Positions 1-64,000 of a stretch of 64,000 nt of DNA are shown one piece after another. Positions within the stretch are counted from its first letter, which is position 1. Every line of letters begins with the position of its first letter. Position numbers and translations under genes: made by a program. The notes under the pieces are model-generated. The model searched no databases. It saw only the letters and a list, made by a program, of their open reading frames with translations, and had not been told where the DNA came from. The stretch comes from Rhodospirillum centenum SW (GTDB taxonomy: Bacteria; Pseudomonadota; Alphaproteobacteria; Azospirillales; Azospirillaceae), in NCBI RefSeq assembly GCF_000016185.1, contig NC_011420.2:2562501-2626500 (forward strand), written 5' to 3'.

Positions 1-1
1 C

Positions 2-64
2 GGCCTGGGCGTGCCCCTGGTGGCGGAGGCCGGCTGGGCCCCGAACTGGGCGGAGGCGCACTGA
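2..64 (+). CDS. C-terminal end of an unidentified protein (partial)
   Basis: Twenty codons are open from the window edge to a TGA, reading GLGVPLVAEAG then WAPNWAEAH. Codon use fits the GC-rich neighbours and the frame stops cleanly before a 127-base gap leading to the next gene on the same strand. The fragment is too short to identify and no function is proposed. Confidence 0.45.
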   Translation, partial: GLGVPLVAEAGWAPNWAEAH

Positions 65-191
65 CCGCCGGAGCGCCGGACCGCCGGGGCGGGGCCATGC
101 CTTTCCGCCGGGCCGCCCTGCGGCGCCCGCGGTCCCCGCCCCCGCGGACAGGTCTGCCCAAGCGGCGCGACCTGGGCTATGGTCCCGCCCC

Positions 192-884
192 ATGACGACC
201 GTGACACCGACGACCCCCGATGACGAGCGCTGCGCCTGTGGCAAGCGCGCCGTCGATCTCTGCCTCTGCCCCGAGCTGACCCCGGCCCGCACACGGCTGG
301 GGCTTCTGGTCCTGCAACATCCGCAGGAACAGGATGTGGAACTGGGCACGGCGCGGCTGCTGACCGCGCAGGTCGAGGGGGCGGTGCTGCGCGTCGGCCT
401 GTCCTGGCCCAACATGGCCAAGGCACTGGGCCGGCCGGCCGATCCGCGCCGCTGGGGCGTGCTGCACATGGGCAGCAAGGAGGACGTGGCGCGGGTGCCA
501 CGCGGCGGCATCGCCGTGGTGGACCGCAAGGGCGCCCCCCTGCCCGACAGCGACGCCGTGCTGGCGGACCTGGAGGGGCTGGTGCTGCTGGACGGCACCT
601 GGTCCCAGGCGAAGACGCTGTGGTGGCGGAATGCGTGGCTGCTGAAGCTGCGCCGCGTGGTCATCCACCCCGACTTCCGGTCCGCCTACGGCAATGTGCG
701 CAAGGAACCGCGGCGCGAAAGCGTCTCCACCCTGGAGGCGGGGGCCTTCGCGCTGGGCCGGCTGGAGGGCGATCCGGGACTTCAGGGCCGGATGCTGAAG
801 CCCTTCGACACGCTGCTGGACCGCTGGCAGAAGCGCCGCCGCCCGGCCCGGCCCGTGCCGCCGCCCGCGACTCCGGCCCCCTGA
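192..884 (+). CDS. DTW-domain tRNA-uridine aminocarboxypropyltransferase
   Basis: This 230-residue protein belongs to the DTW family (TapT/YfiP in E. coli), which moves the 3-amino-3-carboxypropyl group of S-adenosylmethionine onto a uridine of tRNA to make acp3U in the cytoplasm. A cysteine cluster, CACG (14-17) and CLC (24-26), matches the N-terminal metal-type motif of the family. The signature DGTW is at 134-137, and the basic block RKEPRRES near 170 is where the family binds substrate. The length is normal; a Pro/Arg-rich tail follows the domain. It is transcribed alone and converges on lapA. Family assignment is firm; which tRNA uridine is modified is inferred. Confidence 0.9.
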   Translation: MTTVTPTTPDDERCACGKRAVDLCLCPELTPARTRLGLLVLQHPQEQDVELGTARLLTAQVEGAVLRVGLSWPNMAKALGRPADPRRWGVLHMGSKEDVARVPRGGIAVVDRKGAPLPDSDAVLADLEGLVLLDGTWSQAKTLWWRNAWLLKLRRVVIHPDFRSAYGNVRKEPRRESVSTLEAGAFALGRLEGDPGLQGRMLKPFDTLLDRWQKRRRPARPVPPPATPAP

Positions 885-981
885 CGGCGCCGGACCGGCC
901 GGGATTACAGGCCGCCGGTCTAGAACCCGCCGGTTCGCAGGCCCGTCGGCAACGAGCGGCCTGTCCGGAAAGGGGTGCCCG

Positions 982-1341
982 TCAGGGCACCAGGGCGGGC
1001 AGCCGGGTGGTGACGGCGACGGGCACCGCCTCCCGCGCGGCCAGCCGCGCCTCCGCCTCGCCGGCGCGGACCTGGGCGGCGACGAGATCGCGCTCCAGCC
1101 TGTCCGCGCGCCGCTTCTGCTGGCGGGCCGCCTTGCGCTGGCCGTGGCCGCCCAGCCAGGCGGTCAGGCCGCCGGCGAAGAAGCTGACCACCATGGCGAC
1201 CAGGACCAGGGCGTAGAGCGGCAGCTCCATGCTCCAGGGCAGCGGCCACAGCAGGATGGTCACGGTCTGCATGTTGCTGACCGAAAAGGACAGGGCCAGA
1301 AGGGCCACGGGCAGGGTGATGATCCAGGTCAGGTGGCGCAC
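982..1341 (-). CDS. lapA: LapA-domain inner membrane protein
   Basis: The 119-residue protein has two hydrophobic segments (about 5-24 and 40-63) followed by a basic, charged helical tail with coiled-coil character, the layout of the lipopolysaccharide assembly protein A domain. The motif SVSNMQTVTI at the end of the first segment fits the family's SxxNxxxV pattern. In E. coli LapA works with LapB to tune LPS synthesis through LpxC turnover. No lapB lies beside it here. It follows ihfB on the same strand after about 200 bases, the usual ihfB-lapA order, and may be co-transcribed. The precise role in this organism is inferred. Confidence 0.8.
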   Translation of the reverse strand: MRHLTWIITLPVALLALSFSVSNMQTVTILLWPLPWSMELPLYALVLVAMVVSFFAGGLTAWLGGHGQRKAARQQKRRADRLERDLVAAQVRAGEAEARLAAREAVPVAVTTRLPALVP

Positions 1342-1540
1342 CGGGGCACCTTCTTGCGGCTAGACGGGCGGCAGGATGGACGGGGGGCGGACATGCCCCC
1401 TCCGGCGCAAGGGTCGCCACAGGCCGCCGCGCTGTCAATGCCCGCGATAAGGGAGAAACGCCGAAAGTGGCACCCGGCCGGCCCGGCGCGGCAGAATGGC
1501 CCGCCGGACCCGGCCGGACGGAGCGCCGCCGGCGGCGGTA

Positions 1541-1822
1541 TCAGTCGGTGTTCAGCCGCTCGCGGAGCTGCTTGCCCGTCTTGAAGAACGGGATGAACTT
1601 CTGGTTCACGTCCACCGTCTCCCCGGTCCGCGGGTTGCGGCCCAGGCGGGCGTCGCGCTTCTTCACGGAAAAGGCGCCGAATCCACGCAGCTCGACCCGG
1701 TCACCGCGAGCCAGGGCGTCGGTGATCTCGTCGAAGATCGTGGTGACGATCTTCTCCACGTCGCGCTGGTACAGGTGCGGGTTGCGCTCAGCAAGGCGCA
1801 GGATCAGTTCGGACTTGGTCAT
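1541..1822 (-). CDS. ihfB: Integration host factor subunit beta
   Basis: This 93-residue DNA-bending protein forms a heterodimer with IhfA and shapes promoters and recombination sites. The sequence from MTKSELI to the C-terminus is collinear with IhfB. The beta-arm GRNPRTGE is at 61-68, with the intercalating proline at 64. An in-frame extension of 46 codons upstream is rejected because the family starts at MTKSEL, and a run of G residues a few bases upstream could act as a weak ribosome site. It follows rpsA, as in most alphaproteobacteria, but a strong terminator lies between them, so much of its expression may come from its own promoter. The partner ihfA is not in the window. Confidence 0.96.
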
Positions 1823-2125
1823 CTGGCTACCCCCCCCAGGGTGCGGGCAGATTTCTCCGGCGCGACCCGATGCCGGTCGGCATGCAGGCACCCGGGCCAC
1901 CGCGCAATTTCCGCACACATTGCCGGAGGGCTTCCCGATGCGCAAGGGTAAGCCTTTCAAGGCGCTGGGATTTTTCCGGACACCCGGCGGCCGGCGGCGG
2001 AAGCGGCGGCGGTCGGAGAGGCGGCGGGCCGCAAAAGCGAAGGCCGCCCCGGTTTCCCGGGACGGCCTTCGTCTCTTCTGCCGGCGCCCGCCCTGAAGCG
2101 GCCGCCGGAACCGGAACCGGCGGGA
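1823..2125. other. Intergenic region between rpsA and ihfB
   Basis: This gap of 303 bases carries the rpsA terminator at 2031-2070 and the upstream region of ihfB. No additional gene is supported. Frames opening across it code for Arg/Pro-rich sequence typical of GC-rich non-coding DNA. Confidence 0.7.
2031..2070 (-). terminator. Intrinsic terminator after rpsA
   Basis: On the minus strand a hairpin with 14-base arms (GAAGGCCGTCCCGG, loop GAAA, CCGGGGCGGCCTTC) is followed by a short T-run, GCTTTTGC. It sits about 55 bases past the rpsA stop codon. The arms pair completely apart from one G-T pair. Confidence 0.85.
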
Positions 2126-3856
2126 TTACTCCTCGCCGACCTGCTGCTTGCGCTTGAGCGCCGCACCCAGGATGTCGCCCAGCGAGGCGCCGCTGTCGGA
2201 CGAGCCGAACTCCTGCATCGCCTGCTTCTCCTCCTCGACCTCCTTGGCCTTGATGGAGAGGGTGATCTTGCGGCTGCCGCGGTCGATCTGGGTGACCTTG
2301 GCATCGACCTTCTCGCCGATGGCGAAGCGGTCGGGCCGCTGCTCGGAGCGGTCGCGGGACAGGTCGGACTTGCGGATGAAGCCGGTGAAGCCTTCGCCCA
2401 CCTCGACCTCGATGCCGCCCTCGGTGACCTGGGTGACCGTGCAGGTCACCACGTCGCCCTTCTTGACGCCGGCGACGGCGGTCTCGAACGGATCGCCCGC
2501 GAGCTGCTTGATGCCCAGGGAGATGCGCTCCTTCTCGACGTCAACGTCGAGAACCTTGACCTTGACCTGATCGCCCTTCTTGTAGGTCTGGATGGCCTGC
2601 TCGCCCGGGGTGTTCCAGTCCAGGTCGGACAGGTGGACCATGCCGTCGATGTCGCCGGGCAGGCCCACGAACAGGCCGAACTCGGTGATGTTCTTGACCT
2701 CGCCTTCCAGCTCGGTGCCGCCGGGGAACTTCTCGACGAAGGACTCCCACGGGTTCTGCATCGTCTGCTTCAGGCCGAGGCTGATGCGGCGCTTCACCGG
2801 ATCGACGTCCAGGACCATCACCTCGACCTCCTGGGAGGTGGAGACGATCTTGCCCGGGTGGACGTTCTTCTTGGTCCAGCTCATCTCGGAGACGTGGACC
2901 AGACCCTCGATGCCCGGCTCCAGCTCCACGAAGGCGCCGTAGTCGGTGATGTTGGTGACGCGGCCCTTGAACTTGGCCTGGACCGGGTACTTGGCTTCCA
3001 CGCCCTCCCACGGATCGGCCTCGAGCTGCTTCATGCCGAGGCTGATGCGCTGGGTCTCCGGGTTGAAGCGGATGACCTGGACCGTGACGGTCTGGCCGAT
3101 CTGCAGCGCCTCGGACGGGTGGTTGATGCGGCGCCACGCGATGTCGGTGACATGCAGCAGGCCGTCAACGCCGCCCAGATCGACGAACGCACCGTAGTCG
3201 GTGATGTTCTTGACGACGCCCTGCAGGACCTGGCCTTCCTTGAGGTTGGCGACCAGCTCGCTGCGCGCCTCGGCCCGGCTCTCTTCCAGCACGGCGCGGC
3301 GGGAGACGACGATGTTGCCGCGGCTGCGGTCCATCTTGAGGATCTGGAAGGGCTGCGGCGTGCCCAGCAGCGGGCTGATGTCGCGCACCGGCCGGATGTC
3401 GACCTGGCTGCCCGGCAGGAACGCCACGGCGCCGTTGAGATCGACGGTGAAGCCACCCTTCACGCGGCCGAAGATCACGCCCGTCACGCGGGCCTGGTCG
3501 TTGAACGACTTCTCCAGCAGGGTCCAGGCTTCTTCGCGCTTCGCCTTCTCGCGGGACAGCACGGCCTCGCCGTTCTTGTCCTCCATGCGCTCCAGGTACA
3601 CCTCGACGGTGTCGCCCGCCTTCAGTTCGACCGGCTGGCCGGGAACCGCGAACTCCTTGAGCGCGACGCGGCCTTCGGACTTCAGGCCGACGTCGATCAG
3701 AACCATGTCGTTGTCGATCGAGAGGATGCGCCCCTTGACGACGGTGCCTTCCAGGCTGTCGGCGGTGCCGAAGGACTCTTCGAGAAGAGCGGCGAAGCTC
3801 TCCTTGCCGGCGGCGGCGCCGGCGGCCGGGCTGGACTTGGCGGAAACCTGGGCCAT
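2126..3856 (-). CDS. rpsA: 30S ribosomal protein S1
   Basis: The product has 576 residues and holds six S1 RNA-binding repeats, the full length for Gram-negative S1. It recruits mRNA to the 30S subunit. The repeats begin near residue 33 (GRILSIDND) and recur with the patterns DYGAFVDLGG and DYGAFVELEPG; the last lies near 480-560. The start MAQVSAKSS was chosen because a perfect AAGGAG stands about 7 bases upstream; an in-frame extension of 33 codons has no such site. It lies downstream of cmk on the same strand with a 281-base leader, long enough for the translational self-control known for S1 in E. coli, though no regulatory structure was recognised. Confidence 0.98.
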   Translation of the reverse strand: MAQVSAKSSPAAGAAAGKESFAALLEESFGTADSLEGTVVKGRILSIDNDMVLIDVGLKSEGRVALKEFAVPGQPVELKAGDTVEVYLERMEDKNGEAVLSREKAKREEAWTLLEKSFNDQARVTGVIFGRVKGGFTVDLNGAVAFLPGSQVDIRPVRDISPLLGTPQPFQILKMDRSRGNIVVSRRAVLEESRAEARSELVANLKEGQVLQGVVKNITDYGAFVDLGGVDGLLHVTDIAWRRINHPSEALQIGQTVTVQVIRFNPETQRISLGMKQLEADPWEGVEAKYPVQAKFKGRVTNITDYGAFVELEPGIEGLVHVSEMSWTKKNVHPGKIVSTSQEVEVMVLDVDPVKRRISLGLKQTMQNPWESFVEKFPGGTELEGEVKNITEFGLFVGLPGDIDGMVHLSDLDWNTPGEQAIQTYKKGDQVKVKVLDVDVEKERISLGIKQLAGDPFETAVAGVKKGDVVTCTVTQVTEGGIEVEVGEGFTGFIRKSDLSRDRSEQRPDRFAIGEKVDAKVTQIDRGSRKITLSIKAKEVEEEKQAMQEFGSSDSGASLGDILGAALKRKQQVGEE

Positions 3857-4137
3857 TGGAACTCCTTGGGTGGAACCTGGAGCGGCACCCGGACCACCCG
3901 CGCCGGCACGCCCGAGCCGGAAGGGAGGATCTGGCACCGCCGCGCCGGGCACCACGCCCGGCGGCTTGGGTTGTGCCCGGAACCCCGGGGATTCTCCCGG
4001 AACGCCGAACGGGTTGTCCCCGGCCTTGCGACCGGAGGGTGGTGCCCGGTCACGCGGGACCGGGCGGCGAGCCGCGCCCGCACCCCGGAAGGGCGATGGA
4101 CGGCGGCCTGTCCCGAAGGACCGGATCAGCGTGAGGA

Positions 4138-4836
4138 TCAGCGTCCGTTGAACGCCGGCTTCGCGCGGACGAAGGTCATGGCTGCGTCGAAGGCCTGGTC
4201 GGCATCCAACGAGGACGTGTCAAGCAAATACGCGTCGGCAGCCGGCTTCAGCGGGGCCACCGCCCGCTGGCTGTCACGCGCGTCACGATCCTTCATGTCC
4301 TTCAGGACGTCGGCGTATATAGCGACAGCGCCCCGCCCCTGCAACTCCTTGAGTCGGCGCTCGGCCCTTACTTCCACCGTAGCGGTGACATAGAGCTTCG
4401 CTTGCGCCCCGGGGCAGACCACGGTGCCGATGTCGCGGCCGTCCAGAACGGCACCGCGGGCCCTTGTTCCGCCGGCCAGCGCGGGCGGCCGCGCGGCGAA
4501 ATCGCGCTGGAAATCCAGCAGCGCCTGGCGCACCGCCGGCACGACCGAGACCAGCGACGCCGCCTGCGCCGTCGCCTCCGTCCGCAGCTCCGGATCGGCC
4601 ATCAGCCCGGCGATGTCGCCCGGCGTCAGCGCCGCCGCGGCCCGGGCCGCAAGCCCGGCATCGGCCGGGTCCTGCCCGGCGCGGCGCAGGGTCAGCCCGA
4701 CGGCGCGGTAGAGACCGCCGGTGTCGAGATGCGCGAAGCCCAGGGCGGCGGCGAGACGACGGGCAAGCGTGCCCTTGCCGCTGGCGGCGGGACCGTCGAT
4801 GGCGATGACGAGGGGGGCGCTGGGAGGCGGGGTCAA
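4138..4836 (-). CDS. cmk: Cytidylate kinase
   Basis: This 232-residue kinase phosphorylates CMP and dCMP with ATP in the cytoplasm. The P-loop GPAASGKGT is at 15-23, followed by the CMP-site sequence LDTGGLYRA and, later, LDGRDIGTVV with the substrate-binding DGRD. Length is typical of bacterial Cmk. In this lineage cmk normally lies directly after aroA; here a toxin-antitoxin pair and a Uma2 gene are in between, with cmk beginning 70 bases past the toxin stop. rpsA follows. The assignment rests on the complete motif set. Confidence 0.97.
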   Translation of the reverse strand: MTPPPSAPLVIAIDGPAASGKGTLARRLAAALGFAHLDTGGLYRAVGLTLRRAGQDPADAGLAARAAAALTPGDIAGLMADPELRTEATAQAASLVSVVPAVRQALLDFQRDFAARPPALAGGTRARGAVLDGRDIGTVVCPGAQAKLYVTATVEVRAERRLKELQGRGAVAIYADVLKDMKDRDARDSQRAVAPLKPAADAYLLDTSSLDADQAFDAAMTFVRAKPAFNGR

Positions 4837-4906
4837 AGCGGTAACCCGAAAGCAGTGGTCGTGAGGGCGCGGTCGGGAGGCACCATTCCCCCCCTGCGGC
4901 AGCGCG

Positions 4907-5269
4907 TCAAGGACGGAGCGCAGGGGGCTGGAGCGGGGGAAGGATTTCCGCCAGGGCCCGCGTCAACGCGTCGATCCCGTCCGCATCGAGCCGGCCGATG
5001 GCGCGGATCTCGGCGGGTTCGATCACGGACATCTTGCAGGGCCGGATCACGGATGGACGGGACAACCCGGCCAACGTGATGTCCGCGACGGGAATGTCGC
5101 CCGGCCAGGCCTCGTTCCGGGCGCTCGTGATCATCACGACCCAGATCAGCCCGAGACGGTCCTGCCGCACGGGCCGGGAGATCACGACCGCTGGCCGACG
5201 CTTGAGCACCGGCCGTTCGACGAACGGGAAAGGAACCGTGACGACCTCAAGCGGCTCAAAGGTCGGCAT
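4907..5269 (-). CDS. PemK/MazF-family toxin
   Basis: This 120-residue protein is of the MazF/PemK endoribonuclease type, which cuts mRNA or other RNA to halt growth. The N-terminal strand EVVTVPFPF, the core RRPAVVIS and the later PSVIRPCKM follow the family pattern. The start at 5269 is supported by GAGGAG about 6 bases upstream and by the 14-base overlap with the preceding antitoxin gene, a common toxin-antitoxin arrangement. Family members that have lost toxicity exist, so activity is inferred. The pair interrupts the conserved aroA-cmk neighbourhood. Confidence 0.85.
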   Translation of the reverse strand: MPTFEPLEVVTVPFPFVERPVLKRRPAVVISRPVRQDRLGLIWVVMITSARNEAWPGDIPVADITLAGLSRPSVIRPCKMSVIEPAEIRAIGRLDADGIDALTRALAEILPPLQPPALRP

Positions 5270-5477
5270 AGTCCTCCTCGTCCGCAGGACCGGCCCACTC
5301 GGTGAACAGGGCAAAGGGCTCGTCCGCCAGCGCCGCTCTCCGCTTGGGACGCAGGATCGCATAGCCCTCCTGGAGGTCGTACTCGATCTCGTCCCCCGGC
5401 CGGATGCGGAGATGTTCCCGGACGGCGAGCGGCAGCACTGTCTGGACCTTGGTGGACACCCTGCGGCTGATCGCCAT
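5256..5477 (-). CDS. AbrB/MazE-type antitoxin
   Basis: This 73-residue protein has the swapped-hairpin AbrB/MazE DNA-binding fold at its N-terminus (STKVQTVLPLAVRE, then LRIRPGDEIEY), followed by an acidic tail (ADEPFALFTEW to EEDYADL) of the kind that wraps and neutralises a MazF toxin. The start at 5477 places the fold at residue 1; a 20-codon upstream extension lacks similarity. It precedes and overlaps the toxin gene by 14 bases, so the two should be made from one transcript, and the N-terminal domain probably represses their own promoter. Inferred from family and order. Confidence 0.83.
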   Translation of the reverse strand: MAISRRVSTKVQTVLPLAVREHLRIRPGDEIEYDLQEGYAILRPKRRAALADEPFALFTEWAGPADEEDYADL

Positions 5478-5561
5478 GATCGCCCCGGTAAAGCGTTCGT
5501 CCTGCCGCCATGTTGACGCCACGGCCGCGGGCGTCAAGCCGGGGCGGCCGGATCCCGGCCA

Positions 5562-6209
5562 TCACTCCCCGGGATCGTCGCCCGGGTCCTCCAGGATGCC
5601 GCGGTAGACCTCCGCCAGCGGGATCGCGGCGTCGATGCTGTCCAGGCGCAGCACGGCGTCCGGACCCGCCAGCCGTTCCTGCAACCAGACGTCGGCCCCC
5701 TCTCCCCCGGCGTCGCCGGGGCTCGCCCGGCCCGGCACGCGGCGCAGGACGGTGCAGGCGGCCTCGTCCTGCTCCAGTTCCACGATCTCCCGGATCGACG
5801 GGGTCGCCTTGAAGAAGGCGTGCTTGCGGTGCATCTCCGAGGCCGTGTTGGCGGGCGACAGCACCTCCACCACCAGCACCGGCTCGCCCGGCCCGGCCGG
5901 GGTGCGGCCGCAGCGGACCAGCAGATCGGGGATGCGGAAGTCGCGGTCCCGGCGGCCATGGTCCACGCCGGAGCCGATCTCCAGCCGGCAGGGGTGCTTC
6001 CGGGCGGCCAGCGCATTGCCGATCAACCGACCCAGCGCGGCCGTGACGGCGCCGTGGTCCGGGCTGGGCGAGGCCTGGCCGGTCGCCGGATCGTAGTCGC
6101 GCAGCACCGGGTAGCCGTCGATCAGTTCCCAGACCAGATCGTCACCGGAGTCCCAGGCCAGGAACTCCTCCACGGTCATGCGGCGGTCGAGCTTGCGCAA
6201 AGCGGTCAT
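5562..6209 (-). CDS. Uma2 family (DUF820) endonuclease-like protein
   Basis: This 215-residue protein belongs to the Uma2 family, a PD-(D/E)XK nuclease fold whose biological role is poorly known. The pattern is MTVEEFLAW near the start, ELIDGYPV, the helix region PSPDHGAV, then FRIPDLLV and LVVEVLSPAN, which carry the expected catalytic Asp and Glu. The family is abundant in cyanobacteria and scattered elsewhere, often near mobile DNA. It lies between aroA and the toxin-antitoxin genes on the same strand. GGGAGG precedes the ATG. A palindrome (6223-6239) stands immediately upstream. Confidence 0.85.
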   Translation of the reverse strand: MTALRKLDRRMTVEEFLAWDSGDDLVWELIDGYPVLRDYDPATGQASPSPDHGAVTAALGRLIGNALAARKHPCRLEIGSGVDHGRRDRDFRIPDLLVRCGRTPAGPGEPVLVVEVLSPANTASEMHRKHAFFKATPSIREIVELEQDEAACTVLRRVPGRASPGDAGGEGADVWLQERLAGPDAVLRLDSIDAAIPLAEVYRGILEDPGDDPGE

Positions 6210-6222
6210 GGGGGCCTCCCGG

Positions 6223-6239
6223 GGCGGTCCTGGACCGCC
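6223..6239. repeat. Perfect inverted repeat between aroA and the Uma2 gene
   Basis: GGCGGTCC, one central base, then GGACCGCC form a perfect palindrome 14 bases before the Uma2 start and about 50 bases after the aroA stop. With a loop of one base it is more likely a protein-binding site than a terminator, and no T-run follows. Function unknown. Confidence 0.5.
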
Positions 6240-6291
6240 TCCGGATATAGCACGTCCGGCACCGTTCCGACAGGTCCGGCCGGGCGCCCGC

Positions 6292-7638
6292 CTATGCCGC
6301 CGCGATGTCCGCGCCCAGCCCGTTCATCAGGGCGACGAAGCCGGGGAAGCTGGTGTCGATGAAGGCGCCGTCATCCACCCGCACCGGCTGCTCCGTGGCC
6401 ATGCCCAGGACCAGGAAGCTCATGGCGATGCGGTGATCCATGGCGGTGGCGACGGTGGCGCCGCCGGCCGGCGGTCGGCCGCGGCCATGCACCACCATCC
6501 AGTCCTCGCCCGCCTCCACCGTGACGCCGCAGGCGGCGAGCCCGTCGGCCATCATGGCCAGCCGGTCGCTCTCCTTCACCCGCAGCTCGCCGATGCCGCG
6601 CATCACCGTGGGCCCCTCGGCGCAGGCGGCGGCGATGCAGAGGACGGGGTATTCGTCGATCATGCTGGGGGCACGCTCCGGCGGCACCTCGACCCCGCGC
6701 AGGCCGGAGGCGCGCACCAGCAGGTCGGCGACGGGCTCCCCGCCCTCCTCCCGCGGGTTGGCGTAGGCAATGTCGGCGCCCATCGCGCGCAACGTCTCGA
6801 AGAGGCCGGTGCGGCGCGGGTTGGTGCCGACGCCCGGCAGGGACAGCGCGGAGCCCGGCCGGATCAGGGCGGCCACGGCCGGAAAGGCGGCCGAGCTGGG
6901 ATCGGCCGGCACCCGCAGGTCGCGCGCCGTCAGCTCGCCCTGGCCGGTGACGGTGGCGGCCAGGGCGCCGTCGCCGGCCTCCTCCACCGTCACCTCGATG
7001 CCGAAATGCCGCAGCATGCGCTCGGTGTGGTCGCGCGTCGGCTCCGGCTCGATCACCGTGGTGCGGCCGGGCGCGTTCAGCCCCGCCAGCAGGATGGCGG
7101 ACTTCACCTGGGCCGAGGCCACCGGCAGGCGGTAGGCGATGGGCACCGGACGGTCGGTGCCGATCACCGCCCCCGGCAGCCGCCCGCCCGAGCGCAGGGC
7201 GAACCGCGCCCCCATCGTCTCCAGCGGTGTCGTCACCCGCGCCATCGGCCGCTTCGTCAGCGAGGCGTCGCCCGTCATCACGCTGGTGAAGGGATGCGTC
7301 GCCAGCAGCCCCATCAGCAGCCGCGCCGCCGTGCCGCTGTTGCCCATGTCCAGCACCTGCGCCGGCTCGGCCAGCCCGCCGACGCCGCGGCCGCGGGTGA
7401 TCCAGGTGCCGTCGGGAAGCCGCTCCGCTTCCGCCCCCAGGGCGCGCAGGGCGGCGGCGGTGCGCAGCACGTCGTCCCCCTCCAGCAGCCCCTCGATCCG
7501 CGTCTCGCCCAGGCTCAGCGCCCCGAACATCAGCGCCCGGTGGGAGATCGACTTGTCGCCCGGCACCGTGACGGTGCCGGCAAGCGCGCCCGAGCGGCGG
7601 GACAGCAGCGGGCGGGGTCCGGCGGGCGAGGCGGCCAT
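6292..7638 (-). CDS. aroA: 3-phosphoshikimate 1-carboxyvinyltransferase (EPSP synthase)
   Basis: The enzyme joins phosphoenolpyruvate and shikimate-3-phosphate in aromatic amino acid synthesis. The 448-residue sequence carries PGDKSISHR (26-34), [21 protein letters not shown] and SMIDEYP, and it is collinear with the class II (Agrobacterium CP4-like) group rather than the E. coli type. The PEP-site loop reads GNSGTA (99-104), so a glycine (102) stands where CP4 has alanine 100. The ATG at 7638 has GGAG about 6 bases upstream and gives the N-terminus usual for class II; a GTG 14 codons earlier is possible. Downstream genes are not the usual cmk. Confidence 0.95.
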
Positions 7639-7948
7639 GGGGGCTCCGGCAACAGACAGGAGGAACGGATCGGCCCGCACGGGGCGGGACGGACCGCCGG
7701 CGGACGGTGCCGGCGCCCCCTGCTCCTAGCACATCACGGCAGGGCCGGGAACGGCGCGGGGACGGGCGGAGGGCGCGGTGCGGGAAACGGGCAGCCCCAG
7801 GGCCGGCGGGCCGGCGGCCCGCCCCGGTTGCAGGCGCCCGCAGCCCGCGGATTCTTTGGTTTGACAGGGGGCGGGCTTCATGGCAGATGCCCCGCCGGAG
7901 CCAGCGCGCAGGAATCACCGGGTCCGCGCGGCAAGAAGGAGGAGTCTC
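7639..7948. other. Divergent intergenic region aroA / TIGR02300 gene
   Basis: This gap of 310 bases lies between two genes that read away from each other, so it must hold both promoters. It is very GC-rich and no -35/-10 pair could be placed with confidence. No additional gene is supported. Confidence 0.6.
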
Positions 7949-8362
7949 GTGGCGAAAGCGGAATGGGGCACGAAGCGCATCTGCCCGAACTGCGGCACGC
8001 GCTATTACGACATGCGGAAGGAACCGCCGGCCTGCCCGAGCTGCGGCACCGTGTTCGATCCCGAGGCGCTGCTGCGCTCCCGCCGGGCGCGTCCGATCCC
8101 CGTGGAGGAAGTGAAGAAGCCCCCGGTCGAGGCGGACGAGGACGAGACGCTGGGCATCGATTCCGAGGAGGGACCGGCCCGCAACGACGAGGACACGGAG
8201 ACCACGGATGACGTGGACGTGGCCGACATCGAGGAGGACGATCTGGACGAGGAGGTCGGCAGCGAAGAGGACGAGGACGTCCTGCCCGAGGATGCCGACG
8301 AACTGGGCGACGAGGACGACCTGGGCGAGGTCGTGGACGTGGAGGGCGACGAGGACCGCTGA
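7949..8362 (+). CDS. TIGR02300 (FYDLN acid) family protein
   Basis: The 137-residue protein starts with a zinc-ribbon-like module, WGTKRICPNCG and CPSCGTVFDP (two CxxC pairs about 18 residues apart), followed by a very acidic tail made largely of Asp and Glu from residue 55 onward. This is the layout of the alphaproteobacterial TIGR02300 family; here the usual FYDLN motif reads RYYDM. The GTG at 7949 was chosen because AAGGAGG lies 6 bases upstream and the family begins at this residue; a longer ATG form 23 codons upstream lacks support. It is single, divergent from aroA and followed by tRNA-Ala. Function unknown. Confidence 0.88.
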   Translation: MAKAEWGTKRICPNCGTRYYDMRKEPPACPSCGTVFDPEALLRSRRARPIPVEEVKKPPVEADEDETLGIDSEEGPARNDEDTETTDDVDVADIEEDDLDEEVGSEEDEDVLPEDADELGDEDDLGEVVDVEGDEDR

Positions 8363-8453
8363 CGCGGCGATCCCCCGGCCGCCCGGAAGAACCGAGGAAA
8401 TCCAAGGACTTCCGGCATCCTCGAAAAAATTGCGCGGCCGCTGAATTTTCCTC

Positions 8454-8482
8454 TTGCCAGGGCGCCCCGGTTCGAAGATAAA
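8454..8482 (+). promoter_or_regulatory. Sigma-70-type promoter for tRNA-Ala
   Basis: TTGCCA (8454-8459) and GATAAA (8477-8482) are separated by 17 bases. Transcription would begin near 8489, about 47 bases before the tRNA. It is one of few AT-rich spots in this gap and has no coding alternative. Confidence 0.6.
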
Positions 8483-8535
8483 CAGCGCCCACAGCGACGG
8501 CGACCCAGAAGCCGGCGCGACGAGACAGACGGTTC

Positions 8536-8611
<76 letters not shown>

Positions 8612-8620
8612 TCAAGACCA

Positions 8621-8653
8621 GGGCCTCAGCCGGAAACGGCTGGGGCCCTTGTC
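8621..8653 (+). terminator. Intrinsic terminator after tRNA-Ala
   Basis: GGGCCTCAGCCG, loop GAAA, CGGCTGGGGCCC, then TTGTCGTT form a 12-pair hairpin that starts 10 bases after the CCA end of the tRNA. Confidence 0.85.
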
Positions 8654-8875
8654 GTTCCGGCACTGGTTCCGGCCCCTGATGCTGTCCCGCGCGAACGCCC
8701 ACAGGGCAGGCCGGCGCGGCAGACACCCTGGGGGACCACTCCCCCGCCGGGGCAGGACGGTGCCCCGCCCGCGGATCGGCGGTGCGCGGAGATCGGTCGG
8801 TGCGCTTGACGCTTCCGGCATTTGTCCCTAATCCGGCTCCCGACCCCGTGACCTCCATTCTGGAAGGCGTACTCC

Positions 8876-9832
8876 TTGCACCCGGATTCCTGTGATGAAC
8901 AGGGCCGTATCGCCCTTGTGGTGCCCGTCTACAACGACGGGACAGCCGTGCGGCGGCTTCTGGAAGACCTCGCCGCGGGGCCGCTGGCATCACGGTTGAC
9001 GGTCCTTCTCGTCGATGACGGATCGGTCGAGGATGCTCCCCGACCGGAGGATCTGGCCCGCACCGGGCTGGCGGGCCGTGTCGTGCGGCTGAGGCGCAAC
9101 GTCGGCCATCAGAAGGCGCTGGCCATCGGTCTGGCCGAAGCGTTGCGCGATGAGCGCGCGACCCGCGTCGCCTTCATGGACGGCGACGGCGAGGACCGTC
9201 CCGTCGATCTTCCGCGTCTGCTGGACGCCCTGACCGGAAGCGGGGCCGACATCGCCGTGGCCCAACGGCAGAAACGCCATGAGACGTGGCTGTTCCTGGC
9301 CTTCTATACCGTCTACAAGCCGGTGTTCACGGCGCTGACGGGAAAACGTATCGATTTCGGCAACTTCATCGTGATGACCCGGGCCGCGGCCGAGCGTCTG
9401 TCGCTGATGGAAGAGACCACGACGCATGTGGCGGGCGCCGTCCTGGCCTCCCGCCTGCGGCTGGTCCGGGTGAAAAGCGACCGGGGCGTCCGATATGCGG
9501 GCACGTCCAGGATGAACTATGTCGCGCTGATCCTGCACGGACTGAAATCCGTCATCGTCTTTTCCGAGGATGTGCTGGTCCGCCTGACGATCCTGTTCGC
9601 CGGCATCCTCGGTCTGGGTGCCCTGGCCCTGGTCGTCGCCCTCGGTTCCAAGCTCTCCGGACTCGCCACGCCGGGGTGGCTGACCCTGGTGGTCGGCTTC
9701 GTGCTGGTCGGCTGCGGACAGGCGGCCATACTGGTCTTCATGGCGCTGATGACGGTCATCAGCGCACGGCGCACCAACAACGTCACCCCCGTCGAACTGG
9801 CGGGCCTGCTCTCGTCACGGGACACACGATGA
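8876..9832 (+). CDS. Family 2 glycosyltransferase with C-terminal membrane anchor (GtrB/DPM-like)
   Basis: The 318-residue protein has a GT-A domain: ALVVPVYND (13-21), LLVDDGS (44-50), RNVGHQKALAIG (74-85) and MDGDGEDRP (101-109). The last occupies the place of the usual DADLQDP metal/substrate motif and is unusual in sequence. Two hydrophobic segments follow at about 235-258 and 265-293. This is the plan of polyprenyl-phosphate sugar transferases such as GtrB and dolichol-phosphate mannose synthase. The TTG start is backed by GGAAGG about 8 bases upstream; no ATG or GTG in frame leaves the GT-A domain whole. The stop overlaps the start of the next gene by 4 bases. The sugar is unknown. Confidence 0.82.
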   Translation: MHPDSCDEQGRIALVVPVYNDGTAVRRLLEDLAAGPLASRLTVLLVDDGSVEDAPRPEDLARTGLAGRVVRLRRNVGHQKALAIGLAEALRDERATRVAFMDGDGEDRPVDLPRLLDALTGSGADIAVAQRQKRHETWLFLAFYTVYKPVFTALTGKRIDFGNFIVMTRAAAERLSLMEETTTHVAGAVLASRLRLVRVKSDRGVRYAGTSRMNYVALILHGLKSVIVFSEDVLVRLTILFAGILGLGALALVVALGSKLSGLATPGWLTLVVGFVLVGCGQAAILVFMALMTVISARRTNNVTPVELAGLLSSRDTR

Positions 9833-11574
9833 CCGACACACGCGCCCGGGATCTCCTGCCAGCGGTGGTCGGAGCGGTTCTCGTCGCCCTGTGGGGATGG
9901 CTGACCTGGGACTGGTGGTTCCCGGTCCCGTTCTGGGACATGGTCAACGTCCTGCGGTTCCTGGACCGCATCGACGGCGCCTTCAATCCCGTCCTGTTCT
10001 TCACCTTCGTCGACAACGAGCATCGGCCCGCCTTCCCGATGGTGCTGTTCTACGTCGACACCTATCTGCTCGGGGCAACGGGACGGCCGCTGGTGGCCGC
10101 CTCCTGGCTGTGCGCCTTCGTCATGGCCCTGGTCTTCTGGCGCGCGACGTCGGAGCGGACCAGCGACCGCCCTTGGGCGTCGGGCCTGCTGCTGCTCGGA
10201 ATGCTGGCGCTCCTGTTCGGGCTGGTTCACTTCGAGAATCTGTTCTGGAGCAAGCAGACCCATGTCTACCTGTCCCTCCTGGCATCGGCGGCAGCCATGC
10301 GGCTGGCCACGCGGGACGCTTCCGGCGCCTGTCGCGGCATCATCAGCGCCCGTGCCGCCGCCGTTGCCGGCCTTCTGTTCGTCGGCAGTTTCAGCTTCCT
10401 CTACGGGCTGGTGGCCTGGGCGCCCGTTCTGGCCTTCCAGCTCCTGAGCCGCCGGCACCGGGCTGATCTGGCGCTGACGGTGCCGGCCTTCCTGCTCACC
10501 GTCGCCCTCTATGCCGCCACCTGGACCTGGATCGAGGGGCATGATTCTCCCTTCCGGACACTGCTCGATCCGCCGGGGCTGATGGCCTATGCGCTCGACC
10601 TCGTGTCCGGGCCGCTGACCATGGCCGTATCCGCCTTCCTTCCGATGGAGCGGGCGAACCTGATCGCGGTGACGGCCGTGGTCCTGCTGACGGCGGCCGG
10701 GGCGGCGGGGCTGCCGCCGATCCGCGGTCTCTTCGGCCGCAGGCGGCCGGAGACGGCCGGGCGCGGGACGGCGCTGCCGGAAACCGACTCCTTCCTGCTG
10801 CTGGTCATGGCGCACATGCTCCTGATCGGTCTGGTGACGGGCCTCGGGCGGCTGAACGTCACGCCGGGAGAGACATCCCGGTATCAGATCTGCGGCGCGC
10901 TGTTCCTGATCGCCGCCGTCGGGCTGACGGTCCGCGCCCGCCCCGCAACGGCCGGCGCCGCCGCTCTCGGGCTGGCGGCCATCGCTGCCGCGGGCAGCTA
11001 CGCGGCCTGTCCCCAGGCCAACGCCCTGGTCTTCAAGGTCGAGAACGGGGCGATGGCCTTTGCGCTCGGTGTCGATACCGATCCCGTGGCCGACCAGATC
11101 TTCCCTGTCCACCAGATGCTGGCGGACATCCGGGAGCGGATGGCGGCGCAGGGGATCCGGCCCTGGCATGTGCCGGACACCGACCGGATCGGCGGCCCGC
11201 TGCCGGAGGCTGCGGACCCTGCCCGCTGCGTCGGCTCGGTGGAGTCCGTCACCGGACTGCCCGGCGCACCGCAACCGTTCCGCCGGGTCGTGGGCTGGGC
11301 GTTGGAGCACCGGCAGGGCAGTGATGCGGCCCCGCGGCTCATCGCCTTCACCGACGGGGCCGGGCGCATCACGGGTCTGGGGACGGTCGGCATCCGCAGG
11401 GACGAGATATCGGCGCAGACAGGGCTGGGCCGGCTGGCCCGTCAGGTGAGCGATGCCGGATATCCGGGTTTCATCGGGTATGTGCCCGAAGACGCGGATA
11501 CCGGCTCCGGGGTGGTCCATGCCTGGGCGATCCTGCATGACGGCCGCGCCTGTCCGCTGACCGGCGGGCGCTGA
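9829..11574 (+). CDS. Polytopic membrane protein, probable GT-C-type glycosyltransferase
   Basis: The 581-residue protein has about 10-11 predicted membrane segments in its first 400 residues and a soluble C-terminal domain of about 180 residues. The first periplasmic loop contains PFWDM and, 35 residues on, DNEHRP, the acidic and NEH-type motifs often seen in GT-C sugar transferases that use lipid-linked donors. It overlaps the GtrB-like gene by ATGA, so the pair probably works as one unit: the first makes a polyprenyl-phosphate sugar, this one transfers it outside the membrane to a lipid, glycan or protein. No GtrA-type flippase is present. Family placement is inferred from layout; the acceptor is unknown. 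Confidence 0.6.
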   Translation: MTDTRARDLLPAVVGAVLVALWGWLTWDWWFPVPFWDMVNVLRFLDRIDGAFNPVLFFTFVDNEHRPAFPMVLFYVDTYLLGATGRPLVAASWLCAFVMALVFWRATSERTSDRPWASGLLLLGMLALLFGLVHFENLFWSKQTHVYLSLLASAAAMRLATRDASGACRGIISARAAAVAGLLFVGSFSFLYGLVAWAPVLAFQLLSRRHRADLALTVPAFLLTVALYAATWTWIEGHDSPFRTLLDPPGLMAYALDLVSGPLTMAVSAFLPMERANLIAVTAVVLLTAAGAAGLPPIRGLFGRRRPETAGRGTALPETDSFLLLVMAHMLLIGLVTGLGRLNVTPGETSRYQICGALFLIAAVGLTVRARPATAGAAALGLAAIAAAGSYAACPQANALVFKVENGAMAFALGVDTDPVADQIFPVHQMLADIRERMAAQGIRPWHVPDTDRIGGPLPEAADPARCVGSVESVTGLPGAPQPFRRVVGWALEHRQGSDAAPRLIAFTDGAGRITGLGTVGIRRDEISAQTGLGRLARQVSDAGYPGFIGYVPEDADTGSGVVHAWAILHDGRACPLTGGR

Positions 11575-11673
11575 GTCCTTAATGAACCCCTGACCTGACG
11601 TCCGCTGTAGCGTCACCCGCATCGTACCCGGCTGGTCCATGCCCCCCCGCCACGCGCTCTGCTCGGCCACGCC

Positions 11674-11850
11674 ATGGCGGCGGGGTGGCAAGGAGCGCGG
11701 GCGCTGGTCGTAGCGGAGACCATCACGCGGCTGCCGCGGCCCCCCTACAGTCCCGAGTCGGGTCCGGTCGAGTGCGTCTGGACGGCCCATCGAATGTCGA
11801 TGGCGCAGAGACTGGTGCGGCGGGGGATGGGCGAGGACTGGCAGGTTTCC
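11674..11850 (+). pseudogene. Remnant of an IS630-family transposase (C-terminal part)
   Basis: The reading frame gives AGWQGARALVVAETI, then TRLPRPPYSPES and GPVECVW. This follows the conserved end of IS630/Tc1-type transposases, where the family has DGAGWH...LVVP.NI, LPPYSPELNP and VExVW. The Glu of VECVW would be the third catalytic residue of the DDE triad. Several key positions are changed (PRPPYSPESGP for PLPPYSPELNP), the N-terminal two thirds are absent and no terminal inverted repeats were found, so this is a relic. It lies between the glycosyltransferase pair and tRNA-Gly. Confidence 0.7.
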
Positions 11851-11949
11851 GGCCTCCCCCGGCCCGGCGCTCGCAGCCAGGCGGGCCGTGGCGTGCCCGG
11901 GGCAGCCCGGCGCAGGCGGCTTGCTGCGTCCCTGCGCTCATCCGGAAAA

Positions 11950-11985
11950 GCAAAAAGGCCCGGCGTCGGCGCGGGCCTTTTTTGC
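11950..11985. terminator. Bidirectional terminator next to tRNA-Gly
   Basis: GCAAAAAGGCCCG, a short loop, then CGGGCCTTTTTTGC form a hairpin with A-run and T-run flanks, working in either direction. It ends the tRNA-Gly transcript (minus strand), whose 3' end is 11 bases away, and could also end transcripts from the left. Confidence 0.85.
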
Positions 11986-11996
11986 TTGTCTGAGAC

Positions 11997-12071
11997 TGGA
12001 GCGGGCGAAGGGATTCGAACCCTCGACCCCAACCTTGGCAAGGTTGTGCTCTACCCCTGAGCTACGCCCGC
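11997..12071 (-). tRNA. tRNA-Gly (anticodon GCC)
   Basis: The minus strand folds into a 75-base tRNA with acceptor stem GCGGGCG/CGCCCGC, D arm GCTCAGGGGTAGAGC, anticodon stem CAACC/GGTTG around loop TTGCCAA, T loop TTCGAAT and an encoded CCA. It reads GGC/GGU glycine codons. Confidence 0.96.
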
Positions 12072-12208
12072 GTTCCGTCTCTGTGCCGACGCTGCTTCCG
12101 TGCCTTGCGACCCGGTCCCTGTCCGGCCGCCCGCATCGCCCTGGTTCCGTTGCCGTTACCGTCGCTCCGCCGTCGGCCGTCGGGGTTGCGCCCCGTCGGT
12201 GAGCGCGG

Positions 12209-12236
12209 ACTATACTCATCCGCCGACGGCTTGCAA
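12209..12236 (-). promoter_or_regulatory. Candidate sigma-70 promoter toward tRNA-Gly
   Basis: Read on the minus strand, TTGCAA (12231-12236), a 16-base spacer and TATAGT (12209-12214) resemble a housekeeping promoter. The tRNA would have a leader of about 130 bases, longer than for the other tRNAs here, so a nearer promoter is not excluded. Confidence 0.45.
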
Positions 12237-12265
12237 GCGGTTTGTTGCAGAAAAAATCGGGGCCG

Positions 12266-12295
12266 TTGGCGAGGGGGGGGCGGGCAGACTATATA
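12266..12295 (+). promoter_or_regulatory. Candidate promoter for cnoX
   Basis: TTGGCG (12266-12271) and TATATA (12290-12295) are 18 bases apart, in one of the few AT-containing stretches before cnoX. Transcription would begin near 12302, giving a leader of about 195 bases. Confidence 0.4.
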
Positions 12296-12498
12296 AGCCC
12301 GCGGACCGGCGGTTTCCGCCGTGCCCGGCGACGGTGCGCGCCTCCCGCAGGGGCGGGCGACCGAGCCCAAGACCAACCGTCCACCCGACGGCCGTCGCCC
12401 CGGCGGCCGTCATCCCGAGCGGACCAACCAGACGGGCCAGCCGAACGGGCCGACCAACCGGGCCGAAACGACAGGCCACGCAACCAAGGACGAGGACC

Positions 12499-13431
12499 AT
12501 GCAGCCCAGCTTCCCCGCCACCCCCGCGCCGAAGCCGACCGTCCCCGGCGACATCATCAAGGACGGCAGCGACGCCACCTTCATGGCCGACGTCATCGAG
12601 GCGTCGCGCACGGTGCCGGTCCTGGTCGATTTCTGGGCGACGTGGTGCGGCCCCTGCAAGCAGCTCGGACCCGCGCTGGAAAAGGTGGTGACGGCGGCCA
12701 AGGGCGCCGTCCGGCTGGTCAAGATCGACACCGACAAGAACCCGATGGTGGCGGGCCAGCTCCGCATCCAGTCGATTCCCGCCGTCTACGCCTTCTACCA
12801 GGGCCGGCCGGTGGACGGATTCGTCGGCGCCCTGCCCGAATCGCAGCTCAAGCAGTTCGTGGACCGGCTGCTGCAGGCGACCGGCGCCGCCGCCCCGGGA
12901 GGCGACGACATCGCCACCGTCCTGGAGGAGGCGAAGCAGATCCTGGACCAGGGGGATGCGGAAGGGGCCGCCGCCGTCTACAACGAGGTGCTCCAGGCCG
13001 AGCCGGAGAACGCCGTCGCCTATGTCGGGCTGGTCCGCTGCCTGCTGGCCGTGGGGCAGACCGACGACGCGCGCAAGCTGATCGAGGGCGCCCCCGCCGC
13101 CATCGCCAAATCGCCGGAGCTGGCCGGTCTGAAGAGCCAGCTCGATCTGGCAGACCAGGCCCGGCAGGCCGGCCCGGTCCCCGAGCTGATGAACCGTCTG
13201 GCCCGCGACCCCGACGACCACCAGACGCGCTACGACCTGGCCCTGGCCCTCTATGCCGCCGGCAAGGCCGAGGCGGCGGTGGAGGCGCTGCTGGAGATCG
13301 TGAAGCGCGACCGCGACTGGAACGAACAGGCCGCCCGGAAGCAGCTCCTCAAATTTTTTGAGGCTTTCGGCCCCACGGACAAGCTGACGGTCATGGCCCG
13401 GCGGAAATTGTCCTCTATCTTATTTTCATGA
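12499..13431 (+). CDS. cnoX: Chaperedoxin CnoX (thioredoxin plus TPR-like domain)
   Basis: The 310-residue protein joins a thioredoxin domain (about 20-125, active site WCGPC at 49-53, cis-proline motif SIPAVY) to a helical C-terminal region (130-310) of TPR-like repeats ([31 protein letters not shown]). CnoX/YbbN protects proteins from oxidative aggregation and passes them to chaperones. E. coli CnoX has lost the second cysteine, whereas this one keeps CGPC, as in Caulobacter, so it should have redox activity. The start is the ATG at 12499, where the family begins. Its stop overlaps the next gene by ATGA, indicating translational coupling. Confidence 0.92.
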
Positions 13432-14090
13432 CCCTGAACCCCTTCGATCCGACCTTCGAGTCGCTGCCGCAGAGCATCCCCGTCTTCCCCCTGACGGGGG
13501 TGCTCCTGCTTCCACGCGGCAAGCTGCCCCTGAACATCTTCGAGCCGCGCTACCTCGCCATGATGCAGGATGCGCTGGCCGCCGACCGGATGATCGGGAT
13601 GATCCAGCCGGCCGACCCGGCGGACCGCTGCCGCAATCCCGGCCTGCTGGACGTGGGCTGCGCCGGCCGCATCACCTCCTTCTCGGAGACCGAGGACGGC
13701 CGCTTCCTCGTCACCCTGACCGGCGTCTGCCGGTTCCTGGTGACGGAGGAGGTGCCGACCACCCGCGGCTACCGCCGCGTGGTGCCGGACTGGTCTCCCT
13801 TCGCCCTGGACCTGACGGAGGATGCCTGCCAGTGCATCGACCGGCCGCGGCTGACCTCGGCGCTGCGGACCTTCTTCCAGCAGCACGGCATGCAGGCCAA
13901 CTGGGACGCCATCGAGAGCACGCCCGACGAGCGGCTGGTCACCACCCTGTCCATGATCTGCCCGTTCGGACCGCGGGAGAAACAGGCCCTGCTGGAGGTG
14001 GCGGACCTGCCCCAGCGCGCCGACATGCTGCTTGCATTGATCGAGATGGCGGTGCACGACAGGCGCGACGGCGAAGCGGCCCGGCACTGA
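13428..14090 (+). CDS. Lon N-terminal-domain (LonA substrate-binding) protein
   Basis: The 220-residue protein consists of a single Lon N-terminal (PUA-like) domain: [19 protein letters not shown] then IFEPRYLAM near the start, and the helical part with [12 protein letters not shown] in the second half. It has no ATPase or protease domain. Such stand-alone LON-domain proteins are common beside cnoX in alphaproteobacteria, and the ATGA overlap with cnoX supports a joint role in protein quality control, which is inferred. A Trm112-family gene follows 71 bases later. Confidence 0.88.
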
Positions 14091-14161
14091 CGCCGGCCGC
14101 AGCGCCCGTCGCCGTACCGTTCTTCCGCACCGTCCCTCAGCATCGACAAGGAGTTCCCGCC

Positions 14162-14365
14162 ATGGCCGACGCCGCCAAGGTTGACCCCAAGCTGCTGGAG
14201 ATCCTGGTCTGCCCGCTGACCAAGGGTCCGCTGCGCTACGACGCCGACCGCCAGGAACTGGTCAGCGACCAGGCCAAGCTGGCCTATCCGATCCGCGACG
14301 GCATCCCGATCATGCTGGTGGACGAGGCCCGTCCGCTGGACGGCGCCCCGGCCCGCGCCGGCTGA
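14162..14365 (+). CDS. Trm112/UPF0434 family protein
   Basis: This 67-residue protein matches the YcaR/Trm112 family: [27 protein letters not shown] and the ending VDEARPL. Trm112 proteins activate methyltransferases. The usual zinc-binding CPxC reads CPLT here and the later cysteines are missing, so it should not bind zinc. The RBS AAGGAG is about 7 bases before the ATG. It precedes the DUF971 gene by 8 bases on the same strand, probably in one operon with cnoX. Confidence 0.88.
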
Positions 14366-14373
14366 GCCCCGCC

Positions 14374-14754
14374 ATGGCGGAGGGCGGCAGCCGCCCCTGG
14401 CCGACGGAGATCCGCCTGAAGAAAGCGGAGCGGACCCTGCTGGTCGCCTTCGACGACGGCAGCCGCTTCGCCCTGCCGGCGGAATTCCTGCGGGTCGAGA
14501 GCCCGTCGGCCGAGGTGCAGGGCCACGGCCCCGGCCAGAAAAAGCTGGTGGCCGGCAAGGCCGGGGTCGGCATCGCGTCGCTGGAGCCGGTCGGCAACTA
14601 TGCCGTCCGCATCGTCTTCGACGACGGGCACGACACCGGCCTGTTCACCTGGAGCTATCTGCACGAGCTGGGCAGCCGGCAGGCCGACCTGTGGTCCGCC
14701 TACCTGGCCGCGCTGGAGGCCAGGGGCCTGCGCCGCGAGCCGCGGAACCGCTAG
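14374..14754 (+). CDS. DUF971 (GBBH-like N-terminal domain) protein
   Basis: The 126-residue protein has the DUF971 pattern: PTEIRLKKAERTL, the strand FALPAEFLRVESPSAEVQGHG, VGNYAVRIVFDDGHDTGLFTW and SYLHELG. The domain also forms the N-terminal part of gamma-butyrobetaine hydroxylase and occurs near iron-sulfur assembly genes, but the stand-alone protein has no settled function. It follows the Trm112-like gene closely and likely shares its transcript. Confidence 0.88.
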   Translation: MAEGGSRPWPTEIRLKKAERTLLVAFDDGSRFALPAEFLRVESPSAEVQGHGPGQKKLVAGKAGVGIASLEPVGNYAVRIVFDDGHDTGLFTWSYLHELGSRQADLWSAYLAALEARGLRREPRNR

Positions 14755-14931
14755 CGGGCGGCGCGCCGCTGCGCCATCGGACGGGCAGGCGCCCTGGTGG
14801 CCGCCCCCCTGCCCCCCCTGTCATATTCCCGTATCGCCTCCCTGGACGCCATGGCGTCCGCTTAAGCCGATCCTGTAGCCTGGGCGTTTCAAGGAACGGG
14901 CACTTCAACGGACGGGCAGGGAGGCGGGTCG

Positions 14932-15414
14932 ATGGCGGAGACGCGGGCGGCCGGAACCATCGGGATGGCAGGGGTCGAGGGCGCCGTCTGCCCCGCCCTG
15001 CGCTACCGCGACGCCGGGGCGGCCATCGACTGGCTCTGCCGGGTCGTGGGCTTCACGCGGCATCTGGTGGTGCCGGATGGCGAGGGCGGCATCGCCCACG
15101 CGCAGCTCGTGCTGGGCGGCGGCATGGTGATGCTGGGCAGCGACAGGGAGGACCGCTATGTCGGCTTCCGCGCCCCCGGACCGGAGGGGGGCGGGGTCGC
15201 CTGCACCTGCCTGCTGATCCACGACGTGGACGCGCTGCACGCGCGGGTGACGGCGGAGGGGGCGACGGCCCTGGAAGGCGGGGTGATCGACACGGACTAC
15301 GGCTCCCGCTGCTTCACCGTGCGGGACCCGGAAGGCCATCTCTGGCACTTCGGCACCTACGACCCCTGGCAGGCCGCGGCGGACCCCGGCGGAACGTCGC
15401 CGGGATCGTCCTGA
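14932..15414 (+). CDS. VOC-superfamily (glyoxalase/bleomycin-resistance-like) protein
   Basis: The 160-residue protein has one paired beta-alpha-beta-beta-beta fold: ALRYRDAGAAIDWLCRVVGF in the first half and FTVRDPEGHLWHFGTYDPW near the end, the latter carrying the family's DPEGxxW motif. It resembles PhnB/YdeI-type VOC proteins. The substrate cannot be told from sequence. Another VOC protein lies at 28059-28493. It converges on marC. Confidence 0.82.
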   Translation: MAETRAAGTIGMAGVEGAVCPALRYRDAGAAIDWLCRVVGFTRHLVVPDGEGGIAHAQLVLGGGMVMLGSDREDRYVGFRAPGPEGGGVACTCLLIHDVDALHARVTAEGATALEGGVIDTDYGSRCFTVRDPEGHLWHFGTYDPWQAAADPGGTSPGSS

Positions 15415-15441
15415 TCCGGGGACCTAGCGGCGCAGGGGGGC

Positions 15442-16083
15442 CTAGCGGTGCAGTACGCCGCTTTCGATCAGCCCGTCGATGACGAACTGGCAGGCCAGAG
15501 CGGCCAGCAGGATGCCGAGCACGCGGTTCACCACGTTGATGCCGGTCACGCCCATGAAGCGGCTGACCTCGGCCGCGAACAGCAGCACCACCAGCGTCAG
15601 CGCCAGCACCGCCGCCAGCACGCCCAGCACCACCGCCTGCGAGGCGAGGTCGCCCGAAGCGCGGCCCATCAGCAGCACGACCGAGGTCATGGCGCCGGGG
15701 CCGGCGATCAGCGGGATGCCCAGCGGGAAGACGGAGATGTCGGCATCGTGCATCACCTTGTCCTGCGCCTCCGCCCGTTCGTCGGGGGTGGCGCGGATGC
15801 CGCTCTCCCGCGCGAACACCATCTCGATCGCCAGCAGCAGCAGCAGGATGCCGCCGGCGATGCGGAAGGCGCCGACACCGATGCCCAGGGCCTTCAGCAG
15901 CCCCTCACCCACCAGCGCGAAGACGAACAGCAGGCCGGCACCGATCAGCACGCCCTTCACCGCCATCCGCCGGCGCACGGAATGCTCCATGCCCGCGGTC
16001 AGTCCGGCGAAGACGGGACCCAGGCCGATCGGGTCGATGGTGACGAGAAAGGCGACGGCGGTGGCGAGGATCAGATCGGTCAT
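15442..16083 (-). CDS. marC: MarC/NAAT-family inner membrane protein
   Basis: The 213-residue protein has six predicted membrane helices with the MarC pattern: FLVTIDPIGLGPVFAGLT in the first, FRIAGGILLLLLAIEMV mid-way, FPLGIPLIAGPGAMTSVV and VNVVNRVLG-like NVVNRVLGILLAA near the end. MarC proteins are of uncertain function; some relatives move amino acids. The start at 16083 begins the first helix directly; a 39-codon extension is Pro/Arg-rich and is rejected. The gene diverges from the CoA transferase operon. Confidence 0.9.
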   Translation of the reverse strand: MTDLILATAVAFLVTIDPIGLGPVFAGLTAGMEHSVRRRMAVKGVLIGAGLLFVFALVGEGLLKALGIGVGAFRIAGGILLLLLAIEMVFARESGIRATPDERAEAQDKVMHDADISVFPLGIPLIAGPGAMTSVVLLMGRASGDLASQAVVLGVLAAVLALTLVVLLFAAEVSRFMGVTGINVVNRVLGILLAALACQFVIDGLIESGVLHR

Positions 16084-16371
16084 GGTCACACGGTCCGGGC
16101 GCACGGGACGGAAGGTCCTGGCGCGGTCGGGATCGGGTTCCGGGAAATCGGGGGATGGCCTAACGCATCGCGGGCGCGCCGTCCATGGCCGGTGCATCAT
16201 GGCCGGGATGCGGACGCGCGAAAGAGCAGCGGTTCATCAGGTCTGACCGGCTGGCGGACTGACCTGAAAACCGATTCGATTTTCGCCCCCGTCGGTTGAC
16301 ACTCCCCCCGGCCCCGCACTAAGAGCAGATGCGATACCTGACACCCCGGGAACGGAGGCCGAAGGACTGCC

Positions 16372-17076
16372 ATGATCAAGAAGGTCCATCCCGACGCCGT
16401 CGCCGCCCTGGCCGGCCTGCTGCGCGACGACATGACCATCATGGCCGGCGGCTTCGGCCTCTGCGGCATCCCGGAGACGCTGATCGACGCGATCCGCGAG
16501 TCCGGCGTGACGGGGCTGACCGTCATCTCCAACAATGCGGGCGTGGACGGCTTCGGCCTGGGCGTGCTGCTGGAGACGCGGCAGATCCGCAAGATGATCA
16601 GCAGCTATGTCGGGGAGAACAAGCTGTTCGCCCAGCAGTACCTGTCGGGCGAGCTGGAACTGGAGTTCAATCCCCAGGGCACGCTGGCCGAGCGCATCCG
16701 CGCCGGCGGGGCGGGCATCCCGGCCTTCTACACGAAGACCGGCGTCGGCACGATCGTGGCCGAGGGCAAGGAGATCCGGGAGTTCGACGGCGAACGCTAC
16801 GTCATGGAGCGCGGGCTGGTCGCCGATCTTGCCATCGTCAAGGCCTGGATCGGGGATACCGAGGGCAACCTCGTCTACCGGAAGACGGCGCGGAACTTCA
16901 ATCCGATGATGGCCACCGCCGGCAAGGTCACGGTGGCCGAGGTGGAGAGGCTGGTGCAGCCCGGGGAGATCGACCCCGACCACATCCACACCCCCGGCAT
17001 CTACGTGCAGCGCATCGTCCAGGGGGCTGCCTACGAGAAGCGCATCGAGCAGCGCACCGTCCGCAAGCGCGCCTGA
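16372..17076 (+). CDS. scoA: 3-oxoacid CoA-transferase subunit A
   Basis: This 234-residue alpha subunit carries the glycine-rich CoA-site motif [15 protein letters not shown] (24-38), then [12 protein letters not shown] and the ending [12 protein letters not shown]. With subunit B it swaps CoA between succinyl-CoA and a 3-oxoacid such as acetoacetate, in ketone or polyhydroxybutyrate breakdown. Acetoacetate is also a product of the homogentisate pathway encoded at 19.9-22.8 kb, so the two could be linked. Length and order (A then B, 11-base gap) are those of the SCOT family; acetoacetate as the exact acceptor is inferred. Confidence 0.92.
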
Positions 17077-17087
17077 GGGAGGACCGA

Positions 17088-17759
17088 ATGGCTTGGACCC
17101 GTGAGGAGATGGCCGCCCGCGCCGCCCGCGAGCTGCGCGACGGTTTCTACGTCAACCTGGGCATCGGCATCCCGACCCTGGTGGTCAACTTCATCCCCGA
17201 GGGCATGAAGGTGACCTTGCAGAGCGAGAACGGCATGCTGGGCATGGGCCCCTTCCCCTTCGAGGGAGAGGAGGACCCCGACCTGATCAATGCCGGCAAG
17301 CAGACGATCACCGAGCTGCCCTATTCCAGCTATTTCAGCTCGGCCGACAGCTTCGGGATGATCCGCGGCGGCCATATCGACCTGTCCGTGCTGGGCGCCA
17401 TGCAGGTGGCGGAGAACGGCGACCTCGCCAACTGGATGATCCCGGGCAAGATGGTCAAGGGCATGGGCGGCGCCATGGACCTGGTGGCCGGGGTCAAGAA
17501 GGTCGTCGTGGTGATGGAGCACAGCGCCCGCGACAAGGCCACCGGCAAGGACGAGCCCAAGCTGCTGCACCGCTGCACCCTGCCGCTGACGGGCGCGCGG
17601 GTGGTGGACATGGTCATCACCGACCTGGGCGTCTTCACCATCGACAAGAAGGGCGACGGCGGCATGATCCTGGTCGAGACGGCGCCCGGCTGCACCTTGG
17701 ACGAGATCCGCAGCAAGACCGAAGCGTCCTTCACCGTCGCCCCGTCGGCCGGCGGCTGA
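17088..17759 (+). CDS. scoB: 3-oxoacid CoA-transferase subunit B
   Basis: This 223-residue beta subunit contains the catalytic motif [10 protein letters not shown], with the CoA-accepting glutamate at 47, and [11 protein letters not shown] (21-31), which belongs to the same family. The ATG at 17088 follows GGGAGGA by about 6 bases and lies 11 bases after the scoA stop. Later blocks [24 protein letters not shown] and [10 protein letters not shown] are typical. It completes the enzyme with ScoA. Confidence 0.94.
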
Positions 17760-17870
17760 CGTTTCCCGACCGGCCGGCCCCGCCTGCATACCCCCTGCCC
17801 GCATGCCCGCTGCCCGCCTGCCCCTCCCGGCTTGACAGCGGCGGGGCGGCGGGGGCCTATCGGCGGCATC

Positions 17871-18932
17871 ATGCCGCGTGACAGGATCAGACCCGCCCGC
17901 ACCCTCCGCAGCCCCGGCGCCCTGGCCGATGCCGGCCTCTTGCCGGACGACGGCCGCCTGCCGGCGCTGGAGGCGGTGGCCCGCCGCTTCGCCGTGGCCG
18001 TCACCCCGGCCGTGGCCGAGCTGGTGGACCCGACCGACCCCGCCGACCCCGTGGCCCGCCAGTTCCTGCCCGACCCGGCGGAGCTGGAGACGCGCCCGGA
18101 GGAACTGGCCGACCCGATCGGGGACGCCCCCTTCTCCCCGGTGAAGGGGATCGTCCACCGCTACCGCGACCGGGTGCTGCTGAAGCCGGTCCACACCTGC
18201 CCCGTCTACTGCCGCTTCTGCTTCCGGCGGGAGATGGTCGGCCCCGGCGCCGAGACGCTGGACGGGGCCGACCTGGACGCCGCGCTGGACTACATCGCCG
18301 CCCGGCCGGAGATCTGGGAGGTGATCCTGACGGGCGGCGACCCGCTGATCCTGTCGCCCCGCCGGCTGGCGGAGATCGTGGCGCGGCTGGACGCCATCCC
18401 CCATGTCGGCATCGTGCGCCTGCACAGCCGCGTGCCCGTCGTCGATCCCGAGCGGGTGACGGCGGAGCTGGTGGCCGCCCTGCGCGGCCGGCGCCTGACC
18501 ACCTGGGTGATGCTGCACGCCAACCACTGGAAGGAGCTGACGGAGGAGGCGCGCGCCGCCATCGCCCGGCTGGTCGATGCCGGCATCCCGATGCTGTCGC
18601 AGTCGGTGCTGCTGAAGGGCGTGAACGACGATGTGGAGACGCTGGCCCGCACCTTCCGCGCCCTGGTCGCGGCCCGGGTCAAGCCGCACTACCTGCACCA
18701 GGGCGATCTGGCCAAGGGCACGGCGCATTTCCGCACCACCGTCGCCGAGGGGCAGGCCCTGATGCGGGCCCTGCGCGGCGACGTCTCCGGCCTGTGCCAG
18801 CCGACCTACGTGCTGGACATCCCCGGCGGGCACGGCAAGGTGCCGCTGACGCCGACCCACGCCGAACCGGACGGCGCCGGCGGCTGGACCGTCACCGACC
18901 CCCGCGGTGGCCGGCACCCCTACCGGGGGTAG
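17871..18932 (+). CDS. Lysine 2,3-aminomutase-like radical SAM protein (KamA/EpmB type)
   Basis: The 353-residue protein binds a 4Fe-4S cluster through CPVYCRFC (Cys 110, 114, 117), has GGDP (155-158) for SAM binding, and IPGGHGKVP with Lys 323, the likely PLP lysine. Asp 279 (HQGDL) and Asp 316 (VLDIPGG) align with the two residues that hold lysine in lysine 2,3-aminomutase. It lacks the zinc-binding C-terminal extension of clostridial enzymes, so it is close to EpmB, which makes beta-lysine for elongation factor P. No epmA or efp lies nearby in the window. The ATG at 17871 was preferred over a TTG 13 codons earlier. EpmB versus free-lysine mutase is open. Confidence 0.85.
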   Translation: MPRDRIRPARTLRSPGALADAGLLPDDGRLPALEAVARRFAVAVTPAVAELVDPTDPADPVARQFLPDPAELETRPEELADPIGDAPFSPVKGIVHRYRDRVLLKPVHTCPVYCRFCFRREMVGPGAETLDGADLDAALDYIAARPEIWEVILTGGDPLILSPRRLAEIVARLDAIPHVGIVRLHSRVPVVDPERVTAELVAALRGRRLTTWVMLHANHWKELTEEARAAIARLVDAGIPMLSQSVLLKGVNDDVETLARTFRALVAARVKPHYLHQGDLAKGTAHFRTTVAEGQALMRALRGDVSGLCQPTYVLDIPGGHGKVPLTPTHAEPDGAGGWTVTDPRGGRHPYRG

Positions 18933-18970
18933 GGCCGGCCGGCCACGGAGGGTCTACGCCGGCAGGATCA

Positions 18971-19741
18971 TCAGGCCGGCAGGGTCGGGCCGCCGCCGCG
19001 CGGCGCCACGATGCCGGAGAAGACCGCCACCGTGCGGGCGGTGCCGGAGACGAACTGGCGCCAGAGCAGCAGCGCGAAGACGCCCAGGGTGAAGGCCATG
19101 AAGGGCACCGGCCCGGCCAGCCAGCCCAGCGAGGCGAGCGCATAGTAGTAGCAGCGCAGCCCGCCGTTGAAGCTGCGCACCGACAGCGACAGCACGGTCG
19201 CCGCCTCGTCCGCCAGTTGCTCCGCCGTGGCCGCGTCCACCCGCACGGTGCCCACCATGTCAGCATCCGCCGCCCCCCGCCCGATGCCGACCGGGGACGC
19301 GCCCAGCAGCGCCACCGTGTAGTTGAACTGCCGCAGCGACCAGGTGAAGTTGAAGAAGGCCAGGATGAAGACGGCGATCTGCAACAGCACCTTCAGCTCG
19401 AACAGGTGCCGGCTGGTCGCCACGGTGAAGCCCAGTTCCGTCACCACCCGGTGCGCATCGTCCGCCGCGGCCAGCACGCCCAGCAGGCCGGCCAGCAGCA
19501 GCACGGAGGTGGAGGCGAAGAAGCTGGCCGAGCCGATCAGATGACCCAGCAGCATGCTGTCCATCATCCGGTTCTCGCGCAGCAGCATGTTCCGCATCCA
19601 GGCCCGGCGGACCTGATGCATGCGCCGGTTCAGGCTCTTCAGGCCGGACAGGTGGCGGTCCACCAGCAGGCCGTGCAGGGCCCAGGTGCCGGCGAAGCAG
19701 CCGAGCGCCAGGAGGTCGAGCGGGGTCAGGTCGAAGGGCAT
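18971..19741 (-). CDS. DUF599 membrane protein
   Basis: The 256-residue protein has about four membrane helices (near 8-25, 65-90, 115-135 and 205-235) with the DUF599 features LHGLLVDRH, MRNMLLRENRMMDSML and SFNGGLRCYYYALA. The function of the family is unknown. The ATG at 19741 begins just before the first helix; the open frame upstream codes only for Arg/Pro-rich sequence. It lies 208 bases downstream of maiA on the same strand. Confidence 0.83.
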   Translation of the reverse strand: MPFDLTPLDLLALGCFAGTWALHGLLVDRHLSGLKSLNRRMHQVRRAWMRNMLLRENRMMDSMLLGHLIGSASFFASTSVLLLAGLLGVLAAADDAHRVVTELGFTVATSRHLFELKVLLQIAVFILAFFNFTWSLRQFNYTVALLGASPVGIGRGAADADMVGTVRVDAATAEQLADEAATVLSLSVRSFNGGLRCYYYALASLGWLAGPVPFMAFTLGVFALLLWRQFVSGTARTVAVFSGIVAPRGGGPTLPA

Positions 19742-19914
19742 GGTCGGGCGCTCGGCGGCAGACAGTCGGGGGAAGACGGTCGGGGGGAAGGAACCAGGAG
19801 GTATAGGGGAGGCTGCGGCGATCGGCAGCAGCCCCGATGCTGCCGCAACCCGCCCCCGCCGGTCCACCCCCGGCGCCGGCGCCCCTGCCCCGCGCGCCCT
19901 GACCCCCGCGCCCT

Positions 19915-19940
19915 CTGCCCCGCGTGTTCTGCCCCGCGTG
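19915..19940. repeat. Two 14-base tandem units downstream of maiA
   Basis: CTGCCCCGCGTG occurs at 19915-19926 and 19929-19940, inside a run of related but decayed units that starts near 19885. It lies in the gap between maiA and the DUF599 gene. Confidence 0.6.
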
Positions 19941-19949
19941 CCCTGCCGG

Positions 19950-20591
19950 CTACACCGCGGCGTCCGGCTGGTTCTCCGGGGCCGCGTCCCGGAAGGCCGG
20001 CAGCTCGCGGCAGTGCGCGTCGATGCGCAGCAGGGTCGGGCAGGCGTCCAGGTCGCAGTCGAAGCGGCGGGCGTTGAAGAGCTGCGGCACCAGGCAGACA
20101 TCCGCCAGGGTCGGCGCGTCGCCGAAGCAGCAGCGGCCGGCCGTGGGCGCCACCATCGTCTCCAGCGCCGCCAGCGCGCTTTCGATCCAGTGCCGGATCC
20201 AGGCGTTCACCGTGTCGTCCGGCTGGCCCAGGGTGCGGCGGAGATAGGTCAGGACCCGCAGATTGTTGATCGGGTGGATGTCGCAGGCGATGGCCAGCGC
20301 GACCGCCCGTACCCGGGCCCGCTCCAGCGCCGCCGCCGGCAGCAGCGGCGGTTCGGGGTGCGTCTCCTCCAGATATTCCAGGATGGCGAGCGACTGGGTG
20401 AGGAGCTGGCCCCCGTCCTCCAGCGCCGGGACCAGCCCCTGCGGGTTGAGCGCCAGATAGTCCGGGCGGCGGTGCTGGCCGCCGTCCTTGACCAGATGGA
20501 TGCAGGCCGACTCCCAGGCGATGCCCTTGAGGTTCAGGGCGATCCGCACCCGGTAGGCGGCGGAGGAGCGGAAATAGGTATAGAGCTTCAT
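19950..20591 (-). CDS. maiA: Maleylacetoacetate isomerase
   Basis: This 213-residue zeta-class glutathione transferase turns maleylacetoacetate into fumarylacetoacetate in tyrosine and homogentisate breakdown. The N-terminal motif YFRSSAAYRVRIALNLKGI with the SSAA/S-x-RVRIAL signature binds glutathione; NPQGLVPALEDGG and TQSLAILEYLEE follow, and the C-terminal helical domain has PTLADVCLVPQLFNARRF. It overlaps the upstream fumarylacetoacetase gene by ATGA, in the operon hmgA-fah-maiA. Confidence 0.93.
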   Translation of the reverse strand: MKLYTYFRSSAAYRVRIALNLKGIAWESACIHLVKDGGQHRRPDYLALNPQGLVPALEDGGQLLTQSLAILEYLEETHPEPPLLPAAALERARVRAVALAIACDIHPINNLRVLTYLRRTLGQPDDTVNAWIRHWIESALAALETMVAPTAGRCCFGDAPTLADVCLVPQLFNARRFDCDLDACPTLLRIDAHCRELPAFRDAAPENQPDAAV

Positions 20592-21628
20592 CGCCCGCCC
20601 GCCGCCCCGCTTCCGCCGGGCGCCACCGTCTGTTCGATGGCGCCGAAGATGCTGCGGCCGTCCGCGTCCAGCATCTCGATCCGCACGCGGTCGCCGAAGC
20701 GCAGGAAGGGTGTCCTCGGACGGCCCTCCCGCAGCATCTCCACCGTGCGGATCTCGGCAAGGCAGGAATAGCCGCAGCCCCCCTCCGCGATGGGCCGGCC
20801 GGGGCCGCCGTCGGGGTCGCGGTTGGAGACGGTGCCGGAGCCGATGATGCTGCCGGCGCAGAGCGGCCGGGTCTTCGCCGCGTGCGCGACCAGCCGGCCG
20901 AAATCGAAGGTCATGTCGGTGCCGGCGTCCGGCCGGCCGAAGGGCTGGCCGTTGATCCAGGACAGCAGCGGCCGGTGCAGCTTCCCCTCCCGCCAGGCCC
21001 CGCCCAGTTCGTCCGGCGTCACCGCGACGGGGCTGAAGGCGCTGGACGGCTTGGACTGGAAGAAGCCGAAGCCCTTGGCCAGTTCGCCGGGGATCAGGCC
21101 GCGCAGGGAGACGTCGTTGACCAGCATGACCAGCGCGATCCGGTCCAGCGCCGCCGCCGGGTCGATCCCCATGGGCACGTCGGTGGTGACGACCGCCACC
21201 TCCGCCTCCAGGTCGATGCCCCAGCCCTCGTCCGCCGCCAGGATCGGGTCGCGCGGGCCGAGGAAGCTGTCGCTGCCGCCCTGGTACATCAGCGGGTCGG
21301 TCCAGAAGCTGTCCGGCATCTCCGCGCCGCGCGCCTTGCGCACCAGCGCCACATGGTTGACGTAGGCCGACCCGTCCGCCCACTGGAAGGCACGCGGCAG
21401 GGGGCTGTGGCAGGCGTCCGGATCGAAGGGCATCACGCCTTCGACGCCGCCATCGGTCTCCAGTCCGGCGGCGATGCCCTCCAGCCGCGGCCGGACCTCG
21501 GCCCAGCGGTCCAGGGCCTCCTGCAGGGTGCGGGCGACGGCGGGCACGGGGGCGCAGCGGGAAAGGTCGCGGCTGACCACCACCAGGGTGCCGTCGCGGC
21601 CGCCGGCCTTGAGCGATGCGAGTTTCAT
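20588..21628 (-). CDS. Fumarylacetoacetase (FAH family hydrolase)
   Basis: The 346-residue protein is of the short bacterial FAH type. It splits fumarylacetoacetate into fumarate and acetoacetate, the last step of the pathway. Visible blocks are YVNHVALVRKARG, DLEAEVAVVT (metal-binding Glu), MLVNDVSLRGLIPGE, GFGFFQSKPSSAFSPV and GTVSNRD. Eukaryotic enzymes are near 420 residues, so this is a compact form. It is between hmgA (12 bases upstream) and maiA (4-base overlap). Genomic order supports fumarylacetoacetate as substrate. Confidence 0.9.
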   Translation of the reverse strand: MKLASLKAGGRDGTLVVVSRDLSRCAPVPAVARTLQEALDRWAEVRPRLEGIAAGLETDGGVEGVMPFDPDACHSPLPRAFQWADGSAYVNHVALVRKARGAEMPDSFWTDPLMYQGGSDSFLGPRDPILAADEGWGIDLEAEVAVVTTDVPMGIDPAAALDRIALVMLVNDVSLRGLIPGELAKGFGFFQSKPSSAFSPVAVTPDELGGAWREGKLHRPLLSWINGQPFGRPDAGTDMTFDFGRLVAHAAKTRPLCAGSIIGSGTVSNRDPDGGPGRPIAEGGCGYSCLAEIRTVEMLREGRPRTPFLRFGDRVRIEMLDADGRSIFGAIEQTVAPGGSGAAGGR

Positions 21629-21640
21629 GGGCTCCGGTCC

Positions 21641-22777
21641 TCAGCGCGTGCGCCAGCTTTCGGCATAGGCGGCCAGTTCCACCGCCTCCAGGCCGGGGGC
21701 GACCTCCAGCGCGTCGCGGGTGTCCAGCATGACGGCATATTCGTCCGTGGCCTCCTTGCTCTGCCGGAATGCCCGGGCCAGCGCCTTGGGGTGCGGCCCG
21801 TGGGTGAAGCCGCAGGGGTGGAAGGTCAGCATGCCGGCCTTGATGTTGTCGCGGCTGAAGAAATCGCCAGCGTGGTAGAACAGCACCTCGTCATAGTCGT
21901 CGTTGTTGTGGAAGAACGGCACCTTGAGCGCCCCCTCGTCCGTCTCGAACGGCCGCGGGGTGAAGGTGCAGACGACGAAGCGGTCCGCCACGAAGGTGGT
22001 GTGGGCGCTGGGCGGCAGGTGGTAGCGGTGGCTCATCAGCGGCCGGATGTCCCGCACGTTCAGCCGCACCGGCGCCAGATCGCCCTTCCAGCCCACCGCA
22101 TCCAGCGGGTTGAAGGGATAGCTGACGGTGGACAGCCGGCCGCCCCGCTTCACCGCCACCCGCCAGATGCCGTCCGGCCCGGCATGGTCCTGCTGTGCCA
22201 GGAAGGCGTCATTGATGGCGGGGGTGTCCAGCACCGCCGGGTCGAACACGGCATGCGGCCCCACCATGCCGCGGTCGGGAAGCTGGTAGGTCGATCCCGT
22301 CGCCTCGACCAGCAGCGCCGTCACCGGCCGGTGCGGAACCAGCCGCCACATCGTCCCCCGCGGCAGCACGACATAGTCGCCCGCCTCCACCGCCAGATGC
22401 CCGTAGTCGCAGAAGAGGTCGCCCGCCCCCTGGTGGACGAAGACCAGTTCGTCACCATCCCCGTTGCGGACCAGATGGTCCATGGCGGTGTCGCACTGCC
22501 AGATGCGCAGGGCCGTGTGGGCGTTCGACAGCACCGGCCGCGCCTGCCACGGACCGGCCGCCGCGGGCAGGTCTCGCACCAGATCGAAGGCGCGCGGGCG
22601 CAGCGGCCCCTCCCAGCCCAGCCAGCCGGTGGGCGGGTGGCGGTGGTACATGTGGGTGGCGGGGCCGAAGAAGCCCTCCTTGCCGATCTCGCGCTCATAG
22701 GTGCCGGGCGGCAGGTCGGCGTGCGCCTGGCGCGACGCCGTGCCTTCGATCCGGGGGAACGGAATGTAGCGGCGCAT
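21641..22777 (-). CDS. hmgA: Homogentisate 1,2-dioxygenase
   Basis: This iron enzyme opens the ring of homogentisate to maleylacetoacetate. The 378-residue form is shorter than the eukaryotic 430-445. Likely iron ligands lie in HNNDDYDEVLFY and HPCGFTHGPHP, together with YRHPPTGW-like blocks near the N-terminus (MYHRHPPTGWLGWEG). The ATG at 22777 has GGGAG about 8 bases upstream; the long frame upstream of it belongs to the antisense strand of the MarR gene. First gene of hmgA-fah-maiA, divergent from a MarR regulator that probably controls it. No hppD is in the window. Confidence 0.93.
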   Translation of the reverse strand: MRRYIPFPRIEGTASRQAHADLPPGTYEREIGKEGFFGPATHMYHRHPPTGWLGWEGPLRPRAFDLVRDLPAAAGPWQARPVLSNAHTALRIWQCDTAMDHLVRNGDGDELVFVHQGAGDLFCDYGHLAVEAGDYVVLPRGTMWRLVPHRPVTALLVEATGSTYQLPDRGMVGPHAVFDPAVLDTPAINDAFLAQQDHAGPDGIWRVAVKRGGRLSTVSYPFNPLDAVGWKGDLAPVRLNVRDIRPLMSHRYHLPPSAHTTFVADRFVVCTFTPRPFETDEGALKVPFFHNNDDYDEVLFYHAGDFFSRDNIKAGMLTFHPCGFTHGPHPKALARAFRQSKEATDEYAVMLDTRDALEVAPGLEAVELAAYAESWRTR

Positions 22778-22873
22778 GGCGTCTGCTCCCTGGCCGACGG
22801 AGGGGCGGACCGGGACCGCACCCGGCCATCCGCCGGACGGTCGTTTCATCTGGAACGATACTAGGGCGACAAT

Positions 22874-22887
22874 GTTGCGCTTGCAAC
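22874..22887. promoter_or_regulatory. Inverted repeat, candidate MarR operator
   Basis: GTTGC, GCTT, GCAAC form a perfect inverted repeat in the 156-base space between the divergent hmgA and MarR genes, 47 bases upstream of the MarR start. Its position and symmetry fit an operator for the neighbouring regulator. Binding is inferred. Confidence 0.5.
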
Positions 22888-22933
22888 GATGCCGGGGCCG
22901 CGCGACCGTCCGACAACGCAGAATGGCGGTCCC

Positions 22934-23374
22934 ATGCTCCAGCTCGACAGTTTCATCCCCTACCGCATCAACGTCCTGGCGAAGCGGATCAGCAAGGCGC
23001 TCGCCACCCGCTACCAGGAACAGTTCGGGATCAGCGTCCCGGAATGGCGGGTGCTGGCGATCCTGGGGCGCGAACAGCCGCTCAGCTCCAACGACCTCGT
23101 CGAGCGCAGCCAGATGGACAAGGCGAAGGTCAGCCGCGCCGTGGCGGCGCTGGTGGACCGTGGCTTCCTGTCCCGCGCGGTGCATCCCGACGACCAGCGC
23201 CTGCTGCAGCTCCGCTTCACGGCGGCGGGCCGCGCGCTCTATGAGCGGATAGCACCGCTGGCGCTGGCCTGGCAGCAGCAGCTCCTGGACGCGCTGCCGC
23301 CCGACGACCGCGCCGCCCTGACCCGGCTGATCGACCGGATGGAGGAGCGGCTGCGGGAGATGGACGGGGTCTGA
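22934..23374 (+). CDS. MarR-family transcriptional regulator
   Basis: The 146-residue winged-helix repressor has the MarR core: SVPEWRVLAILGREQPLSS, the recognition-helix area MDKAKVSRAVAALVDRGF and the wing SRAVHPDDQRLLQLRFT. It is divergent from hmgA with a palindrome between them, so it probably represses homogentisate breakdown and lets go when an aromatic intermediate binds. The ATG at 22934 begins at the first helix; an upstream start 15 codons earlier is not needed. Ligand unknown. Confidence 0.87.
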   Translation: MLQLDSFIPYRINVLAKRISKALATRYQEQFGISVPEWRVLAILGREQPLSSNDLVERSQMDKAKVSRAVAALVDRGFLSRAVHPDDQRLLQLRFTAAGRALYERIAPLALAWQQQLLDALPPDDRAALTRLIDRMEERLREMDGV

Positions 23375-23390
23375 CGCCGCCGGCAGCCGG

Positions 23391-23978
23391 CTACTCCGCC
23401 GGGCCGCCGCGGCTGGGCCGGCCCCGGCGGGGGTGCAGCTCGTCATAGAGCAGGGCCATCTCCAGCATCTCCTCCGTCAGGCCGGGAAAGGCGGCAAGGA
23501 CGGCCCGCCGGTCGGCGCCCTCGCGCACCAGGACGGCCACCTGACGCACCGGCACGCGGGTGCCGCGGAAGACCGGGGCGCCGGTGCGGCCGTCGGCCCG
23601 CGCCACGACGATCAGCTCGCGCAACTGCCGCAGCCGGTCGATCCGGCCCTGCACCGTGCGGGCCAGATCGCGCAGCCGGACCCGGGTGACGACGAAATCG
23701 TCCGCGACCTCCACATCGACGATGTCGGCCAGACTGCGGGCGTCGCGCAGGGCACGCTGCACGGCCTGCTGCGCCGCCTCCTTCAGATGGGTCGGATAGG
23801 ATTTGAGCGCCTCGCGCACGGCGATCACGACGGTGCGGACGATGTCCAGCTCGCGCCGGCGCGGCGCACTGGCCACGCTTTCCACCGCATGCTCGTCGAA
23901 CGCCTTGGCGATATGCTCATGGCTGACGCCGGAGACGAAGGCCGCCTCGCGCACCGTCAACCTCACCGTGGGCAGCAT
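23391..23978 (-). CDS. DUF433-domain protein with N-terminal HTH-like segment
   Basis: The 195-residue protein has an N-terminal helix-turn-helix-like part (LTVREAAFVSGVSHEHIAKA) and a C-terminal DUF433 domain (about 130-185) with GAPVFRGTRVPVRQVAVLVREG and FPGLTEEMLEMAL. Short DUF433 proteins are often antitoxins of a PIN-like DUF5615 toxin. No such toxin gene flanks it. The added middle region (40-125) makes it longer than the usual 75-residue antitoxin. It lies 16 bases from the end of the MarR gene, converging. Its role is unknown; a regulator or lone antitoxin is possible. Confidence 0.72.
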   Translation of the reverse strand: MLPTVRLTVREAAFVSGVSHEHIAKAFDEHAVESVASAPRRRELDIVRTVVIAVREALKSYPTHLKEAAQQAVQRALRDARSLADIVDVEVADDFVVTRVRLRDLARTVQGRIDRLRQLRELIVVARADGRTGAPVFRGTRVPVRQVAVLVREGADRRAVLAAFPGLTEEMLEMALLYDELHPRRGRPSRGGPAE

Positions 23979-24098
23979 GGCCTCCCCCGACGCCTTGCCG
24001 TCTTTCCGAAGGACCAGTTAACCCAGGGCCGGGGTCGGGCTTGAAGCGGGCGGATTGCCGCGCCGGCCGCATCCGGGAGGAACGCCGGCGGCGGCGTG

Positions 24099-25223
24099 TC
24101 ACGCCTCCTCCCGCTCGGCCTCCTCGTCCTCGCCGACGGGGCGCGGGCCGGAGCGCCGCTCCAGCAGCTCGTACTTGCGCAGATAGCCGCGGAACTGGTG
24201 GTAGTTCAGCCCCAGGTCGGCGGCGGCGCGCTTCTGGTGGAACTGGTTGCGCTCCAGCGCCGTGCGCAGCAGCGCCTTTTCGAAATCCGCCACCTTGCCC
24301 AGGAAGTCGCAGGCCCCGCCGTCCGCGGGCCAGAGCCGCTCCACCCCGTCGCCCGGAGTCGGAGGCTGGGCGACGGTGACGGGAGTCGCGCCCGGGGGTG
24401 TCGCCGGGGCCGTGTCGTAGATCGCCATCTGCGTCGGCCGCCAGGGCGACCTGAAGGGGTCGAAGACGATCTCCTCGATCGCCCGGTCGCTCTCCGGCGC
24501 CCGGTAGACGGCGCGCTCCACCACGTTCTTCAGCTCGCGCACGTTGCCCGGCCAGGGATAGGCCAGCAGGCGCTGCTGCGCATGGGGCGCGAATCCGGGG
24601 AAGAAGGGCTTGCCCAGTTCCTTCACCATGGCGACGGCGAAGTGTTCGGCCAGGATCGGGATGTCCTCCGGCCGGGCGCGCAGCGGCGGGATGGTCAGCA
24701 CGTCGAAGCAGAGCCGGTCCAGCAGGTCGGCGCGGAACTTCCCCTCGTCCGCCAGCCGGGGCAGGTCGGCGTTCGTCGCCCCCACCACCCGCACGTCCAC
24801 CGAGAGGGTCTGGGTGCCGCCGACCCGCTCGAACTCCCCGTACTCGATGATGCGCAGGATCTTCTCCTGCACCCGCAGGCTGGCGGTGGCGATCTCGTCC
24901 AGGAACAGGGTGCCACCGTCGGCCAGCTCGAAGCGGCCGACATGACGCTTCTGCGCGCCGGTGAAGGCGCCGGCCTCATGGCCGAACAGCTCCGTCTCCA
25001 GCAGCGTCTCCGACAGGGCCGCGCAGTTCAGCTTGACGAACGGCCGGTCCCACCGCGGCGACAGATAGTGCAGGCGGGCGGCCACCAGCTCCTTGCCGGT
25101 GCCGCGCTCCCCGATCACCAGGGTCGGACGGTTCAGGGCTGCGGCCTGCGAGACATGCTCCATCAGCGCCGTGAAGGCGGGGGCCTGGCCGATCAGCGAC
25201 GGCGGGCTGGCGGCGGCGGGCAT
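24099..25223 (-). CDS. pspF: PspF-type sigma-54-dependent activator
   Basis: The 374-residue enhancer-binding protein has an AAA+ domain from the N-terminus (Walker A GERGTGKE 38-45, GAFTGA loop 85-90, Walker B GGTLFLDE 103-110) and a C-terminal Fis-type helix-turn-helix (about 325-350, KRAAADLGLNYHQFRGYLRK). It has no receiver or sensory domain, as in PspF, whose activity is held down by direct binding of PspA. A Pro/Thr-rich linker (about 265-300) sits between domains. It is divergent from the psp operon, across a sigma-54 promoter. Confidence 0.94.
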   Translation of the reverse strand: MPAAASPPSLIGQAPAFTALMEHVSQAAALNRPTLVIGERGTGKELVAARLHYLSPRWDRPFVKLNCAALSETLLETELFGHEAGAFTGAQKRHVGRFELADGGTLFLDEIATASLRVQEKILRIIEYGEFERVGGTQTLSVDVRVVGATNADLPRLADEGKFRADLLDRLCFDVLTIPPLRARPEDIPILAEHFAVAMVKELGKPFFPGFAPHAQQRLLAYPWPGNVRELKNVVERAVYRAPESDRAIEEIVFDPFRSPWRPTQMAIYDTAPATPPGATPVTVAQPPTPGDGVERLWPADGGACDFLGKVADFEKALLRTALERNQFHQKRAAADLGLNYHQFRGYLRKYELLERRSGPRPVGEDEEAEREEA

Positions 25224-25446
25224 GTGTCCCCCCTGCGTCTGGGGTCCCGGGCCGGGTGCGCCGGGGCCGTTTCGGGCGGTCGCCCCCGGCTTCCCCGAAG
25301 GCGGAGAAGCGGGATTGGTGTGATCGGCGACCGAGTGGCGAGAACCGCCAAGGAATGGTCCGGATGCTAAACCCGGCCACTGGGGTGGTCAAGACCGATC
25401 GCGGTATCCGCCTTGATTTCCAAGGATTTCCGGCGGACAGGGACGG

Positions 25447-25463
25447 TTGGCACGGTGCTTGCT
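25447..25463 (+). promoter_or_regulatory. Sigma-54 promoter of the psp operon
   Basis: TTGGCACGGTGCTTGCT has GG at 25449-25450 and GC at 25461-25462, exactly ten bases between, matching the TGGCAC-N5-TTGCW consensus. It lies 53 bases before the first psp reading frame and opposite pspF, so PspF bound upstream (about 25230-25420) should activate it. Confidence 0.88.
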
Positions 25464-25515
25464 GATATGTCCCCGACCGGAAGCAGACCTTCTCTCACGA
25501 AGGGGGACAGTGACG

Positions 25516-25734
25516 ATGACAGACCAGACCTTCCAAACCGGACACCTCCCACGGACGGAGACGTTCGGTCGGGAAATCCGGTGCGAACGCGCCCCGGGGA
25601 CGGGCTTCTTCGCCCGCCGGACCGACGGCGTGCTGCGGACCCTCTACGAGGATTTCCGCGCCGTACCGGCGGAGGCCTGGATCATCCTTGCGGTCGCCAC
25701 CGTGATGAGCAACCTTTTCATCGCCCTTGCCTGA
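25516..25734 (+). CDS. Small single-pass membrane protein, first gene of the psp operon
   Basis: The 72-residue product has a polar N-terminal half (MTDQTFQTGHLPRTETFG) and one hydrophobic segment at the extreme C-terminus (WIILAVATVMSNLFIALA). AGGGGGA stands about 9 bases before the ATG. It is the first frame after the sigma-54 promoter and ends 14 bases before pspA. I do not recognise a family. Place and topology suggest a membrane accessory of the phage-shock response, which is inferred. Confidence 0.7.
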   Translation: MTDQTFQTGHLPRTETFGREIRCERAPGTGFFARRTDGVLRTLYEDFRAVPAEAWIILAVATVMSNLFIALA

Positions 25735-25748
25735 AGGAGACCCGTGAC

Positions 25749-26423
25749 ATGGGCATCTTTTCCCGTCTCGGCGACATCGTGAATTCGAACATCAACTCCA
25801 TCCTGGATCGCGCCGAAGATCCGGAGAAGCTGATCCGCCTGATCATTCAGGAGATGGAGGACACCCTCGTCGAGGTCCGGTCCTCCGCCGTGAAGACCGT
25901 CGCGGAGAAGAAGGAACTGGAGCGCAAGCTGGCCGACCTGCGGCGCGAGTCGGAGGACTGGCAGCGCAAGGCCGAGTTCGCGCTGAGCAAGGACCGTGAC
26001 GATCTGGCCAAGGGGGCCCTGGTCGCCAAGGCCAAGCTGGCCGAGGCCGCCGAGTCCATGGCGACGGAGCTGGCCCGGCTGGACGAGGCCCTGTCCAAGA
26101 CCAACGAGGACATCGGGCAGCTCCAGCAGAAGCTGGCCGACGCCAAGGCCCGCGAGAAGGCCCTGGTGGCCCGCCACAAGACGGCGACGAACCAGCTCAA
26201 GGTCCGCACCCAGCTCTATGACAACCGCATCACCGACGCCTTCACCCGCTTCGAGCAGGTCGAGCGCAATCTCGACGTGCTGGAGGGCAAGGCCGAGGTG
26301 ATGGCGATGGGCCAGAAGAAGAGCCTGGCGGACGAGATCGCGGAACTCGAAGCCGACTCCAAGGTCGAGTCGGAGCTGCAGGCGCTGAAGGCCAGGCTGG
26401 CGGCGAAGTCTCAACCGGAGTAA
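25749..26423 (+). CDS. pspA: Phage shock protein A
   Basis: The 224-residue protein starts with MGIFSRLGDIVNSNINSIL, the amphipathic membrane-binding helix of the PspA/IM30 (ESCRT-III-like) family, followed by long coiled-coil helices to residue 220. PspA coats damaged inner membrane and, when unstressed, blocks PspF. Length equals E. coli PspA (222). The ATG at 25749 has GGAG about 11 bases upstream. Second gene of the operon; pspB follows 36 bases later. Confidence 0.97.
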   Translation: MGIFSRLGDIVNSNINSILDRAEDPEKLIRLIIQEMEDTLVEVRSSAVKTVAEKKELERKLADLRRESEDWQRKAEFALSKDRDDLAKGALVAKAKLAEAAESMATELARLDEALSKTNEDIGQLQQKLADAKAREKALVARHKTATNQLKVRTQLYDNRITDAFTRFEQVERNLDVLEGKAEVMAMGQKKSLADEIAELEADSKVESELQALKARLAAKSQPE

Positions 26424-26459
26424 GTGGCGTGGCGGGTTCGACCCAAGAGGGGGCTCAAG

Positions 26460-26690
26460 ATGCCTGAAGGCGCATTTGTCGTGGCGGTGGCGTTCCTGAC
26501 CATCGTCGCCCCGATCTGGATCATCTTCCACTACGTCACCAAATGGCGCATCGCCAAGACGCTCTCGGCCGACGACGAGAAGATGCTGGCCGATCTCTGG
26601 CACAGCGCGGCGCAGATGGAGGACCGGATCCGGTCGCTGGAGAAGATCCTCGATGCCGAGGCACCGGGCTGGAGGGCCAAGGCACCATGA
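26460..26690 (+). CDS. pspB: Phage shock protein B
   Basis: This 76-residue membrane protein has one N-terminal helix (FVVAVAFLTIVAPIWIIFHYV) and a cytoplasmic coiled coil (ADLWHSAAQMEDRIRSLEKIL) ending in DAEAPGWRAK, the PspB layout. PspB and PspC sense envelope stress and free PspF from PspA. The ATG at 26460 has GAGGGGG about 7 bases upstream; a GTG 12 codons before would begin at the pspA stop. The stop overlaps pspC by ATGA. A close relative of its C-terminal motif recurs at 27798-28019. Confidence 0.9.
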   Translation: MPEGAFVVAVAFLTIVAPIWIIFHYVTKWRIAKTLSADDEKMLADLWHSAAQMEDRIRSLEKILDAEAPGWRAKAP

Positions 26691-27421
26691 GCGATCCTTA
26701 TGACAGGGGTGGCGGCCCGCCGCCCTTCCGCAAGCACCGCTACAGCAGCATGCGCAGCCGTGGCGGCCGCCCGGGGTTCGACTGGGAGCGCGATCTCCTG
26801 GGCAAGGACCCCGGCCAGAGCTGGAGCGAGTATCTCGGTCTGGGCGGCATCGGGATGTCCCGGGGGGGCAAGGACCCGTGGACGGACCGGGGAATGGACC
26901 GCGGGACGGGCCGGGGGACGGCCAGGGGGACGGGACAGGGTCCCGCCCCCGGCCGGGACGCCTACGGCGGCTACGACACGGACCACGACCCGACCAGGGA
27001 GGCGTCTTCGATGCCACAGATGGACCCGATGTTCCGGTCGCCCAACCCGCACCGGCTCTACCGCAACACCCAGGACGGCAAGCTGGCCGGCGTCTGCGCC
27101 GGGATCGCCGACTACATCAATGTCGATGCCTGGATCGTCCGGCTGGGGCTGCTGCTGGGCCTGCCCTTCTTCTTCTTCGCGATCGTGGCCGGCTATGTCG
27201 TGCTCTGGATCGTGCTGAAGGAGCGGCCCTCCCACCTCTACGAAAGCCAGGAGGAGGAGCGGTTCTGGCGGTCGGTCACGACCCGGCCCGACCAGACCCT
27301 GGCGGGCCTGAAGACCAAGTTCCGCGAGCTGGACCGGCAGATCGGCGGCATGGAGAGCTACGTCGCCTCCCGCGAGTACGACCTGCACCGCCAGTTCCGG
27401 GACCTTGAAAAGAAGAAGTGA
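26687..27421 (+). CDS. pspC: Phage shock protein C with long N-terminal extension
   Basis: This 244-residue protein has a PspC domain at about 122-182 (PHRLYRNTQDGKLAGVCAGI, then a membrane helix FFFFAIVAGYVVLWIVL). Standard PspC has about 120 residues, so the first 115 are extra: a polar, Gly/Arg-rich region with repeats such as RGMDRGTGRGTARGTGQG. A helical tail (200-244, LDRQIGGMESYVASREYDL) resembles the C-terminal part of the next gene product. It is translationally coupled to pspB. The stress-sensing role is from the family; the roles of the extensions are unknown. Confidence 0.88.
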   Translation: MSDPYDRGGGPPPFRKHRYSSMRSRGGRPGFDWERDLLGKDPGQSWSEYLGLGGIGMSRGGKDPWTDRGMDRGTGRGTARGTGQGPAPGRDAYGGYDTDHDPTREASSMPQMDPMFRSPNPHRLYRNTQDGKLAGVCAGIADYINVDAWIVRLGLLLGLPFFFFAIVAGYVVLWIVLKERPSHLYESQEEERFWRSVTTRPDQTLAGLKTKFRELDRQIGGMESYVASREYDLHRQFRDLEKKK

Positions 27422-27450
27422 CGCGGGTCCTGCCCGCGGATGGAGGGGCC

Positions 27451-27693
27451 ATGACCACCGGACATCTGATCGCGATCGTCGCCCTGCTGATCCCCATCGT
27501 GAGCATCGTCACGTCACACATGCGGCGCTGGCAGAAACTGGAGATCAAGGCGGCCCAGCGCGAGGTCGAGCTGCGCCGCCGCTTCCGGGTGTTCGACGAG
27601 CTGGAGCGCCGCGTGGCCGACATGGAACGCCACGTCACCAGCAAGGAGTACCAGCTCGACCGCGAGATCGGCCGGCTGGCCGGGCGCCCCTGA
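27451..27693 (+). CDS. PspB-like small membrane protein (first extra copy)
   Basis: The 80-residue product has an N-terminal membrane helix (LIAIVALLIPIVSIVTSHM) and a charged coiled coil with FDELERRVADMERHV then TSKEYQLDREIGRL. The tail aligns with the PspC tail (FRELDRQIGGMESYV, ASREYDLHRQFRDL), sharing about 13 of 29 positions. GGAGGGG precedes the ATG. It follows pspC by 29 bases. By layout it is PspB-like; function inferred from the operon. Confidence 0.75.
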   Translation: MTTGHLIAIVALLIPIVSIVTSHMRRWQKLEIKAAQREVELRRRFRVFDELERRVADMERHVTSKEYQLDREIGRLAGRP

Positions 27694-27736
27694 TCCGGGA
27701 GGCCCCGATCCGGGAGGCCCTGAGCCGGGCGGTCCC
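27692..27736. repeat. Three 15-base tandem units after the first PspB-like gene
   Basis: GATCCGGGAGGCCCC, GATCCGGGAGGCCCT and the diverged GAGCCGGGCGGTCCC follow one another, beginning at the stop codon of the preceding gene and filling half the gap to the next one. Confidence 0.7.
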
Positions 27737-27797
27737 GCGCCGGGCGCCCCGATCCTCCTTCCCCACACCCCCGACCTGATGCCTGACGGAGTCCGAC

Positions 27798-28019
27798 ATG
27801 TTGAGCGGTGGTCAACTCGTTGCGCTGTTCGCCCTGGCGATCCCCATCGTCGCCATCGTCATGAACCACATGACCGGCTGGCGGAAGGCGAAGGCCCAGG
27901 GCCTGTCCGAAGGGGCGGCGGCCGAGCTTGCGGCCCGCGCCGCCGGCCTGGAGGACCGCGTCGGACAGCTTGAACGCATCCTGGACGCGGAAAGCCCCGG
28001 CTGGCGGGCCCGGCACTGA
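27798..28019 (+). CDS. PspB-like small membrane protein (second extra copy)
   Basis: The 73-residue product has one membrane helix (LVALFALAIPIVAIVMNHM) and a coiled coil ending in LEDRVGQLERILDAESPGW, almost the same ending as PspB (MEDRIRSLEKILDAEAPGW). It is therefore a paralogue of pspB and the last gene of the operon, 104 bases after the previous copy. No terminator of note was seen before the convergent VOC gene. Confidence 0.78.
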   Translation: MLSGGQLVALFALAIPIVAIVMNHMTGWRKAKAQGLSEGAAAELAARAAGLEDRVGQLERILDAESPGWRARH

Positions 28020-28058
28020 CACCCTGGGTCCGGCCCCGCACGTATCGGCCCCGCACCT

Positions 28059-28493
28059 CTAGCGGATCGGAGAAGCCAGCGCCCAGGTCACCCCGAACGG
28101 GTCGCGGAGCTGGCCGTAACGGTCGCCCCAGGCCATGTCCTGAAGCGGCATCGCCTCCGTCATCCCGGCGCCCACGGCCCGGTCCCACCAGGCCTGCACA
28201 TCGTCCACGGCGAGCAGCAGGGTGAATCCCTGGGCCGGCTGCTGCGGATAGCCCTGCTCCGGACAGGGGTCGCTCAGCATGACCGAGCCGCCGTTGATCA
28301 GCATGTGGACATGCATGGTCCGGCCCTTCTGGTCGGCGGCCCGGATGGCCCGCTGCTCCGCCCCCAGGGCCCGGCCATAGAAGGCGGCCGCCTCGATGGC
28401 GCCGTCCACCTGGAGATAGGGAACCACCCCGCCTTCGATGGCCGGCCGGTCCTCCGGCGCGGGGGTCTGCACGGCGTTGGCCTGCGCGTTCAT
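28059..28493 (-). CDS. VOC-superfamily protein (PhnB-like)
   Basis: The 144-residue protein has the VOC fold as in PhnB/3-demethylubiquinone methyltransferase-like proteins: VVPYLQVDGAIEAAAFYGRALGA near the N-terminus, HVHMLINGGSVMLSDP and the ending RYGQLRDPFGVTWALASP. The ATG at 28493 is 8 bases after GGAGGAG; an earlier ATG 6 codons upstream overlaps that site. Substrate unknown. It converges on the psp operon and diverges from the feruloyl-CoA synthase-like gene. Confidence 0.83.
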   Translation of the reverse strand: MNAQANAVQTPAPEDRPAIEGGVVPYLQVDGAIEAAAFYGRALGAEQRAIRAADQKGRTMHVHMLINGGSVMLSDPCPEQGYPQQPAQGFTLLLAVDDVQAWWDRAVGAGMTEAMPLQDMAWGDRYGQLRDPFGVTWALASPIR

Positions 28494-28859
28494 CTCTCGC
28501 TCTCCTCCCATGCCGCGGCAGAAGCCCCGCGGCCCACGCGGGAAACGCCGTCGCCCCCTGCTGCGTTCCGCGCGGGGGCGACGCTCCCCCCTCTTCCATT
28601 TCCCTTCGCCCCACCGCCCTGCGGACGGGGCGGGCGGGGTGCGGGTGGGGAATTGCGGGGGCGGGCGGGGCTGCTACACTCAGCGGAACCCGGCATCGGA
28701 CCGGGCGGCGGCGGGCGGTGTCCCGCCGACCTGAAGCAGAAACACAGAAACAAAAACAAAAACAAAAACAGAACCAGAAGCGGACCGCCGGGCACGATCC
28801 CGGGACGTGATCCCGGGCACGGCTGAGAGTGGGACGCACGACCACGAGGGAGGTCGCCC
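28494..28859. other. Divergent intergenic region VOC gene / acyl-CoA synthetase gene
   Basis: This 366-base gap contains GC-rich DNA from 28500 to 28735 without a supported gene, then an A-rich hexamer tract (28750-28773), then the leader and GAGGGAGG site of the synthetase. A promoter could not be placed. Confidence 0.6.
28750..28773. repeat. A-rich hexamer tandem repeat
   Basis: Four consecutive units of the CAAAAA type (first one shortened) form an almost pure A tract with C every sixth base, about 90 bases before the start of the acyl-CoA synthetase. It contrasts sharply with its 75% G+C surroundings. Confidence 0.8.
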
Positions 28860-30788
28860 ATGGACAGCATTCCAGCCCCGCACCCGGACTCCGCCCGCGC
28901 TCCGGAAACCGGCATCCCCTGGCGGGACACCGGCCTGATCCCGCCCGATGTCGTGGTGGAGCACCGGCCCGACGGCTGCATCCTGCTCCGTTCCGGCCTG
29001 TCCATGGAGCCGCCGGCGCGCAGCGTCATCGACTGGCTGCGCCGCTGGGCGGCGGAGGCGCCGGACCGGCCGATGCTGGTGCAGCGGGAGGCGCTGCCCG
29101 ACGGGCGCTGGGGCGACTGGCGCGGCCTGACCTATGCCGAGGCGCGCGAGCGGGCGGACCGGATCGGCCGTTCCCTGCTGGCCCTGGGGCTGGGACCGGA
29201 GCGGCCGGTGATGATCCTGTCCGGCAACGGCATCGAGCACGCGCTGCTGATGCTGGGGGCGCTGACGGTGGGGGTGCCGGTGGCCCCGGCCAGCCCGGCC
29301 TACAGCCTGCTGAGCCAGGACTGCGCCCGCATCCGCCACATCGCGGCGCTGCTGCGGCCCGGGCTGGTCTTCGCCGACCATGGCGGACGCTACGCCCGCG
29401 CCATCGCCGTGGCGCGGGAGGAACTGGGGCCGGACGTGCCGGTCGTCGTGCCGGATGGCGCCGCGCCCGCTGGAGCCTGTCTGCGCTTCGACGAGCTGGT
29501 CGGCGGCCCGCTGGACGCGGAGGAGCGCGCGCGGGTGGAGGCCGCCCACGCCGCCACGGGGCCGCGGACGGTGGCGAAATACCTGTTCACCTCCGGCTCC
29601 ACCGGCATGCCCAAGGCGGTGATCAACACCCAGGGCATGATGACGGCGAACCAGGCCATGTCGGCCGCCACCACCCGCTTCCCGGCGCCGGGCGTGCATC
29701 TGGACTGGCTGCCCTGGAACCACACCTTCGGCGGCAACCAGAACTTCAACGCCAACCTGCGCACCGGCGGCACCCTCTACATCGACGCCGGCAAGCCGCT
29801 GCCCGGCCAGTTCGCGGAGACGGTGCGGAACCTGCGGGAGATCAGCCCCACCACCTACGGCAACGTGCCGGTCGCCTATGCCATGCTGGCCGCCGCCCTG
29901 GACCAGGACGAGGCGCTGCGCCGCAGCTTCTTCTCGCGGCTGGAGGCGATGGCCTATGGCGGGGCGGTGCTGCCGCTGGAGGTCTGGCAGAAGATGCAGG
30001 ACCATGCCGTGCGCACGACCGGCAGCCGCATCCCCTTCCTGACCGGCTACGGCATGACGGAGACGGCGCCGACCGCGACCAGCGTCCACTGGGCGGCGCT
30101 GCCGGAGGCCGCCGGCACCATCGGCCTGCCGCTGCCGGGGGTGGAGCTGAAGCTGGCCCCGGTGGGGACCAAGTTCGAGCTGCGCATCCGCGGCCCCATC
30201 GTGACGCCGGGCTATTACAAGGACCCCGAGCGGACCCGCGCCGCCTTCGACGAGGAGGGGTTCTACCGCACCGGCGACGCCGGGCGCCTGATCGACCCGC
30301 GCGACCCGGCCCAGGGGCTGATCATGGACGGCCGGCTGGTGGAGGACTTCAAGCTGACCTCCGGCACCTGGGTGCATGTCGGCCCCCTGCGCATCGGGGT
30401 GCTGGACGCCTGCGCTCCGGTGCTGCTGGACGCCGTCGTCTGCGGCCTGTCGCGCGACGACGTGCGGCTGCTGGCCTGGCCCAACCTGATGGGCTGCCAG
30501 AAGCTGGCGGACGATCCCGGCGGCAGCCTGCCGCCGGCCATGCTGCTGGCGCATCCCGCCGTGCAGGGCCGGCTGCGCCAGGGCCTGCGCGACTGGAACG
30601 CCCGCAATCCGGGGCTGAGCACCCGGGTCCGGGCGCTGCTGCTGCTGACCGAGCCGCCGTCGATGGACGCGGGCGAGATCACGGACAAGGGCTACATCAA
30701 CCAGCGCGCCACGCAGGAGCGCCGCGCCGCCCTGGTCGGGGCGCTGTACGCCGACCCGGCGCCGGCGGGAACGATCCTGCTGGAGTAG
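28860..30788 (+). CDS. Feruloyl-CoA synthase-like AMP-forming ligase
   Basis: The 642-residue ANL-superfamily enzyme activates a carboxylic acid with ATP and joins it to CoA. The P-loop is YLFTSGSTGMPKAV, followed by WLPWNHTFGGNQNFN, YGMTETAPTA, the adenylate-binding FYRTGDAGRLID and, near the end, EITDKGYINQRA. The central blocks WNHTFGGN and the C-terminal DKGYINQRA are those of feruloyl-CoA synthases (Fcs) of lignin-type aromatic breakdown. No enoyl-CoA hydratase/aldolase (ech) or vanillin dehydrogenase is adjacent, so the natural acid is uncertain. GAGGGAGG lies about 7 bases before the ATG. It stands alone and converges on the CNNM gene. Confidence 0.85.
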   Translation: MDSIPAPHPDSARAPETGIPWRDTGLIPPDVVVEHRPDGCILLRSGLSMEPPARSVIDWLRRWAAEAPDRPMLVQREALPDGRWGDWRGLTYAEARERADRIGRSLLALGLGPERPVMILSGNGIEHALLMLGALTVGVPVAPASPAYSLLSQDCARIRHIAALLRPGLVFADHGGRYARAIAVAREELGPDVPVVVPDGAAPAGACLRFDELVGGPLDAEERARVEAAHAATGPRTVAKYLFTSGSTGMPKAVINTQGMMTANQAMSAATTRFPAPGVHLDWLPWNHTFGGNQNFNANLRTGGTLYIDAGKPLPGQFAETVRNLREISPTTYGNVPVAYAMLAAALDQDEALRRSFFSRLEAMAYGGAVLPLEVWQKMQDHAVRTTGSRIPFLTGYGMTETAPTATSVHWAALPEAAGTIGLPLPGVELKLAPVGTKFELRIRGPIVTPGYYKDPERTRAAFDEEGFYRTGDAGRLIDPRDPAQGLIMDGRLVEDFKLTSGTWVHVGPLRIGVLDACAPVLLDAVVCGLSRDDVRLLAWPNLMGCQKLADDPGGSLPPAMLLAHPAVQGRLRQGLRDWNARNPGLSTRVRALLLLTEPPSMDAGEITDKGYINQRATQERRAALVGALYADPAPAGTILLE

Positions 30789-30821
30789 CGGGCCGGAACC
30801 CGCGGGACTGGCGCCCGCGCC

Positions 30822-32126
30822 CTACGGCTCCTGCTGCGTCAGGCGGGAGACCATGACCTTGTCGATGCGGCGGGCGTCCATGTCCACCACCTCGAAGCGC
30901 CAGCCGTCATGGCTGAACCCTTCGCCGGCCTTGGGGATGTGGCCCAGCTTGAAGAGCACGAAGCCGGCGATGGTGTGGTACTCGCCGTCCTCGTCGCGCA
31001 GGCTGCGCAGGGAGAGCAGGCTCTCCACCTCCTCCACGGCCAGCATGCCGTCGATCAGGTAGGAGCCGTCGGCACGGCGGACCACGTCGGCCTCCTCGCC
31101 CTCCTCCCCCGCCTCGGGCAGGTCGCCGGCGATGGCCTCCATCACGTCGGTCAGGGTGGCGACGCCCTCGACGGAGCCGTACTCGTCCACCGCCACGGCG
31201 ATCTGCTGCCCGGTCTTCTTGAACAGCTCCAGCAGGCGCATGACCTCGGTGCCGTCATGCACGACCAGGGCGTCGCGGGTGGCGGCGCGCAGATCGAGGG
31301 GGCGCCCCGCGAACTGCGCCTCCAGCAGGTCGCGGATGTGGACGACGCCGACCACGTCGTCCAGGTCGCCGCGGCAGACGACGTAGCGGGAATGGCCCGC
31401 CTCCTGGATGTCGCGGCGCAGGCTGTCGGGATCGGCGTCCACGTCCAGCCAGTCCACGTCCAGCCGCGGCGTCATGATCGAGCGGACGGTGCGGTCCGAC
31501 AGGCGCAGCACGCCCTCGATCATCCGCTTCTCCTCCGGCTCGAACACGCCGCTGGCGGTGCCCTCGGCGATCAGGCTCTTGACCTCCTCCTCGGTCACCG
31601 TGGAGTCCGGCCTGTCCGGGATACGCAGCAGCTTCAGCATCGCCTCGGTCGACGCCCCCAGCAGCCAGACGAACGGCGCCGTGGCGCGCGACAGGCCCGA
31701 CATCACCGGGGCGGCGAAGGCGGCGATGCGCTCGGCATTGTTCAGCGCGATGCGCTTGGGCACCAGCTCGCCCGCGATCAGCGACAGATAGGTGATGATG
31801 ACGACGACGATGGCCGTGCCCAGCAGCGCGCCGTAGCCGGCCAGCGACGGCACCGTCTCCAGCACCCGGCCCAGCCGGTCGCCCAGGGTGGCGCTGCCGA
31901 CGGCACCGTTCAGGATGCCGATCAGGGTGATGCCGATCTGCACCGCGGAGAGGAACCGCGACGGGTCCTCCTGCAGGGCCAGCGCGGTACGGGCGGCGTG
32001 GCTGCCCTCCTCGGCCATCTGTTGCAGGCGGCCCCGGCGGGCGGAGACGACGGCCAGCTCGGACATGGCGAAGAAGCCGTTCAGGAGGATCAGCAGGACG
32101 ACGATCGAGATTTCAACGGAAAGCAT
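30822..32126 (-). CDS. CNNM/CorC-family membrane protein (hemolysin-like, DUF21-CBS)
   Basis: The 434-residue protein has a DUF21 membrane domain with four helices (1-190), two CBS domains (about 205-330: IMTPRLDVDWLDVDAD, YVVCRGDLDDVVGVVHI, IAVAVDEYGSVEGVATLTDVME) and a C-terminal CorC_HlyC domain (350-430). Relatives export or tolerate magnesium and cobalt; hemolysin is a historical label. The ATG at 32126 precedes the first helix directly. The 72-codon upstream extension is Arg/Pro-rich and rejected. Confidence 0.9.
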   Translation of the reverse strand: MLSVEISIVVLLILLNGFFAMSELAVVSARRGRLQQMAEEGSHAARTALALQEDPSRFLSAVQIGITLIGILNGAVGSATLGDRLGRVLETVPSLAGYGALLGTAIVVVIITYLSLIAGELVPKRIALNNAERIAAFAAPVMSGLSRATAPFVWLLGASTEAMLKLLRIPDRPDSTVTEEEVKSLIAEGTASGVFEPEEKRMIEGVLRLSDRTVRSIMTPRLDVDWLDVDADPDSLRRDIQEAGHSRYVVCRGDLDDVVGVVHIRDLLEAQFAGRPLDLRAATRDALVVHDGTEVMRLLELFKKTGQQIAVAVDEYGSVEGVATLTDVMEAIAGDLPEAGEEGEEADVVRRADGSYLIDGMLAVEEVESLLSLRSLRDEDGEYHTIAGFVLFKLGHIPKAGEGFSHDGWRFEVVDMDARRIDKVMVSRLTQQEP

Positions 32127-32316
32127 CTGTGGTCGGTGTGCGGTCGGGCCGGAGCGGCCCCGGGGCATCATAGGACCTGACCGGGCAAATGCGAAGGGCG
32201 CGCATGGTCCGCAGCGCGGTGCGGTGCAGCGGCGTTTCCCCGCGCGACGGGCGGCGGCATTTGACGCAGGGCGCGTGCGGCCTAGCTCTCCTGGCGTGCA
32301 GCGCCGCGAGGAGAGC

Positions 32317-32616
32317 ATGCAGAAGAACCTCTGGTACCGCATCGCGGACCTGGAGCAGGCGATCGACCGGGTGCTGGCGGAGCGCCGGAGCCGGCCGGGC
32401 CGCGCCCGCGCAGGCAGCGAGGCGCTGTTCGCCTCGCTGAGCCAGGACGACCGTGAACGGCTGGCCCAGCTTCTGGCCCAGGGCGTCTACGAGAACCTGA
32501 AGCGGATGGGCCACGATGACGAGGCGGCGCTGGCCATGACCGTGGCGGCGCTGGGCCGCCTGCTGGGCGACCGGGAGGACGATTTCGCCTCCATGCCGCC
32601 GGCCGGCTCGGCCTGA
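32317..32616 (+). CDS. Small helical protein of unknown function
   Basis: The 99-residue product is charged and helical throughout (MQKNLWYRIADLEQAIDRVL, LSQDDRERLAQLLAQGVYENL, ALAMTVAALGRLLGD) with no membrane segment or cysteine. GAGGAGAG sits about 6 bases before the ATG. Codon positions look genuine: third positions are mostly G or C. It is followed 116 bases later by a small membrane protein on the same strand. I do not recognise a family. Confidence 0.65.
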   Translation: MQKNLWYRIADLEQAIDRVLAERRSRPGRARAGSEALFASLSQDDRERLAQLLAQGVYENLKRMGHDDEAALAMTVAALGRLLGDREDDFASMPPAGSA

Positions 32617-32732
32617 CGGACGCAGGAGAGGCGCCGCAGGAGGGACGCCACGGGGGCAAGACAGCATGGGGGCTCGATTCCGCGCGCCGGCTGGGGCAGG
32701 CTGGGCTCACCCGGATTTGAGAGGGAGCGAGC

Positions 32733-33053
32733 ATGGACCCGGTTACCCAGGCGCGGCAGCAGGCCGGCCGTGAGCTTCAGACCCTGGCAGAGGATTTCGC
32801 CTCCAGCGACGAGGCGGCCTTCCTGCGCACCCGGATCGCCTACATCGTCATCTCGGTCGTGGTGACGCTGTTCCTGCTGGTGCTGACCATCGCCGGCGGC
32901 AACTGGCGTCAGCTCGGCCTGTTCTGGCTTCTCCTGCTGGCCGTGATGTGGGGCGCCTTCTGGCTGTCACAGCGGCGACAGCGGGCGCAGACCCACCGCC
33001 TGATGGAACTGGCGGAAAGCTGGCAGCGCAGCGCTGGCGTCCCGCCGCTCTGA
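32733..33053 (+). CDS. Small two-helix membrane protein of unknown function
   Basis: The 106-residue protein has two adjacent membrane segments (about 36-57, IVISVVVTLFLLVLTIAGG, and 62-80, LGLFWLLLLAVMWGAFWL), with an acidic N-terminus and a basic tail (SQRRQRAQTHR). GAGGGAGCG is about 5 bases before the ATG. It lies after the small helical protein and ahead of the convergent CIA30 gene. Unrecognised. Confidence 0.68.
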   Translation: MDPVTQARQQAGRELQTLAEDFASSDEAAFLRTRIAYIVISVVVTLFLLVLTIAGGNWRQLGLFWLLLLAVMWGAFWLSQRRQRAQTHRLMELAESWQRSAGVPPL

Positions 33054-33083
33054 GCCTGCCGCCGTCGGTCGGCGCGCAGGGCG

Positions 33084-33602
33084 TCAGGCCGGGCCGTAGA
33101 AGGCCAGCCGCCCCAGCGACAGGTCGGCGGCGAAGGCACGCCCGATGGCGACCAGCCCGACCCGGCGGAGCCGCCGCGTGTCCAGGGGCACGTCCGTCCG
33201 GTGCGGCACGAACCCGGCGAAGGGCAGGCGGACGGTGGTCCAGGCCGGCGGCGCGGCGAAGCCCTGGCGGTAGGACTGCCAGGGCCGGGCGATGTCCGTC
33301 GTGCGCAGGTGCAGGCCATAGCCCTCGCCGTTGCCCAGCACGTCCAGTTCCAGCCCGGCGAAGCCGGCGGCATCCACCGGCCCGCCGTCCGGAGCAAGGT
33401 CCAGCGCCATCTGGACGAAGCCGCCGTCGTTCTCCAGCCGCACCTCGCCGCGCAGGCGCAGGGCGGGACGGCCGGCCACCGTCTCGCGCGCCAGCACGGC
33501 GCGGGAGATGCCCCCCATCACCCCGTCCGTCACCACCCGCCAGACGGCCCCGTTGCCGGCCAGGGGATGCGGCGCCTCCAGCGCGTCGATCACGGTGAGC
33601 AT
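33084..33602 (-). CDS. CIA30-family protein (NADH:ubiquinone oxidoreductase intermediate-associated type)
   Basis: The 172-residue protein matches the CIA30/NDUFAF1 fold, a galactose-binding-like beta-sandwich: WRVVTDGVMGGIS near the N-terminus, GEVRLENDGGFVQMAL, then GLELDVLGNGEGYGLHLRT and VRLPFAGFVP. In mitochondria CIA30 is a complex I assembly factor. Bacterial versions are common and not proven to do this. No respiratory gene is nearby. Confidence 0.85.
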   Translation of the reverse strand: MLTVIDALEAPHPLAGNGAVWRVVTDGVMGGISRAVLARETVAGRPALRLRGEVRLENDGGFVQMALDLAPDGGPVDAAGFAGLELDVLGNGEGYGLHLRTTDIARPWQSYRQGFAAPPAWTTVRLPFAGFVPHRTDVPLDTRRLRRVGLVAIGRAFAADLSLGRLAFYGPA

Positions 33603-33796
33603 TGACCCGCTCCATCCAGGCGCCAGGACATCGCGGCCCCTTGTCGAGGGAATGGCGCTCCTCCAGGCCGGCTCCCCATGCCGGAAAGAGTCCCATGAGC
33701 TGCACGGAAGCAGGGGAGAATGCCTCTGGCGCGAATCATCATTCCAATCCTATTCTCATCGGATTCCTGCTCGCCGGAAAACATCTCAGGGCTGCG

Positions 33797-34225
33797 ATGC
33801 CCATTCAAGATCACCCTCCTGCCGGCACTGTTCTCCTCTGCGACTTCGACCAGGGGTTCAAGGAACCCGAAATGGTGAAGCGCCGGCCCGTGATCGTCGT
33901 CAGTCCGAAGATCAGCGTCCGTGCCGGCCTTTGCACTGTCGTGGCGCTGAGCATGGAAGACCCCCGCCCGAGGATGCCCTACCATTGCCAGATCAGGCTT
34001 GATCCGCCCCTGCCGGAGCCCTGGGGAGACCAGCTTCGCTGGGTAAAGGGAGATATGATCTATGCCGTTGGTTTCCACCGGCTGGATTTTCCAAGGATCG
34101 GGAAGGACGAGAGGGGACGACGCCTCTACAGGACCGCGCCAATCCCCGAGGACGACATGCGCAAGGTGAGAGGCTGCGTGCTCAGCGCCCTCGGGTTGGG
34201 TGGATTGACAAGGCACCTGCGCTAG
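33797..34225 (+). CDS. PemK/MazF-like protein without a neighbouring antitoxin
   Basis: The 142-residue product has a MazF/PemK-like start: PAGTVLLCDFDQGFKEPEMVKRR in two blocks followed by RPVIVVSPKI and TVVALSMEDP. It is longer than typical MazF. The surrounding 33.68-34.25 kb is clearly more A/T-rich than the rest, with codons rare elsewhere in the window, suggesting acquisition. No MazE-like or other antitoxin frame was found on either side. The ATG at 33797 begins the fold; the longer frame upstream has no supporting similarity. Activity unknown. Confidence 0.65.
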   Translation: MPIQDHPPAGTVLLCDFDQGFKEPEMVKRRPVIVVSPKISVRAGLCTVVALSMEDPRPRMPYHCQIRLDPPLPEPWGDQLRWVKGDMIYAVGFHRLDFPRIGKDERGRRLYRTAPIPEDDMRKVRGCVLSALGLGGLTRHLR

Positions 34226-34289
34226 CACAGATTCAGGTGGTCAGCGGCTCTGAGCCCACGAACCATCGGCTTCCAGGGGCCATCCGCAT

Positions 34290-34386
34290 CTAAGACCCCT
34301 CCAGGGGCGGCCGTGCCCGGGCGATTGCAAGTCCGGCACGGCGTCGATTTCCAGGCCCCACCCCCCCCGGTGGGGCCTTTGCTTTT
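34290..34386 (+). ncRNA. Candidate structured RNA with a terminal hairpin
   Basis: Three stems follow one another: CCCCT/AGGGG (34296-34307), GCCGTGCC (34310-34317) with GGCACGGC (34335-34342), and GGCCCCACC/GGTGGGGCC (34354-34377), the last followed by TTTGCTTTT. The middle loop contains GATTGCAAGTCC, which resembles a tRNA T-loop, but the rest of a tRNA is not there. The final hairpin is a good intrinsic terminator; the whole may be a small RNA or just the 3' end of the MazF-like transcript. Transcription is not shown. Confidence 0.35.
34354..34386 (+). terminator. Intrinsic terminator
   Basis: GGCCCCACC and GGTGGGGCC pair over nine bases around a loop of C residues, followed by TTTGCTTTT. 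It would stop the MazF-like transcript or the candidate small RNA before mmcB. Confidence 0.75.
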
Positions 34387-34492
34387 CTGCATCTCCGGGC
34401 CGGCTCCGCGTCGCCCTTCCCGCCTCTGCTGCCCGCCCGTGCCTGGCCCCCCCGCGCTTGGCAGGCGGGGCGGGTTCGTTCATGATCCGTAC

Positions 34493-34560
34493 CATGACGG
34501 ATCTCACATCATGACGGGCCTCGTATCATGACGGACCTCGCATCATGACGGGCGCGCTGC
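34493..34560 (+). repeat. 17-base tandem repeat carrying successive ATG codons
   Basis: CATGACGGATCTCACAT, CATGACGGGCCTCGTAT and CATGACGGACCTCGCAT are followed by a fourth, partial CATGACGGGCG. Each unit holds an ATG (34494, 34511, 34528, 34545). As 17 is not a multiple of three, the ATGs fall in three frames; the first is in frame with the fourth but meets a stop after six codons. mmcB starts at the fourth. Confidence 0.85.
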
Positions 34561-35006
34561 CCGCCCTGCCGCGTCCCCCGTCCGAGGCCGCCGCGGCGAT
34601 CACCCGCGGGGTGCGCCGGGCGCTGGCGGACCGTGGCATCGCCACGCTGGTGGAGTTCCCGCTGGCGAACGGCCGCCGTGCCGACGTGTTCGGGCTGGCC
34701 GAGGATGGCGGCGTGCTGATCGTGGAGGTCAAGAGCTGCGTCGCCGACTTCCGCGCCGACCACAAATGGCCGGACTACCGGGAGTTCTGCGACTGTTTCT
34801 ATTTCGCCGTCGCCGCCGACTTCCCGCAGGAGCTGATCCCCGACGGCTGCGGCCTGATGGTGGCGGACGCCTTCGGGGCGGAGGTGCTGCGCGAGGCGCC
34901 GGTGCTGAAGCTGGCCGCCGCCCGGCGCAAGGCCGTCACCCTGCGCGCGGCCCAGGCCGCCGCCGCCCGGCTGCACCGGCTGGAGGACCCCGGCCGGGTC
35001 CTGTAG
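34545..35006 (+). CDS. mmcB: MmcB-family DNA repair protein
   Basis: The 153-residue protein has the MmcB fold with a PD-(D/E)XK nuclease-like core: RRADVFGL, LIVEVKSCVADF with the E-x-K motif, and DYREFCDCFYFAV. In Caulobacter MmcB belongs to the SOS-independent response to DNA damage by mitomycin C. The length is normal. Its start lies in the last unit of a 17-base repeat and has only a weak ribosome site, so the exact N-terminus is uncertain. It converges on hldE. Confidence 0.87.
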   Translation: MTGALPALPRPPSEAAAAITRGVRRALADRGIATLVEFPLANGRRADVFGLAEDGGVLIVEVKSCVADFRADHKWPDYREFCDCFYFAVAADFPQELIPDGCGLMVADAFGAEVLREAPVLKLAAARRKAVTLRAAQAAAARLHRLEDPGRVL

Positions 35007-35037
35007 CGGGCGGAGGTCCCGGTCCGGGCCGCCGGCG

Positions 35038-36501
35038 TCAGCCGCGCATGCGGCCGACCATGCGGGTGGTGCTCTGCCCCTCCACCAGATCGGCGAGCAG
35101 GACGCGGCCGCCGTAGGACTGCACCAGCCCGGCGCCGACCACCGTCTCCACCGTGTAGTCGGCGCCCTTGACCAGCACGTCGGGCCGCAGCGTCTCGATC
35201 AGGCGCAGGGGTGTATCCTCCTCGAAGATCACCACCAGATCCACGTCCGCCAGCGAGGCCAGCACGGTGGCCCGCGCCGCCTCCCCCTGCACCGGCCGCG
35301 TCTCCCCCTTCAGCCGGCGGACGGAGGCGTCGCTGTTCAGCCCCACCACCAGCCGGTCGCAGGCGGCCCGCGCCTGCGCCAGCAGCGAGACATGGCCGGG
35401 GTGCAGCAGGTCGAAGCAGCCGTTGGTGAAGCCCACCGTCAGGCCCTTGCGGCGCCAGCGGGCGACCCGCTCCTGTGCGGCGTCGAGGCCGAGGCACTTG
35501 GCCTCCCCCGCCGCCCAGTCCTGCCGGTGCAGGGCGGCCCGCAGCTCGTCGGGGCGGACCACGGCGGTGCCGACCTTGCCGACGACGATGCCGGCGGCGA
35601 GGTTGGCGAGCCGGGCCGCGTCCGCCAGGTCCGCCCCCGTGGCCAGGGCCGCGGCCAGCGTCGCCACCACCGTGTCGCCGGCGCCGGAGACGTCGAACAC
35701 CTCCCGCGCCTCGGCCTTCAGGTGCGTCGCCTCCGGCCCCTGCGGACCGGCGCGGACGACGGACATGCCCTCCTCGCTGCGGGTGGCGACGACGGCGCCG
35801 ATCCCGGCCGCGGCGATCAGGCGGGCGGAGGCTATTTCCACCTCGGCATCCGTGCCGACCGGCAGGCCGCTGGCCAGGGCCAGTTCGCGGCGGTTCGGCG
35901 TCACGGCCGCCGCCCCGCGGTAGCGGGCGAAGTCGGTGCCCTTGGGATCGACCAGCACCGGCCGCCCGGCCGCCGCGGCCGCTTCCAGCAGGCGCTCCGT
36001 CACGGCCGCGGTCAGCACGCCCTTGCCGTAGTCGGACAGGACCAGGACGGCGGAACTGTCCAGCGCGGCCACGGCGCGGGCGACGAGCGCGTCCGCCAGC
36101 GCCGGGGAGAGCGGCGCCACCGTCTCGCTGTCGGCGCGCAGAAGCTGCTGGCCGCCGGCCAGGAAGCGGGTCTTGCGCGTGGTGCAGCGGCCGGCATCGG
36201 ACAGCAGCCCGTCGGCCCCGCCCAGCCGTTCCGCCGCCAGGGCGCGGACCTGGGCACCGGCCGCGTCCTCCCCCACGACGGAGAGCAGGCGCACCTGCGT
36301 CCCCAGGGCGGCGAGGTTGCAGGCCACGTTGCCGGCGCCGCCCGGCATGGCGGTCTCGCGCTCCACCCGCAGCACGGGGATCGGCGCCTCGGGGGAGATG
36401 CGCTCGACGCTGCCATGGGTGAACAGGTCCAGCATGACATCCCCCACCACCAGCACACGGGCGTCGGGCAGGGCGTCGATCAGGGCGGTCAGGTCGCTCA
36501 T
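35038..36501 (-). CDS. hldE: Bifunctional heptose 7-phosphate kinase / heptose 1-phosphate adenylyltransferase
   Basis: The 487-residue protein joins a ribokinase-type kinase (1-320; [24 protein letters not shown]) to a nucleotidyltransferase (340-487; [17 protein letters not shown] with HPGH). It makes ADP-D-glycero-beta-D-manno-heptose precursors for the inner core of LPS. Both active sites are complete. A family 2 glycosyltransferase lies upstream on the same strand, 54 bases away, which fits a shared role in LPS core synthesis. Confidence 0.96.
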
Positions 36502-36555
36502 GGCCGCCTTTCTACCCGTGCGCGGGCGCCGGCGCCAGAGGACCGCGGCCCCGGA

Positions 36556-37563
36556 TCAGCGCCCGAGGGCGGGGGCTGGCTCCGGTGCCACCGCCTCTGC
36601 CGGGGCGGCGCCGCGGCGCAGCGTCTCGGCATAGGCGCGGGCGCGGGCGATATCGACATGCGCCACGAACAGGCGCGGCCGGCTGCGGTTGCCCAGCAGG
36701 GCCAGCAGCCGGTTCTTCAGCACCTGCCGGGCGAACAGCCGCCGCCGGGCGCGCGCCTCGCGCTCGGCCTGGGGCAGGGTGCGGCCGTCCATCTCCGCCA
36801 GCGCCTCGGAGACGCCCTGCCAGTGGGCGCGCTCCAGGAACCAGGCCTGGGTCAGCCGCTCGCGCCCGACCCAGTGGCGCACGCAGGCGGCCGGCTCATA
36901 GCGTGTCTCGAAGCCCAGCGCCTCGATCCGCCGGGTCATCTCCCGCTCCTCCGCCGAGAGCAGCAGGCCGCCCTTGCGGCCCAGATGCTCGGAGAAGCCG
37001 TCCAGCCGTTCCAGGTGTTCGCGCCGGAAGGCGATGTTGGCGCCGGCCACGAAGCAGGGCGGCCGCACCGTGAACGGCCGCTCGCCCCAGTCGATCACGG
37101 TCAGGCTGGGCAGGAGCTGCCTGGCCAGCCAGGCCGGCCGCGGCACCTCCCAGTCGCCCAGGATGCGGCCGCCGACGACGCCGGCACGCGGGTCCGCGAA
37201 CGCCCGGAGCAGCCGTTCCAGCCAGTCCGGCCCGGCCACGGCGTCGTCGTCCAGATAGGCGATGAGGGGGGCCTGCGCCTGCCGCCAGCCCGTGTTGCGG
37301 GCGCGGGAGAGGCCCAGCACCGGCTCGAACACGCTGCGCATGTTGGACGCGCCGGCGATGCCGCGGGCGATGACGTCGCGCGTGTCGTCGGTCGAGCCGT
37401 TGTCCACGACCACGACCTCGAACGCCGCGGGCGCCAGCGTCTGGGCGCGCAGGCTGTCCAGCGCGCGGGCCAGATGCCAGGCGCGGTTGTGGGTGCAGAC
37501 GATCGCGGCGATGCGCGGGCCGGGGCAAGCGGCAGCGGACTTGGATACGGTCTGGTTCTGCAT
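36556..37563 (-). CDS. Family 2 glycosyltransferase
   Basis: The 335-residue protein has a GT-A fold: AIVCTHNRAWHLARALDSL at the start, VVVDNGSTDDT, FEPVLGLSRARNTGW and the DXD-like YLDDDAVAGPDWL, followed by VAGANIAFRRE and a C-terminal helical tail. It has no membrane segment. It precedes hldE on the same strand, so it probably works in LPS or capsular glycan synthesis; donor and acceptor are unknown. The upstream region carries long inverted repeats. Confidence 0.86.
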   Translation of the reverse strand: MQNQTVSKSAAACPGPRIAAIVCTHNRAWHLARALDSLRAQTLAPAAFEVVVVDNGSTDDTRDVIARGIAGASNMRSVFEPVLGLSRARNTGWRQAQAPLIAYLDDDAVAGPDWLERLLRAFADPRAGVVGGRILGDWEVPRPAWLARQLLPSLTVIDWGERPFTVRPPCFVAGANIAFRREHLERLDGFSEHLGRKGGLLLSAEEREMTRRIEALGFETRYEPAACVRHWVGRERLTQAWFLERAHWQGVSEALAEMDGRTLPQAEREARARRRLFARQVLKNRLLALLGNRSRPRLFVAHVDIARARAYAETLRRGAAPAEAVAPEPAPALGR

Positions 37564-37623
37564 GGCGTCCCGATGAGGCGTCCCGAGGGACGGCTGGCGG
37601 CAAGGGAACCCGCGCGTCGCGGC

Positions 37624-37676
37624 CCGGGCGTCGGGAAGCGAACGGGCGGACGGGCACGCCGGTTCCCGACGCCCGG
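37624..37676. repeat. Perfect inverted repeat, 14-base arms
   Basis: CCGGGCGTCGGGAA (37624-37637) and TTCCCGACGCCCGG (37663-37676) are perfect reverse complements, with a 25-base loop. It lies about 60 bases upstream of the minus-strand glycosyltransferase start. Function unknown: leader hairpin or operator pair. Confidence 0.75.
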
Positions 37677-37681
37677 CCCAA

Positions 37682-37713
37682 GTGCCCCGGTCGCGTTACC
37701 CCGGCCGGGGCAC
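37682..37713. repeat. Perfect inverted repeat, 9-base arms
   Basis: GTGCCCCGG (37682-37690) and CCGGGGCAC (37705-37713) are reverse complements with a 14-base loop, 6 bases from the previous, larger repeat. There is no T-run after it on either strand, so it is not a simple terminator. Confidence 0.7.
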
Positions 37714-37762
37714 GTCGCTCCCGCCTCCCGCGGACGCACAGGGAAGCGAACCACAACCGCCG

Positions 37763-37792
37763 TAGGGGTGTTCCTGGGTAGGGGTGTTCCTG
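37763..37792. repeat. 16-base tandem duplication
   Basis: TAGGGGTGTTCCTG occurs at 37763-37776 and 37779-37792, a period of 16 bases, about 75 bases before the phosphodiesterase-like start. Confidence 0.75.
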
Positions 37793-37864
37793 TCCGGGCG
37801 GCAACGCTGCCCGGAGATCCATGTTCCGTCCCGACCGGGGGCGGGGAGCCAGAGGGAGGTGACC

Positions 37865-39508
37865 ATGACCTGTCCGGTAATCGCCATCGGGCTGGATTCC
37901 GCCGAGCACACGCTGGTGCAGCGCTGGATGCGCGAGGGCCGGCTGCCGACCCTGGCCCGGCTCTGGAACGAAGGACTGCACGCGGAACTGGACAATTTCG
38001 CCGTCTATTCCGCCGAGCTGCCCTGGACCACGTTCCTGACCGGCAGCGTGCCCGAGCGCACCGGCTACTGGACGCCGATCCTGTACGATGCCCTGACCTA
38101 TTCGGTGCGCCAGCGCGGCGGCTACGGCTTCGACCCGGTGCCGCCCTTCTACGCGCTGGGACCGGACTGGAAGGTCGCCGTCTTCGACGTGCCGCAGTCC
38201 GTCATCTCCGACCGGGTGTCCGGGGTGCAGGCGCTGGCCTGGGGCGCGCACTCGCCGCAGACCCCGCGCGCCTCCAGCCCGCCGGGCCTGATGGACGAGC
38301 TGATCGCCCGCCACGGCGACCACCCCGCCTTCCTGGACGACAATCTGGAGCCCTGGGAGACCGGGCGCGAGGGGCCGTTCCTGGAGAAGATGCTGACCGG
38401 CATCCGCCGCCGGGGCGAGATCTGCGCCGACCTGATGCGGCGCGACCGCTGGAACCTGTTCCTGACCGTGTTCGGGGAGCCGCATTCGGCCGGGCACGCG
38501 CTCTGGCACCGCTCCGACCCGGCGCATCCGCTGTACGAGCCGCCGGCCGACGGGGTGGACCCCGTGCTCCAGGTCCAGGAGGAGGTGGACCGCGCCTGCG
38601 CCCGCATCCTGGAGGCCGCCCCGGCGGATGCGCGGGTGCTGCTGTTCTCGGTCCATGGCATGGAGGGCAACTCCATGGACCTGCCCAGCATGTTCTTCCT
38701 GCCCGAACTGATGTACCGCTACAGCATGGGCCGGGCCGCCTTCGCTGATGGCACGCCGGGCGCCCCCCTGCCCGAGCCGCGCAGCCTGCTGCGCGACCGC
38801 CACTGGGCGGCCGAGGTCTATGCGCGCAAGGTGGACGTCAACCCGTTGCGCCGGCTGGCGCGGCGCCATGCCCGCTTCGACTACACCTGGGAGATCGAGA
38901 AGCGGCTGGGCTGGGGCGGCGGGCCGGCGCACCCGAATCACTATGACGATCTGCGCTTCATCCCGGCCATGTGGTACGCCAACTGCTGGCCGCAGATGCG
39001 GGCCTTCGCCCTGCCCAGCTTCGCCGACGGCTATGTCCGCATCAACCTGAAGGGGCGCGAGGCGAACGGCATCGTCGATCCGGCCGACTACGACCGGACC
39101 TGCGAGGACATCGCCCGCACCATCCGTGACCTGGTCAACCCCCGCAACGGCCGCCCCATCGCCCGCACCGTCCACCGCACCCGGGCGAACCCGCTGCCCG
39201 ACGACCCGACCCTGGCCGAGGCCGACCTGGTGGTGGAGTGGGACCCGGTGCCGGCGGACGTGGCCGACCATCCGGTGCATGGCCGGATCGGGCCGGTGCC
39301 CTACCGCCGCACCGGCAGCCACACCTCCGAAGGCTTCGCCGTGATCGCCGGTCCGGGCATCCCGCACGGCTCCCTGCCCAAGGGCCACGGCACGGACATG
39401 GCCCCCACCATCCTGCACCTGATGGGGGCGCCGGTCCCCAACTCCCTGGACGGGGTGTCGCTGCTGAACCGGCCGGAGCCGGAGCCGCTGCGCGGCGCGG
39501 CGGAATAG
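37865..39508 (+). CDS. Type I phosphodiesterase / alkaline-phosphatase-fold protein
   Basis: The 547-residue protein has the nucleotide pyrophosphatase/alkaline phosphatase fold: IAIGLDSAEHTLVQRWM with a metal Asp at the N-terminus, YSAELPWTTFLTGS with the nucleophile-type Thr, GEPHSAGHALWH, LLFSVHGMEGN and TSEGFAVIAGPGIPHGS with further metal ligands near 490. There is no signal peptide, so it is probably cytoplasmic. GAGGGAGG lies 3 bases before the ATG at 37865. Substrate unknown; near sugar genes, so it might act on a nucleotide-sugar or phospholipid. Confidence 0.8.
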   Translation: MTCPVIAIGLDSAEHTLVQRWMREGRLPTLARLWNEGLHAELDNFAVYSAELPWTTFLTGSVPERTGYWTPILYDALTYSVRQRGGYGFDPVPPFYALGPDWKVAVFDVPQSVISDRVSGVQALAWGAHSPQTPRASSPPGLMDELIARHGDHPAFLDDNLEPWETGREGPFLEKMLTGIRRRGEICADLMRRDRWNLFLTVFGEPHSAGHALWHRSDPAHPLYEPPADGVDPVLQVQEEVDRACARILEAAPADARVLLFSVHGMEGNSMDLPSMFFLPELMYRYSMGRAAFADGTPGAPLPEPRSLLRDRHWAAEVYARKVDVNPLRRLARRHARFDYTWEIEKRLGWGGGPAHPNHYDDLRFIPAMWYANCWPQMRAFALPSFADGYVRINLKGREANGIVDPADYDRTCEDIARTIRDLVNPRNGRPIARTVHRTRANPLPDDPTLAEADLVVEWDPVPADVADHPVHGRIGPVPYRRTGSHTSEGFAVIAGPGIPHGSLPKGHGTDMAPTILHLMGAPVPNSLDGVSLLNRPEPEPLRGAAE

Positions 39509-39604
39509 GGGCGGGCGCCGGGAGCAGGCGCCGGGGCGGAACTCCGGCACCCTGCCCCTGTTGCCGCTGCCGGACCCCGAGACACCCCCGGCAGGAGAAC
39601 GACC

Positions 39605-39889
39605 ATGGCCGACCGCCCCGGCGACGCGAAGCCCCCCGGCGCGAGGGCGAAGGCAACCCCCGACAGCCTGGAAAAGCCCGACAGCCTGGAAAAGCCCGAC
39701 AGCCTGGAAAAGCAGGTGCGCGACGGCCGCATCGACGGGAATCGGGCCGGCGGCCTGGACTACGGCGGCGGCGCCAGCAGCGGCCACACGCCCGAACCCG
39801 GCGCCGGCCTGGGCACGCCCGCCGACGCCGTTCCCGGCAGCACGGTTCCGGCCGGAGGTACCGACAAGGGCAAGCCCCGAGGGGACTGA
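39605..39889 (+). CDS. Low-complexity protein with three PDSLEK repeats
   Basis: The 94-residue product has three identical PDSLEK hexapeptides (residues 19-36), encoded by three copies of an 18-base unit (39659-39712), then a Gly/Pro-rich tail (GGGASSGHTPEPGAG) and a basic end DKGKPRGD. It is hydrophilic, with no signal peptide or membrane segment. GGCAGGAGAA precedes the ATG. It lies 96 bases after the phosphodiesterase-like gene. I do not recognise a family; disordered throughout is likely. Confidence 0.6.
   Translation: MADRPGDAKPPGARAKATPDSLEKPDSLEKPDSLEKQVRDGRIDGNRAGGLDYGGGASSGHTPEPGAGLGTPADAVPGSTVPAGGTDKGKPRGD
39659..39712 (+). repeat. Three identical 18-base tandem units (coding)
   Basis: CCCGACAGCCTGGAAAAG occurs three times without a single difference, encoding PDSLEK each time. 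Identity at every third codon position means the duplication is recent or is kept uniform. Confidence 0.9.
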
Positions 39890-40007
39890 GCCGGCGGGCC
39901 GCCACGGAACTGACCGCAGGGGGGCCGGCTGCTGGGGAGCCGCTTGCTCCCGGCGGCGTTGTGCGTTTCCCTGTGCCGACGCCGACGGCAGACCCCGGCG
40001 GCATGAC

Positions 40008-40044
40008 CCTGAAGGGGGGGCCTGAAGGGGGGCCTGAAGGGGGG
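40008..40044 (+). repeat. Three 12-13-base G-rich tandem units before the GST start
   Basis: CCTGAAGGGGGGG, CCTGAAGGGGGG and CCTGAAGGGGGG end six bases before the ATG at 40051 and supply purine-rich sequence in the ribosome-binding position. If translation starts at the earlier ATG (40003), they would code for GGPEGGPEGG. Confidence 0.8.
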
Positions 40045-40050
40045 ATAAGG

Positions 40051-40704
40051 ATGCCGACCCTGTACGGATGCCCGGGCTGCGGCTCGGCGGCGGTCGAAGC
40101 CGCCTTCACCCTGGCCGGCGAACCCTATGAGTACATCCTGACCGACCCTGGCGGCGACCCGGCCACGGTGGCGCGGCTGCATGCCGTGAACCCGATGGGA
40201 CAGGTGCCGGCCCTGCTGCTGGAGGACGGTACGGTGCTGACGGAAAGCGCGGCCATCCTGCTCTGGCTGGCGGACCGCCACCCCCGGCTGGCCCCGGCGC
40301 CGGGCGATCCGGCCCGGGCGCCGTTCCTGCGCTGGCTGCTGTTCCTGGCGGGGGCCGTCTACCCCATGTACACGGTGGGCGACTTCCCCGAACGCTGGGT
40401 CGGGGGTGAGGCGGCGCAGCGGGAGCTGCGCACCGCCACGGTGGCGCGCATCCTGTCCTGCTGGCGCACCCTGGAACAGGCGCTGGACCCCGCCCCCTTG
40501 CTGCCGGGTCCCCGGCTGTCGGGTCCCTGGCTTCTGGGTGCGGAGCCCACCCTGCTGGACATCTATGCCGCCACGCTCAGCCGCTGGCGGCCGGGGCGCG
40601 ACCGCATCCGGGTCGTGGCGCCCCGGGTGATCGCCGCCTGCGAGCGGGCCGAGGCCCTGCCCGCCCTGGCCCCCGTCTGGGCGCGCAACTTCCCCGAAGG
40701 CTGA
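40051..40704 (+). CDS. Glutathione S-transferase family protein
   Basis: The 217-residue protein has a thioredoxin-like N-terminal domain (MPTLYGCPGCGSAAVEAAF, NPMGQVPALLLEDGTV, TESAAILLWLADRHP) and an all-helical C-terminal domain (from 90) with LLDIYAATLSRW. The Gly-site ES pair (TESAAI) is kept; a Cys at the start of the first helix (GCPGCGS) could be catalytic, as in beta/omega types. The ATG at 40051 was preferred because an earlier one at 40003 adds only G-rich repeat sequence. Substrate unknown. Confidence 0.83.
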   Translation: MPTLYGCPGCGSAAVEAAFTLAGEPYEYILTDPGGDPATVARLHAVNPMGQVPALLLEDGTVLTESAAILLWLADRHPRLAPAPGDPARAPFLRWLLFLAGAVYPMYTVGDFPERWVGGEAAQRELRTATVARILSCWRTLEQALDPAPLLPGPRLSGPWLLGAEPTLLDIYAATLSRWRPGRDRIRVVAPRVIAACERAEALPALAPVWARNFPEG

Positions 40705-40735
40705 TCCCGACGCCGCTCCCCGGTCACACTCGGCC

Positions 40736-43024
40736 CTACCGCTCGTAGTAGCGCGGGCCGAGATGGTACTGGCCGCTGTCGCCGAAGCTGTAGTCGGCAT
40801 GGCGGCGGGTGTTGACCATGGTCAGCAGGACGCCGCCCAGATCGCCGCCCGCCTCCAGCAACTGGCGCAGCGCGTGCAGCACATGCTCGCGCCGGGTGCG
40901 GGCCCAGCGGACGACGAACACCGTCTCGTCCACGTAGCGCGCGAGGATGCGGCTGTCCGAGACCACCATGACGGGCGAGCTGTCCACCACCACGAAGTCG
41001 TAGTACTTGGTCAGGCCCTGGAGGAAGGTGCGGGTCCGGTCCGCGGCCAGGAAATGGACCGGGTTGGCGACATGCCCGCCGGCCGGAATGACGTCCAGCG
41101 AACTGCGCGGATCGCGCTGGATGATCTCCTCAAAGGTCGCCTTGTCCTGGAGATACTCCACCAGACCCGGCTGCAGCGAGAGGCCGAGCTGGGTGTGCAG
41201 GGTCGGCCGCCGCAGGTCGGCGTCGATCAGCAGCGTGCGCATGCCGCTCTGCGCCACCGCCCGCGCCAGATTGATGGAGGTCGTGCTCTTGCCCTCGTTG
41301 GGCAGGGCCGAGGTCACCATCACGGTGCGCGGCCGCCGGTCGCCGGTGCTCAGGAACAGGCTGGCGACGGCGCTGGACACCGCCTCGCCGAAGGCGGAGC
41401 GGGGCTTGCGCAGGAAGAAGTCGGCCGGGGCGATGCCGGCGCGCTGCCGCCGCCCGATCACGGGCAGCATGCCCAGCGCCGGCAGGCCGGTCGCGGCGGT
41501 AAGCTGCTCGGACGAGCGGAAACCCTGGTCGAGCTGTTCGGCGATGAAGGCCAGCACGACGCCCAGCACCAGGGAGAAGAACAGCGCCAGCCCCACCAGC
41601 AGCGGCTTGTTCGGGGCCGACGGCGCCTGCGGCACCGGGGCGGGGGAGATCACCCGCGCATCGGCCTGCTGGAGATCCTGTTGCAGCGTCGTCTCGTTGA
41701 ACCGCTCCATCAGCGTGTTCAGCAGCAGCCGGTTGCTGGCCGCCTCCTCCTCCAGCGAGCGGAGCTGCACCAGCGAGGTGCCGCGCTCGCCGGCGGCGGT
41801 CTTCATCTGCTCCAGCTCCTTCTCCACCACCGACTGGCGCTCGCGGGCGATGGCGACCTCGTTGCGCAGGCCGCCGATGATCTTGTTCACCTCGCCGCGG
41901 ATGCGGGTCGCCAGTTCGGCCATCTCCGCCTTGATGTTGATGATCTGCGGGTGGCGCTCGCCGAACGTCTCGGACAGGTCGGCGTAGCGGCGGTTCAGTT
42001 CGATCTGCTGGGACTGGAGGGACTGGATCAGCGGGCTCTGCAACACCGCCATCGGCAGGGACGAGGCATCCGTCGTGCCCTGCGCCCGCTCCGCCGCGCG
42101 CAGCCGCGCCTCGGCCTCCACGGTGGCGCTGCGCAGGATCACCAGCTCGGCGTTCAGGCGCGACAGCTCCTGCGTCGCCAGGGTCGTCGTGTTCTCCCCC
42201 TGGAGAAGCCCGGCGCGGGCCCGGTACTCCTCCACGGCGCGCTCCGCCGCCTCGGTCCGGGTACGCAGGTCGGTCAGCCGGGCGCTGAGCCAGTCCGTCG
42301 CCCGCTGCGTCGCCTCGTACTTCGCCTCGAGCTGCTCCAGGATGTAGAGGTCGGCGACGGTGTTGGCGACGCTGGCCGCCAACTGCCGGTCGGTGGAGGT
42401 GAAGGCGATCTGGATGACACGGCTGCGCCCGCGCGGGGCGGCGCTGAGCCGGTCCAGGAAGCGGTTCACGATGCGGGTGCGCAGCTCCGCCTCGGGATCG
42501 TCGGGACCCTGGCGCGCCGGCTCGGCCCCGAACAGGCCGCCGACCCAGCCGACGATGCCGCGCAGCCCGTCCGTCAGCCCGTCGATCGGCCCGCCGTCCA
42601 GCCCCATCTCCTCCGCCAGCGTCGGGTTGAATTCCGGCAGCCGGGCGAGGTCGAGCTTGTCGATCACCTTCTGCGCCAGCCCGCGCGACGTGATGATGGC
42701 GATCTCGCCCTGGATCGTCTCCACGTCCGGCGGCAGGCCGGAGACGACGGCCTCCACGTCCAGGGTGCGCTGCTGCCGCGGCTCGATCATCACGGTCGAG
42801 GTGGCGGTGTAGGTGGGCGTGATCTGCTCGACCAGCAGCACGGTCAGCAGCGTCACGACCAGCATGGTGCCCAGCACCAGCCACTTGCGCCGCTTCAGCT
42901 TCAGGAACTGGTCGCGCAGGGAGACGGCCTGCTGTTCGGTCAGCAGGCGCGTCAGGCGCTGGGAGCGCAGCTCGCGGTCCCGCTGGGTCGCCTCGCGGAA
43001 GGGAATGACGTCTTCGGATGCCAT
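40736..43024 (-). CDS. Exopolysaccharide chain-length regulator with tyrosine kinase domain (Wzc/ExoP type)
   Basis: The 762-residue protein joins a Wzz-type membrane region (helices near 48-70 and 475-495, with a long periplasmic coiled coil) to a C-terminal BY-kinase domain. Walker A SALPNEGKSTTSIN and Walker A' LLIDADLRRP are clear, the second Walker motif is FVVVDSSPVMVV, and a Tyr-containing tail (HADYSFGDSGQYHLGPRYYER) supplies autophosphorylation sites. It controls polymer length and export in Wzy-type EPS systems. It is divergent from the glycosyltransferase operon across a 660-base gap. No Wza, Wzx or Wzy gene is in the window. Confidence 0.92.
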   Translation of the reverse strand: MASEDVIPFREATQRDRELRSQRLTRLLTEQQAVSLRDQFLKLKRRKWLVLGTMLVVTLLTVLLVEQITPTYTATSTVMIEPRQQRTLDVEAVVSGLPPDVETIQGEIAIITSRGLAQKVIDKLDLARLPEFNPTLAEEMGLDGGPIDGLTDGLRGIVGWVGGLFGAEPARQGPDDPEAELRTRIVNRFLDRLSAAPRGRSRVIQIAFTSTDRQLAASVANTVADLYILEQLEAKYEATQRATDWLSARLTDLRTRTEAAERAVEEYRARAGLLQGENTTTLATQELSRLNAELVILRSATVEAEARLRAAERAQGTTDASSLPMAVLQSPLIQSLQSQQIELNRRYADLSETFGERHPQIINIKAEMAELATRIRGEVNKIIGGLRNEVAIARERQSVVEKELEQMKTAAGERGTSLVQLRSLEEEAASNRLLLNTLMERFNETTLQQDLQQADARVISPAPVPQAPSAPNKPLLVGLALFFSLVLGVVLAFIAEQLDQGFRSSEQLTAATGLPALGMLPVIGRRQRAGIAPADFFLRKPRSAFGEAVSSAVASLFLSTGDRRPRTVMVTSALPNEGKSTTSINLARAVAQSGMRTLLIDADLRRPTLHTQLGLSLQPGLVEYLQDKATFEEIIQRDPRSSLDVIPAGGHVANPVHFLAADRTRTFLQGLTKYYDFVVVDSSPVMVVSDSRILARYVDETVFVVRWARTRREHVLHALRQLLEAGGDLGGVLLTMVNTRRHADYSFGDSGQYHLGPRYYER

Positions 43025-43687
43025 CTCGGCTCGCTCGCGCTGTCCACGAAGGGGGACGGCCCGGACCCCTGGGGGCCGGACACGAGAGCGCTAACGCGGG
43101 CCGGGAAAGAAGGCTCCACCGTCGGCGGGGGCGCATGCAGGGAAGACCGCGACCCTAGGGGGTACTCCGGCCCCCCGGCTTTGCGCCCCTCCCGGCGTTG
43201 CGCCTGCCGGCGTCCGGCCGGGGCGGATGCCCGGGACGGAGTGCCGGCGCCGACGGGATCTCAGCGGCGGCGGCGGTCCGGCCGCACGCGGACGGGGACG
43301 GGCACCGGGGCCGGCTGCGCCAGCCCGGCGATGCCGTCGAGCACCCCCTCCACGATCCGGTCGATGGCCTTGGCCAGCCGGCGCCGGAGCGACCGGCCCG
43401 CAGCGGAAGCGCGGGGGGTGGAAGCGTTTCTGTCTCGCACGTTCAGGCTCTCCTCGCTGTGAACGGCCATGGACACCGGCCGGGAAACCCGGCCTTCAAC
43501 ACAGGGGCCTTCCAACACATGGGTACGCACCCCGGGAAAGGGCAACACCGGGAGGGCCCCGTCCGTTGCAATCCACTGCTTTCGGAGTAGCCGCACCCCC
43601 GCCGTGAACGATCCGGCGCGGGGGGCGTTGACGACGGCGGCGCCCGGTCCCGGGCCGGCGTCCCCGCGGTCCTCCGGAGAAGACGAC
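43025..43687. other. Gap between the chain-length regulator and the glycosyltransferase operon
   Basis: This 663-base stretch separates two divergent EPS transcripts and must contain both promoters. It holds one weak small reading frame (43261-43470, minus). No promoter pair was convincing and no repeat was seen. Confidence 0.6.
43261..43470 (-). CDS. Possible small basic protein
   Basis: A 69-residue frame begins MAVHSEESLNVRDRNAS, has a helical middle (LAKAIDRIVEGVLDGIAGLA) and ends in a Pro/Val/Arg-rich tail. It has no strong ribosome site and no recognised family. The helical portion looks protein-like, but the tail may be GC-rich noise. It could be an unrelated small gene upstream of the chain-length regulator. 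Confidence 0.3.
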   Translation of the reverse strand: MAVHSEESLNVRDRNASTPRASAAGRSLRRRLAKAIDRIVEGVLDGIAGLAQPAPVPVPVRVRPDRRRR

Positions 43688-44971
43688 GTGCGCAGTCCCG
43701 AAGACCCGATACCCGACAGGCAGCCCCGCGGCAGCGGCCCGCGCGGGCAGGTGGAAACGCCCGCGCCGCGCCGCGCCGTGCTGCTGTCGGGTCACTACTA
43801 CGCCTCGCGGCGGCGGGCGAACTTCCATTTCCTGGCGGACGCGCTGGTCGCGCAGGGCTGGGAGGTGACCTTCGCCACCACCCAGATCAGCCCGATCTCG
43901 CGGCTGCGCGGCGATCCGCGCTTCGAGTACCCGGTGCAGGCCGAGGCGAACCGGCCCGTGACGGTGCGGCCGGGGCTGACCAGCCATGTCTGGTACACGC
44001 CCTACCATGTCTTTCACCTGCGCCACCCGCTGCTGGACCGGCTGAGCCAGCCGCTGGCGGCGCTCTGGGCGCGGCTGCCGATGCCGGGGCTGGAGGAGGC
44101 GCTGCGCCGGGCCGATCTGGTGATGGTGGAGAGCACGGGCGCGCTGCTGCTGGTGGAGCGCATCCGCCGCCTGAACCCGGGCGCGCGGCTGGTCTACCGG
44201 GTATCGGACGACATCCGGAACCTGGGCCAGCACCGGGCCGTGATCGCGGCGGAGGAGCGGGTGGCGCCGCTGTTCGACCTGATCTCCACCCCGTCACGCT
44301 ATTCCTTCGAGCGGTTCGCGGCCCTGGGCACGGCGCGGCTGCACCCGCACGGGATCGACGCCGCCGCCTTCGACGCCCCCTGCCCCGACCCCTACCGCGG
44401 GCTGCGCGGGAGCGGAACCGGCGGGGACGGTCTGCACGCCGTCTCGGTCGGGCATTCCTTCTACGATCCGGAGCTGGTGGCCGTGGCGGCGGAGCAGTTC
44501 CCGCACTGGACCTTCCACGTCATCGGCCGGGTGCCGCGCACGGGCGACCGGCCGAACATCCGCTGGTACGGGGAGATGCCGTTCCGCGAGACCATCCCCT
44601 ACATCGTCCATGCCGACATCGGGCTGGCCCCCTACACCTACCGCGAGGGGGCGGAGACCCTGGCCGACAGTTCGCTGAAGCTGATGCAGTACACCTGGTG
44701 CCGGCTGCCGGCGGTGGCGCCGGACTTCGCCACCCGGCCCGACCGGCCGCATGTCGTCGGCTACCGGCAGGGCGACCGCGCCTCCATCCGCCACGCCCTG
44801 GTCGCCGCCGCCAAGGTGGACCGCGCCGGCATCTCCCGCGCCGGCATCGCCGGCTGGGACGAACTGGCACGCCGGATCGTCGGTCCCGACGATGCCCCCG
44901 CCGATGACGCGCCCGTCCGGGAGACCGGGCAGGACGCCCCCCGCCGCGCCGCTGCCGGGTACGGCCGATGA
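43688..44971 (+). CDS. GumK-like glucuronosyltransferase (GT70 family)
   Basis: The 427-residue GT-B enzyme follows the Xanthomonas GumK pattern: GHYYASRRRANFHFLADAL near the N-terminus, LVMVESTGALLLVERIRRL, LVYRVSDD, then HAVSVGHSFYDPEL, WTFHVIG, YGEMPFRETIPYIVHADIGLAPY and LADSSLKLMQY. GumK moves glucuronic acid onto the lipid-linked sugar in xanthan synthesis. The donor here is inferred. The GTG at 43688 has GGAG about 8 bases upstream; an ATG 73 codons earlier gives a Pro-rich leader. First gene of a three-gene operon, overlapping the next by ATGA. Confidence 0.85.
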   Translation: MRSPEDPIPDRQPRGSGPRGQVETPAPRRAVLLSGHYYASRRRANFHFLADALVAQGWEVTFATTQISPISRLRGDPRFEYPVQAEANRPVTVRPGLTSHVWYTPYHVFHLRHPLLDRLSQPLAALWARLPMPGLEEALRRADLVMVESTGALLLVERIRRLNPGARLVYRVSDDIRNLGQHRAVIAAEERVAPLFDLISTPSRYSFERFAALGTARLHPHGIDAAAFDAPCPDPYRGLRGSGTGGDGLHAVSVGHSFYDPELVAVAAEQFPHWTFHVIGRVPRTGDRPNIRWYGEMPFRETIPYIVHADIGLAPYTYREGAETLADSSLKLMQYTWCRLPAVAPDFATRPDRPHVVGYRQGDRASIRHALVAAAKVDRAGISRAGIAGWDELARRIVGPDDAPADDAPVRETGQDAPRRAAAGYGR

Positions 44972-46101
44972 CGATGCCCCTGTCCCGGACCCGGCCGGCC
45001 GCGGCCCCGCGGCCGCCGCTGGCCATCAACGGCCGCTTCCTGGCGCAGCGCCTGACCGGGGTGCAGCGCTACGCGCGCGAACTGGTGCGGGCGCTGGACG
45101 CGGCGCTGGCCGCCCGCGCCGCCGCCGGCGATCCCTGGCCGGCGGAGATCCTGCTGCCCCCCGACGGGCAGGAGCCGGAGCCCTTCCGCCACATCGCCGT
45201 GCGCCGGGTCGGCCGGCGCCACGGCCACGCCTGGGAGCAGATCGACCTGCCCCGCGCCGCCCGCGGTGCGCTGCTGCTGAACCTGGGCAACACGGGGCCG
45301 CTGCTGCATCCGCGGCAGGTGGTGGCGATCCACGATGCCGGCGTCTATGCCGTGCCGGAGAGCTATTCCTGGCAGTTCCGCGCCTGGTACAGGGCGCTCT
45401 GGTCGGTGCTGGGCCGGCGTGCGCTGAAGGTCGTCACGGTCAGCGCCTTCTCCGCCGGGGAACTGGCGCGCCATGCCGGGGTGGCACCGGAACGGCTGGC
45501 CGTCGTCCACAACGCTGCCGACCATTTCGCCGGGCTGGACGCCGATCCCGGCGCGCTGGCGCGGCACGGGCTGGCGGCGGGCGGCTACGTCTTCGCCCTG
45601 GGCAGCCGGGCGAAGGCGAAGAACACGGCCGCGGTGGCGAAGGCGCTGGCGCTGCTGCCGGAGCCGCGGCCGCTGCTGGTCACCGCCGGGCACCGCGATC
45701 CGCGCATCTTCGCCGACGCCGGCGGGCTGCCGGATGCGGGCGTGCGCGAGCTGGGCCCGGTCTCCGACGCCGAGCTGAAGGCGCTCTACCAGGGCGCCCT
45801 CTGCCTTGTCTTCCCCAGCTTCTACGAGGGGTTCGGCCTGCCGCCCCTGGAGGCGATGATCGCCGGCTGCCCGGTGGTGGCGGCCCGCGCCGCTTCGCTG
45901 CCGGAGGTGTGCGGCGACGCCGCCCTCTATGTCGATCCGGCGGACCCCGCCGACATCGCCCGCGCGGTCGCGCGGCTGACGGGCGACCCGGCCCTGCGCG
46001 CGGCCCTGGCCGGGCGCGGTCGGCGGCGGGCCGCGGATTTCGGCTGGGACGTCAGCGCCGGCCGCCTGCTTTCCGTTCTCGACGAGGTTTCCGGCCCATG
46101 A
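44968..46101 (+). CDS. Family 4 glycosyltransferase
   Basis: The 377-residue GT-B protein has AINGRFLAQRLTGVQRYAREL at the start (WbpZ/WbaZ-like N-terminal), VVAIHDAGVYAVPESYSW, VVTVSAFSAGELARH, and the nucleotide-sugar site VFPSFYEGFGLPPLEAM with the E-x7-E pattern. Most members transfer mannose or glucose from GDP or UDP sugars. It overlaps both neighbours by ATGA, so the three enzymes are made together and presumably build one EPS repeat unit. Confidence 0.88.
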   Translation: MTMPLSRTRPAAAPRPPLAINGRFLAQRLTGVQRYARELVRALDAALAARAAAGDPWPAEILLPPDGQEPEPFRHIAVRRVGRRHGHAWEQIDLPRAARGALLLNLGNTGPLLHPRQVVAIHDAGVYAVPESYSWQFRAWYRALWSVLGRRALKVVTVSAFSAGELARHAGVAPERLAVVHNAADHFAGLDADPGALARHGLAAGGYVFALGSRAKAKNTAAVAKALALLPEPRPLLVTAGHRDPRIFADAGGLPDAGVRELGPVSDAELKALYQGALCLVFPSFYEGFGLPPLEAMIAGCPVVAARAASLPEVCGDAALYVDPADPADIARAVARLTGDPALRAALAGRGRRRAADFGWDVSAGRLLSVLDEVSGP

Positions 46102-47300
46102 AGGTCGCCATCATCCATTACTGGCTGGTCGCCATGCGCGGCGGCGAGAAGGTGCTGGAACAGCTCTGCCGCCTGTTCCCGCAGGCGGACATCTTCACCC
46201 ATGTCGTCGATCCGGCGGTGCTGTCGCCGACGCTGAAGCGCCACCGCATCGTCACCAGCTTCATCGACCGACTGCCCGGCGCCCGCCGGCACTACCAGAA
46301 GTACCTGCCGCTGATGCCGCTGGCGCTGGAGCATCTGGACCTGCGCGGCTACGACCTGGTCATCAGCAGCGAGAGCGGCCCGGCCAAAGGCGTGGTGACC
46401 GACCCGGACGCCGTGCATGTCTGCTACTGCCACTCGCCCATGCGCTATGTCTGGAACATGTACCACGATTACCGCGGCGGGCTGGGCCGGCTGGCGGGAT
46501 CGGCGCTGGTGCCGGTGGCGCACTATCTGCGCTGGTGGGACACGGTGACGGCGGCGCGGGTGGACAGCTTCGCGGCCAATTCGGGCAACGTCGCCCGCCG
46601 CATCCGCCGCTACTACGGCCGCGGGTCAGAGGTGGTGTTCCCGCCGGTGGAGGTGGACGACTTCACCCCGACCCGCGACCATGACGGCTTCTATCTCGTG
46701 GCCGGTCAGCTTGTCGGCTACAAGCGGGCCGATCTGGCGGTGGAGGCGTTCAACCGCAGCGGCCGGCCGCTGGTGGTGATCGGCGCGGGCGAGCAGCTCG
46801 ACGCGCTGCGCCGCATGGCGCGGCCGAACGTGCGGGTGCTGGGGCCGCAGCCCTTCGACAGCCTGCGCAGCCATTACGCCCGCTGCCGCGCCCTGGTGTT
46901 CCCCGGCGAGGAGGATTTCGGCATCGTCCCGGTGGAGGCGATGGCCTCGGGCAAGCCGGTGCTGGCCTATGGCCGCGGCGGCGCCCTGGAGACGGTGGTG
47001 GACGGCCGCACCGGCCTGTTCTTCCGCGAGCAGAGCGTGGACGCCATCAACGCGGCTGTGGAACGGTTCGAGGCGACGGAGCGCCGCTTCTCCACCGAGG
47101 AGATCGCGCTGCACGCCCGCGGCTTCCACGCCGACCTGTTCCGCGGGCGGATGGCCGGGCTGATCGCCCGCAGCCTGACCGCGGCGGGGCACGATCCGGG
47201 GGATCTGGCGGCGCTGGCGGCGGAAACGGAGCTGGCGGCGGAGCCGTCCCTCCTGGCCCCGCCCGCGCCCCTGCCCCCACGGCAGCGCGCGGCGGGCTGA
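46098..47300 (+). CDS. Family 4 glycosyltransferase (WbaZ-like mannosyltransferase type)
   Basis: The 400-residue GT-B protein reads MKVAIIHYWLVAMRGGEKVLEQL, YDLVISSESGPAKGV, VCYCHSPMRYVWNMYHDY, SFAANSGNVARRI, YLVAGQLVGYKRADLAVEAFNR and VFPGEEDFGIVPVEAMASGKPV. The CYCHSPMRY block is typical of WbaZ-type mannosyltransferases; the E-x7-E pattern is present. An Ala/Pro-rich tail follows residue 370. Third gene of the operon after the GumK-like enzyme. Sugar and linkage are inferred. Confidence 0.87.
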   Translation: MKVAIIHYWLVAMRGGEKVLEQLCRLFPQADIFTHVVDPAVLSPTLKRHRIVTSFIDRLPGARRHYQKYLPLMPLALEHLDLRGYDLVISSESGPAKGVVTDPDAVHVCYCHSPMRYVWNMYHDYRGGLGRLAGSALVPVAHYLRWWDTVTAARVDSFAANSGNVARRIRRYYGRGSEVVFPPVEVDDFTPTRDHDGFYLVAGQLVGYKRADLAVEAFNRSGRPLVVIGAGEQLDALRRMARPNVRVLGPQPFDSLRSHYARCRALVFPGEEDFGIVPVEAMASGKPVLAYGRGGALETVVDGRTGLFFREQSVDAINAAVERFEATERRFSTEEIALHARGFHADLFRGRMAGLIARSLTAAGHDPGDLAALAAETELAAEPSLLAPPAPLPPRQRAAG

Positions 47301-47307
47301 GCCGGGA

Positions 47308-47852
47308 TCAGCCGAACCAGATCAGCCAGAGCAGCCCGGCGACGGCGCCGAAGGCCGCCAGCGCCAGATAGGTGGGGACAGGCACGGGCACCTTCTCGTC
47401 CGCGCGGCGCTGCTGCTGGGCGGCCGCCGGCCCGCCGAGCCCGCCCATTCCCGCACCGCCCATTCCCGCGGAACCGAGGCCGCGGGCGCGGGCGCCCTGC
47501 CCGCGGGACGCGGGTCCCGCGCCGGGCCGGGCCGGGCCGGGCGGGCCGCGGCGGCGGCAGCGGACTCGGGGTCGGGCTGCCGACGCTCCTTGCCGGCGAC
47601 CAGGGTGGGCCGGGTCGGCCCCTTGCCCTTGAAGGGATCGTGCAGGTCGATCAGGTGCCAGTCATAGTCCGACAGCACGTCCTCGGTCTTGAAGTCCACC
47701 TGGATCAGCCGGACATAGCCGCCGCCGTGCTGCGCCACGGCCTGACGGAACTCGGCGCGGCCCTGCTCCAGCCCGTCCACCAGGGCGAGCGTCTCCCACT
47801 TCCTGCCTTTCGGCTTCTGGACGGCGAACTTGCGGTGCGGGCTGGACGGCAC
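47308..47852 (-). pseudogene. Small membrane-anchored protein gene split by a frame change at a GCCGG array
   Basis: The first part (from GTG 47852) reads HRKFAVQKPKGRKWETLALVDG, then YVRLIQVDFKTED and LSDYDWHLIDLHDP in one frame. The last part, in another frame, reads GLGSAGMGGAGMGG, AAAQQQRRADEKV and VPTYLALAAFGAVAGLLWL before a stop at 47308, a convincing C-terminal membrane helix. The frames change near 47521-47540, where GCCGG is repeated four times. The total length is 545 bases; with one unit fewer it is 540, a clean 179-codon gene. Either a slip in the genome, a reversible switch, or a sequence error. Family unknown. Confidence 0.6.
47521..47540. repeat. GCCGG pentamer, four copies
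   Basis: GCCGGGCCGGGCCGGGCCGG lies within the reading frame at 47308-47852 at the place where the frame changes. A loss of one copy, or gain of two, would restore the frame. Confidence 0.85.
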
Positions 47853-47863
47853 GGGCGCTCTCT

Positions 47864-47907
47864 GGACGGTTCGCAGTGGGGGACGGTTCGCAGTGGGGGA
47901 CGGTTCG
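47864..47907. repeat. 17-base tandem repeat upstream of the split gene
   Basis: GGACGGTTCGCAGTGGG occurs twice exactly (47864-47880, 47881-47897) and a third time in part. It begins 12 bases upstream of the GTG start on the minus strand, in the leader of that gene. Confidence 0.85.
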
Positions 47908-48005
47908 CGTGAGAACGGTTTCGCAGGCGGCGGCCGGGCGATTGTAGGAAACACGCCCCCGGCAGCCAACAGTGGACTGCCGGCGGGGGACACCGTGAAG
48001 CGGCC

Positions 48006-48875
48006 TCACTCCCCCGTCTGCAACAGCGCTCCCCGGGTCCGCGCGTTGCGGAAGGCACCGAGGAAGTAGAGCGCGGCGGCCAGACCGTAGAGGAGGTTGA
48101 GCCCGACGGCCGCCCCCAGATGCCCCCAGTGGAACGGCTGGCCGAACAGCGTGGCCCGCATCCCCTCGAACACATGCGTGGAGGGCAGCGCCAGCGACAG
48201 CGGCTGCAGCCACGCCGGCAGGGCGGTGACCGGGTAGTAGACGGCCGACACCGGGGCCAGCACGAAGACCGCCATCCAGGCCAGACTCTCCGCCCCCATG
48301 CCGTGGCGCAGGATCAGACCGCTGGTGACCAGCCCGACCGCCACCCCCATCAGCATCAGGTTGGCGAAGAAGGGCAGCAGCGGCAGCCCCAGGCTGGTGA
48401 TCAGATTGAAGTCGAACAGCGGGATGGCGATCAGCACCGGCACGCTGAGCCCGATCAGGGTGCGGATCAGCGCCATGGCGATCAGCGAGACGACCCATTC
48501 CGCCGGCCGCAGCGGGCTGACGAACAGGTTGCCCAGGTTGCGGCTCCACATCTCCTCCAGGAAGGAGACGGACATGCCCATCTGGCTGCGCACCAGCACG
48601 TCCCAGAGCAGCACCGCCGCGATCAGCACGCCCGCGGCCTGCGCGACCCAGGAGCTGTTGGTGGCGAGGAAACGGGAGAGGAACCCCCAGAGCAGGAGCT
48701 GCACCGTCGGCCAGTAGGCCAGTTCCAGCGCCCGCGGCCAGGACCCGCGCAGCAGATACCAGTGGCGTAGCACCACGGCACCGATCCGCCGGGCCGGCGA
48801 GGACGCCAGCGGAGGGCGGACATAGGAAGGGGGCGGATCGGCGGGGAGGTCGGCGGGGGCGGAACGGGCGTCCAT
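48006..48875 (-). CDS. ABC-2 type transporter permease
   Basis: The 289-residue protein has six membrane helices in the ABC-2 pattern, including TVQLLLWGFLSRFLA, FLEEMWSRNLGNLFVSPLRPAEWVVSL and PVSAVYYPVTALPAWLQPLSLALPSTHVFEGMR, the last being the family signature near the C-terminus. The EEMWSRN block resembles NodJ/RfbD-type exporters of lipids or glycans. The start at 48875 follows GAGG closely. It is downstream of the ATPase gene on the same strand, 66 bases away, and the two form one exporter. Substrate unknown. Confidence 0.87.
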   Translation of the reverse strand: MDARSAPADLPADPPPSYVRPPLASSPARRIGAVVLRHWYLLRGSWPRALELAYWPTVQLLLWGFLSRFLATNSSWVAQAAGVLIAAVLLWDVLVRSQMGMSVSFLEEMWSRNLGNLFVSPLRPAEWVVSLIAMALIRTLIGLSVPVLIAIPLFDFNLITSLGLPLLPFFANLMLMGVAVGLVTSGLILRHGMGAESLAWMAVFVLAPVSAVYYPVTALPAWLQPLSLALPSTHVFEGMRATLFGQPFHWGHLGAAVGLNLLYGLAAALYFLGAFRNARTRGALLQTGE

Positions 48876-48941
48876 GCGCCTCAGGTAGAGAAGCGGCGCG
48901 GCGAAGGCAAGCGCCTTGCCGGGCCACGGCACGCCCGTCCG

Positions 48942-49715
48942 CTATTCGGCCGCGGCACGGCGGTCGCGGGCGATGTCCAGGAACACCTCGTCCAGCGTGG
49001 CGCGGCCGTAGCGGGCCAGCAGCTCGGCCGGGGCGCCGCGGTCCACGATGCGCCCGGCCTTCATCATCAGCACCCCGTCGCACAGCCGCTCCACCTCGGC
49101 CATGTTGTGCGAGGCGAGCAGGATGGTGGCGCCGGTGCGGGCGCGGAACCGCTCCAGATAGGTGCGGATCCAGTCCGCCGTGTCGGGATCCAGGCTGGCC
49201 GTCGGCTCGTCCAGCAGCAGCACCTCCGGCTCGTTCAACAGGGCCTTGGCCAGGGCGACGCGGGTCTTCTGCCCGGCCGACAGCCCGCCGGAGGAGCGGT
49301 TGAGCAGGCGGGTCAGGTCCAGATCCTCCGCCAGCGCGTGGATACGACGGCGATAGCCGGTCAGGCCGTAGAGATGGGCATAGACGGTCAGGTTCTCTTC
49401 GACCGTCAACCGGTGCGGCAGATCAACGTAGGGGCTGGAGAAGTTCATGCGCGGCAGCACGCGGTAGCGTTCGCGCAGCATGTCGCGGCCCAGCACCTCC
49501 ACCCGGCCCGAGGTCGGCAGCAGCAGCCCCAGCAGGACCGACAGCGTCGTCGTCTTGCCCGCGCCGTTGCCGCCCAGCAGCGCCACCGTCCGCCCGGACG
49601 GAACCTCGAAGCTGATCGAATCCACGGCGACGACGGACCCGAACCGCTTGGTCAGGCCCTCGACACGGATGCTGGCGGCCGGATCGCCGGAGGTTGATCT
49701 GGTCGATTGCGACAT
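48942..49715 (-). CDS. ABC transporter ATP-binding protein
   Basis: The 257-residue ATPase has Walker A LLGGNGAGKTTT, Q-loop region FSSPYVDLPHRLTVEEN, signature SSGGLSAGQKTRVALAKALL, Walker B VLLLDEPTASLD and switch His in LASHNMAEV. It is of the DrrA/NatA/NodI exporter group (single nucleotide-binding domain with ABC-2 permease). Divergent from regB by 59 bases; the ABC pair and regBA therefore may share control, inferred. Confidence 0.93.
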   Translation of the reverse strand: MSQSTRSTSGDPAASIRVEGLTKRFGSVVAVDSISFEVPSGRTVALLGGNGAGKTTTLSVLLGLLLPTSGRVEVLGRDMLRERYRVLPRMNFSSPYVDLPHRLTVEENLTVYAHLYGLTGYRRRIHALAEDLDLTRLLNRSSGGLSAGQKTRVALAKALLNEPEVLLLDEPTASLDPDTADWIRTYLERFRARTGATILLASHNMAEVERLCDGVLMMKAGRIVDRGAPAELLARYGRATLDEVFLDIARDRRAAAE

Positions 49716-49774
49716 AGGATCGAATATGGCCCTATGGGTGCCCCCTGCCTAGACCGACGCGACCCAATATCACG

Positions 49775-51088
49775 ATGCCCACACTGGCCTTCTCCCCCTA
49801 TCTGCCGCACGACGCGGCGCCCGCACCGGGTGGGCGCGTGCACGCCCGTACCCTGATCATGATCCGCTGGGTCGCCGTGGCGGGTCAGCTCGTCACGCTG
49901 ATGACGCTCGGCTACCTGCTCGGGTTCGAGCTGCCGATGGCGCACACCCTGGCCGCGGTGGCGGCCTCGGTCCTGCTGAACATCTATGCCGCGCAGCGGC
50001 TGGCGCATCAGCCCTTCCTGCACAACCGGGACGCCTGGCTCTATCTCGCCTACGACATGCTGCAGCTCACGCTGCTGCTGTTCCTGACGGGCGGGCTGGA
50101 GAACCCCTTCGCCGTGCTGATGCTGGCGCCGCTGCTGGTGGCGGCCAGCACGCTGAGCCTGCCGGCGGTGGTCGGGCTGACCGGGCTGACGATCGCCTGC
50201 TTCACCGGGCTGTCGCTGCACGCCCTGCCGCTGCCCTGGCCGGGGGACGAGGGGGTGACGCTGCCGCCGCTCTACCGGCTGGGCATCTGGTCGGCGCTGG
50301 TGCTGTCCGCCGCCTTCATCGGCACCTACCTGTTCCAGGTGGCGGAGCGGCTGCGCAGCCTGTCCGACGCGCTGACGGCCAGCGAGGCCGCGCTGGCGCG
50401 GGCCCAGCGCATCTCCGCCGTGGGCGCGCTGGCCGCCGCCGCCGCGCACGAGCTGGGCAGCCCGCTGGGCACCATCGCCGTCGTGGCCAAGGAGCTGGCG
50501 CGCGACATCCCCGCCGACAGCCCGCAGGCCGAGGACCTGCAACTGCTGCAGAGCCAGGTCGCCCGCTGCCGGGACATCCTGGCGGAACTGGCGCGCCACC
50601 CCGACGAGGCCGCCGGCGACACCTTCGCGCCGCTGCCCCTGACCGCGCTGGTGGAGACCATCGCCGCCCCCTACCGCAAGCCGGGCATCGCCCTGGTGAT
50701 CGAGACGGAGAACGAACCGGAAGAGGGGGCACCCGGCGTCCGCGACATCCCCGAGGTCCTTCACGGTCTGGGCAACATCCTCCAGAACGCCATGCAGTTC
50801 GCCCGCACCACGGTGCGGGTGACGATCGACTGGACCCCGCCGGGCGTCCAGATCACGGTGGCGGACGACGGTCCCGGATTCCCGCCCGGCCTGCTGAGCC
50901 GGCTGGGCGAGCCCTATGTCTCCGGCCGCACCTCGGCCGCCCGCCAGACCGGCGGGAACATGGGGCTTGGCGTCTTCATCGCGCAAACTCTTCTGGAAAA
51001 GTCGGGCGCAGTCGTGTCATACGGGAATGGCAGACAAGGCGGGGCCAAGGTTGCCGCACGCTGGAAGAAGCCCAATTTTGTTTTATAA
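49775..51088 (+). CDS. regB: Redox-sensing histidine kinase RegB/PrrB/ActS
   Basis: The 437-residue kinase has about six membrane helices (30-190) with GGLENPF (106-112), the quinone-linked heptapeptide of RegB. The phospho-acceptor is in AAAAHELGSPLGTI, His 225, and the redox cysteine is in VARCRDIL, Cys 265, both at the positions numbered 225 and 265 in Rhodobacter RegB. The ATP domain ends with GNMGLGVFIAQTLL. It senses respiratory redox state and phosphorylates RegA, just downstream. No senC lies between them. Confidence 0.96.
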   Translation: MPTLAFSPYLPHDAAPAPGGRVHARTLIMIRWVAVAGQLVTLMTLGYLLGFELPMAHTLAAVAASVLLNIYAAQRLAHQPFLHNRDAWLYLAYDMLQLTLLLFLTGGLENPFAVLMLAPLLVAASTLSLPAVVGLTGLTIACFTGLSLHALPLPWPGDEGVTLPPLYRLGIWSALVLSAAFIGTYLFQVAERLRSLSDALTASEAALARAQRISAVGALAAAAAHELGSPLGTIAVVAKELARDIPADSPQAEDLQLLQSQVARCRDILAELARHPDEAAGDTFAPLPLTALVETIAAPYRKPGIALVIETENEPEEGAPGVRDIPEVLHGLGNILQNAMQFARTTVRVTIDWTPPGVQITVADDGPGFPPGLLSRLGEPYVSGRTSAARQTGGNMGLGVFIAQTLLEKSGAVVSYGNGRQGGAKVAARWKKPNFVL

Positions 51089-51157
51089 CAAACAAGGCTG
51101 CATGCATCCGTCCGAGGATGTCTGCTGAGGAATGGTCAATCCGGAGCGAAGGGTTTG

Positions 51158-51742
51158 ATGAGCACCGACGTGCCGACACAGCCACAGGAACAGGAGAAGC
51201 TGACCTTTACCGGGGACGCTTCCCGTAGCCTTCTGATCGTCGATGACGATGCTCCCTTCCGCACCCGTCTGGCCCGCGCGATGGAGCGCCGTGGCTTCGA
51301 CGTGGTCGCGGTGGACAGCGTCGCCATGGGCGTCGAGATGGCGCACGAGGCGGCCCCGCGCTTCGCGGTCGTCGATCTGCGCCTGGGGGACGGGTCCGGC
51401 CTGGAGGTTGTCAAGGCCCTGCGCGATGCCCGCCCCGAGGCGCGCATCGTCATGCTGACCGGCTATGGCAACATCGCCACCGCCGTGGCGGCGGTGAAGG
51501 CCGGGGCGGTGGACTACCTGCCCAAGCCGGCCGACGCCGACGCGGTGGAGGCAGCCCTGCTGGCGGAAGGTCCGCTGCCGCCGCCGCCGGAGAACCCGAT
51601 GTCGGCCGACCGGGTGCGCTGGGAACACATCCAGCGGGTCTTCGAACAGTGCGAGCGCAACGTGTCGGAGACCGCGCGCCGGTTGAAGATGCACCGCCGC
51701 ACGCTGCAGCGCATCCTGAACAAGCACGCGCCGCGCGGCTGA
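51158..51742 (+). CDS. regA: Response regulator RegA/PrrA/ActR
   Basis: The 194-residue protein has a receiver domain (LLIVDDDAPFRTRL with acidic pocket 29-31; phospho-acceptor Asp 73 in VVDLRLGDGS; MLTGYGNIATAV; Lys in LPKPAD) and a Fis-type helix-turn-helix (SETARRLKMHRRTLQRIL). The C-terminal HTH is the nearly invariant RegA sequence. ATG 51158 is chosen; a TTG directly before it is possible. RegA controls respiration, carbon and nitrogen fixation and, in purple bacteria, photosynthesis genes. It lies 69 bases after regB. Confidence 0.96.
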   Translation: MSTDVPTQPQEQEKLTFTGDASRSLLIVDDDAPFRTRLARAMERRGFDVVAVDSVAMGVEMAHEAAPRFAVVDLRLGDGSGLEVVKALRDARPEARIVMLTGYGNIATAVAAVKAGAVDYLPKPADADAVEAALLAEGPLPPPPENPMSADRVRWEHIQRVFEQCERNVSETARRLKMHRRTLQRILNKHAPRG

Positions 51743-52381
51743 TCCGCGGTACGTCGGACCAGGGGCGGGCGTCCACCGGACACCCGCCCCTTTTTCGTGG
51801 GCGCATCCGCGCGCAAGGGCCGCCCGTCCGTCCGCGGCAGCGGTCCACTCCCGGGGCGGAACAGACGGCCCCCGGAGGAACAGAAGGCCGTCCGGGCGGT
51901 CGCCGGCACAGCCCTTCCCCGCCCGCCACGGCACATTTCAGCTCACGCTGGCAGAAACAATCAGCCGGACACGCGATGGTTCCTGAAACGGAGAGTCATC
52001 CTGCCGGCGCGCCTACCTCTTTATCGGTGGGAAAATTCCGTCCTTTACTTGCCCCATTCATGTCACGGCCAAGCCTCACCCGGACGGATGATGGCACGGG
52101 AACCCCTTCCCCGGCCGGAGAGATACAAAACGCCTTACACTTCCCCTTTTTTGCGGGTCTATTATTTGAGGCCTCAGGGTATTTGCGTGATATCGAGGCA
52201 ACAAACGCGATGATTTTCTGTATCACCCTCCCCCAGAAGCATAGCCGATTCATGCGCCTGTGAACAAAGGGTCGCGTGCCCGTGTTTGGAGCCGGTACTG
52301 CGGTGCGGCATCGGACGGGGTCCGGGCGGCGACCGCGCCGGCCGGCCGCCGCTGGCCGCGAAACCTGAACGCAGGCCCACG
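51743..52381. other. Long A/T-richer gap between regA and the sugar-phosphate transferase gene
   Basis: This gap of 639 bases begins with the regA terminator (51761-51795). From about 51950 to 52250 it is much richer in A/T than the rest of the window. A weak promoter-like pair, TTGAGG (52166-52171) and TGATAT (52188-52193) with 16 bases between, is the best candidate for the EPS transcript, with a leader near 180 bases. No gene is supported. Confidence 0.6.
51761..51795 (+). terminator. Intrinsic terminator after regA
   Basis: GGGGCGGGCGTCC and GGACACCCGCCCC pair around a short loop and are followed by TTTTT. It begins 19 bases after the regA stop. Confidence 0.9.
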
Positions 52382-53830
52382 ATGTCGATTCAAACCGGGT
52401 TCTCGACCGCCGGTCCGGTGTCGGCCGGAGCCATGGTCCGCAACTCCACCCTGCTGGTGCTGGGGGACGCGCTGGCCGCCGTCGCGGCCTTTGCCGTGTC
52501 CGGCTTCCTGGGCTACTGGCTGTCCGACCTGCTGGAGCCGGGACCACCGGCGGCGGTGGACGGCGACCTGGTGGTGCGCCGGATCATCCACTATGCGGTC
52601 TTCGTCGCAGGGCTGATGCTGTGGCTGGCCGTGCAGGGCCACTACAACCGCCGCATCCCGTTCTGGACCGAGCTGAAGCAGATCCTGCTGGCGGTCGCCC
52701 TGGCCGGCATCCTGGACGGTTTCAGCCAGTATGCCTTCAAGCAACAGTTCTCCCGCGTCTGGCTGGGCACGAACTGGGCCATGGTGGCCCTGTTCCTGGT
52801 GATGGCGCGGCACGGGGTGAAGGCGCTGCTGACCGCCCTGGGCACCTGGCAGTGCCCCACCCTGCTGGTCGGCTCCGGCGCCACGGCGCGGGCGGCACAG
52901 GATGCGCTCGCCTCCGAACGGCACCTGGGCTACGTCGTCGTCGGCAGCGTGACGCTGGGCGGTGCGGCCGCGGACGACCGCAGCACGACGGCCGCGGTCT
53001 GGAACGCCTACCGCCGCTTCGGCGCCCGCTTCGTCGTCGTCGCCCCCGATGCCGCCGACATCCCCCGGACAGAGCCGGTGATCGCGGAGCTGACGCGGCG
53101 GCGGGTGAACTTCGCCGTGATCCCGTCGATCTTCGGCATGAGCGTGCTGGGCCTGCGCTCGGAAAGCTTTTTCAGCCACGATGTCGTGATGCTGACCGGC
53201 CAGAACAATCTGGCCGAACCGCTGATGCGGGTGATGAAGCGCCTGTTCGACGTGACGGTGGCCTCTGCCCTGCTGGTGCTGCTCGCCCCCTTCATGCTGG
53301 GCGTGGCGGCGCTGATCAGGCGCGACGGCGGGCCGGCGCTGTTCGCGCACCGCCGCGTGGGCATGAACGACACCCGCTTCGGCTGCCTGAAGTTCCGCAC
53401 CATGATCGTCAACGCCGACGAGGTGCTGCGCCGGGTGCTGGAGACGGACCCCGAAGCGCGCGCCGAGTGGGAGCGTGACTTCAAGCTGCGCAACGACCCG
53501 CGGATCACCCCGGTGGGCCGCTTCCTGCGCCGCACCTCGCTGGACGAGCTGCCCCAGCTCATCAACGTGGTGCGCGGCGAGATGAGCCTGGTCGGCCCCC
53601 GCCCCATCGTCGAGAAGGAGATGGAGCGGTATGGCGACGACATCCGTTACTACCTGGAAGCGCGCCCCGGCCTGACCGGCCTGTGGCAGGTGTCCGGCCG
53701 CAACGACAGCGGCTACGGCCGGCGCGTGAAGCTCGATGCCTGGTACGTCAAGAACTGGTCGCTCTGGCACGACATCACGATTCTTCTGAAGACGGTCCGG
53801 GTGGTGCTGACCAAGGAGGGAGCCTACTGA
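52382..53830 (+). CDS. Undecaprenyl-phosphate sugar phosphotransferase (WbaP/ExoY type)
   Basis: The 482-residue membrane enzyme starts EPS synthesis by moving a hexose-1-phosphate onto undecaprenyl phosphate. It has four N-terminal helices (20-145), a central CoA-binding-like domain (150-260) and a C-terminal catalytic domain (from 275) with KRLFDVTVASALLVLLAPF, CLKFRTMIVNA, SLDELPQLINVV, GEMSLVGPRPIV and ARPGLTGLWQVSGRND. The layout is that of WbaP/CpsE. The next gene is galE, so galactose or glucose phosphate is the likely sugar. Start ATG 52382 was chosen at the beginning of similarity. Confidence 0.92.
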   Translation: MSIQTGFSTAGPVSAGAMVRNSTLLVLGDALAAVAAFAVSGFLGYWLSDLLEPGPPAAVDGDLVVRRIIHYAVFVAGLMLWLAVQGHYNRRIPFWTELKQILLAVALAGILDGFSQYAFKQQFSRVWLGTNWAMVALFLVMARHGVKALLTALGTWQCPTLLVGSGATARAAQDALASERHLGYVVVGSVTLGGAAADDRSTTAAVWNAYRRFGARFVVVAPDAADIPRTEPVIAELTRRRVNFAVIPSIFGMSVLGLRSESFFSHDVVMLTGQNNLAEPLMRVMKRLFDVTVASALLVLLAPFMLGVAALIRRDGGPALFAHRRVGMNDTRFGCLKFRTMIVNADEVLRRVLETDPEARAEWERDFKLRNDPRITPVGRFLRRTSLDELPQLINVVRGEMSLVGPRPIVEKEMERYGDDIRYYLEARPGLTGLWQVSGRNDSGYGRRVKLDAWYVKNWSLWHDITILLKTVRVVLTKEGAY

Positions 53831-53831
53831 C

Positions 53832-54824
53832 ATGCGGACCGTCCTGGTGACAGGTGGCGCCGGCTATGTCGGCAGCCACACCTGCAAGCTGCTGGCCGCC
53901 TCGGGCTACCGCCCCGTCGTCTACGACAATCTCAGCCGCGGCCAGCGGGCGGCGGTGCGCTGGGGGCCGCTGGTCGTCGGCGACCTGACCGACCGCGCCC
54001 GGCTGGACGAGGCCTTCGCCGAATGGCGCCCCTCGGCCGTGATCCACTTCGCCGCCCTGACCTATGTCGGGGAGAGCGTGGAGAAGCCGGCGCTCTACCA
54101 CCACGTCAATGTCGGCGGCAGCCGGACGCTGGTGGAAGCCGCCACCGACGCCGGCGTGGACCGGCTGGTCTTCTCCAGCACGGCCGCGGTCTACGGCACG
54201 CCGCAGCGGACCCCGATCGCGGAGGACCACCCGCTCCGCCCGATCAACCCCTATGGCGAGACGAAGCTGCGGGTGGAGGAGATGCTGGCCGCGGCCGAAG
54301 CGGCGTCCGGCCTGCGCAGCGTGGCGCTGCGCTACTTCAACGCCGCCGGCGCCGATCCCGAGGGCGAGACCGGGGAGGACCACGAGCCGGAGACCCACGC
54401 CATCCCGCTGGCGATCCAGGCGGTGCTGGGCGAGCGGCGGGAGTTCCGCGTCTTCGGCCGCGACTATCCCACCCCCGACGGCACGGCCGTGCGCGACTAT
54501 GTCCATGTCATGGATCTGGCGCAGGCGCACCTGCTGGCGCTGGAGCATCTGGAGCGCGGCGGGGCCGGCACACAGGTCAATCTCGGCACCGGCAGCGGCA
54601 CCTCGGTGGCCGAGCTGCTGGATGCCGTCGCCCGGGCGGCCGGCCGGCCGGTGCCGGCCGCGACCGCCCCGCGCCGGGCCGGCGACCCGCCGGTGCTGGT
54701 GGCCGACGGGCGGCGGGCTCACGATCTCCTGGGCTGGCGCCCCCGCTTCGGCAGCCTGGACGCCATCGTGGAGACGGCCTGGCAGTGGCACACCGGGGCG
54801 CTGCGCCGCCGCCGCGCTGCCTGA
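53832..54824 (+). CDS. galE: UDP-glucose 4-epimerase
   Basis: The 330-residue SDR enzyme interconverts UDP-glucose and UDP-galactose. It has the NAD site TGGAGYVGSHT (7-17), VIHFAALTYVGESV, the Ser in FSSTAAVYG, the catalytic YGETK (Tyr-x3-Lys) and the sugar-binding FNAAGADPEGETG and DYVHVMDLAQAHL. It starts 1 base after the upstream gene ends, in the same operon, and supplies UDP-galactose to EPS synthesis. Confidence 0.95.
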   Translation: MRTVLVTGGAGYVGSHTCKLLAASGYRPVVYDNLSRGQRAAVRWGPLVVGDLTDRARLDEAFAEWRPSAVIHFAALTYVGESVEKPALYHHVNVGGSRTLVEAATDAGVDRLVFSSTAAVYGTPQRTPIAEDHPLRPINPYGETKLRVEEMLAAAEAASGLRSVALRYFNAAGADPEGETGEDHEPETHAIPLAIQAVLGERREFRVFGRDYPTPDGTAVRDYVHVMDLAQAHLLALEHLERGGAGTQVNLGTGSGTSVAELLDAVARAAGRPVPAATAPRRAGDPPVLVADGRRAHDLLGWRPRFGSLDAIVETAWQWHTGALRRRRAA

Positions 54825-54837
54825 GCGGGCCGTCACC

Positions 54838-55854
54838 ATGCCAAGACTCCGCGTACTGCAGCCTGGGGTGGCGGACGACTGCGCGCCGCTGATCCAGAAG
54901 GCCCTGGACGAGGTCGCCGCCGCGGGCGGGGGCGAAGTGGTTCTGCCGCCGGGCGACTGGCCCTACCGCGGCGCGCTCACGGTGGGCGGCGGCACGGTCC
55001 TGCGCGGCAGTGCCGGGACCCGGCTGCTGGCGCTGGACCCGCGGCGGAGCGCGGTGTGCCTGCGCGGCCGCTTTCCCGCCGTGCGCGACCTGCTGCTGGA
55101 CGGCCGCGCGACGCGGCGTTCCTCCGCCGGGGACGCGGCAGGTTTCCGGCTGCTGCGGGCCGAGGAGGCGGAACTGGACCGGGTGCGCGTCACCCGCACC
55201 GCCGCCGCCGGGATCTTCGTGCAGGAGACGGTGGGATTCCGCATCACCCACAGCACCGTCCACGGCTGCCTGGCCGACGGATTCCACGTCACCGCGGCCA
55301 GCCGCTACGGCCAGATCCTGGGCTGCCGCTCCTACGACAACGGCGACGACCTGTTCGCGCTGGTCGGCTATGCCAGCAACGGCGCCCCGGTCGAGCACAT
55401 GGTGATCGCGGACAATATCGGCCGCAACGGGGCCGCCCGCGGCATCACCTGCCTGGGCGCCCGGCATGTCGCCATCACCGGCAACCTGATCCACGGCAGC
55501 GCCGCCGCCGGCATCTACCTGCATCAGGAGACCAGCTACGACACCTTCGCCCCGTCCTGGGTGGTGGTCAGCGGCAACGTGCTGCGCGATGTCGCCCGCA
55601 AGGCCAGCCACGCCGGGCTGTTCATCGGCGGCGGCCGGGGCGCGCAGCCGCTGAAGGCGGGCGGCACCCTGTCGAATGCCATCGAACAGGTGGTGCTGTC
55701 CGGCAACCTGCTGGACGGGTCCGGCCATGACGGGCTGTACGTGTCCAGCCGGGCGCGGCGCGTGACCGGCAGCGGCAACGTGGTGCGCAACGTCCGCCAG
55801 GGCGCGATCCGCATCGACTCCCGGGAAGCCAGCGTGGAAGCGGTGGCGGAGTAG
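54838..55854 (+). CDS. Right-handed parallel beta-helix protein
   Basis: The 338-residue protein has pectate-lyase-like repeats: an N-terminal DDCAPLIQKALDEVAAAGGGEVVLPPGDW, then turns of about 22 residues with hydrophobic and Asn positions (FRITHSTVHGCLADGFHV, HVAITGNLIHGSAAAGIYL, VVLSGNLLDGSGHDGLYV). The N-terminal block is like that of pectate lyase and polysaccharide-modifying enzymes of EPS loci. No signal peptide is seen, so it may act inside the cell or be exported by another way. Third gene after galE, 13 bases apart. Lyase, epimerase or structural role is open. Confidence 0.72.
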   Translation: MPRLRVLQPGVADDCAPLIQKALDEVAAAGGGEVVLPPGDWPYRGALTVGGGTVLRGSAGTRLLALDPRRSAVCLRGRFPAVRDLLLDGRATRRSSAGDAAGFRLLRAEEAELDRVRVTRTAAAGIFVQETVGFRITHSTVHGCLADGFHVTAASRYGQILGCRSYDNGDDLFALVGYASNGAPVEHMVIADNIGRNGAARGITCLGARHVAITGNLIHGSAAAGIYLHQETSYDTFAPSWVVVSGNVLRDVARKASHAGLFIGGGRGAQPLKAGGTLSNAIEQVVLSGNLLDGSGHDGLYVSSRARRVTGSGNVVRNVRQGAIRIDSREASVEAVAE

Positions 55855-55955
55855 CCCCGTCCGGTCTCGGCGGCAAACCCGCCCCGGCAAAGCCTTTTGA
55901 GCCCGACAGGAAAAGACCGCGTCAGCGGCCCGGTTCCTGACTCATGTCAGGAAAG

Positions 55956-56046
55956 TGGCGGAGGGGATGAGATTCGAACTCACGATACGGTTTTGCCGTA
56001 TACCCGCTTTCCAGGCGAGCGCCTTCAACCACTCGGCCACCCCTCC
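55956..56046 (-). tRNA. tRNA-Ser (anticodon GGA)
   Basis: The minus strand gives a 91-base class II tRNA: acceptor GGAGGGG/CCCCTCC, anticodon stem CTCGC/GCGGG with loop CTGGAAA (anticodon GGA), long variable arm TACGG/CCGTA, T loop TTCGAAT and an encoded GCCA end. It reads UCC/UCU serine codons. Confidence 0.95.
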
Positions 56047-56062
56047 GCTGGATCGGGCGCGG

Positions 56063-56091
56063 ACCATACAAAGGACGGAGGCCGTCTTCAA
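56063..56091 (-). promoter_or_regulatory. Sigma-70-type promoter for tRNA-Ser
   Basis: On the minus strand TTGAAG (56086-56091) and TATGGT (56063-56068) are 17 bases apart; transcription would start about 10 bases before the tRNA. The -35 element overlaps the last codons of the upstream DUF4269 gene. Confidence 0.6.
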
Positions 56092-56663
56092 GCACCTTTT
56101 TTCGCGGCAGCCAGGGCCTCGATCTCGGCCTCCTCCGCCTCCGCCAGCCGGGCCAGTTCCGCATAGGGATCGCCGGCAATCCCGAAGAATCGGGCGAAGG
56201 CGGGTTCCGTCTTCATGCCGCCCGTCTTCAGGCGGCGGATGGGGTCCTTCGCCGCAGGGCAGGCGTGCAGCAGGCGCGCCTCCGCCAGCAGATGCCGCCA
56301 GCCCGCCTGCGCCTCCACCGGCCCGGGCTGGGCGAACACCTCCACCGGCACGCCCTCGCAGGTGAAGTTGGCGATCACGGCGGGCACGCCGCCGATCGTG
56401 TCGGTCTTCCGCCGGTAGCCCGGTTCCTGCCAGAACAGGTCGTCCAGGCGGGAGCGGGCGGCGGCCACGTCCGACACCTCCACCAGCAGATCCAGGTCCG
56501 AGCCGCGCACCGCCACGTCCAGCGGAAAGGTCCCCGCCAGCCGCAACGGCCACGGGGACAGCCGGTCCATCAGCGCATGGCGCGTCAGCACCTCCCAGAC
56601 GCGGACCTGATCGGGGCTGCCCTGGGCCATCCAGGCGGGATTGCGGAGACGGTCTTGGATCAC
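56088..56663 (-). CDS. DUF4269 nucleotidyltransferase-fold protein
   Basis: The 191-residue protein has the nucleotidyltransferase-like GTFPLDVAVRGSDLDLLVEV (G-S-D-x-D pattern) near residue 44, FTCEGVPVEVFAQP and HACPAAKDPIRRLKTGGMKTEP. The DUF4269 family shares the fold of antibiotic adenylyltransferases and MNT toxins; substrate unknown. It is followed at once by tRNA-Ser and lies 71 bases after the YggS gene. Confidence 0.85.
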   Translation of the reverse strand: MIQDRLRNPAWMAQGSPDQVRVWEVLTRHALMDRLSPWPLRLAGTFPLDVAVRGSDLDLLVEVSDVAAARSRLDDLFWQEPGYRRKTDTIGGVPAVIANFTCEGVPVEVFAQPGPVEAQAGWRHLLAEARLLHACPAAKDPIRRLKTGGMKTEPAFARFFGIAGDPYAELARLAEAEEAEIEALAAAKKGA

Positions 56664-56734
56664 CGGACGTACTCACCTGTCGGGAAAGGACGGGCCGGCG
56701 GGGGCCGGCCCCGGGACGGGACGGGGCGGACGGG

Positions 56735-57460
56735 TCAGGCGGCGGCGGTGGGCGTCGCGCGCTCCCCGAAGATGGCGGTGCCGACGCGCACCACGGTGGC
56801 GCCCAGCCGCACCGCCACGTCGAAATCGTGGCTCATGCCCATGGAGAGGCCGGGCACGAAGTGCCGGCGGGCAAGGTCGGCCAGCAGCGCGAAATGCGGC
56901 GACGGCTCGTCCTCCGCCGGGGGAATGGCCATCAGGCCGGCGACCTGCACCCCGTACTCGGCCTTGCAGGCGGCCAGGAAGGCGCCGACCTCGGCCGGGG
57001 CGATGCCGGCCTTCTGCGGCTCCTCTCCCGTGTTGACCTCGACGTAGAACCGCGGCCAGCGGTTCTGCCGGCGGCACTCCGCCGCCAGGGCCTGGGCCAG
57101 CTTCGGCCGGTCCACCGTCTGGATCACGTCGAACAGGGCCACCGCCTCCTTGACCTTGTTGGTCTGCAACGGCCCGATCAGGTGCAGCTCCACGTCCGGG
57201 TACTCCGCCTTCAGCGCCGGCCACTTGGCCTTCGCCTCCTGCACCCGGTTCTCCCCGAAGACGCGCTGGCCGGCGGCAAGGGCCGCGCGCAGCTTCTCCA
57301 CCGGCTGCACCTTGGAGACGGCGACGAGCGTGACGCCGCGCGGATCGCGGCCGACGGCGTCGGCGGCTCCGGCGATGGCGGTCCGCACGGCGGCCAGATC
57401 GGCGGCAATGTCGCCGCTGGGCGTGACGGGAGGACGGGGCGGGGGGGCGACGCGGGTCAT
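56735..57460 (-). CDS. YggS-family PLP homeostasis protein
   Basis: The 241-residue TIM-barrel protein binds pyridoxal phosphate without known catalysis and steadies the vitamin B6 pool. The PLP lysine is in LVAVSKVQPVEKL near 45; also VFGENRVQEAKAKW, HLIGPLQTNKVKEAV, VEVNTGEEPQKAGI, GLMAIPP and LSMGMSHDFDVAV close to the end with VRVGTAIFG. The ATG at 57460 begins at the usual place; a longer frame upstream is GC noise. Divergent from the porin gene. Confidence 0.95.
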   Translation of the reverse strand: MTRVAPPPRPPVTPSGDIAADLAAVRTAIAGAADAVGRDPRGVTLVAVSKVQPVEKLRAALAAGQRVFGENRVQEAKAKWPALKAEYPDVELHLIGPLQTNKVKEAVALFDVIQTVDRPKLAQALAAECRRQNRWPRFYVEVNTGEEPQKAGIAPAEVGAFLAACKAEYGVQVAGLMAIPPAEDEPSPHFALLADLARRHFVPGLSMGMSHDFDVAVRLGATVVRVGTAIFGERATPTAAA

Positions 57461-57618
57461 GACGGTTCTGAACGGTTGCGCGGGACGGAAGGCACGGCTC
57501 CCCGGTCCGGTCTGGACAAGGCCGCCGGGGAAGCCGACTTTCCCTCGGCCGGGCGCCCGATGCAAACCGTTTGGTCGCGCCCCCGTCCTGCCGTCCCGCC
57601 AGTCCGGAGAGACCCGCC

Positions 57619-58674
57619 ATGTCCCGCCCCCTGTTTTCCGCGCCCGCGCTGGCCCTCTGCCTGCTGCTGCCGGCCGCCCCGGCCGCGGCGGAGATCATGG
57701 TCGACTGGAGCGCCGTCGGGCAGGCGGCCGGCACCTACACCGGCAAGGCGCCGGCCGGCGGCGACCGCTGGAACGGTTTCGCCGGCTACGCCCTGACCGG
57801 CCGGGCCGACGGCATGACCGCCTCGGGCATCGGCTACGGGCTGGTCGGCACGCTGGGGTCGGGCGACTACGAGAAGAGCCTGGACCGCCCCGGCAACCGC
57901 GAGAAGGCCACCCTGAACGAGGTCTATGTCTGGCTGGACACCGCCTACGGCCAGATCCGGGCGGGCGACGAGGACGGGGCGGCCAAGCGCGCCGTGGACC
58001 TGCTGCCGCTGCTCGCCGGCGGACAGGTGGACGGCTTCTGGACGCGGGCCGCCGCCGTGGCCCCGCCGGCCGATCACCTGGGGCGCGACAGCGACGACGC
58101 GGCCAAGGTTCTCTATGAGACGCCGCGCCTGTTCGGGCTGCGCCTGGGCGTCTCCTACGCGCCCGAGCGCAAGAGTCTGGTGGAGGACATCACCGGCCTG
58201 GACGCGGTGCCGACGGAGGACGACCTCTGGGAGGTCGGGCTGAACTGGCGCACCGATTCCGGCCCCTGGTCCTATGAACTGGCGGCCGGCTATGTGCGCG
58301 GCGCGGCCGGGGCCGCCGGTGCCGCCGACACGGAAAGCCGCAAGCTGGCCGCCCTGGTGCTCTATGGCGGCTTCGCGGCGGGCGCCGTCTGGTTCGACGA
58401 GGAGGTCGGCGACCGCACCCTGGGCCGGGTGGACCGGCAGGGCTGGACCGTGCAGGGCACCTACGAGAACGGACCCTACGGCCTCGCCCTCTGGGTCTCG
58501 GACATCGAGGCGGAGCGGCTGCTGGAGCACACGGCCTACGGCCTGGGCCTGTCCTGGCGGGCACGGCCGGAGCTGACGCTGGGCCTCGACCTCGTCCGCT
58601 ACGACGCCGACCGGCCCGGCGCGTCCGGCCGGTCCGGCACCGTGGCCCAGCTCTCCGGCGAGGTGCGGTTCTGA
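57619..58674 (+). CDS. Gram-negative porin-like outer membrane protein
   Basis: The 351-residue precursor has a signal peptide (LFSAPALALCLLLPAAPAAA, cleavage near 24), then many alternating strands (YALTGRADGMTASGIGYGLV, ELAAGYVRGAAG, YGLALWVSD) and ends in Phe (LSGEVRF), the mark of a beta-barrel recognised by BamA. It resembles the general porin superfamily (porin_4 type) of alphaproteobacteria, though loops are few. Solute unknown. A hairpin lies after the stop (58692-58710). Confidence 0.83.
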   Translation: MSRPLFSAPALALCLLLPAAPAAAEIMVDWSAVGQAAGTYTGKAPAGGDRWNGFAGYALTGRADGMTASGIGYGLVGTLGSGDYEKSLDRPGNREKATLNEVYVWLDTAYGQIRAGDEDGAAKRAVDLLPLLAGGQVDGFWTRAAAVAPPADHLGRDSDDAAKVLYETPRLFGLRLGVSYAPERKSLVEDITGLDAVPTEDDLWEVGLNWRTDSGPWSYELAAGYVRGAAGAAGAADTESRKLAALVLYGGFAAGAVWFDEEVGDRTLGRVDRQGWTVQGTYENGPYGLALWVSDIEAERLLEHTAYGLGLSWRARPELTLGLDLVRYDADRPGASGRSGTVAQLSGEVRF

Positions 58675-58691
58675 GCGGCGGCCTTGCCCGT

Positions 58692-58710
58692 GGTGGCAAT
58701 CGGTGCCACC
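58692..58710 (+). terminator. Hairpin after the porin-like gene
   Basis: GGTGGCA and TGCCACC pair around ATCGG, 17 bases past the porin stop, within an outer pair CCCGT/ACGGG. It has no T-run, so it may be a weak terminator or mRNA-stabilising end. Confidence 0.4.
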
Positions 58711-58896
58711 TCCGAGGACGGGCGGAAAGCCGCGAAACCGTCGGCTCGCTGCCGTCCGCCGCCTGACCCGCCCGCCGCCGCTTCGGCGCCCCGCGTCCGC
58801 CACGGAAACGCCTCCGGTGCCGTGCTTGCGCCCGCGCGGCTTTTTTGCTCTAACGGGTGCTCCGTTTCCCTGGCCTGATTCCTGGGTGGTCTACTC

Positions 58897-59415
58897 ATGC
58901 CGTCGCGCCGCGTCTCCCTTTTCGGTCGCACCCTGGTGCTGGGCGCCCTGGCCCTCGGGCTGTCGGGTTGCTCCTGGCTCAACTCCATCGGTTCCGACAC
59001 GGAGGAGCCGGGTCCCGGTCAGGCCACCCGGATCAACGGCTCCGACTATGCCGGTGCGACCATGGCGGCCGTGCCCGCCGCCGGGCAGGCGGTCAACGCC
59101 TATCTCTGGCGCGCGGCGCTGGACACGCTCCAGTTCATGCCGATCGCGCAGGCCGATCCCTATGGCGGCGTGATCCTGACGGACTGGTACAGCCCGCCGG
59201 GCACGCCGAACGAGCGTTTCAAGGTCAATCTCTACATCCTGGACGCCGCCCTGCGGGCCGACGGCGTGCGCGCCACCGTGTTCCGCCAGCAGCTCAACTC
59301 CGTGGGCGGCTGGATGGACGCCGGCGTCGCGCCGGAGACGCATGTCCAGCTTGAGGATTCCATCCTGACCCGGGCCCGGCAGCTCCGCCAGGCCAGCACC
59401 ACAACCACCCGCTGA
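58897..59415 (+). CDS. DUF3576 lipoprotein
   Basis: The 172-residue protein has a lipoprotein signal (LVLGALALGLSGC with lipobox LSGC, Cys 25) followed by the DUF3576 domain: VNAYLWRAALDTLQFMPIAQADPYGGVILTDWY and FRQQLNSVGGW. It is a conserved alphaproteobacterial gene placed before leuS and lptE, suggesting an envelope role. Function unknown. Confidence 0.88.
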   Translation: MPSRRVSLFGRTLVLGALALGLSGCSWLNSIGSDTEEPGPGQATRINGSDYAGATMAAVPAAGQAVNAYLWRAALDTLQFMPIAQADPYGGVILTDWYSPPGTPNERFKVNLYILDAALRADGVRATVFRQQLNSVGGWMDAGVAPETHVQLEDSILTRARQLRQASTTTTR

Positions 59416-59502
59416 TACCGTCCGACAGCCGCCCCGGGCGGGCCTGACCCTTTTCCCGGGTGGCGCCCCGCCGCGGAGCGACACCCGAGACAAGGACCGT
59501 CC

Positions 59503-62100
59503 ATGTCCCGCTACAACGTGCGCGAAACGGAAGCCAAGTGGCAGGCCGCCTGGGCCGATGCCGGCTCCTTCGCGGTCACCGCCGATCCCGCGAAGCCCAA
59601 ATACTACGTGCTGGAGATGTTCCCCTATCCGTCGGGGCGCATCCACATGGGGCACGTGCGCAACTACACGATGGGCGACGTGGTCGCCCGCTTCAAGCGC
59701 GCCAAGGGCTTCAACGTCCTGCACCCGATGGGCTGGGACGCCTTCGGCCTGCCGGCGGAGAACGCGGCGCTGGAGAAGGGCGTCCATCCGGGCAAGTGGA
59801 CCTACGAGAACATTGCCACCATGCGCGGCCAGCTCCAGACCATGGGGCTGGCGATCGACTGGAGCCGTGAGGTGGCGACCTGCCGGCCGGAATATTACCG
59901 GCACGAGCAGAAGATCTTCCTGGACTTCCTCAAGGCGGGTCTCGCCTACCGCAAGGAATCCTGGGTCAACTGGGACCCGGTGGACAACACCGTGCTGGCG
60001 AACGAGCAGGTGGTGGACGGGCGCGGCTGGCGCACCGGCGCCCTGGTCGAAAAGCGCAAGCTCTCCCAGTGGTTCCTCAAGATCACCCATTTCGCCGACG
60101 ACCTGCTGGAGGCGCTGAAGGGCCTGGAGCGCTGGCCCGACAAGGTCCGCACCATGCAGGAGAACTGGATCGGCCGGTCCACGGGCTGCCGGTTCTTCTT
60201 CCGGATGTCGGACGGCCATCCGGATCTGGAGGTCTTCACGACCCGGCCGGACACGCTCTACGGCGCCAGCTTCGTGGCGATCAGCCCGAACCACCCGCTG
60301 GCCGCGACGCTGGCCGCGGGCAACCCGGCGCTGGCCGACTTCATTGCCGAGTGCAACCGCACCTCGACGTCGGAGGCCGACATCGAGACGGCGGAGAAGA
60401 AGGGCTTCGCCACCGGCGTGACGGCCGAGCATCCCTTCGTCCCCGGCTGGACGCTGCCGGTCTACGTCGCCAACTTCGTGCTGATGGAATACGGCACCGG
60501 CGCCATCTTCGGCTGCCCGGCGCATGACCAGCGCGACCTGGACTTCGCCCGCAAGTACGGCCTGCCGGTGAAGCCGGTGGTGATCCCGGAAGGCCAGGAC
60601 CCGGCCGCCTTCGCCGTGGCCGACGAGGCCTATACCGGCCCCGGCGTGCTGCGCAACAGCGACTTCCTGGACGGGCTGGGGGTGGAGGAGGCGAAGGCCG
60701 CCGCCATCCGCCGGATCGAGGAGGCGGGCCGCGGCCAGGGCACCACGATGTACCGGCTGCGCGACTGGGGCGTCTCCCGCCAGCGCTACTGGGGCTGCCC
60801 GATCCCGGTGATCCACTGCCCGAAATGCGGCGCCGTCCCGGTGCCGGAGGCGCAGCTTCCCGTCACCCTGCCCGACGACGTGACCTTCGACGCGCCCGGC
60901 AACCCGCTGGCCCGGCACCCGACCTGGAAGCATGTCGCCTGCCCCTGCTGCGGCGGAGCCGCCGAGCGGGAGACGGACACTTTCGACACCTTCATCGAGT
61001 CGAGCTGGTACTTCCTGCGCTTCGCCGACCCGCGCAACGGCACGCTCGCCTTCGACCCCGAGCTGGTGAAGTACTGGCTGCCCGTGGACCAGTACATCGG
61101 CGGGGTGGAGCATGCCGTGCTGCACCTGCTCTATGCCCGGTTCTGGACGCGGGCGCTGGCGCACTGCGGCTACCTGGATCTGGCCGAGCCCTTCGCCGGG
61201 CTGTTCACCCAGGGCATGGTCACCCACGCGACCTACCAGGGGACGGACGGCAAGTGGCTGTTCCCCGCGGAGGTGGAGTTCCGCGAGGGCGCGATGGTGA
61301 AGTCCGACGACGGCACGGCCGTCACCGTCGGCCCCATCATCAAGATGTCCAAGTCCAAGAAGAACGTCGTCGATCCGCAGCAGATCATCGAGAGCTACGG
61401 CGCCGATGCCGCCCGGCTGTTCATGATGTCGGACAGCCCGCCCGACCGCGACCTGGAATGGACCACCGCCGGCATCGACGGCGCCTGGCGCTACATCAAC
61501 CGCCTGTGGCGGCTGGTGACGGAGCCGGGTTTCGACCTGCCCGCCCCCGGCACGCCGGCCCCGGCGTCGTTCGGGGAGGAGGCGACGGCGATCCGCCGGC
61601 TGGCCCACAAGGCGGCGCAGCAGATCGGCGAGGACATCGAGGGCTTCCGCTTCAACAGCTCGGTCGCCCGCCTGCGCAGCTTCAGCAACGGCGTGCAGGA
61701 CGCCTTCGCCAAGCTGGCGGCGAAGGCCGCCGCCGGCACCGCCCCCGCGGCCGACGAGGCCTGGGCGGCGCGCGAGGCGCTGGAGATGCTGGCCCGCATG
61801 GTCGAGCCGATGATGCCCCATCTGGCGCATGAGATGTGGGTCGAGCTGGGCCATGCCGGCCTGCTGCTGGACCGGCCCTGGCCGGCCGTGGACGCCGCCC
61901 TGGTGGTGGAGGACACGGTGACCGTGGCCGTGCAGGTGAACGGCAAGCTGCGCGCCACCATCAACCTGCGCCGCGACGCCGGGAACGAGGAGGCGCAGGC
62001 CGCCGCCCTGGCCGACCCGGCCGTGCAGAAGGCGGTGGAGGGCAAGCCGCTGCGCAAGGTCGTGGTGGTGCCCAACAGGATCGTCAATGTCGTCGTCTGA
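59503..62100 (+). CDS. leuS: Leucine-tRNA ligase
   Basis: The 865-residue class I synthetase charges tRNA-Leu. The HIGH motif is [15 protein letters not shown] (near 43), the editing domain lies around 225-420 ([15 protein letters not shown], the T-rich editing site, and [22 protein letters not shown]) and the KMSKS loop is [10 protein letters not shown] (near 625). The anticodon-binding and C-terminal domains are complete. Length is that of bacterial LeuRS. It is between DUF3576 and lptE; the next gene starts 61 bases later. Confidence 0.98.
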
Positions 62101-62161
62101 GGCCGCGGCGCCGGCCACGTCTGAGGCTGCGGCGCCGGCAGGAAGGGAAGGAGGCTCCGGG

Positions 62162-62761
62162 ATGCGCACCGTCCGTCATGGTGTCCGCCGTGCCGCCCCG
62201 CGCGGCACCGGCTCCCGGCTCGCCGCCGCCGGCCTGCTGGTCCTGGCCCTGCCGGCGCTCGCGGCCTGCGGCTTCAAGCCCGTATACGGCGCCCGGTCGG
62301 CGTCCGCCGTCGGCTCGGGCGCCCCGGCCTCGGTGCAGCTCAACCAGGTCTTCATCGACCCGCTGCCCGACCGCAGCGGGCAGGTCCTGCGCAACAAGCT
62401 GATCGACCGGTTCTACCATGAGGGCCGGCCGTCCGATCCGGCCTACCGGCTGGCGATCCAGCTTGCCGCGCAGGAAGAGGACCTGGGCATCCGCCAGGAC
62501 GCCACGGCCACCCGCGCCCGGCTGCGGCTTGTCGCCAGCTACGAGCTGATCGACAACCGCACCGGCCAGCCGGTCTACCGCACCTTCTCGCGCGCCATCA
62601 TCAGCTACAACCTGCTGGAAGCGCAGTACGCGACGCTGGTGGCGCAGCAGGACGCCTACGACCGCGGCCTGACCCAGCTTGCGGACGAGATCCAGACGCG
62701 GCTGGCCCTGTTCTTCGCGCGCGAGCCGGAGCCGGCGCCGGCCGCCGCATCCCCGGGCTGA
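62162..62761 (+). CDS. lptE: LPS assembly lipoprotein LptE
   Basis: The 199-residue lipoprotein plugs the LptD barrel and brings LPS to the outer leaflet. It has a signal (LAAAGLLVLALPALAACG, lipobox LAAC) and the LptE features ACGFKPVYG after the cysteine and VFIDPLPDRSGQVLRNKLIDRF. The ATG at 62162 is 7 bases after AGGAGG; an ATG at 62087 that overlaps leuS has no ribosome site. It lies between leuS and holA, as in most relatives. Confidence 0.93.
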   Translation: MRTVRHGVRRAAPRGTGSRLAAAGLLVLALPALAACGFKPVYGARSASAVGSGAPASVQLNQVFIDPLPDRSGQVLRNKLIDRFYHEGRPSDPAYRLAIQLAAQEEDLGIRQDATATRARLRLVASYELIDNRTGQPVYRTFSRAIISYNLLEAQYATLVAQQDAYDRGLTQLADEIQTRLALFFAREPEPAPAAASPG

Positions 62762-62782
62762 TCCGCGCCGGCGGCCCGCGCG

Positions 62783-63820
62783 ATGAAAATCCAGCCGAAG
62801 AACGTCGAAGGCTTCCTCAAGCGGCCCCTGCCGCAGGTCCGGGCGGTGCTGTTCTACGGGCCGGATTCCGGGCTGGTGCGGGAGCGCGCGGCCCAGCTCT
62901 GCCGCACGGTGGTGGAGGATTTGTCCGATCCCTTCCGGGTGGCGGAGCTGAAGTCCGACCAGATCGCGGCCGACCCGGCCCGCCTGCATGACGAGATGGC
63001 CGCCATCGCGCTGACCGGCGGCCGCCGTCTGGTCCGCCTCCGTGATGCCGAGGACGCGCTGGCCGCCGCCCTGGGCCGGCTGCTGAAGGACCTGCCGGCG
63101 GGCGACAGCCTGCTGGTGGTGGAGGCGGGCGATCTGGGCAAGGCGTCGAAGCTGCGCGCCCTGGCGGAGGAGGCGGACAGCGCCGCCGCCATCGCCTGCT
63201 ATGTCGAGGGGGAGGAGGAACTGGCCGGCACCGTCGCCCGCATCCTGGGCGAGCACGGGCTGGCGATCGACCCCGACGCCCGCGCCTGGCTGGCCGGCAA
63301 TCTGGTCGGCGACCGGGTGATGGCGCGCAACGAGATCGACAAGCTGGCGCTCTACATGGCGTCCGCCCCCAAGGGGGCGAAGGTGACGCTGGAGGACGTG
63401 CGCGCCGTGGTGGGCGACAGCGCCGCGCTGGAGCTGGAGGAACCGGCCCTGGCCGCGGCCGACGGCGACATGGCGGCGGTGGACCGCAGCCTGCGCCGGC
63501 TGTTCGCGGAGGGCACGGCCAGCGTCGCCCTGCTGCGCACCGCGCAGCGCCACTTCCAGCGCCTGCACATCGCCGTGGCCCACGTCGCCCGCGGCCAGAC
63601 CCCGCAGCAGGCGGTGAAGTCCCTGCGCCCGCCCGTCTTCTTCAAGATGGAGGCGCAGCTCACTTCACAGGTGCGGCGCTGGACCCTGCCGCTGCTGCAA
63701 CAGGCCCTGACCCGGCTGCTGGAGGCGGAGGCCGACTGCAAGCGCACCAACATGCCCGACGAGACGATCTGCGCCCGCGCCTTCTTCCAGCTCGCCCAGC
63801 TCGCCCGCCGCGGCGGCTGA
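62783..63820 (+). CDS. holA: DNA polymerase III subunit delta
   Basis: The 345-residue clamp-loader subunit opens the beta clamp. The N-terminal block LPQVRAVLFYGPDSGLVRERA, middle GDSLLVVEAGDL and LVGDRVMARNEIDKLALYM, and C-terminal RTAQRHFQRLHIAVAHVARG, LRPPVFFKMEAQLTSQVRRW match HolA throughout. Length is normal. Last gene in the window, 22 bases after lptE. Confidence 0.95.
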   Translation: MKIQPKNVEGFLKRPLPQVRAVLFYGPDSGLVRERAAQLCRTVVEDLSDPFRVAELKSDQIAADPARLHDEMAAIALTGGRRLVRLRDAEDALAAALGRLLKDLPAGDSLLVVEAGDLGKASKLRALAEEADSAAAIACYVEGEEELAGTVARILGEHGLAIDPDARAWLAGNLVGDRVMARNEIDKLALYMASAPKGAKVTLEDVRAVVGDSAALELEEPALAAADGDMAAVDRSLRRLFAEGTASVALLRTAQRHFQRLHIAVAHVARGQTPQQAVKSLRPPVFFKMEAQLTSQVRRWTLPLLQQALTRLLEAEADCKRTNMPDETICARAFFQLAQLARRGG

Positions 63821-63846
63821 CCCCGGCGCTCTCCCGCCGCGCCGGT

Positions 63847-64000
63847 CAGGCGCGTGACGCCAGGCCGCCGGACGCGGCGCCGGCGCCTGAGGACAAGGGA
63901 AAATCCAGGGCCGCGACCGCGGCCCCGCGCCGGGCAGGCGCGTGAAGCCAAGCCGCCGGAGGCGGCGCCGGCGCCTGAGGACAGGGGAAAGCCAGGGCCG
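63847..64000. repeat. Two palindromic repeat units at the right edge (88-base period)
   Basis: A 67-base unit (63847-63913) recurs at 63935-64000 with only a few differences, starting CAGGCGCGTGA and ending CCAGGGCCG. In each unit the start, TCAGGCGC or near, pairs with GGCGCCTGA farther on, and GGCGCCGGCGCC is itself a palindrome, so each can fold. The array may continue beyond the window. It begins 26 bases after the holA stop. Confidence 0.75.

Follow-up and report, generated by a model that had tools for sequence, protein, structure and literature searches.

The window, the whole 64,000-nucleotide stretch of Rhodospirillum centenum SW DNA that was analysed, carries an enlarged phage-shock (Psp) operon in which a free-standing PspC tail and a second PspB are encoded downstream of pspC, and a small membrane protein of restricted distribution is encoded ahead of pspA. 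The six genes s1, pspA, pspB, pspC, s5 and s6 are intact with open frames, and pspF is divergent (Table 1). By analogy with PspC fragments of E. coli, s5 and s6 could form a natural sensor-less pair which binds PspA and sustains PspF activity, with s1 coupled to pspA; this model as a whole is given a probability of about 0.48, just under an even chance. An enlarged operon of this gene order behind a perfect sigma-54 promoter had been proposed by the sequence-only reading, and its coordinates, order, frames and promoter were all confirmed.

Table 1. Positions in the window of the genes and sites of the enlarged psp operon
Feature	Position	Strand	Evidence or description
pspF, sigma-54 enhancer-binding activator, 374 aa	24099..25223	-	TIGR02974 510.2 bits (cut-off 443.55)
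Dyad TGGCGA-N3-CCGCCA, candidate PspF enhancer site	25336..25350	.	11/12 half-site bases; the -24 element lies 112 bases downstream
Perfect sigma-54 promoter, -24/-12 (TGGCACGGTGCTTGC)	25448..25462	+	Pattern scan
s1, 72-aa protein (P0001)	25516..25734	+	N-terminus unordered, followed by a helix and by a C-terminal membrane helix reaching the last residue
Block conserved at nucleotide level: last 18 s1 codons and stop codon, the stop running into the ribosome site of pspA (TGAAGGAG)	25678..25739	+	
pspA	25749..26423	+	TIGR02977 290.2 bits (cut-off 242.95)
pspB, first copy (P0002), 76 aa	26460..26690	+	PF06667 102.3 bits (cut-off 25.6); TIGR02976 76.6 bits (cut-off 51.7)
pspC, 244 aa, long N-terminal extension, core and tail complete	26687..27421	+	PF04024 at residues 123-179; TIGR02978 121.4 bits (cut-off 104) at residues 122-240
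s5, 80 aa, membrane helix and PspC tail without PspC domain (P0004)	27451..27693	+	TIGR02978 positions 69-120, E 3.9e-7
s6, second PspB, 73 aa (P0005)	27798..28019	+	PF06667 38.9 bits (cut-off 25.6)

Gene content and promoters of the two psp loci

By gene content, the locus is a PspF-type Psp system, as PspF, PspA, PspB and PspC all scored over curated cut-offs and a sigma-54 promoter is present. It shares these features, including the divergent PspF, with the pspF-pspABC systems of E. coli and Yersinia, but differs from them in also having s1, s5, s6 and a second pspA-pspC locus. Models of PspD, PspE and PspG gave no match among the seven proteins scanned. The PspC had been described as long, and 122 residues indeed precede its PF04024 match; the start of the gene overlaps the stop of pspB. 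A scan for intrinsic terminators within the operon revealed a single match, spanning the pspA start, compared to 1.4 in shuffled sequences. An Rfam search near the operon returned two matches, both below gathering scores, and thus no known RNA element.

The six-gene order could be found in 19 of the 54 family loci examined, distributed over five genus codes, with all six frames open, while the 35 others did not contain s1, s5 or s6. A profile check of these 35 standard loci revealed a second, different PspB in one (L020) and a partial PspC-tail copy in another (L024). In all 19 enlarged loci pspF is divergent and a -24/-12 match lies 62-69 bases upstream of s1. The genome contains 11 perfect sigma-54 sites, compared to three matches of the reversed control pattern. 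A second PspA was present in 21/21 genomes of the same five genus codes and in 0/61 others. The seven second loci fetched, out of 21, all had a tail-less PspC after PspA and a sigma-54 site upstream.

The upstream dyad scored at least 10/12 at 17/19 promoters of the enlarged operon and at 7/7 promoters of the second locus, counts which are not independent of the motif because its gap and half-sites were derived from the same promoters. A fairer control is given by the nine perfect sigma-54 sites of the genome outside the psp loci, where the dyad score was 7-9 of 12; among all 11 perfect sites, a score of 11/12 was reached only at the two psp promoters. The dyad was weaker in the standard loci of the family, with at least 10/12 in 7 of the 25 that had a recognised promoter; no promoter was recognised in 10 further loci. 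From these sites we infer that PspF controls both loci.

Identity and evolution of s5 and s6

The sequence-only reading had counted three PspB-type proteins, which holds for the first PspB and for s6, whereas s5 proved to be a PspC tail. All s6 homologues (16/16) matched PspB (PF06667, E 0.01), and s6 was closer to a PspB profile than to a PspC-tail profile in 19/19 loci. Its score against TIGR02976 was 37.2 bits, below the equivalog cut-off of 51.7; by these profile matches, s6 is a PspB paralogue, not an equivalog. The s5 homologues, in turn, all matched the PspC model TIGR02978 (16/16), while none of the 16 matched any Pfam family at E 0.01 and hence none matched PF06667. The 30 bits obtained by s5 against TIGR02978 lie below the whole-protein cut-off of 104, and s5 had no match to PF04024, the two PF04024 matches of the genome being both elsewhere. 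In 19/19 loci s5 was closer to the PspC-tail profile than to the PspB profile, both profiles being derived from family loci that lack the extra genes (35 PspB and 34 PspC tails). On these results the identification of s5 as a third PspB was rejected. The predicted structure of s5 is one long helix, and a search of a plasmid collection with s5 returned no match.

Comparison of the two extra genes revealed that their membrane halves resemble each other more in the same genome (0.618) than across genomes (0.473; permutation p 1.5e-4, 10 lineages), while their tails showed no within-genome excess of likeness (p 0.30). At four-fold sites the membrane halves also agreed in their third base in 55 of 83 cases, compared to 44.7 expected (p 0.015). 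Gene conversion can be the source of such likeness.

Broken or absent frames in relatives and a lack of purifying selection had been named as grounds against the extra genes. Instead, the frames were open in the 19 loci where they occur, and in close pairs amino-acid change fell below silent change. In the pair L029-L031, pN was 0.035 vs a pS of 0.381 for s5, 0.018 vs 0.445 for s6 and 0.007 vs 0.064 for s1; constraint was weaker in the pair L025-L043 (0.171 vs 0.314, 0.094 vs 0.323 and 0.047 vs 0.077, respectively). The possibility of chance frames or decaying copies was rejected on the synteny and open frames in the 19 loci and the low pN vs pS in close pairs. Across genera, pN/pS was 0.71 for s5 and 0.64 for s6, and 0.30 for pspA and 0.25 for pspB. 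Conservation of the extra genes is therefore seen in the 19 loci, but not in the rest of the family, where they are absent, and s5 is only weakly constrained in L025-L043.

Arrays of genes after pspC were also present in loci L072, L105, L106 and L108-L112 of family code f13, which we take to be the sphingomonads. These arrays are similar in having one to three short frames, with membrane and PspC-tail-like parts, downstream of pspC, but they differ in their tails and had no s1 match, and neither of the two array proteins scanned reached a Pfam or NCBIfam cut-off. PspB duplicates in psp operons have already been published, with AOL22920.1 as an example (PMC11237479, mSystems 2024), and the earlier suggestion that an extra PspB is an undescribed component falls to that extent. 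Those operons share a second PspB gene, like s6, with the present one, but the passages of PMC11237479 on them make no mention of a free-standing PspC tail, a small gene ahead of pspA or a split PspC. The same passages describe PspC fused to a divergent C-terminal PspB and treat the C-terminal part of PspC as PspB-like, which agrees with s5 resembling both; the two are fused there, whereas s5 is a separate gene with its own membrane helix.

The small protein s1 and the pspA ribosome site

The product of s1 is a lineage-restricted, tail-anchored small membrane protein. The gene was found in 19/82 genomes of the family, and among 385 genomes of the class it matched three, all within its own family, with one further match taken as chance. 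It had been put forward as a candidate undescribed component, and it retains that standing, as s1 matched 0 families of Pfam and NCBIfam. Only 1/14 homologues gave a match, to one NCBIfam model at E 0.35, and a PDB search gave none. The AlphaFold model contains helices at 32-48 and 52-71 at low confidence (mean pLDDT 66). Alignment revealed 29 invariant columns, 24 of them from D46 to the C-terminus, four at M1-T5 and one at L43.

The conservation at the end of s1 extends to its codons, 11/15 of which are invariant across 11 lineages, compared to 47/236 in other genes. The block had no further copies: 19/81 genomes had a single match, in each case at s1. Regulatory leader and arrest peptides are recognised by a conserved C-terminal end immediately upstream of the regulated gene, and s1 has such a pattern: its last 27 residues are conserved and its stop codon is fused to the ribosome site of pspA. 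Much of this leader-like pattern would also be expected of a plain tail-anchored protein.

Because the last 18 codons are conserved at the nucleotide level and the stop abuts the pspA ribosome site, the s1 end suggests translational coupling to pspA or leader-peptide control. In the favoured model, s1 would be translated first, and its final codons and stop would be arranged to couple its translation to that of pspA. It is quite possible, at somewhat less than an even chance, that the codon-level conservation merely keeps the pspA ribosome site unstructured and that nothing sets s1 apart from other small membrane proteins. The natural s1 end is less structured than its synonymous variants in 11/11 lineages and the pspA ribosome site more open in 8/11, as this explanation would have it; other A/T-rich Leu codons would serve that purpose equally, yet CTT occupies three sites in 32/33 cases, compared to 36/705 Leu codons in the neighbouring genes. 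A common hairpin masking the ribosome site was also considered and rejected: no shared RNA fold could be found at the s1-pspA junction, where the single-sequence folds of 12 lineages disagree, and the synonymous shuffles indicate less structure, not more.

A more far-reaching reading, which we consider improbable, concerns both s1 and PspC. According to it, s1 would be a membrane-inserting leader peptide setting PspA translation; its fixed rare codons, together with its invariant C-terminal helix, which has not yet left the ribosome when translation ends, would sense the membrane insertion of nascent chains. The PspC halves would at the same time be separate co-regulated genes of a natural split sensor, the tail encoded with the second PspB and the core with the second PspA. 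If true, the s1 leader would give a system known for transcriptional control a sensor that acts on translation.

Proposed role of s5 and s6

The favoured model, in which s5 and s6 act as a PspA-binding pair, is drawn from E. coli, where, in the passages of PMC3068692 on PspC fragments, psp is induced in the absence of stress by overexpressed PspC40-119 and, together with PspB, by PspC69-119, whose contact with PspA requires PspB. PspC1-68, in the same account, lowers the pmf and is unable to induce psp; a periplasmic topology of the PspC tail is also discussed there. The fragments are comparable to s5 in consisting of a membrane helix and tail, or of the tail alone, acting with PspB, but they are engineered, overexpressed truncations, whereas s5 is a natural gene with a membrane helix resembling that of s6. 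The fragment effect may need overexpression in E. coli, because fragments near basal level did not support pIV induction and only full-length PspC did (PMC3068692, same passages).

According to the model, the PspB-PspC pair would have been duplicated in part and split within an operon controlled by PspF and sigma-54. The normal pair would sense membrane damage, and s5 (anchor and PspC tail) with s6 (PspB) would be a second pair produced once the operon is on. This second pair would keep PspA at the membrane and off PspF, a positive feedback giving a longer or stronger response, and would supply PspA docking sites. The second locus would contribute the complementary PspC core without tail, next to a second PspA. 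What connects s5 to the tail-less PspC is their co-occurrence within what may be one clade, and it could reflect one historical event. Also counted in favour of the model are the constant gene order, the profile identities of s5 and s6, the likeness of their membrane halves within genomes and the dyads of both psp loci; the higher pN/pS of s5 and s6 across genera, the possible gene conversion and the weaker dyad of the standard loci count against it. Sensors with different thresholds, as proposed by the sequence-only reading, are possible; 'extra output module' is more apt than 'extra sensor', because s5 and s6 are without the PspC domain.

Two other roles were weighed. As negative or buffering parts, s5 and s6 would compete with PspB-PspC, either for one another or for PspA, so that the threshold rises or the response is ended. 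The tails without sensor domain would suit such a role, mixed pairs (PspB-s5, PspC-s6) are plausible from the shared tails, and contacts between the cytoplasmic domains of PspB and PspC silence the Yersinia response according to a title cited in PMC5596341. Buffering is nevertheless unlikely in our estimate, as the overexpressed E. coli tail with PspB and without the core induced psp rather than silencing it in the PMC3068692 passages. It appears distinctly unlikely that the extra genes are paralogues kept chiefly as membrane effectors (docking of PspA, contact with secretin or lipid) and have little regulatory influence. Other classes of the phylum have stand-alone tails that lie apart from any recognised pspA, pspB or pspC gene (L099-L104), which fits a role outside psp control, and PspBC guard Yersinia against secretin-induced death in the account given in PMC9239133; yet s5 and s6 stay in the PspF-type operon in 19/19 enlarged loci with their signalling tails retained.

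With constraint on its peptide as well as on its codons, and with its stop fused to the ribosome site of pspA, the end of s1 provides a specific candidate for another level of PspA control, and none such was present in the literature found by our searches. The release of PspF from PspA by PspB and PspC has so far been argued from engineered fragments, and the operon offers natural pieces that are comparable. Genomes of the five genus codes keep both a core-less PspC tail and a tail-less PspC core, and such native pieces make the division of labour within PspC testable with native proteins. The enlarged operon, carried by a single branch of bacteria from soil and water, could reveal how a membrane-stress alarm is retuned.

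The psp operon and the identity of its extra genes

The window (G000:C1:2562501-2626500) belongs to a genome of one contig (4,355,543 bases), and its psp operon carries s1 before pspA, and s5 and s6 after pspC. The PF04024 match of the window PspC was preceded by 122 residues; the N-terminal extension (26687-27050) is low-complexity, with abundant Gly, Arg and Asp. Counted from the last s5 codon, 107 bases precede the s6 start (27691-27797), compared to 12-66 in 18 relatives, and this interval contains near-repeats of GATCCGGGAGGCCC.

Features of the psp operon (window positions) and of the second psp locus (contig positions)
Feature	Position	Strand	Remark
pspF	24099-25223	minus	NCBIfam curated cut-off passed
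sigma-54 -24/-12 site	25448-25462	plus	perfect
s1 (72 residues)	25516-25734	plus	
pspA	25749-26423	plus	NCBIfam curated cut-off passed
pspB (first copy)	26460-26690	plus	NCBIfam curated cut-off passed
pspC	26687-27421	plus	NCBIfam curated cut-off passed
s5 (80 residues)	27451-27693	plus	
s6 (73 residues)	27798-28019	plus	
second psp locus (in fetched locus L061)	G000:C1:3777297-3778612		sigma-54 site, pspA2, tail-less pspC2

The sequence-only reading had counted three PspB-type proteins, which holds for the first PspB and for s6. By Pfam, s6 is a PspB: it scored 38.9 bits against PF06667 (cut-off 25.6), while remaining below the NCBIfam PspB equivalog cut-off (37.2 vs 51.7 bits), and all 16 s6 homologues scanned matched PspB. 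The third protein, s5, could be ruled out as a PspB, since none of 16 homologues matched any Pfam family at E 0.01, all 16 matched the PspC model TIGR02978, and the PspC-tail profile fitted better in 19/19 cases (median 39.4 vs 7.5 bits for PspB). The window s5 covers TIGR02978 positions 69-120, the C-terminal tail. Among the 16 s5 homologues, one had an additional match to the PspB model (E 0.0011), and the PspA model was matched by two (E 0.0074 or weaker). The tail profiles were built from 35 PspB and 34 PspC tails of family loci lacking the extra genes, and s6 fitted the PspB profile better in 19/19 (median 54.9 vs 5.1 bits for the PspC tail). Judged by these matches, s5 is a free PspC tail. 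Its AlphaFold model consisted of two helices, one long (over residues 2-62) and one short (over 65-76), with mean pLDDT 83.

The extra PspB copy s6 had also been put forward as an undescribed component; it is not new in kind, since the available text of PMC11237479 (mSystems 2024) states that psp operons can contain PspB duplicates. The same text describes PspC sometimes fused to a divergent C-terminal PspB, and that of PMC9239133 (mSystems 2022) many genomes with multiple PspC. The literature searched, which comprised mainly open-access papers and, for PMC11237479, the article itself, yielded no account of s1, of a split PspC or of a PspC tail standing free.

Distribution, descent and selection

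PspA (E up to 1e-30) was present in 81 of the order's 82 genomes, which share one family code that we take to be Azospirillaceae. A total of 54 primary psp loci were compared, the window and 53 fetched from PspA-bearing genomes of the order. The order s1-pspA-pspB-pspC-s5-s6 recurred in 19 of them, by which the extra frames are real and kept, while the other 35, rechecked by profiles at E 0.01, had no own s1 or s5 match and no s6 after pspC. These standard loci had a single PspB with one exception, L020 (genus code g5), where a second, different PspB lies between pspA and pspB (2702-3279, reversed coordinates). Downstream in locus L024 (g10) lies an incomplete PspC-tail copy without a membrane helix (4681-4855, reversed coordinates). 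Whole-genome profile search revealed s1 in 19/82 and full-length s5 in 21/82 genomes, all 21 belonging to genus codes g1, g6, g7, g11 and g12. We read the loci of the two additional genomes, G073 and G075, as broken by assembly, because s5 lies near a contig start and the primary PspA match is missing.

Among 385 genomes of the class, s1 occurred in three, all of its own family; a fourth match (E 0.004) lay inside a 1531-residue frame and was taken as chance. More than one s6-profile match was seen only in the same three genomes, and beyond the family there were few s5 matches resembling the full-length protein. A pattern-based scan of 84,980 species, one genome each, gave 17 loci, 15 of them in Oleisolibacter, Niveispirillum, Aerophototrophica, Nitrospirillum, two strains named Azospirillum sp., Alpha proteobacterium AAP38 and a Rhodospirillaceae MAG; the two Clostridia loci (54-57% over 28 residues) were taken as chance. 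In the PspA tree, a branch with support 86/95 groups the 19 enlarged with the 7 second-locus rows, apart from the 43 rows of standard loci and outgroups. On the best tree the enlarged label had to change twice, and a single change sufficed in 18% of the bootstrap trees, so that one origin may be allowed.

Pooled pN/pS over 11 lineages was 0.60 for s1, 0.71 for s5 and 0.64 for s6, compared to 0.30 for pspA, 0.25 for pspB and 0.47 for pspC; in our opinion these are upper values because silent change is near saturation. Purifying selection on the extra frames, on which the earlier proposal depended, was evident in most of the eight close pairs listed, amino-acid change in s5 and s6 being far below silent change, and was weaker for s5 in the pair L025-L043 (0.171 vs 0.314).

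The membrane halves of s5 and s6 were more alike within a genome than between genomes (0.618 vs 0.473; 10 lineages, permutation p 1.5e-4), while by the same test the tails showed no excess (0.169 vs 0.161, p 0.30). The best match of the s5 helix was its own s6 in 4/10 lineages, which came second in four and fourth in two. In L026, both proteins begin with an unusual MQE-ILPI-VFSIPI sequence that differs from the rest of their genus. At four-fold sites of s5 and s6 the third base was the same at 55/83, with 44.7 expected from codon use (p 0.015). The likeness may reflect co-adaptation of the pair or gene conversion.

PspC-like tails were also seen elsewhere. Of 398 genomes, 54 matched the s5 profile, and 14 of the loci compared were chosen from these; most matches were ordinary PspC tails, and the choice is not a survey. 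In genomes of family code f13 (L072, L105, L106, L108-L112), pspC is followed by one to three short frames, each combining a membrane helix with a PspC-tail-like part; two of these array proteins scanned had no Pfam match above cut-off. Stand-alone small membrane and PspC-tail-like genes occur in other classes of the phylum (L099-L104), in hosts that we infer to be gammaproteobacteria; pspA, pspB and pspC were not recognised within the 8 kb around them. Locus L073 (3700-5545, minus strand, reversed coordinates) shows another split PspC, with pspA and pspB followed in turn by a PspC lacking its tail, a free tail and a full PspC. Six such tail proteins were scanned and none reached the Pfam or NCBIfam cut-offs, the best NCBIfam match being a PspC or PspB model in 5/6.

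The second locus, probable PspF control and the proposed role of s5 and s6

The window genome contains two PspA, two PspC domains and two PspB above the Pfam cut-off. A second PspA was present in 21/21 genomes of the five genus codes and 0/61 others, and is the only PspA found in G073 and G075. In all seven second loci fetched (of 21), the gene after pspA2 codes for a PspC whose match ends before the tail, and a sigma-54 site, unique in the stretch when both strands are counted, precedes pspA2. The dyad TGGCGA-N3-TCGCCA, at a score of at least 10/12 within 200 bases upstream, was found in 17/19 first and 7/7 second loci, counts weakened by the derivation of the motif from the same promoters; it lay 108-114 bases before the -24 element in 14/17 and 4/7, respectively. 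Neither mean score was reached by Markov shuffles (200 trials). The dyad was weaker in standard loci, reaching this score in 7 of the 25 whose promoter was recognised, yet it exceeded the shuffles; a further 10 standard loci had no recognised promoter. Among the 11 perfect sigma-54 sites of the window genome, the dyad scored 11 only at the two psp sites and 7 to 9 at the nine others. The dyad and sigma-54 sites make both psp loci probable PspF targets.

In the Transcription section of PMC4340629, on R. centenum, the tag numbers agree with the map positions of both pspA genes. The wording there matches the PspA orthologue group, so that induction in cysts may extend to both Psp loci.

According to the available text of PMC3068692, strong expression of E. 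coli PspC40-119 switches on psp in unstressed cells; PspC69-119 needs PspB for this effect as well as for its contact with PspA, and tail-less PspC1-68 lowers proton-motive force and cannot induce psp. In Yersinia, PspA is bound by the PspC C-terminal domain in the on state (PMC5596341, available text). By analogy, s5 is a natural counterpart of the engineered PspC40-119, s6 its PspB, and tail-less PspC2 a counterpart of PspC1-68. Our best reading is that s5 and s6 would form a sensor-less output pair, drawing PspA away from PspF after the operon has been switched on. This explanation as a whole, to which we give slightly less than an even chance (about 0.48), is slightly weakened because at near-basal level no fragment tested replaced full-length E. 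coli PspC for pIV induction (PMC3068692). The pair might instead act with the reverse sign, as a buffer, a reading that we consider less probable.

The s1 protein and its constrained end

The first gene had been described as unknown, and s1 indeed matched no protein family in Pfam or NCBIfam and no PDB entry. Its AlphaFold model was unordered to residue 31, with helices at 32-48 and 52-71 (mean pLDDT 66). Total length ranged from 56 to 72 residues, while the end, DFRAVPxEAWIILAVATxxSNLFIALA, was invariant at all but the x positions in 14/14 aligned proteins. The last 27 codons had a pN of 0.029 vs 0.428 in the N-terminal part, so that the end is constrained and the N-terminal part is not.

Constraint could also be observed on the codons. 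Among amino-acid-invariant codons other than Met and Trp in 11 lineages, which share ancestry and also supplied the background, 11/15 in the last 18 s1 codons were codon-invariant, compared to 47/236 in pspA, pspB, pspC, s5 and s6 (Fisher p 2.8e-5). At the 3' ends of these five genes, the final 18 codons gave 2/8, 1/8, 2/10, 0/3 and 1/10, respectively. At three s1 sites, Leu was encoded by CTT in 32/33 cases, against a background of 36/705 Leu codons in neighbouring genes and 3/223 in six window genes. The s1 stop codon is fused with the pspA ribosome site, as TGAAGGAG in 18/19 loci and as TGAGGAG in the remaining one. A 24-base segment of the s1 block had one match each in 19/81 genomes, always at s1, with no copy outside s1 in the 81.

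Folding revealed no common structure at the s1-pspA junction. The natural s1 end was less structured than synonymous variants in 11/11 lineages, and the pspA ribosome site more open in 8/11; weak folding is not by itself enough to account for the fixed CTT. A short CCC...GGG stem, which may be due to chance, spans the pspA start codon in the window (25741-25753), and many aligned relatives have similar bases at their pspA start. On the boldest reading, s1 would be a candidate leader peptide or coupling element.

The enlarged operon represents a genuine variant of the Psp system that has been conserved, and s1 and the split PspC merit experimental study.
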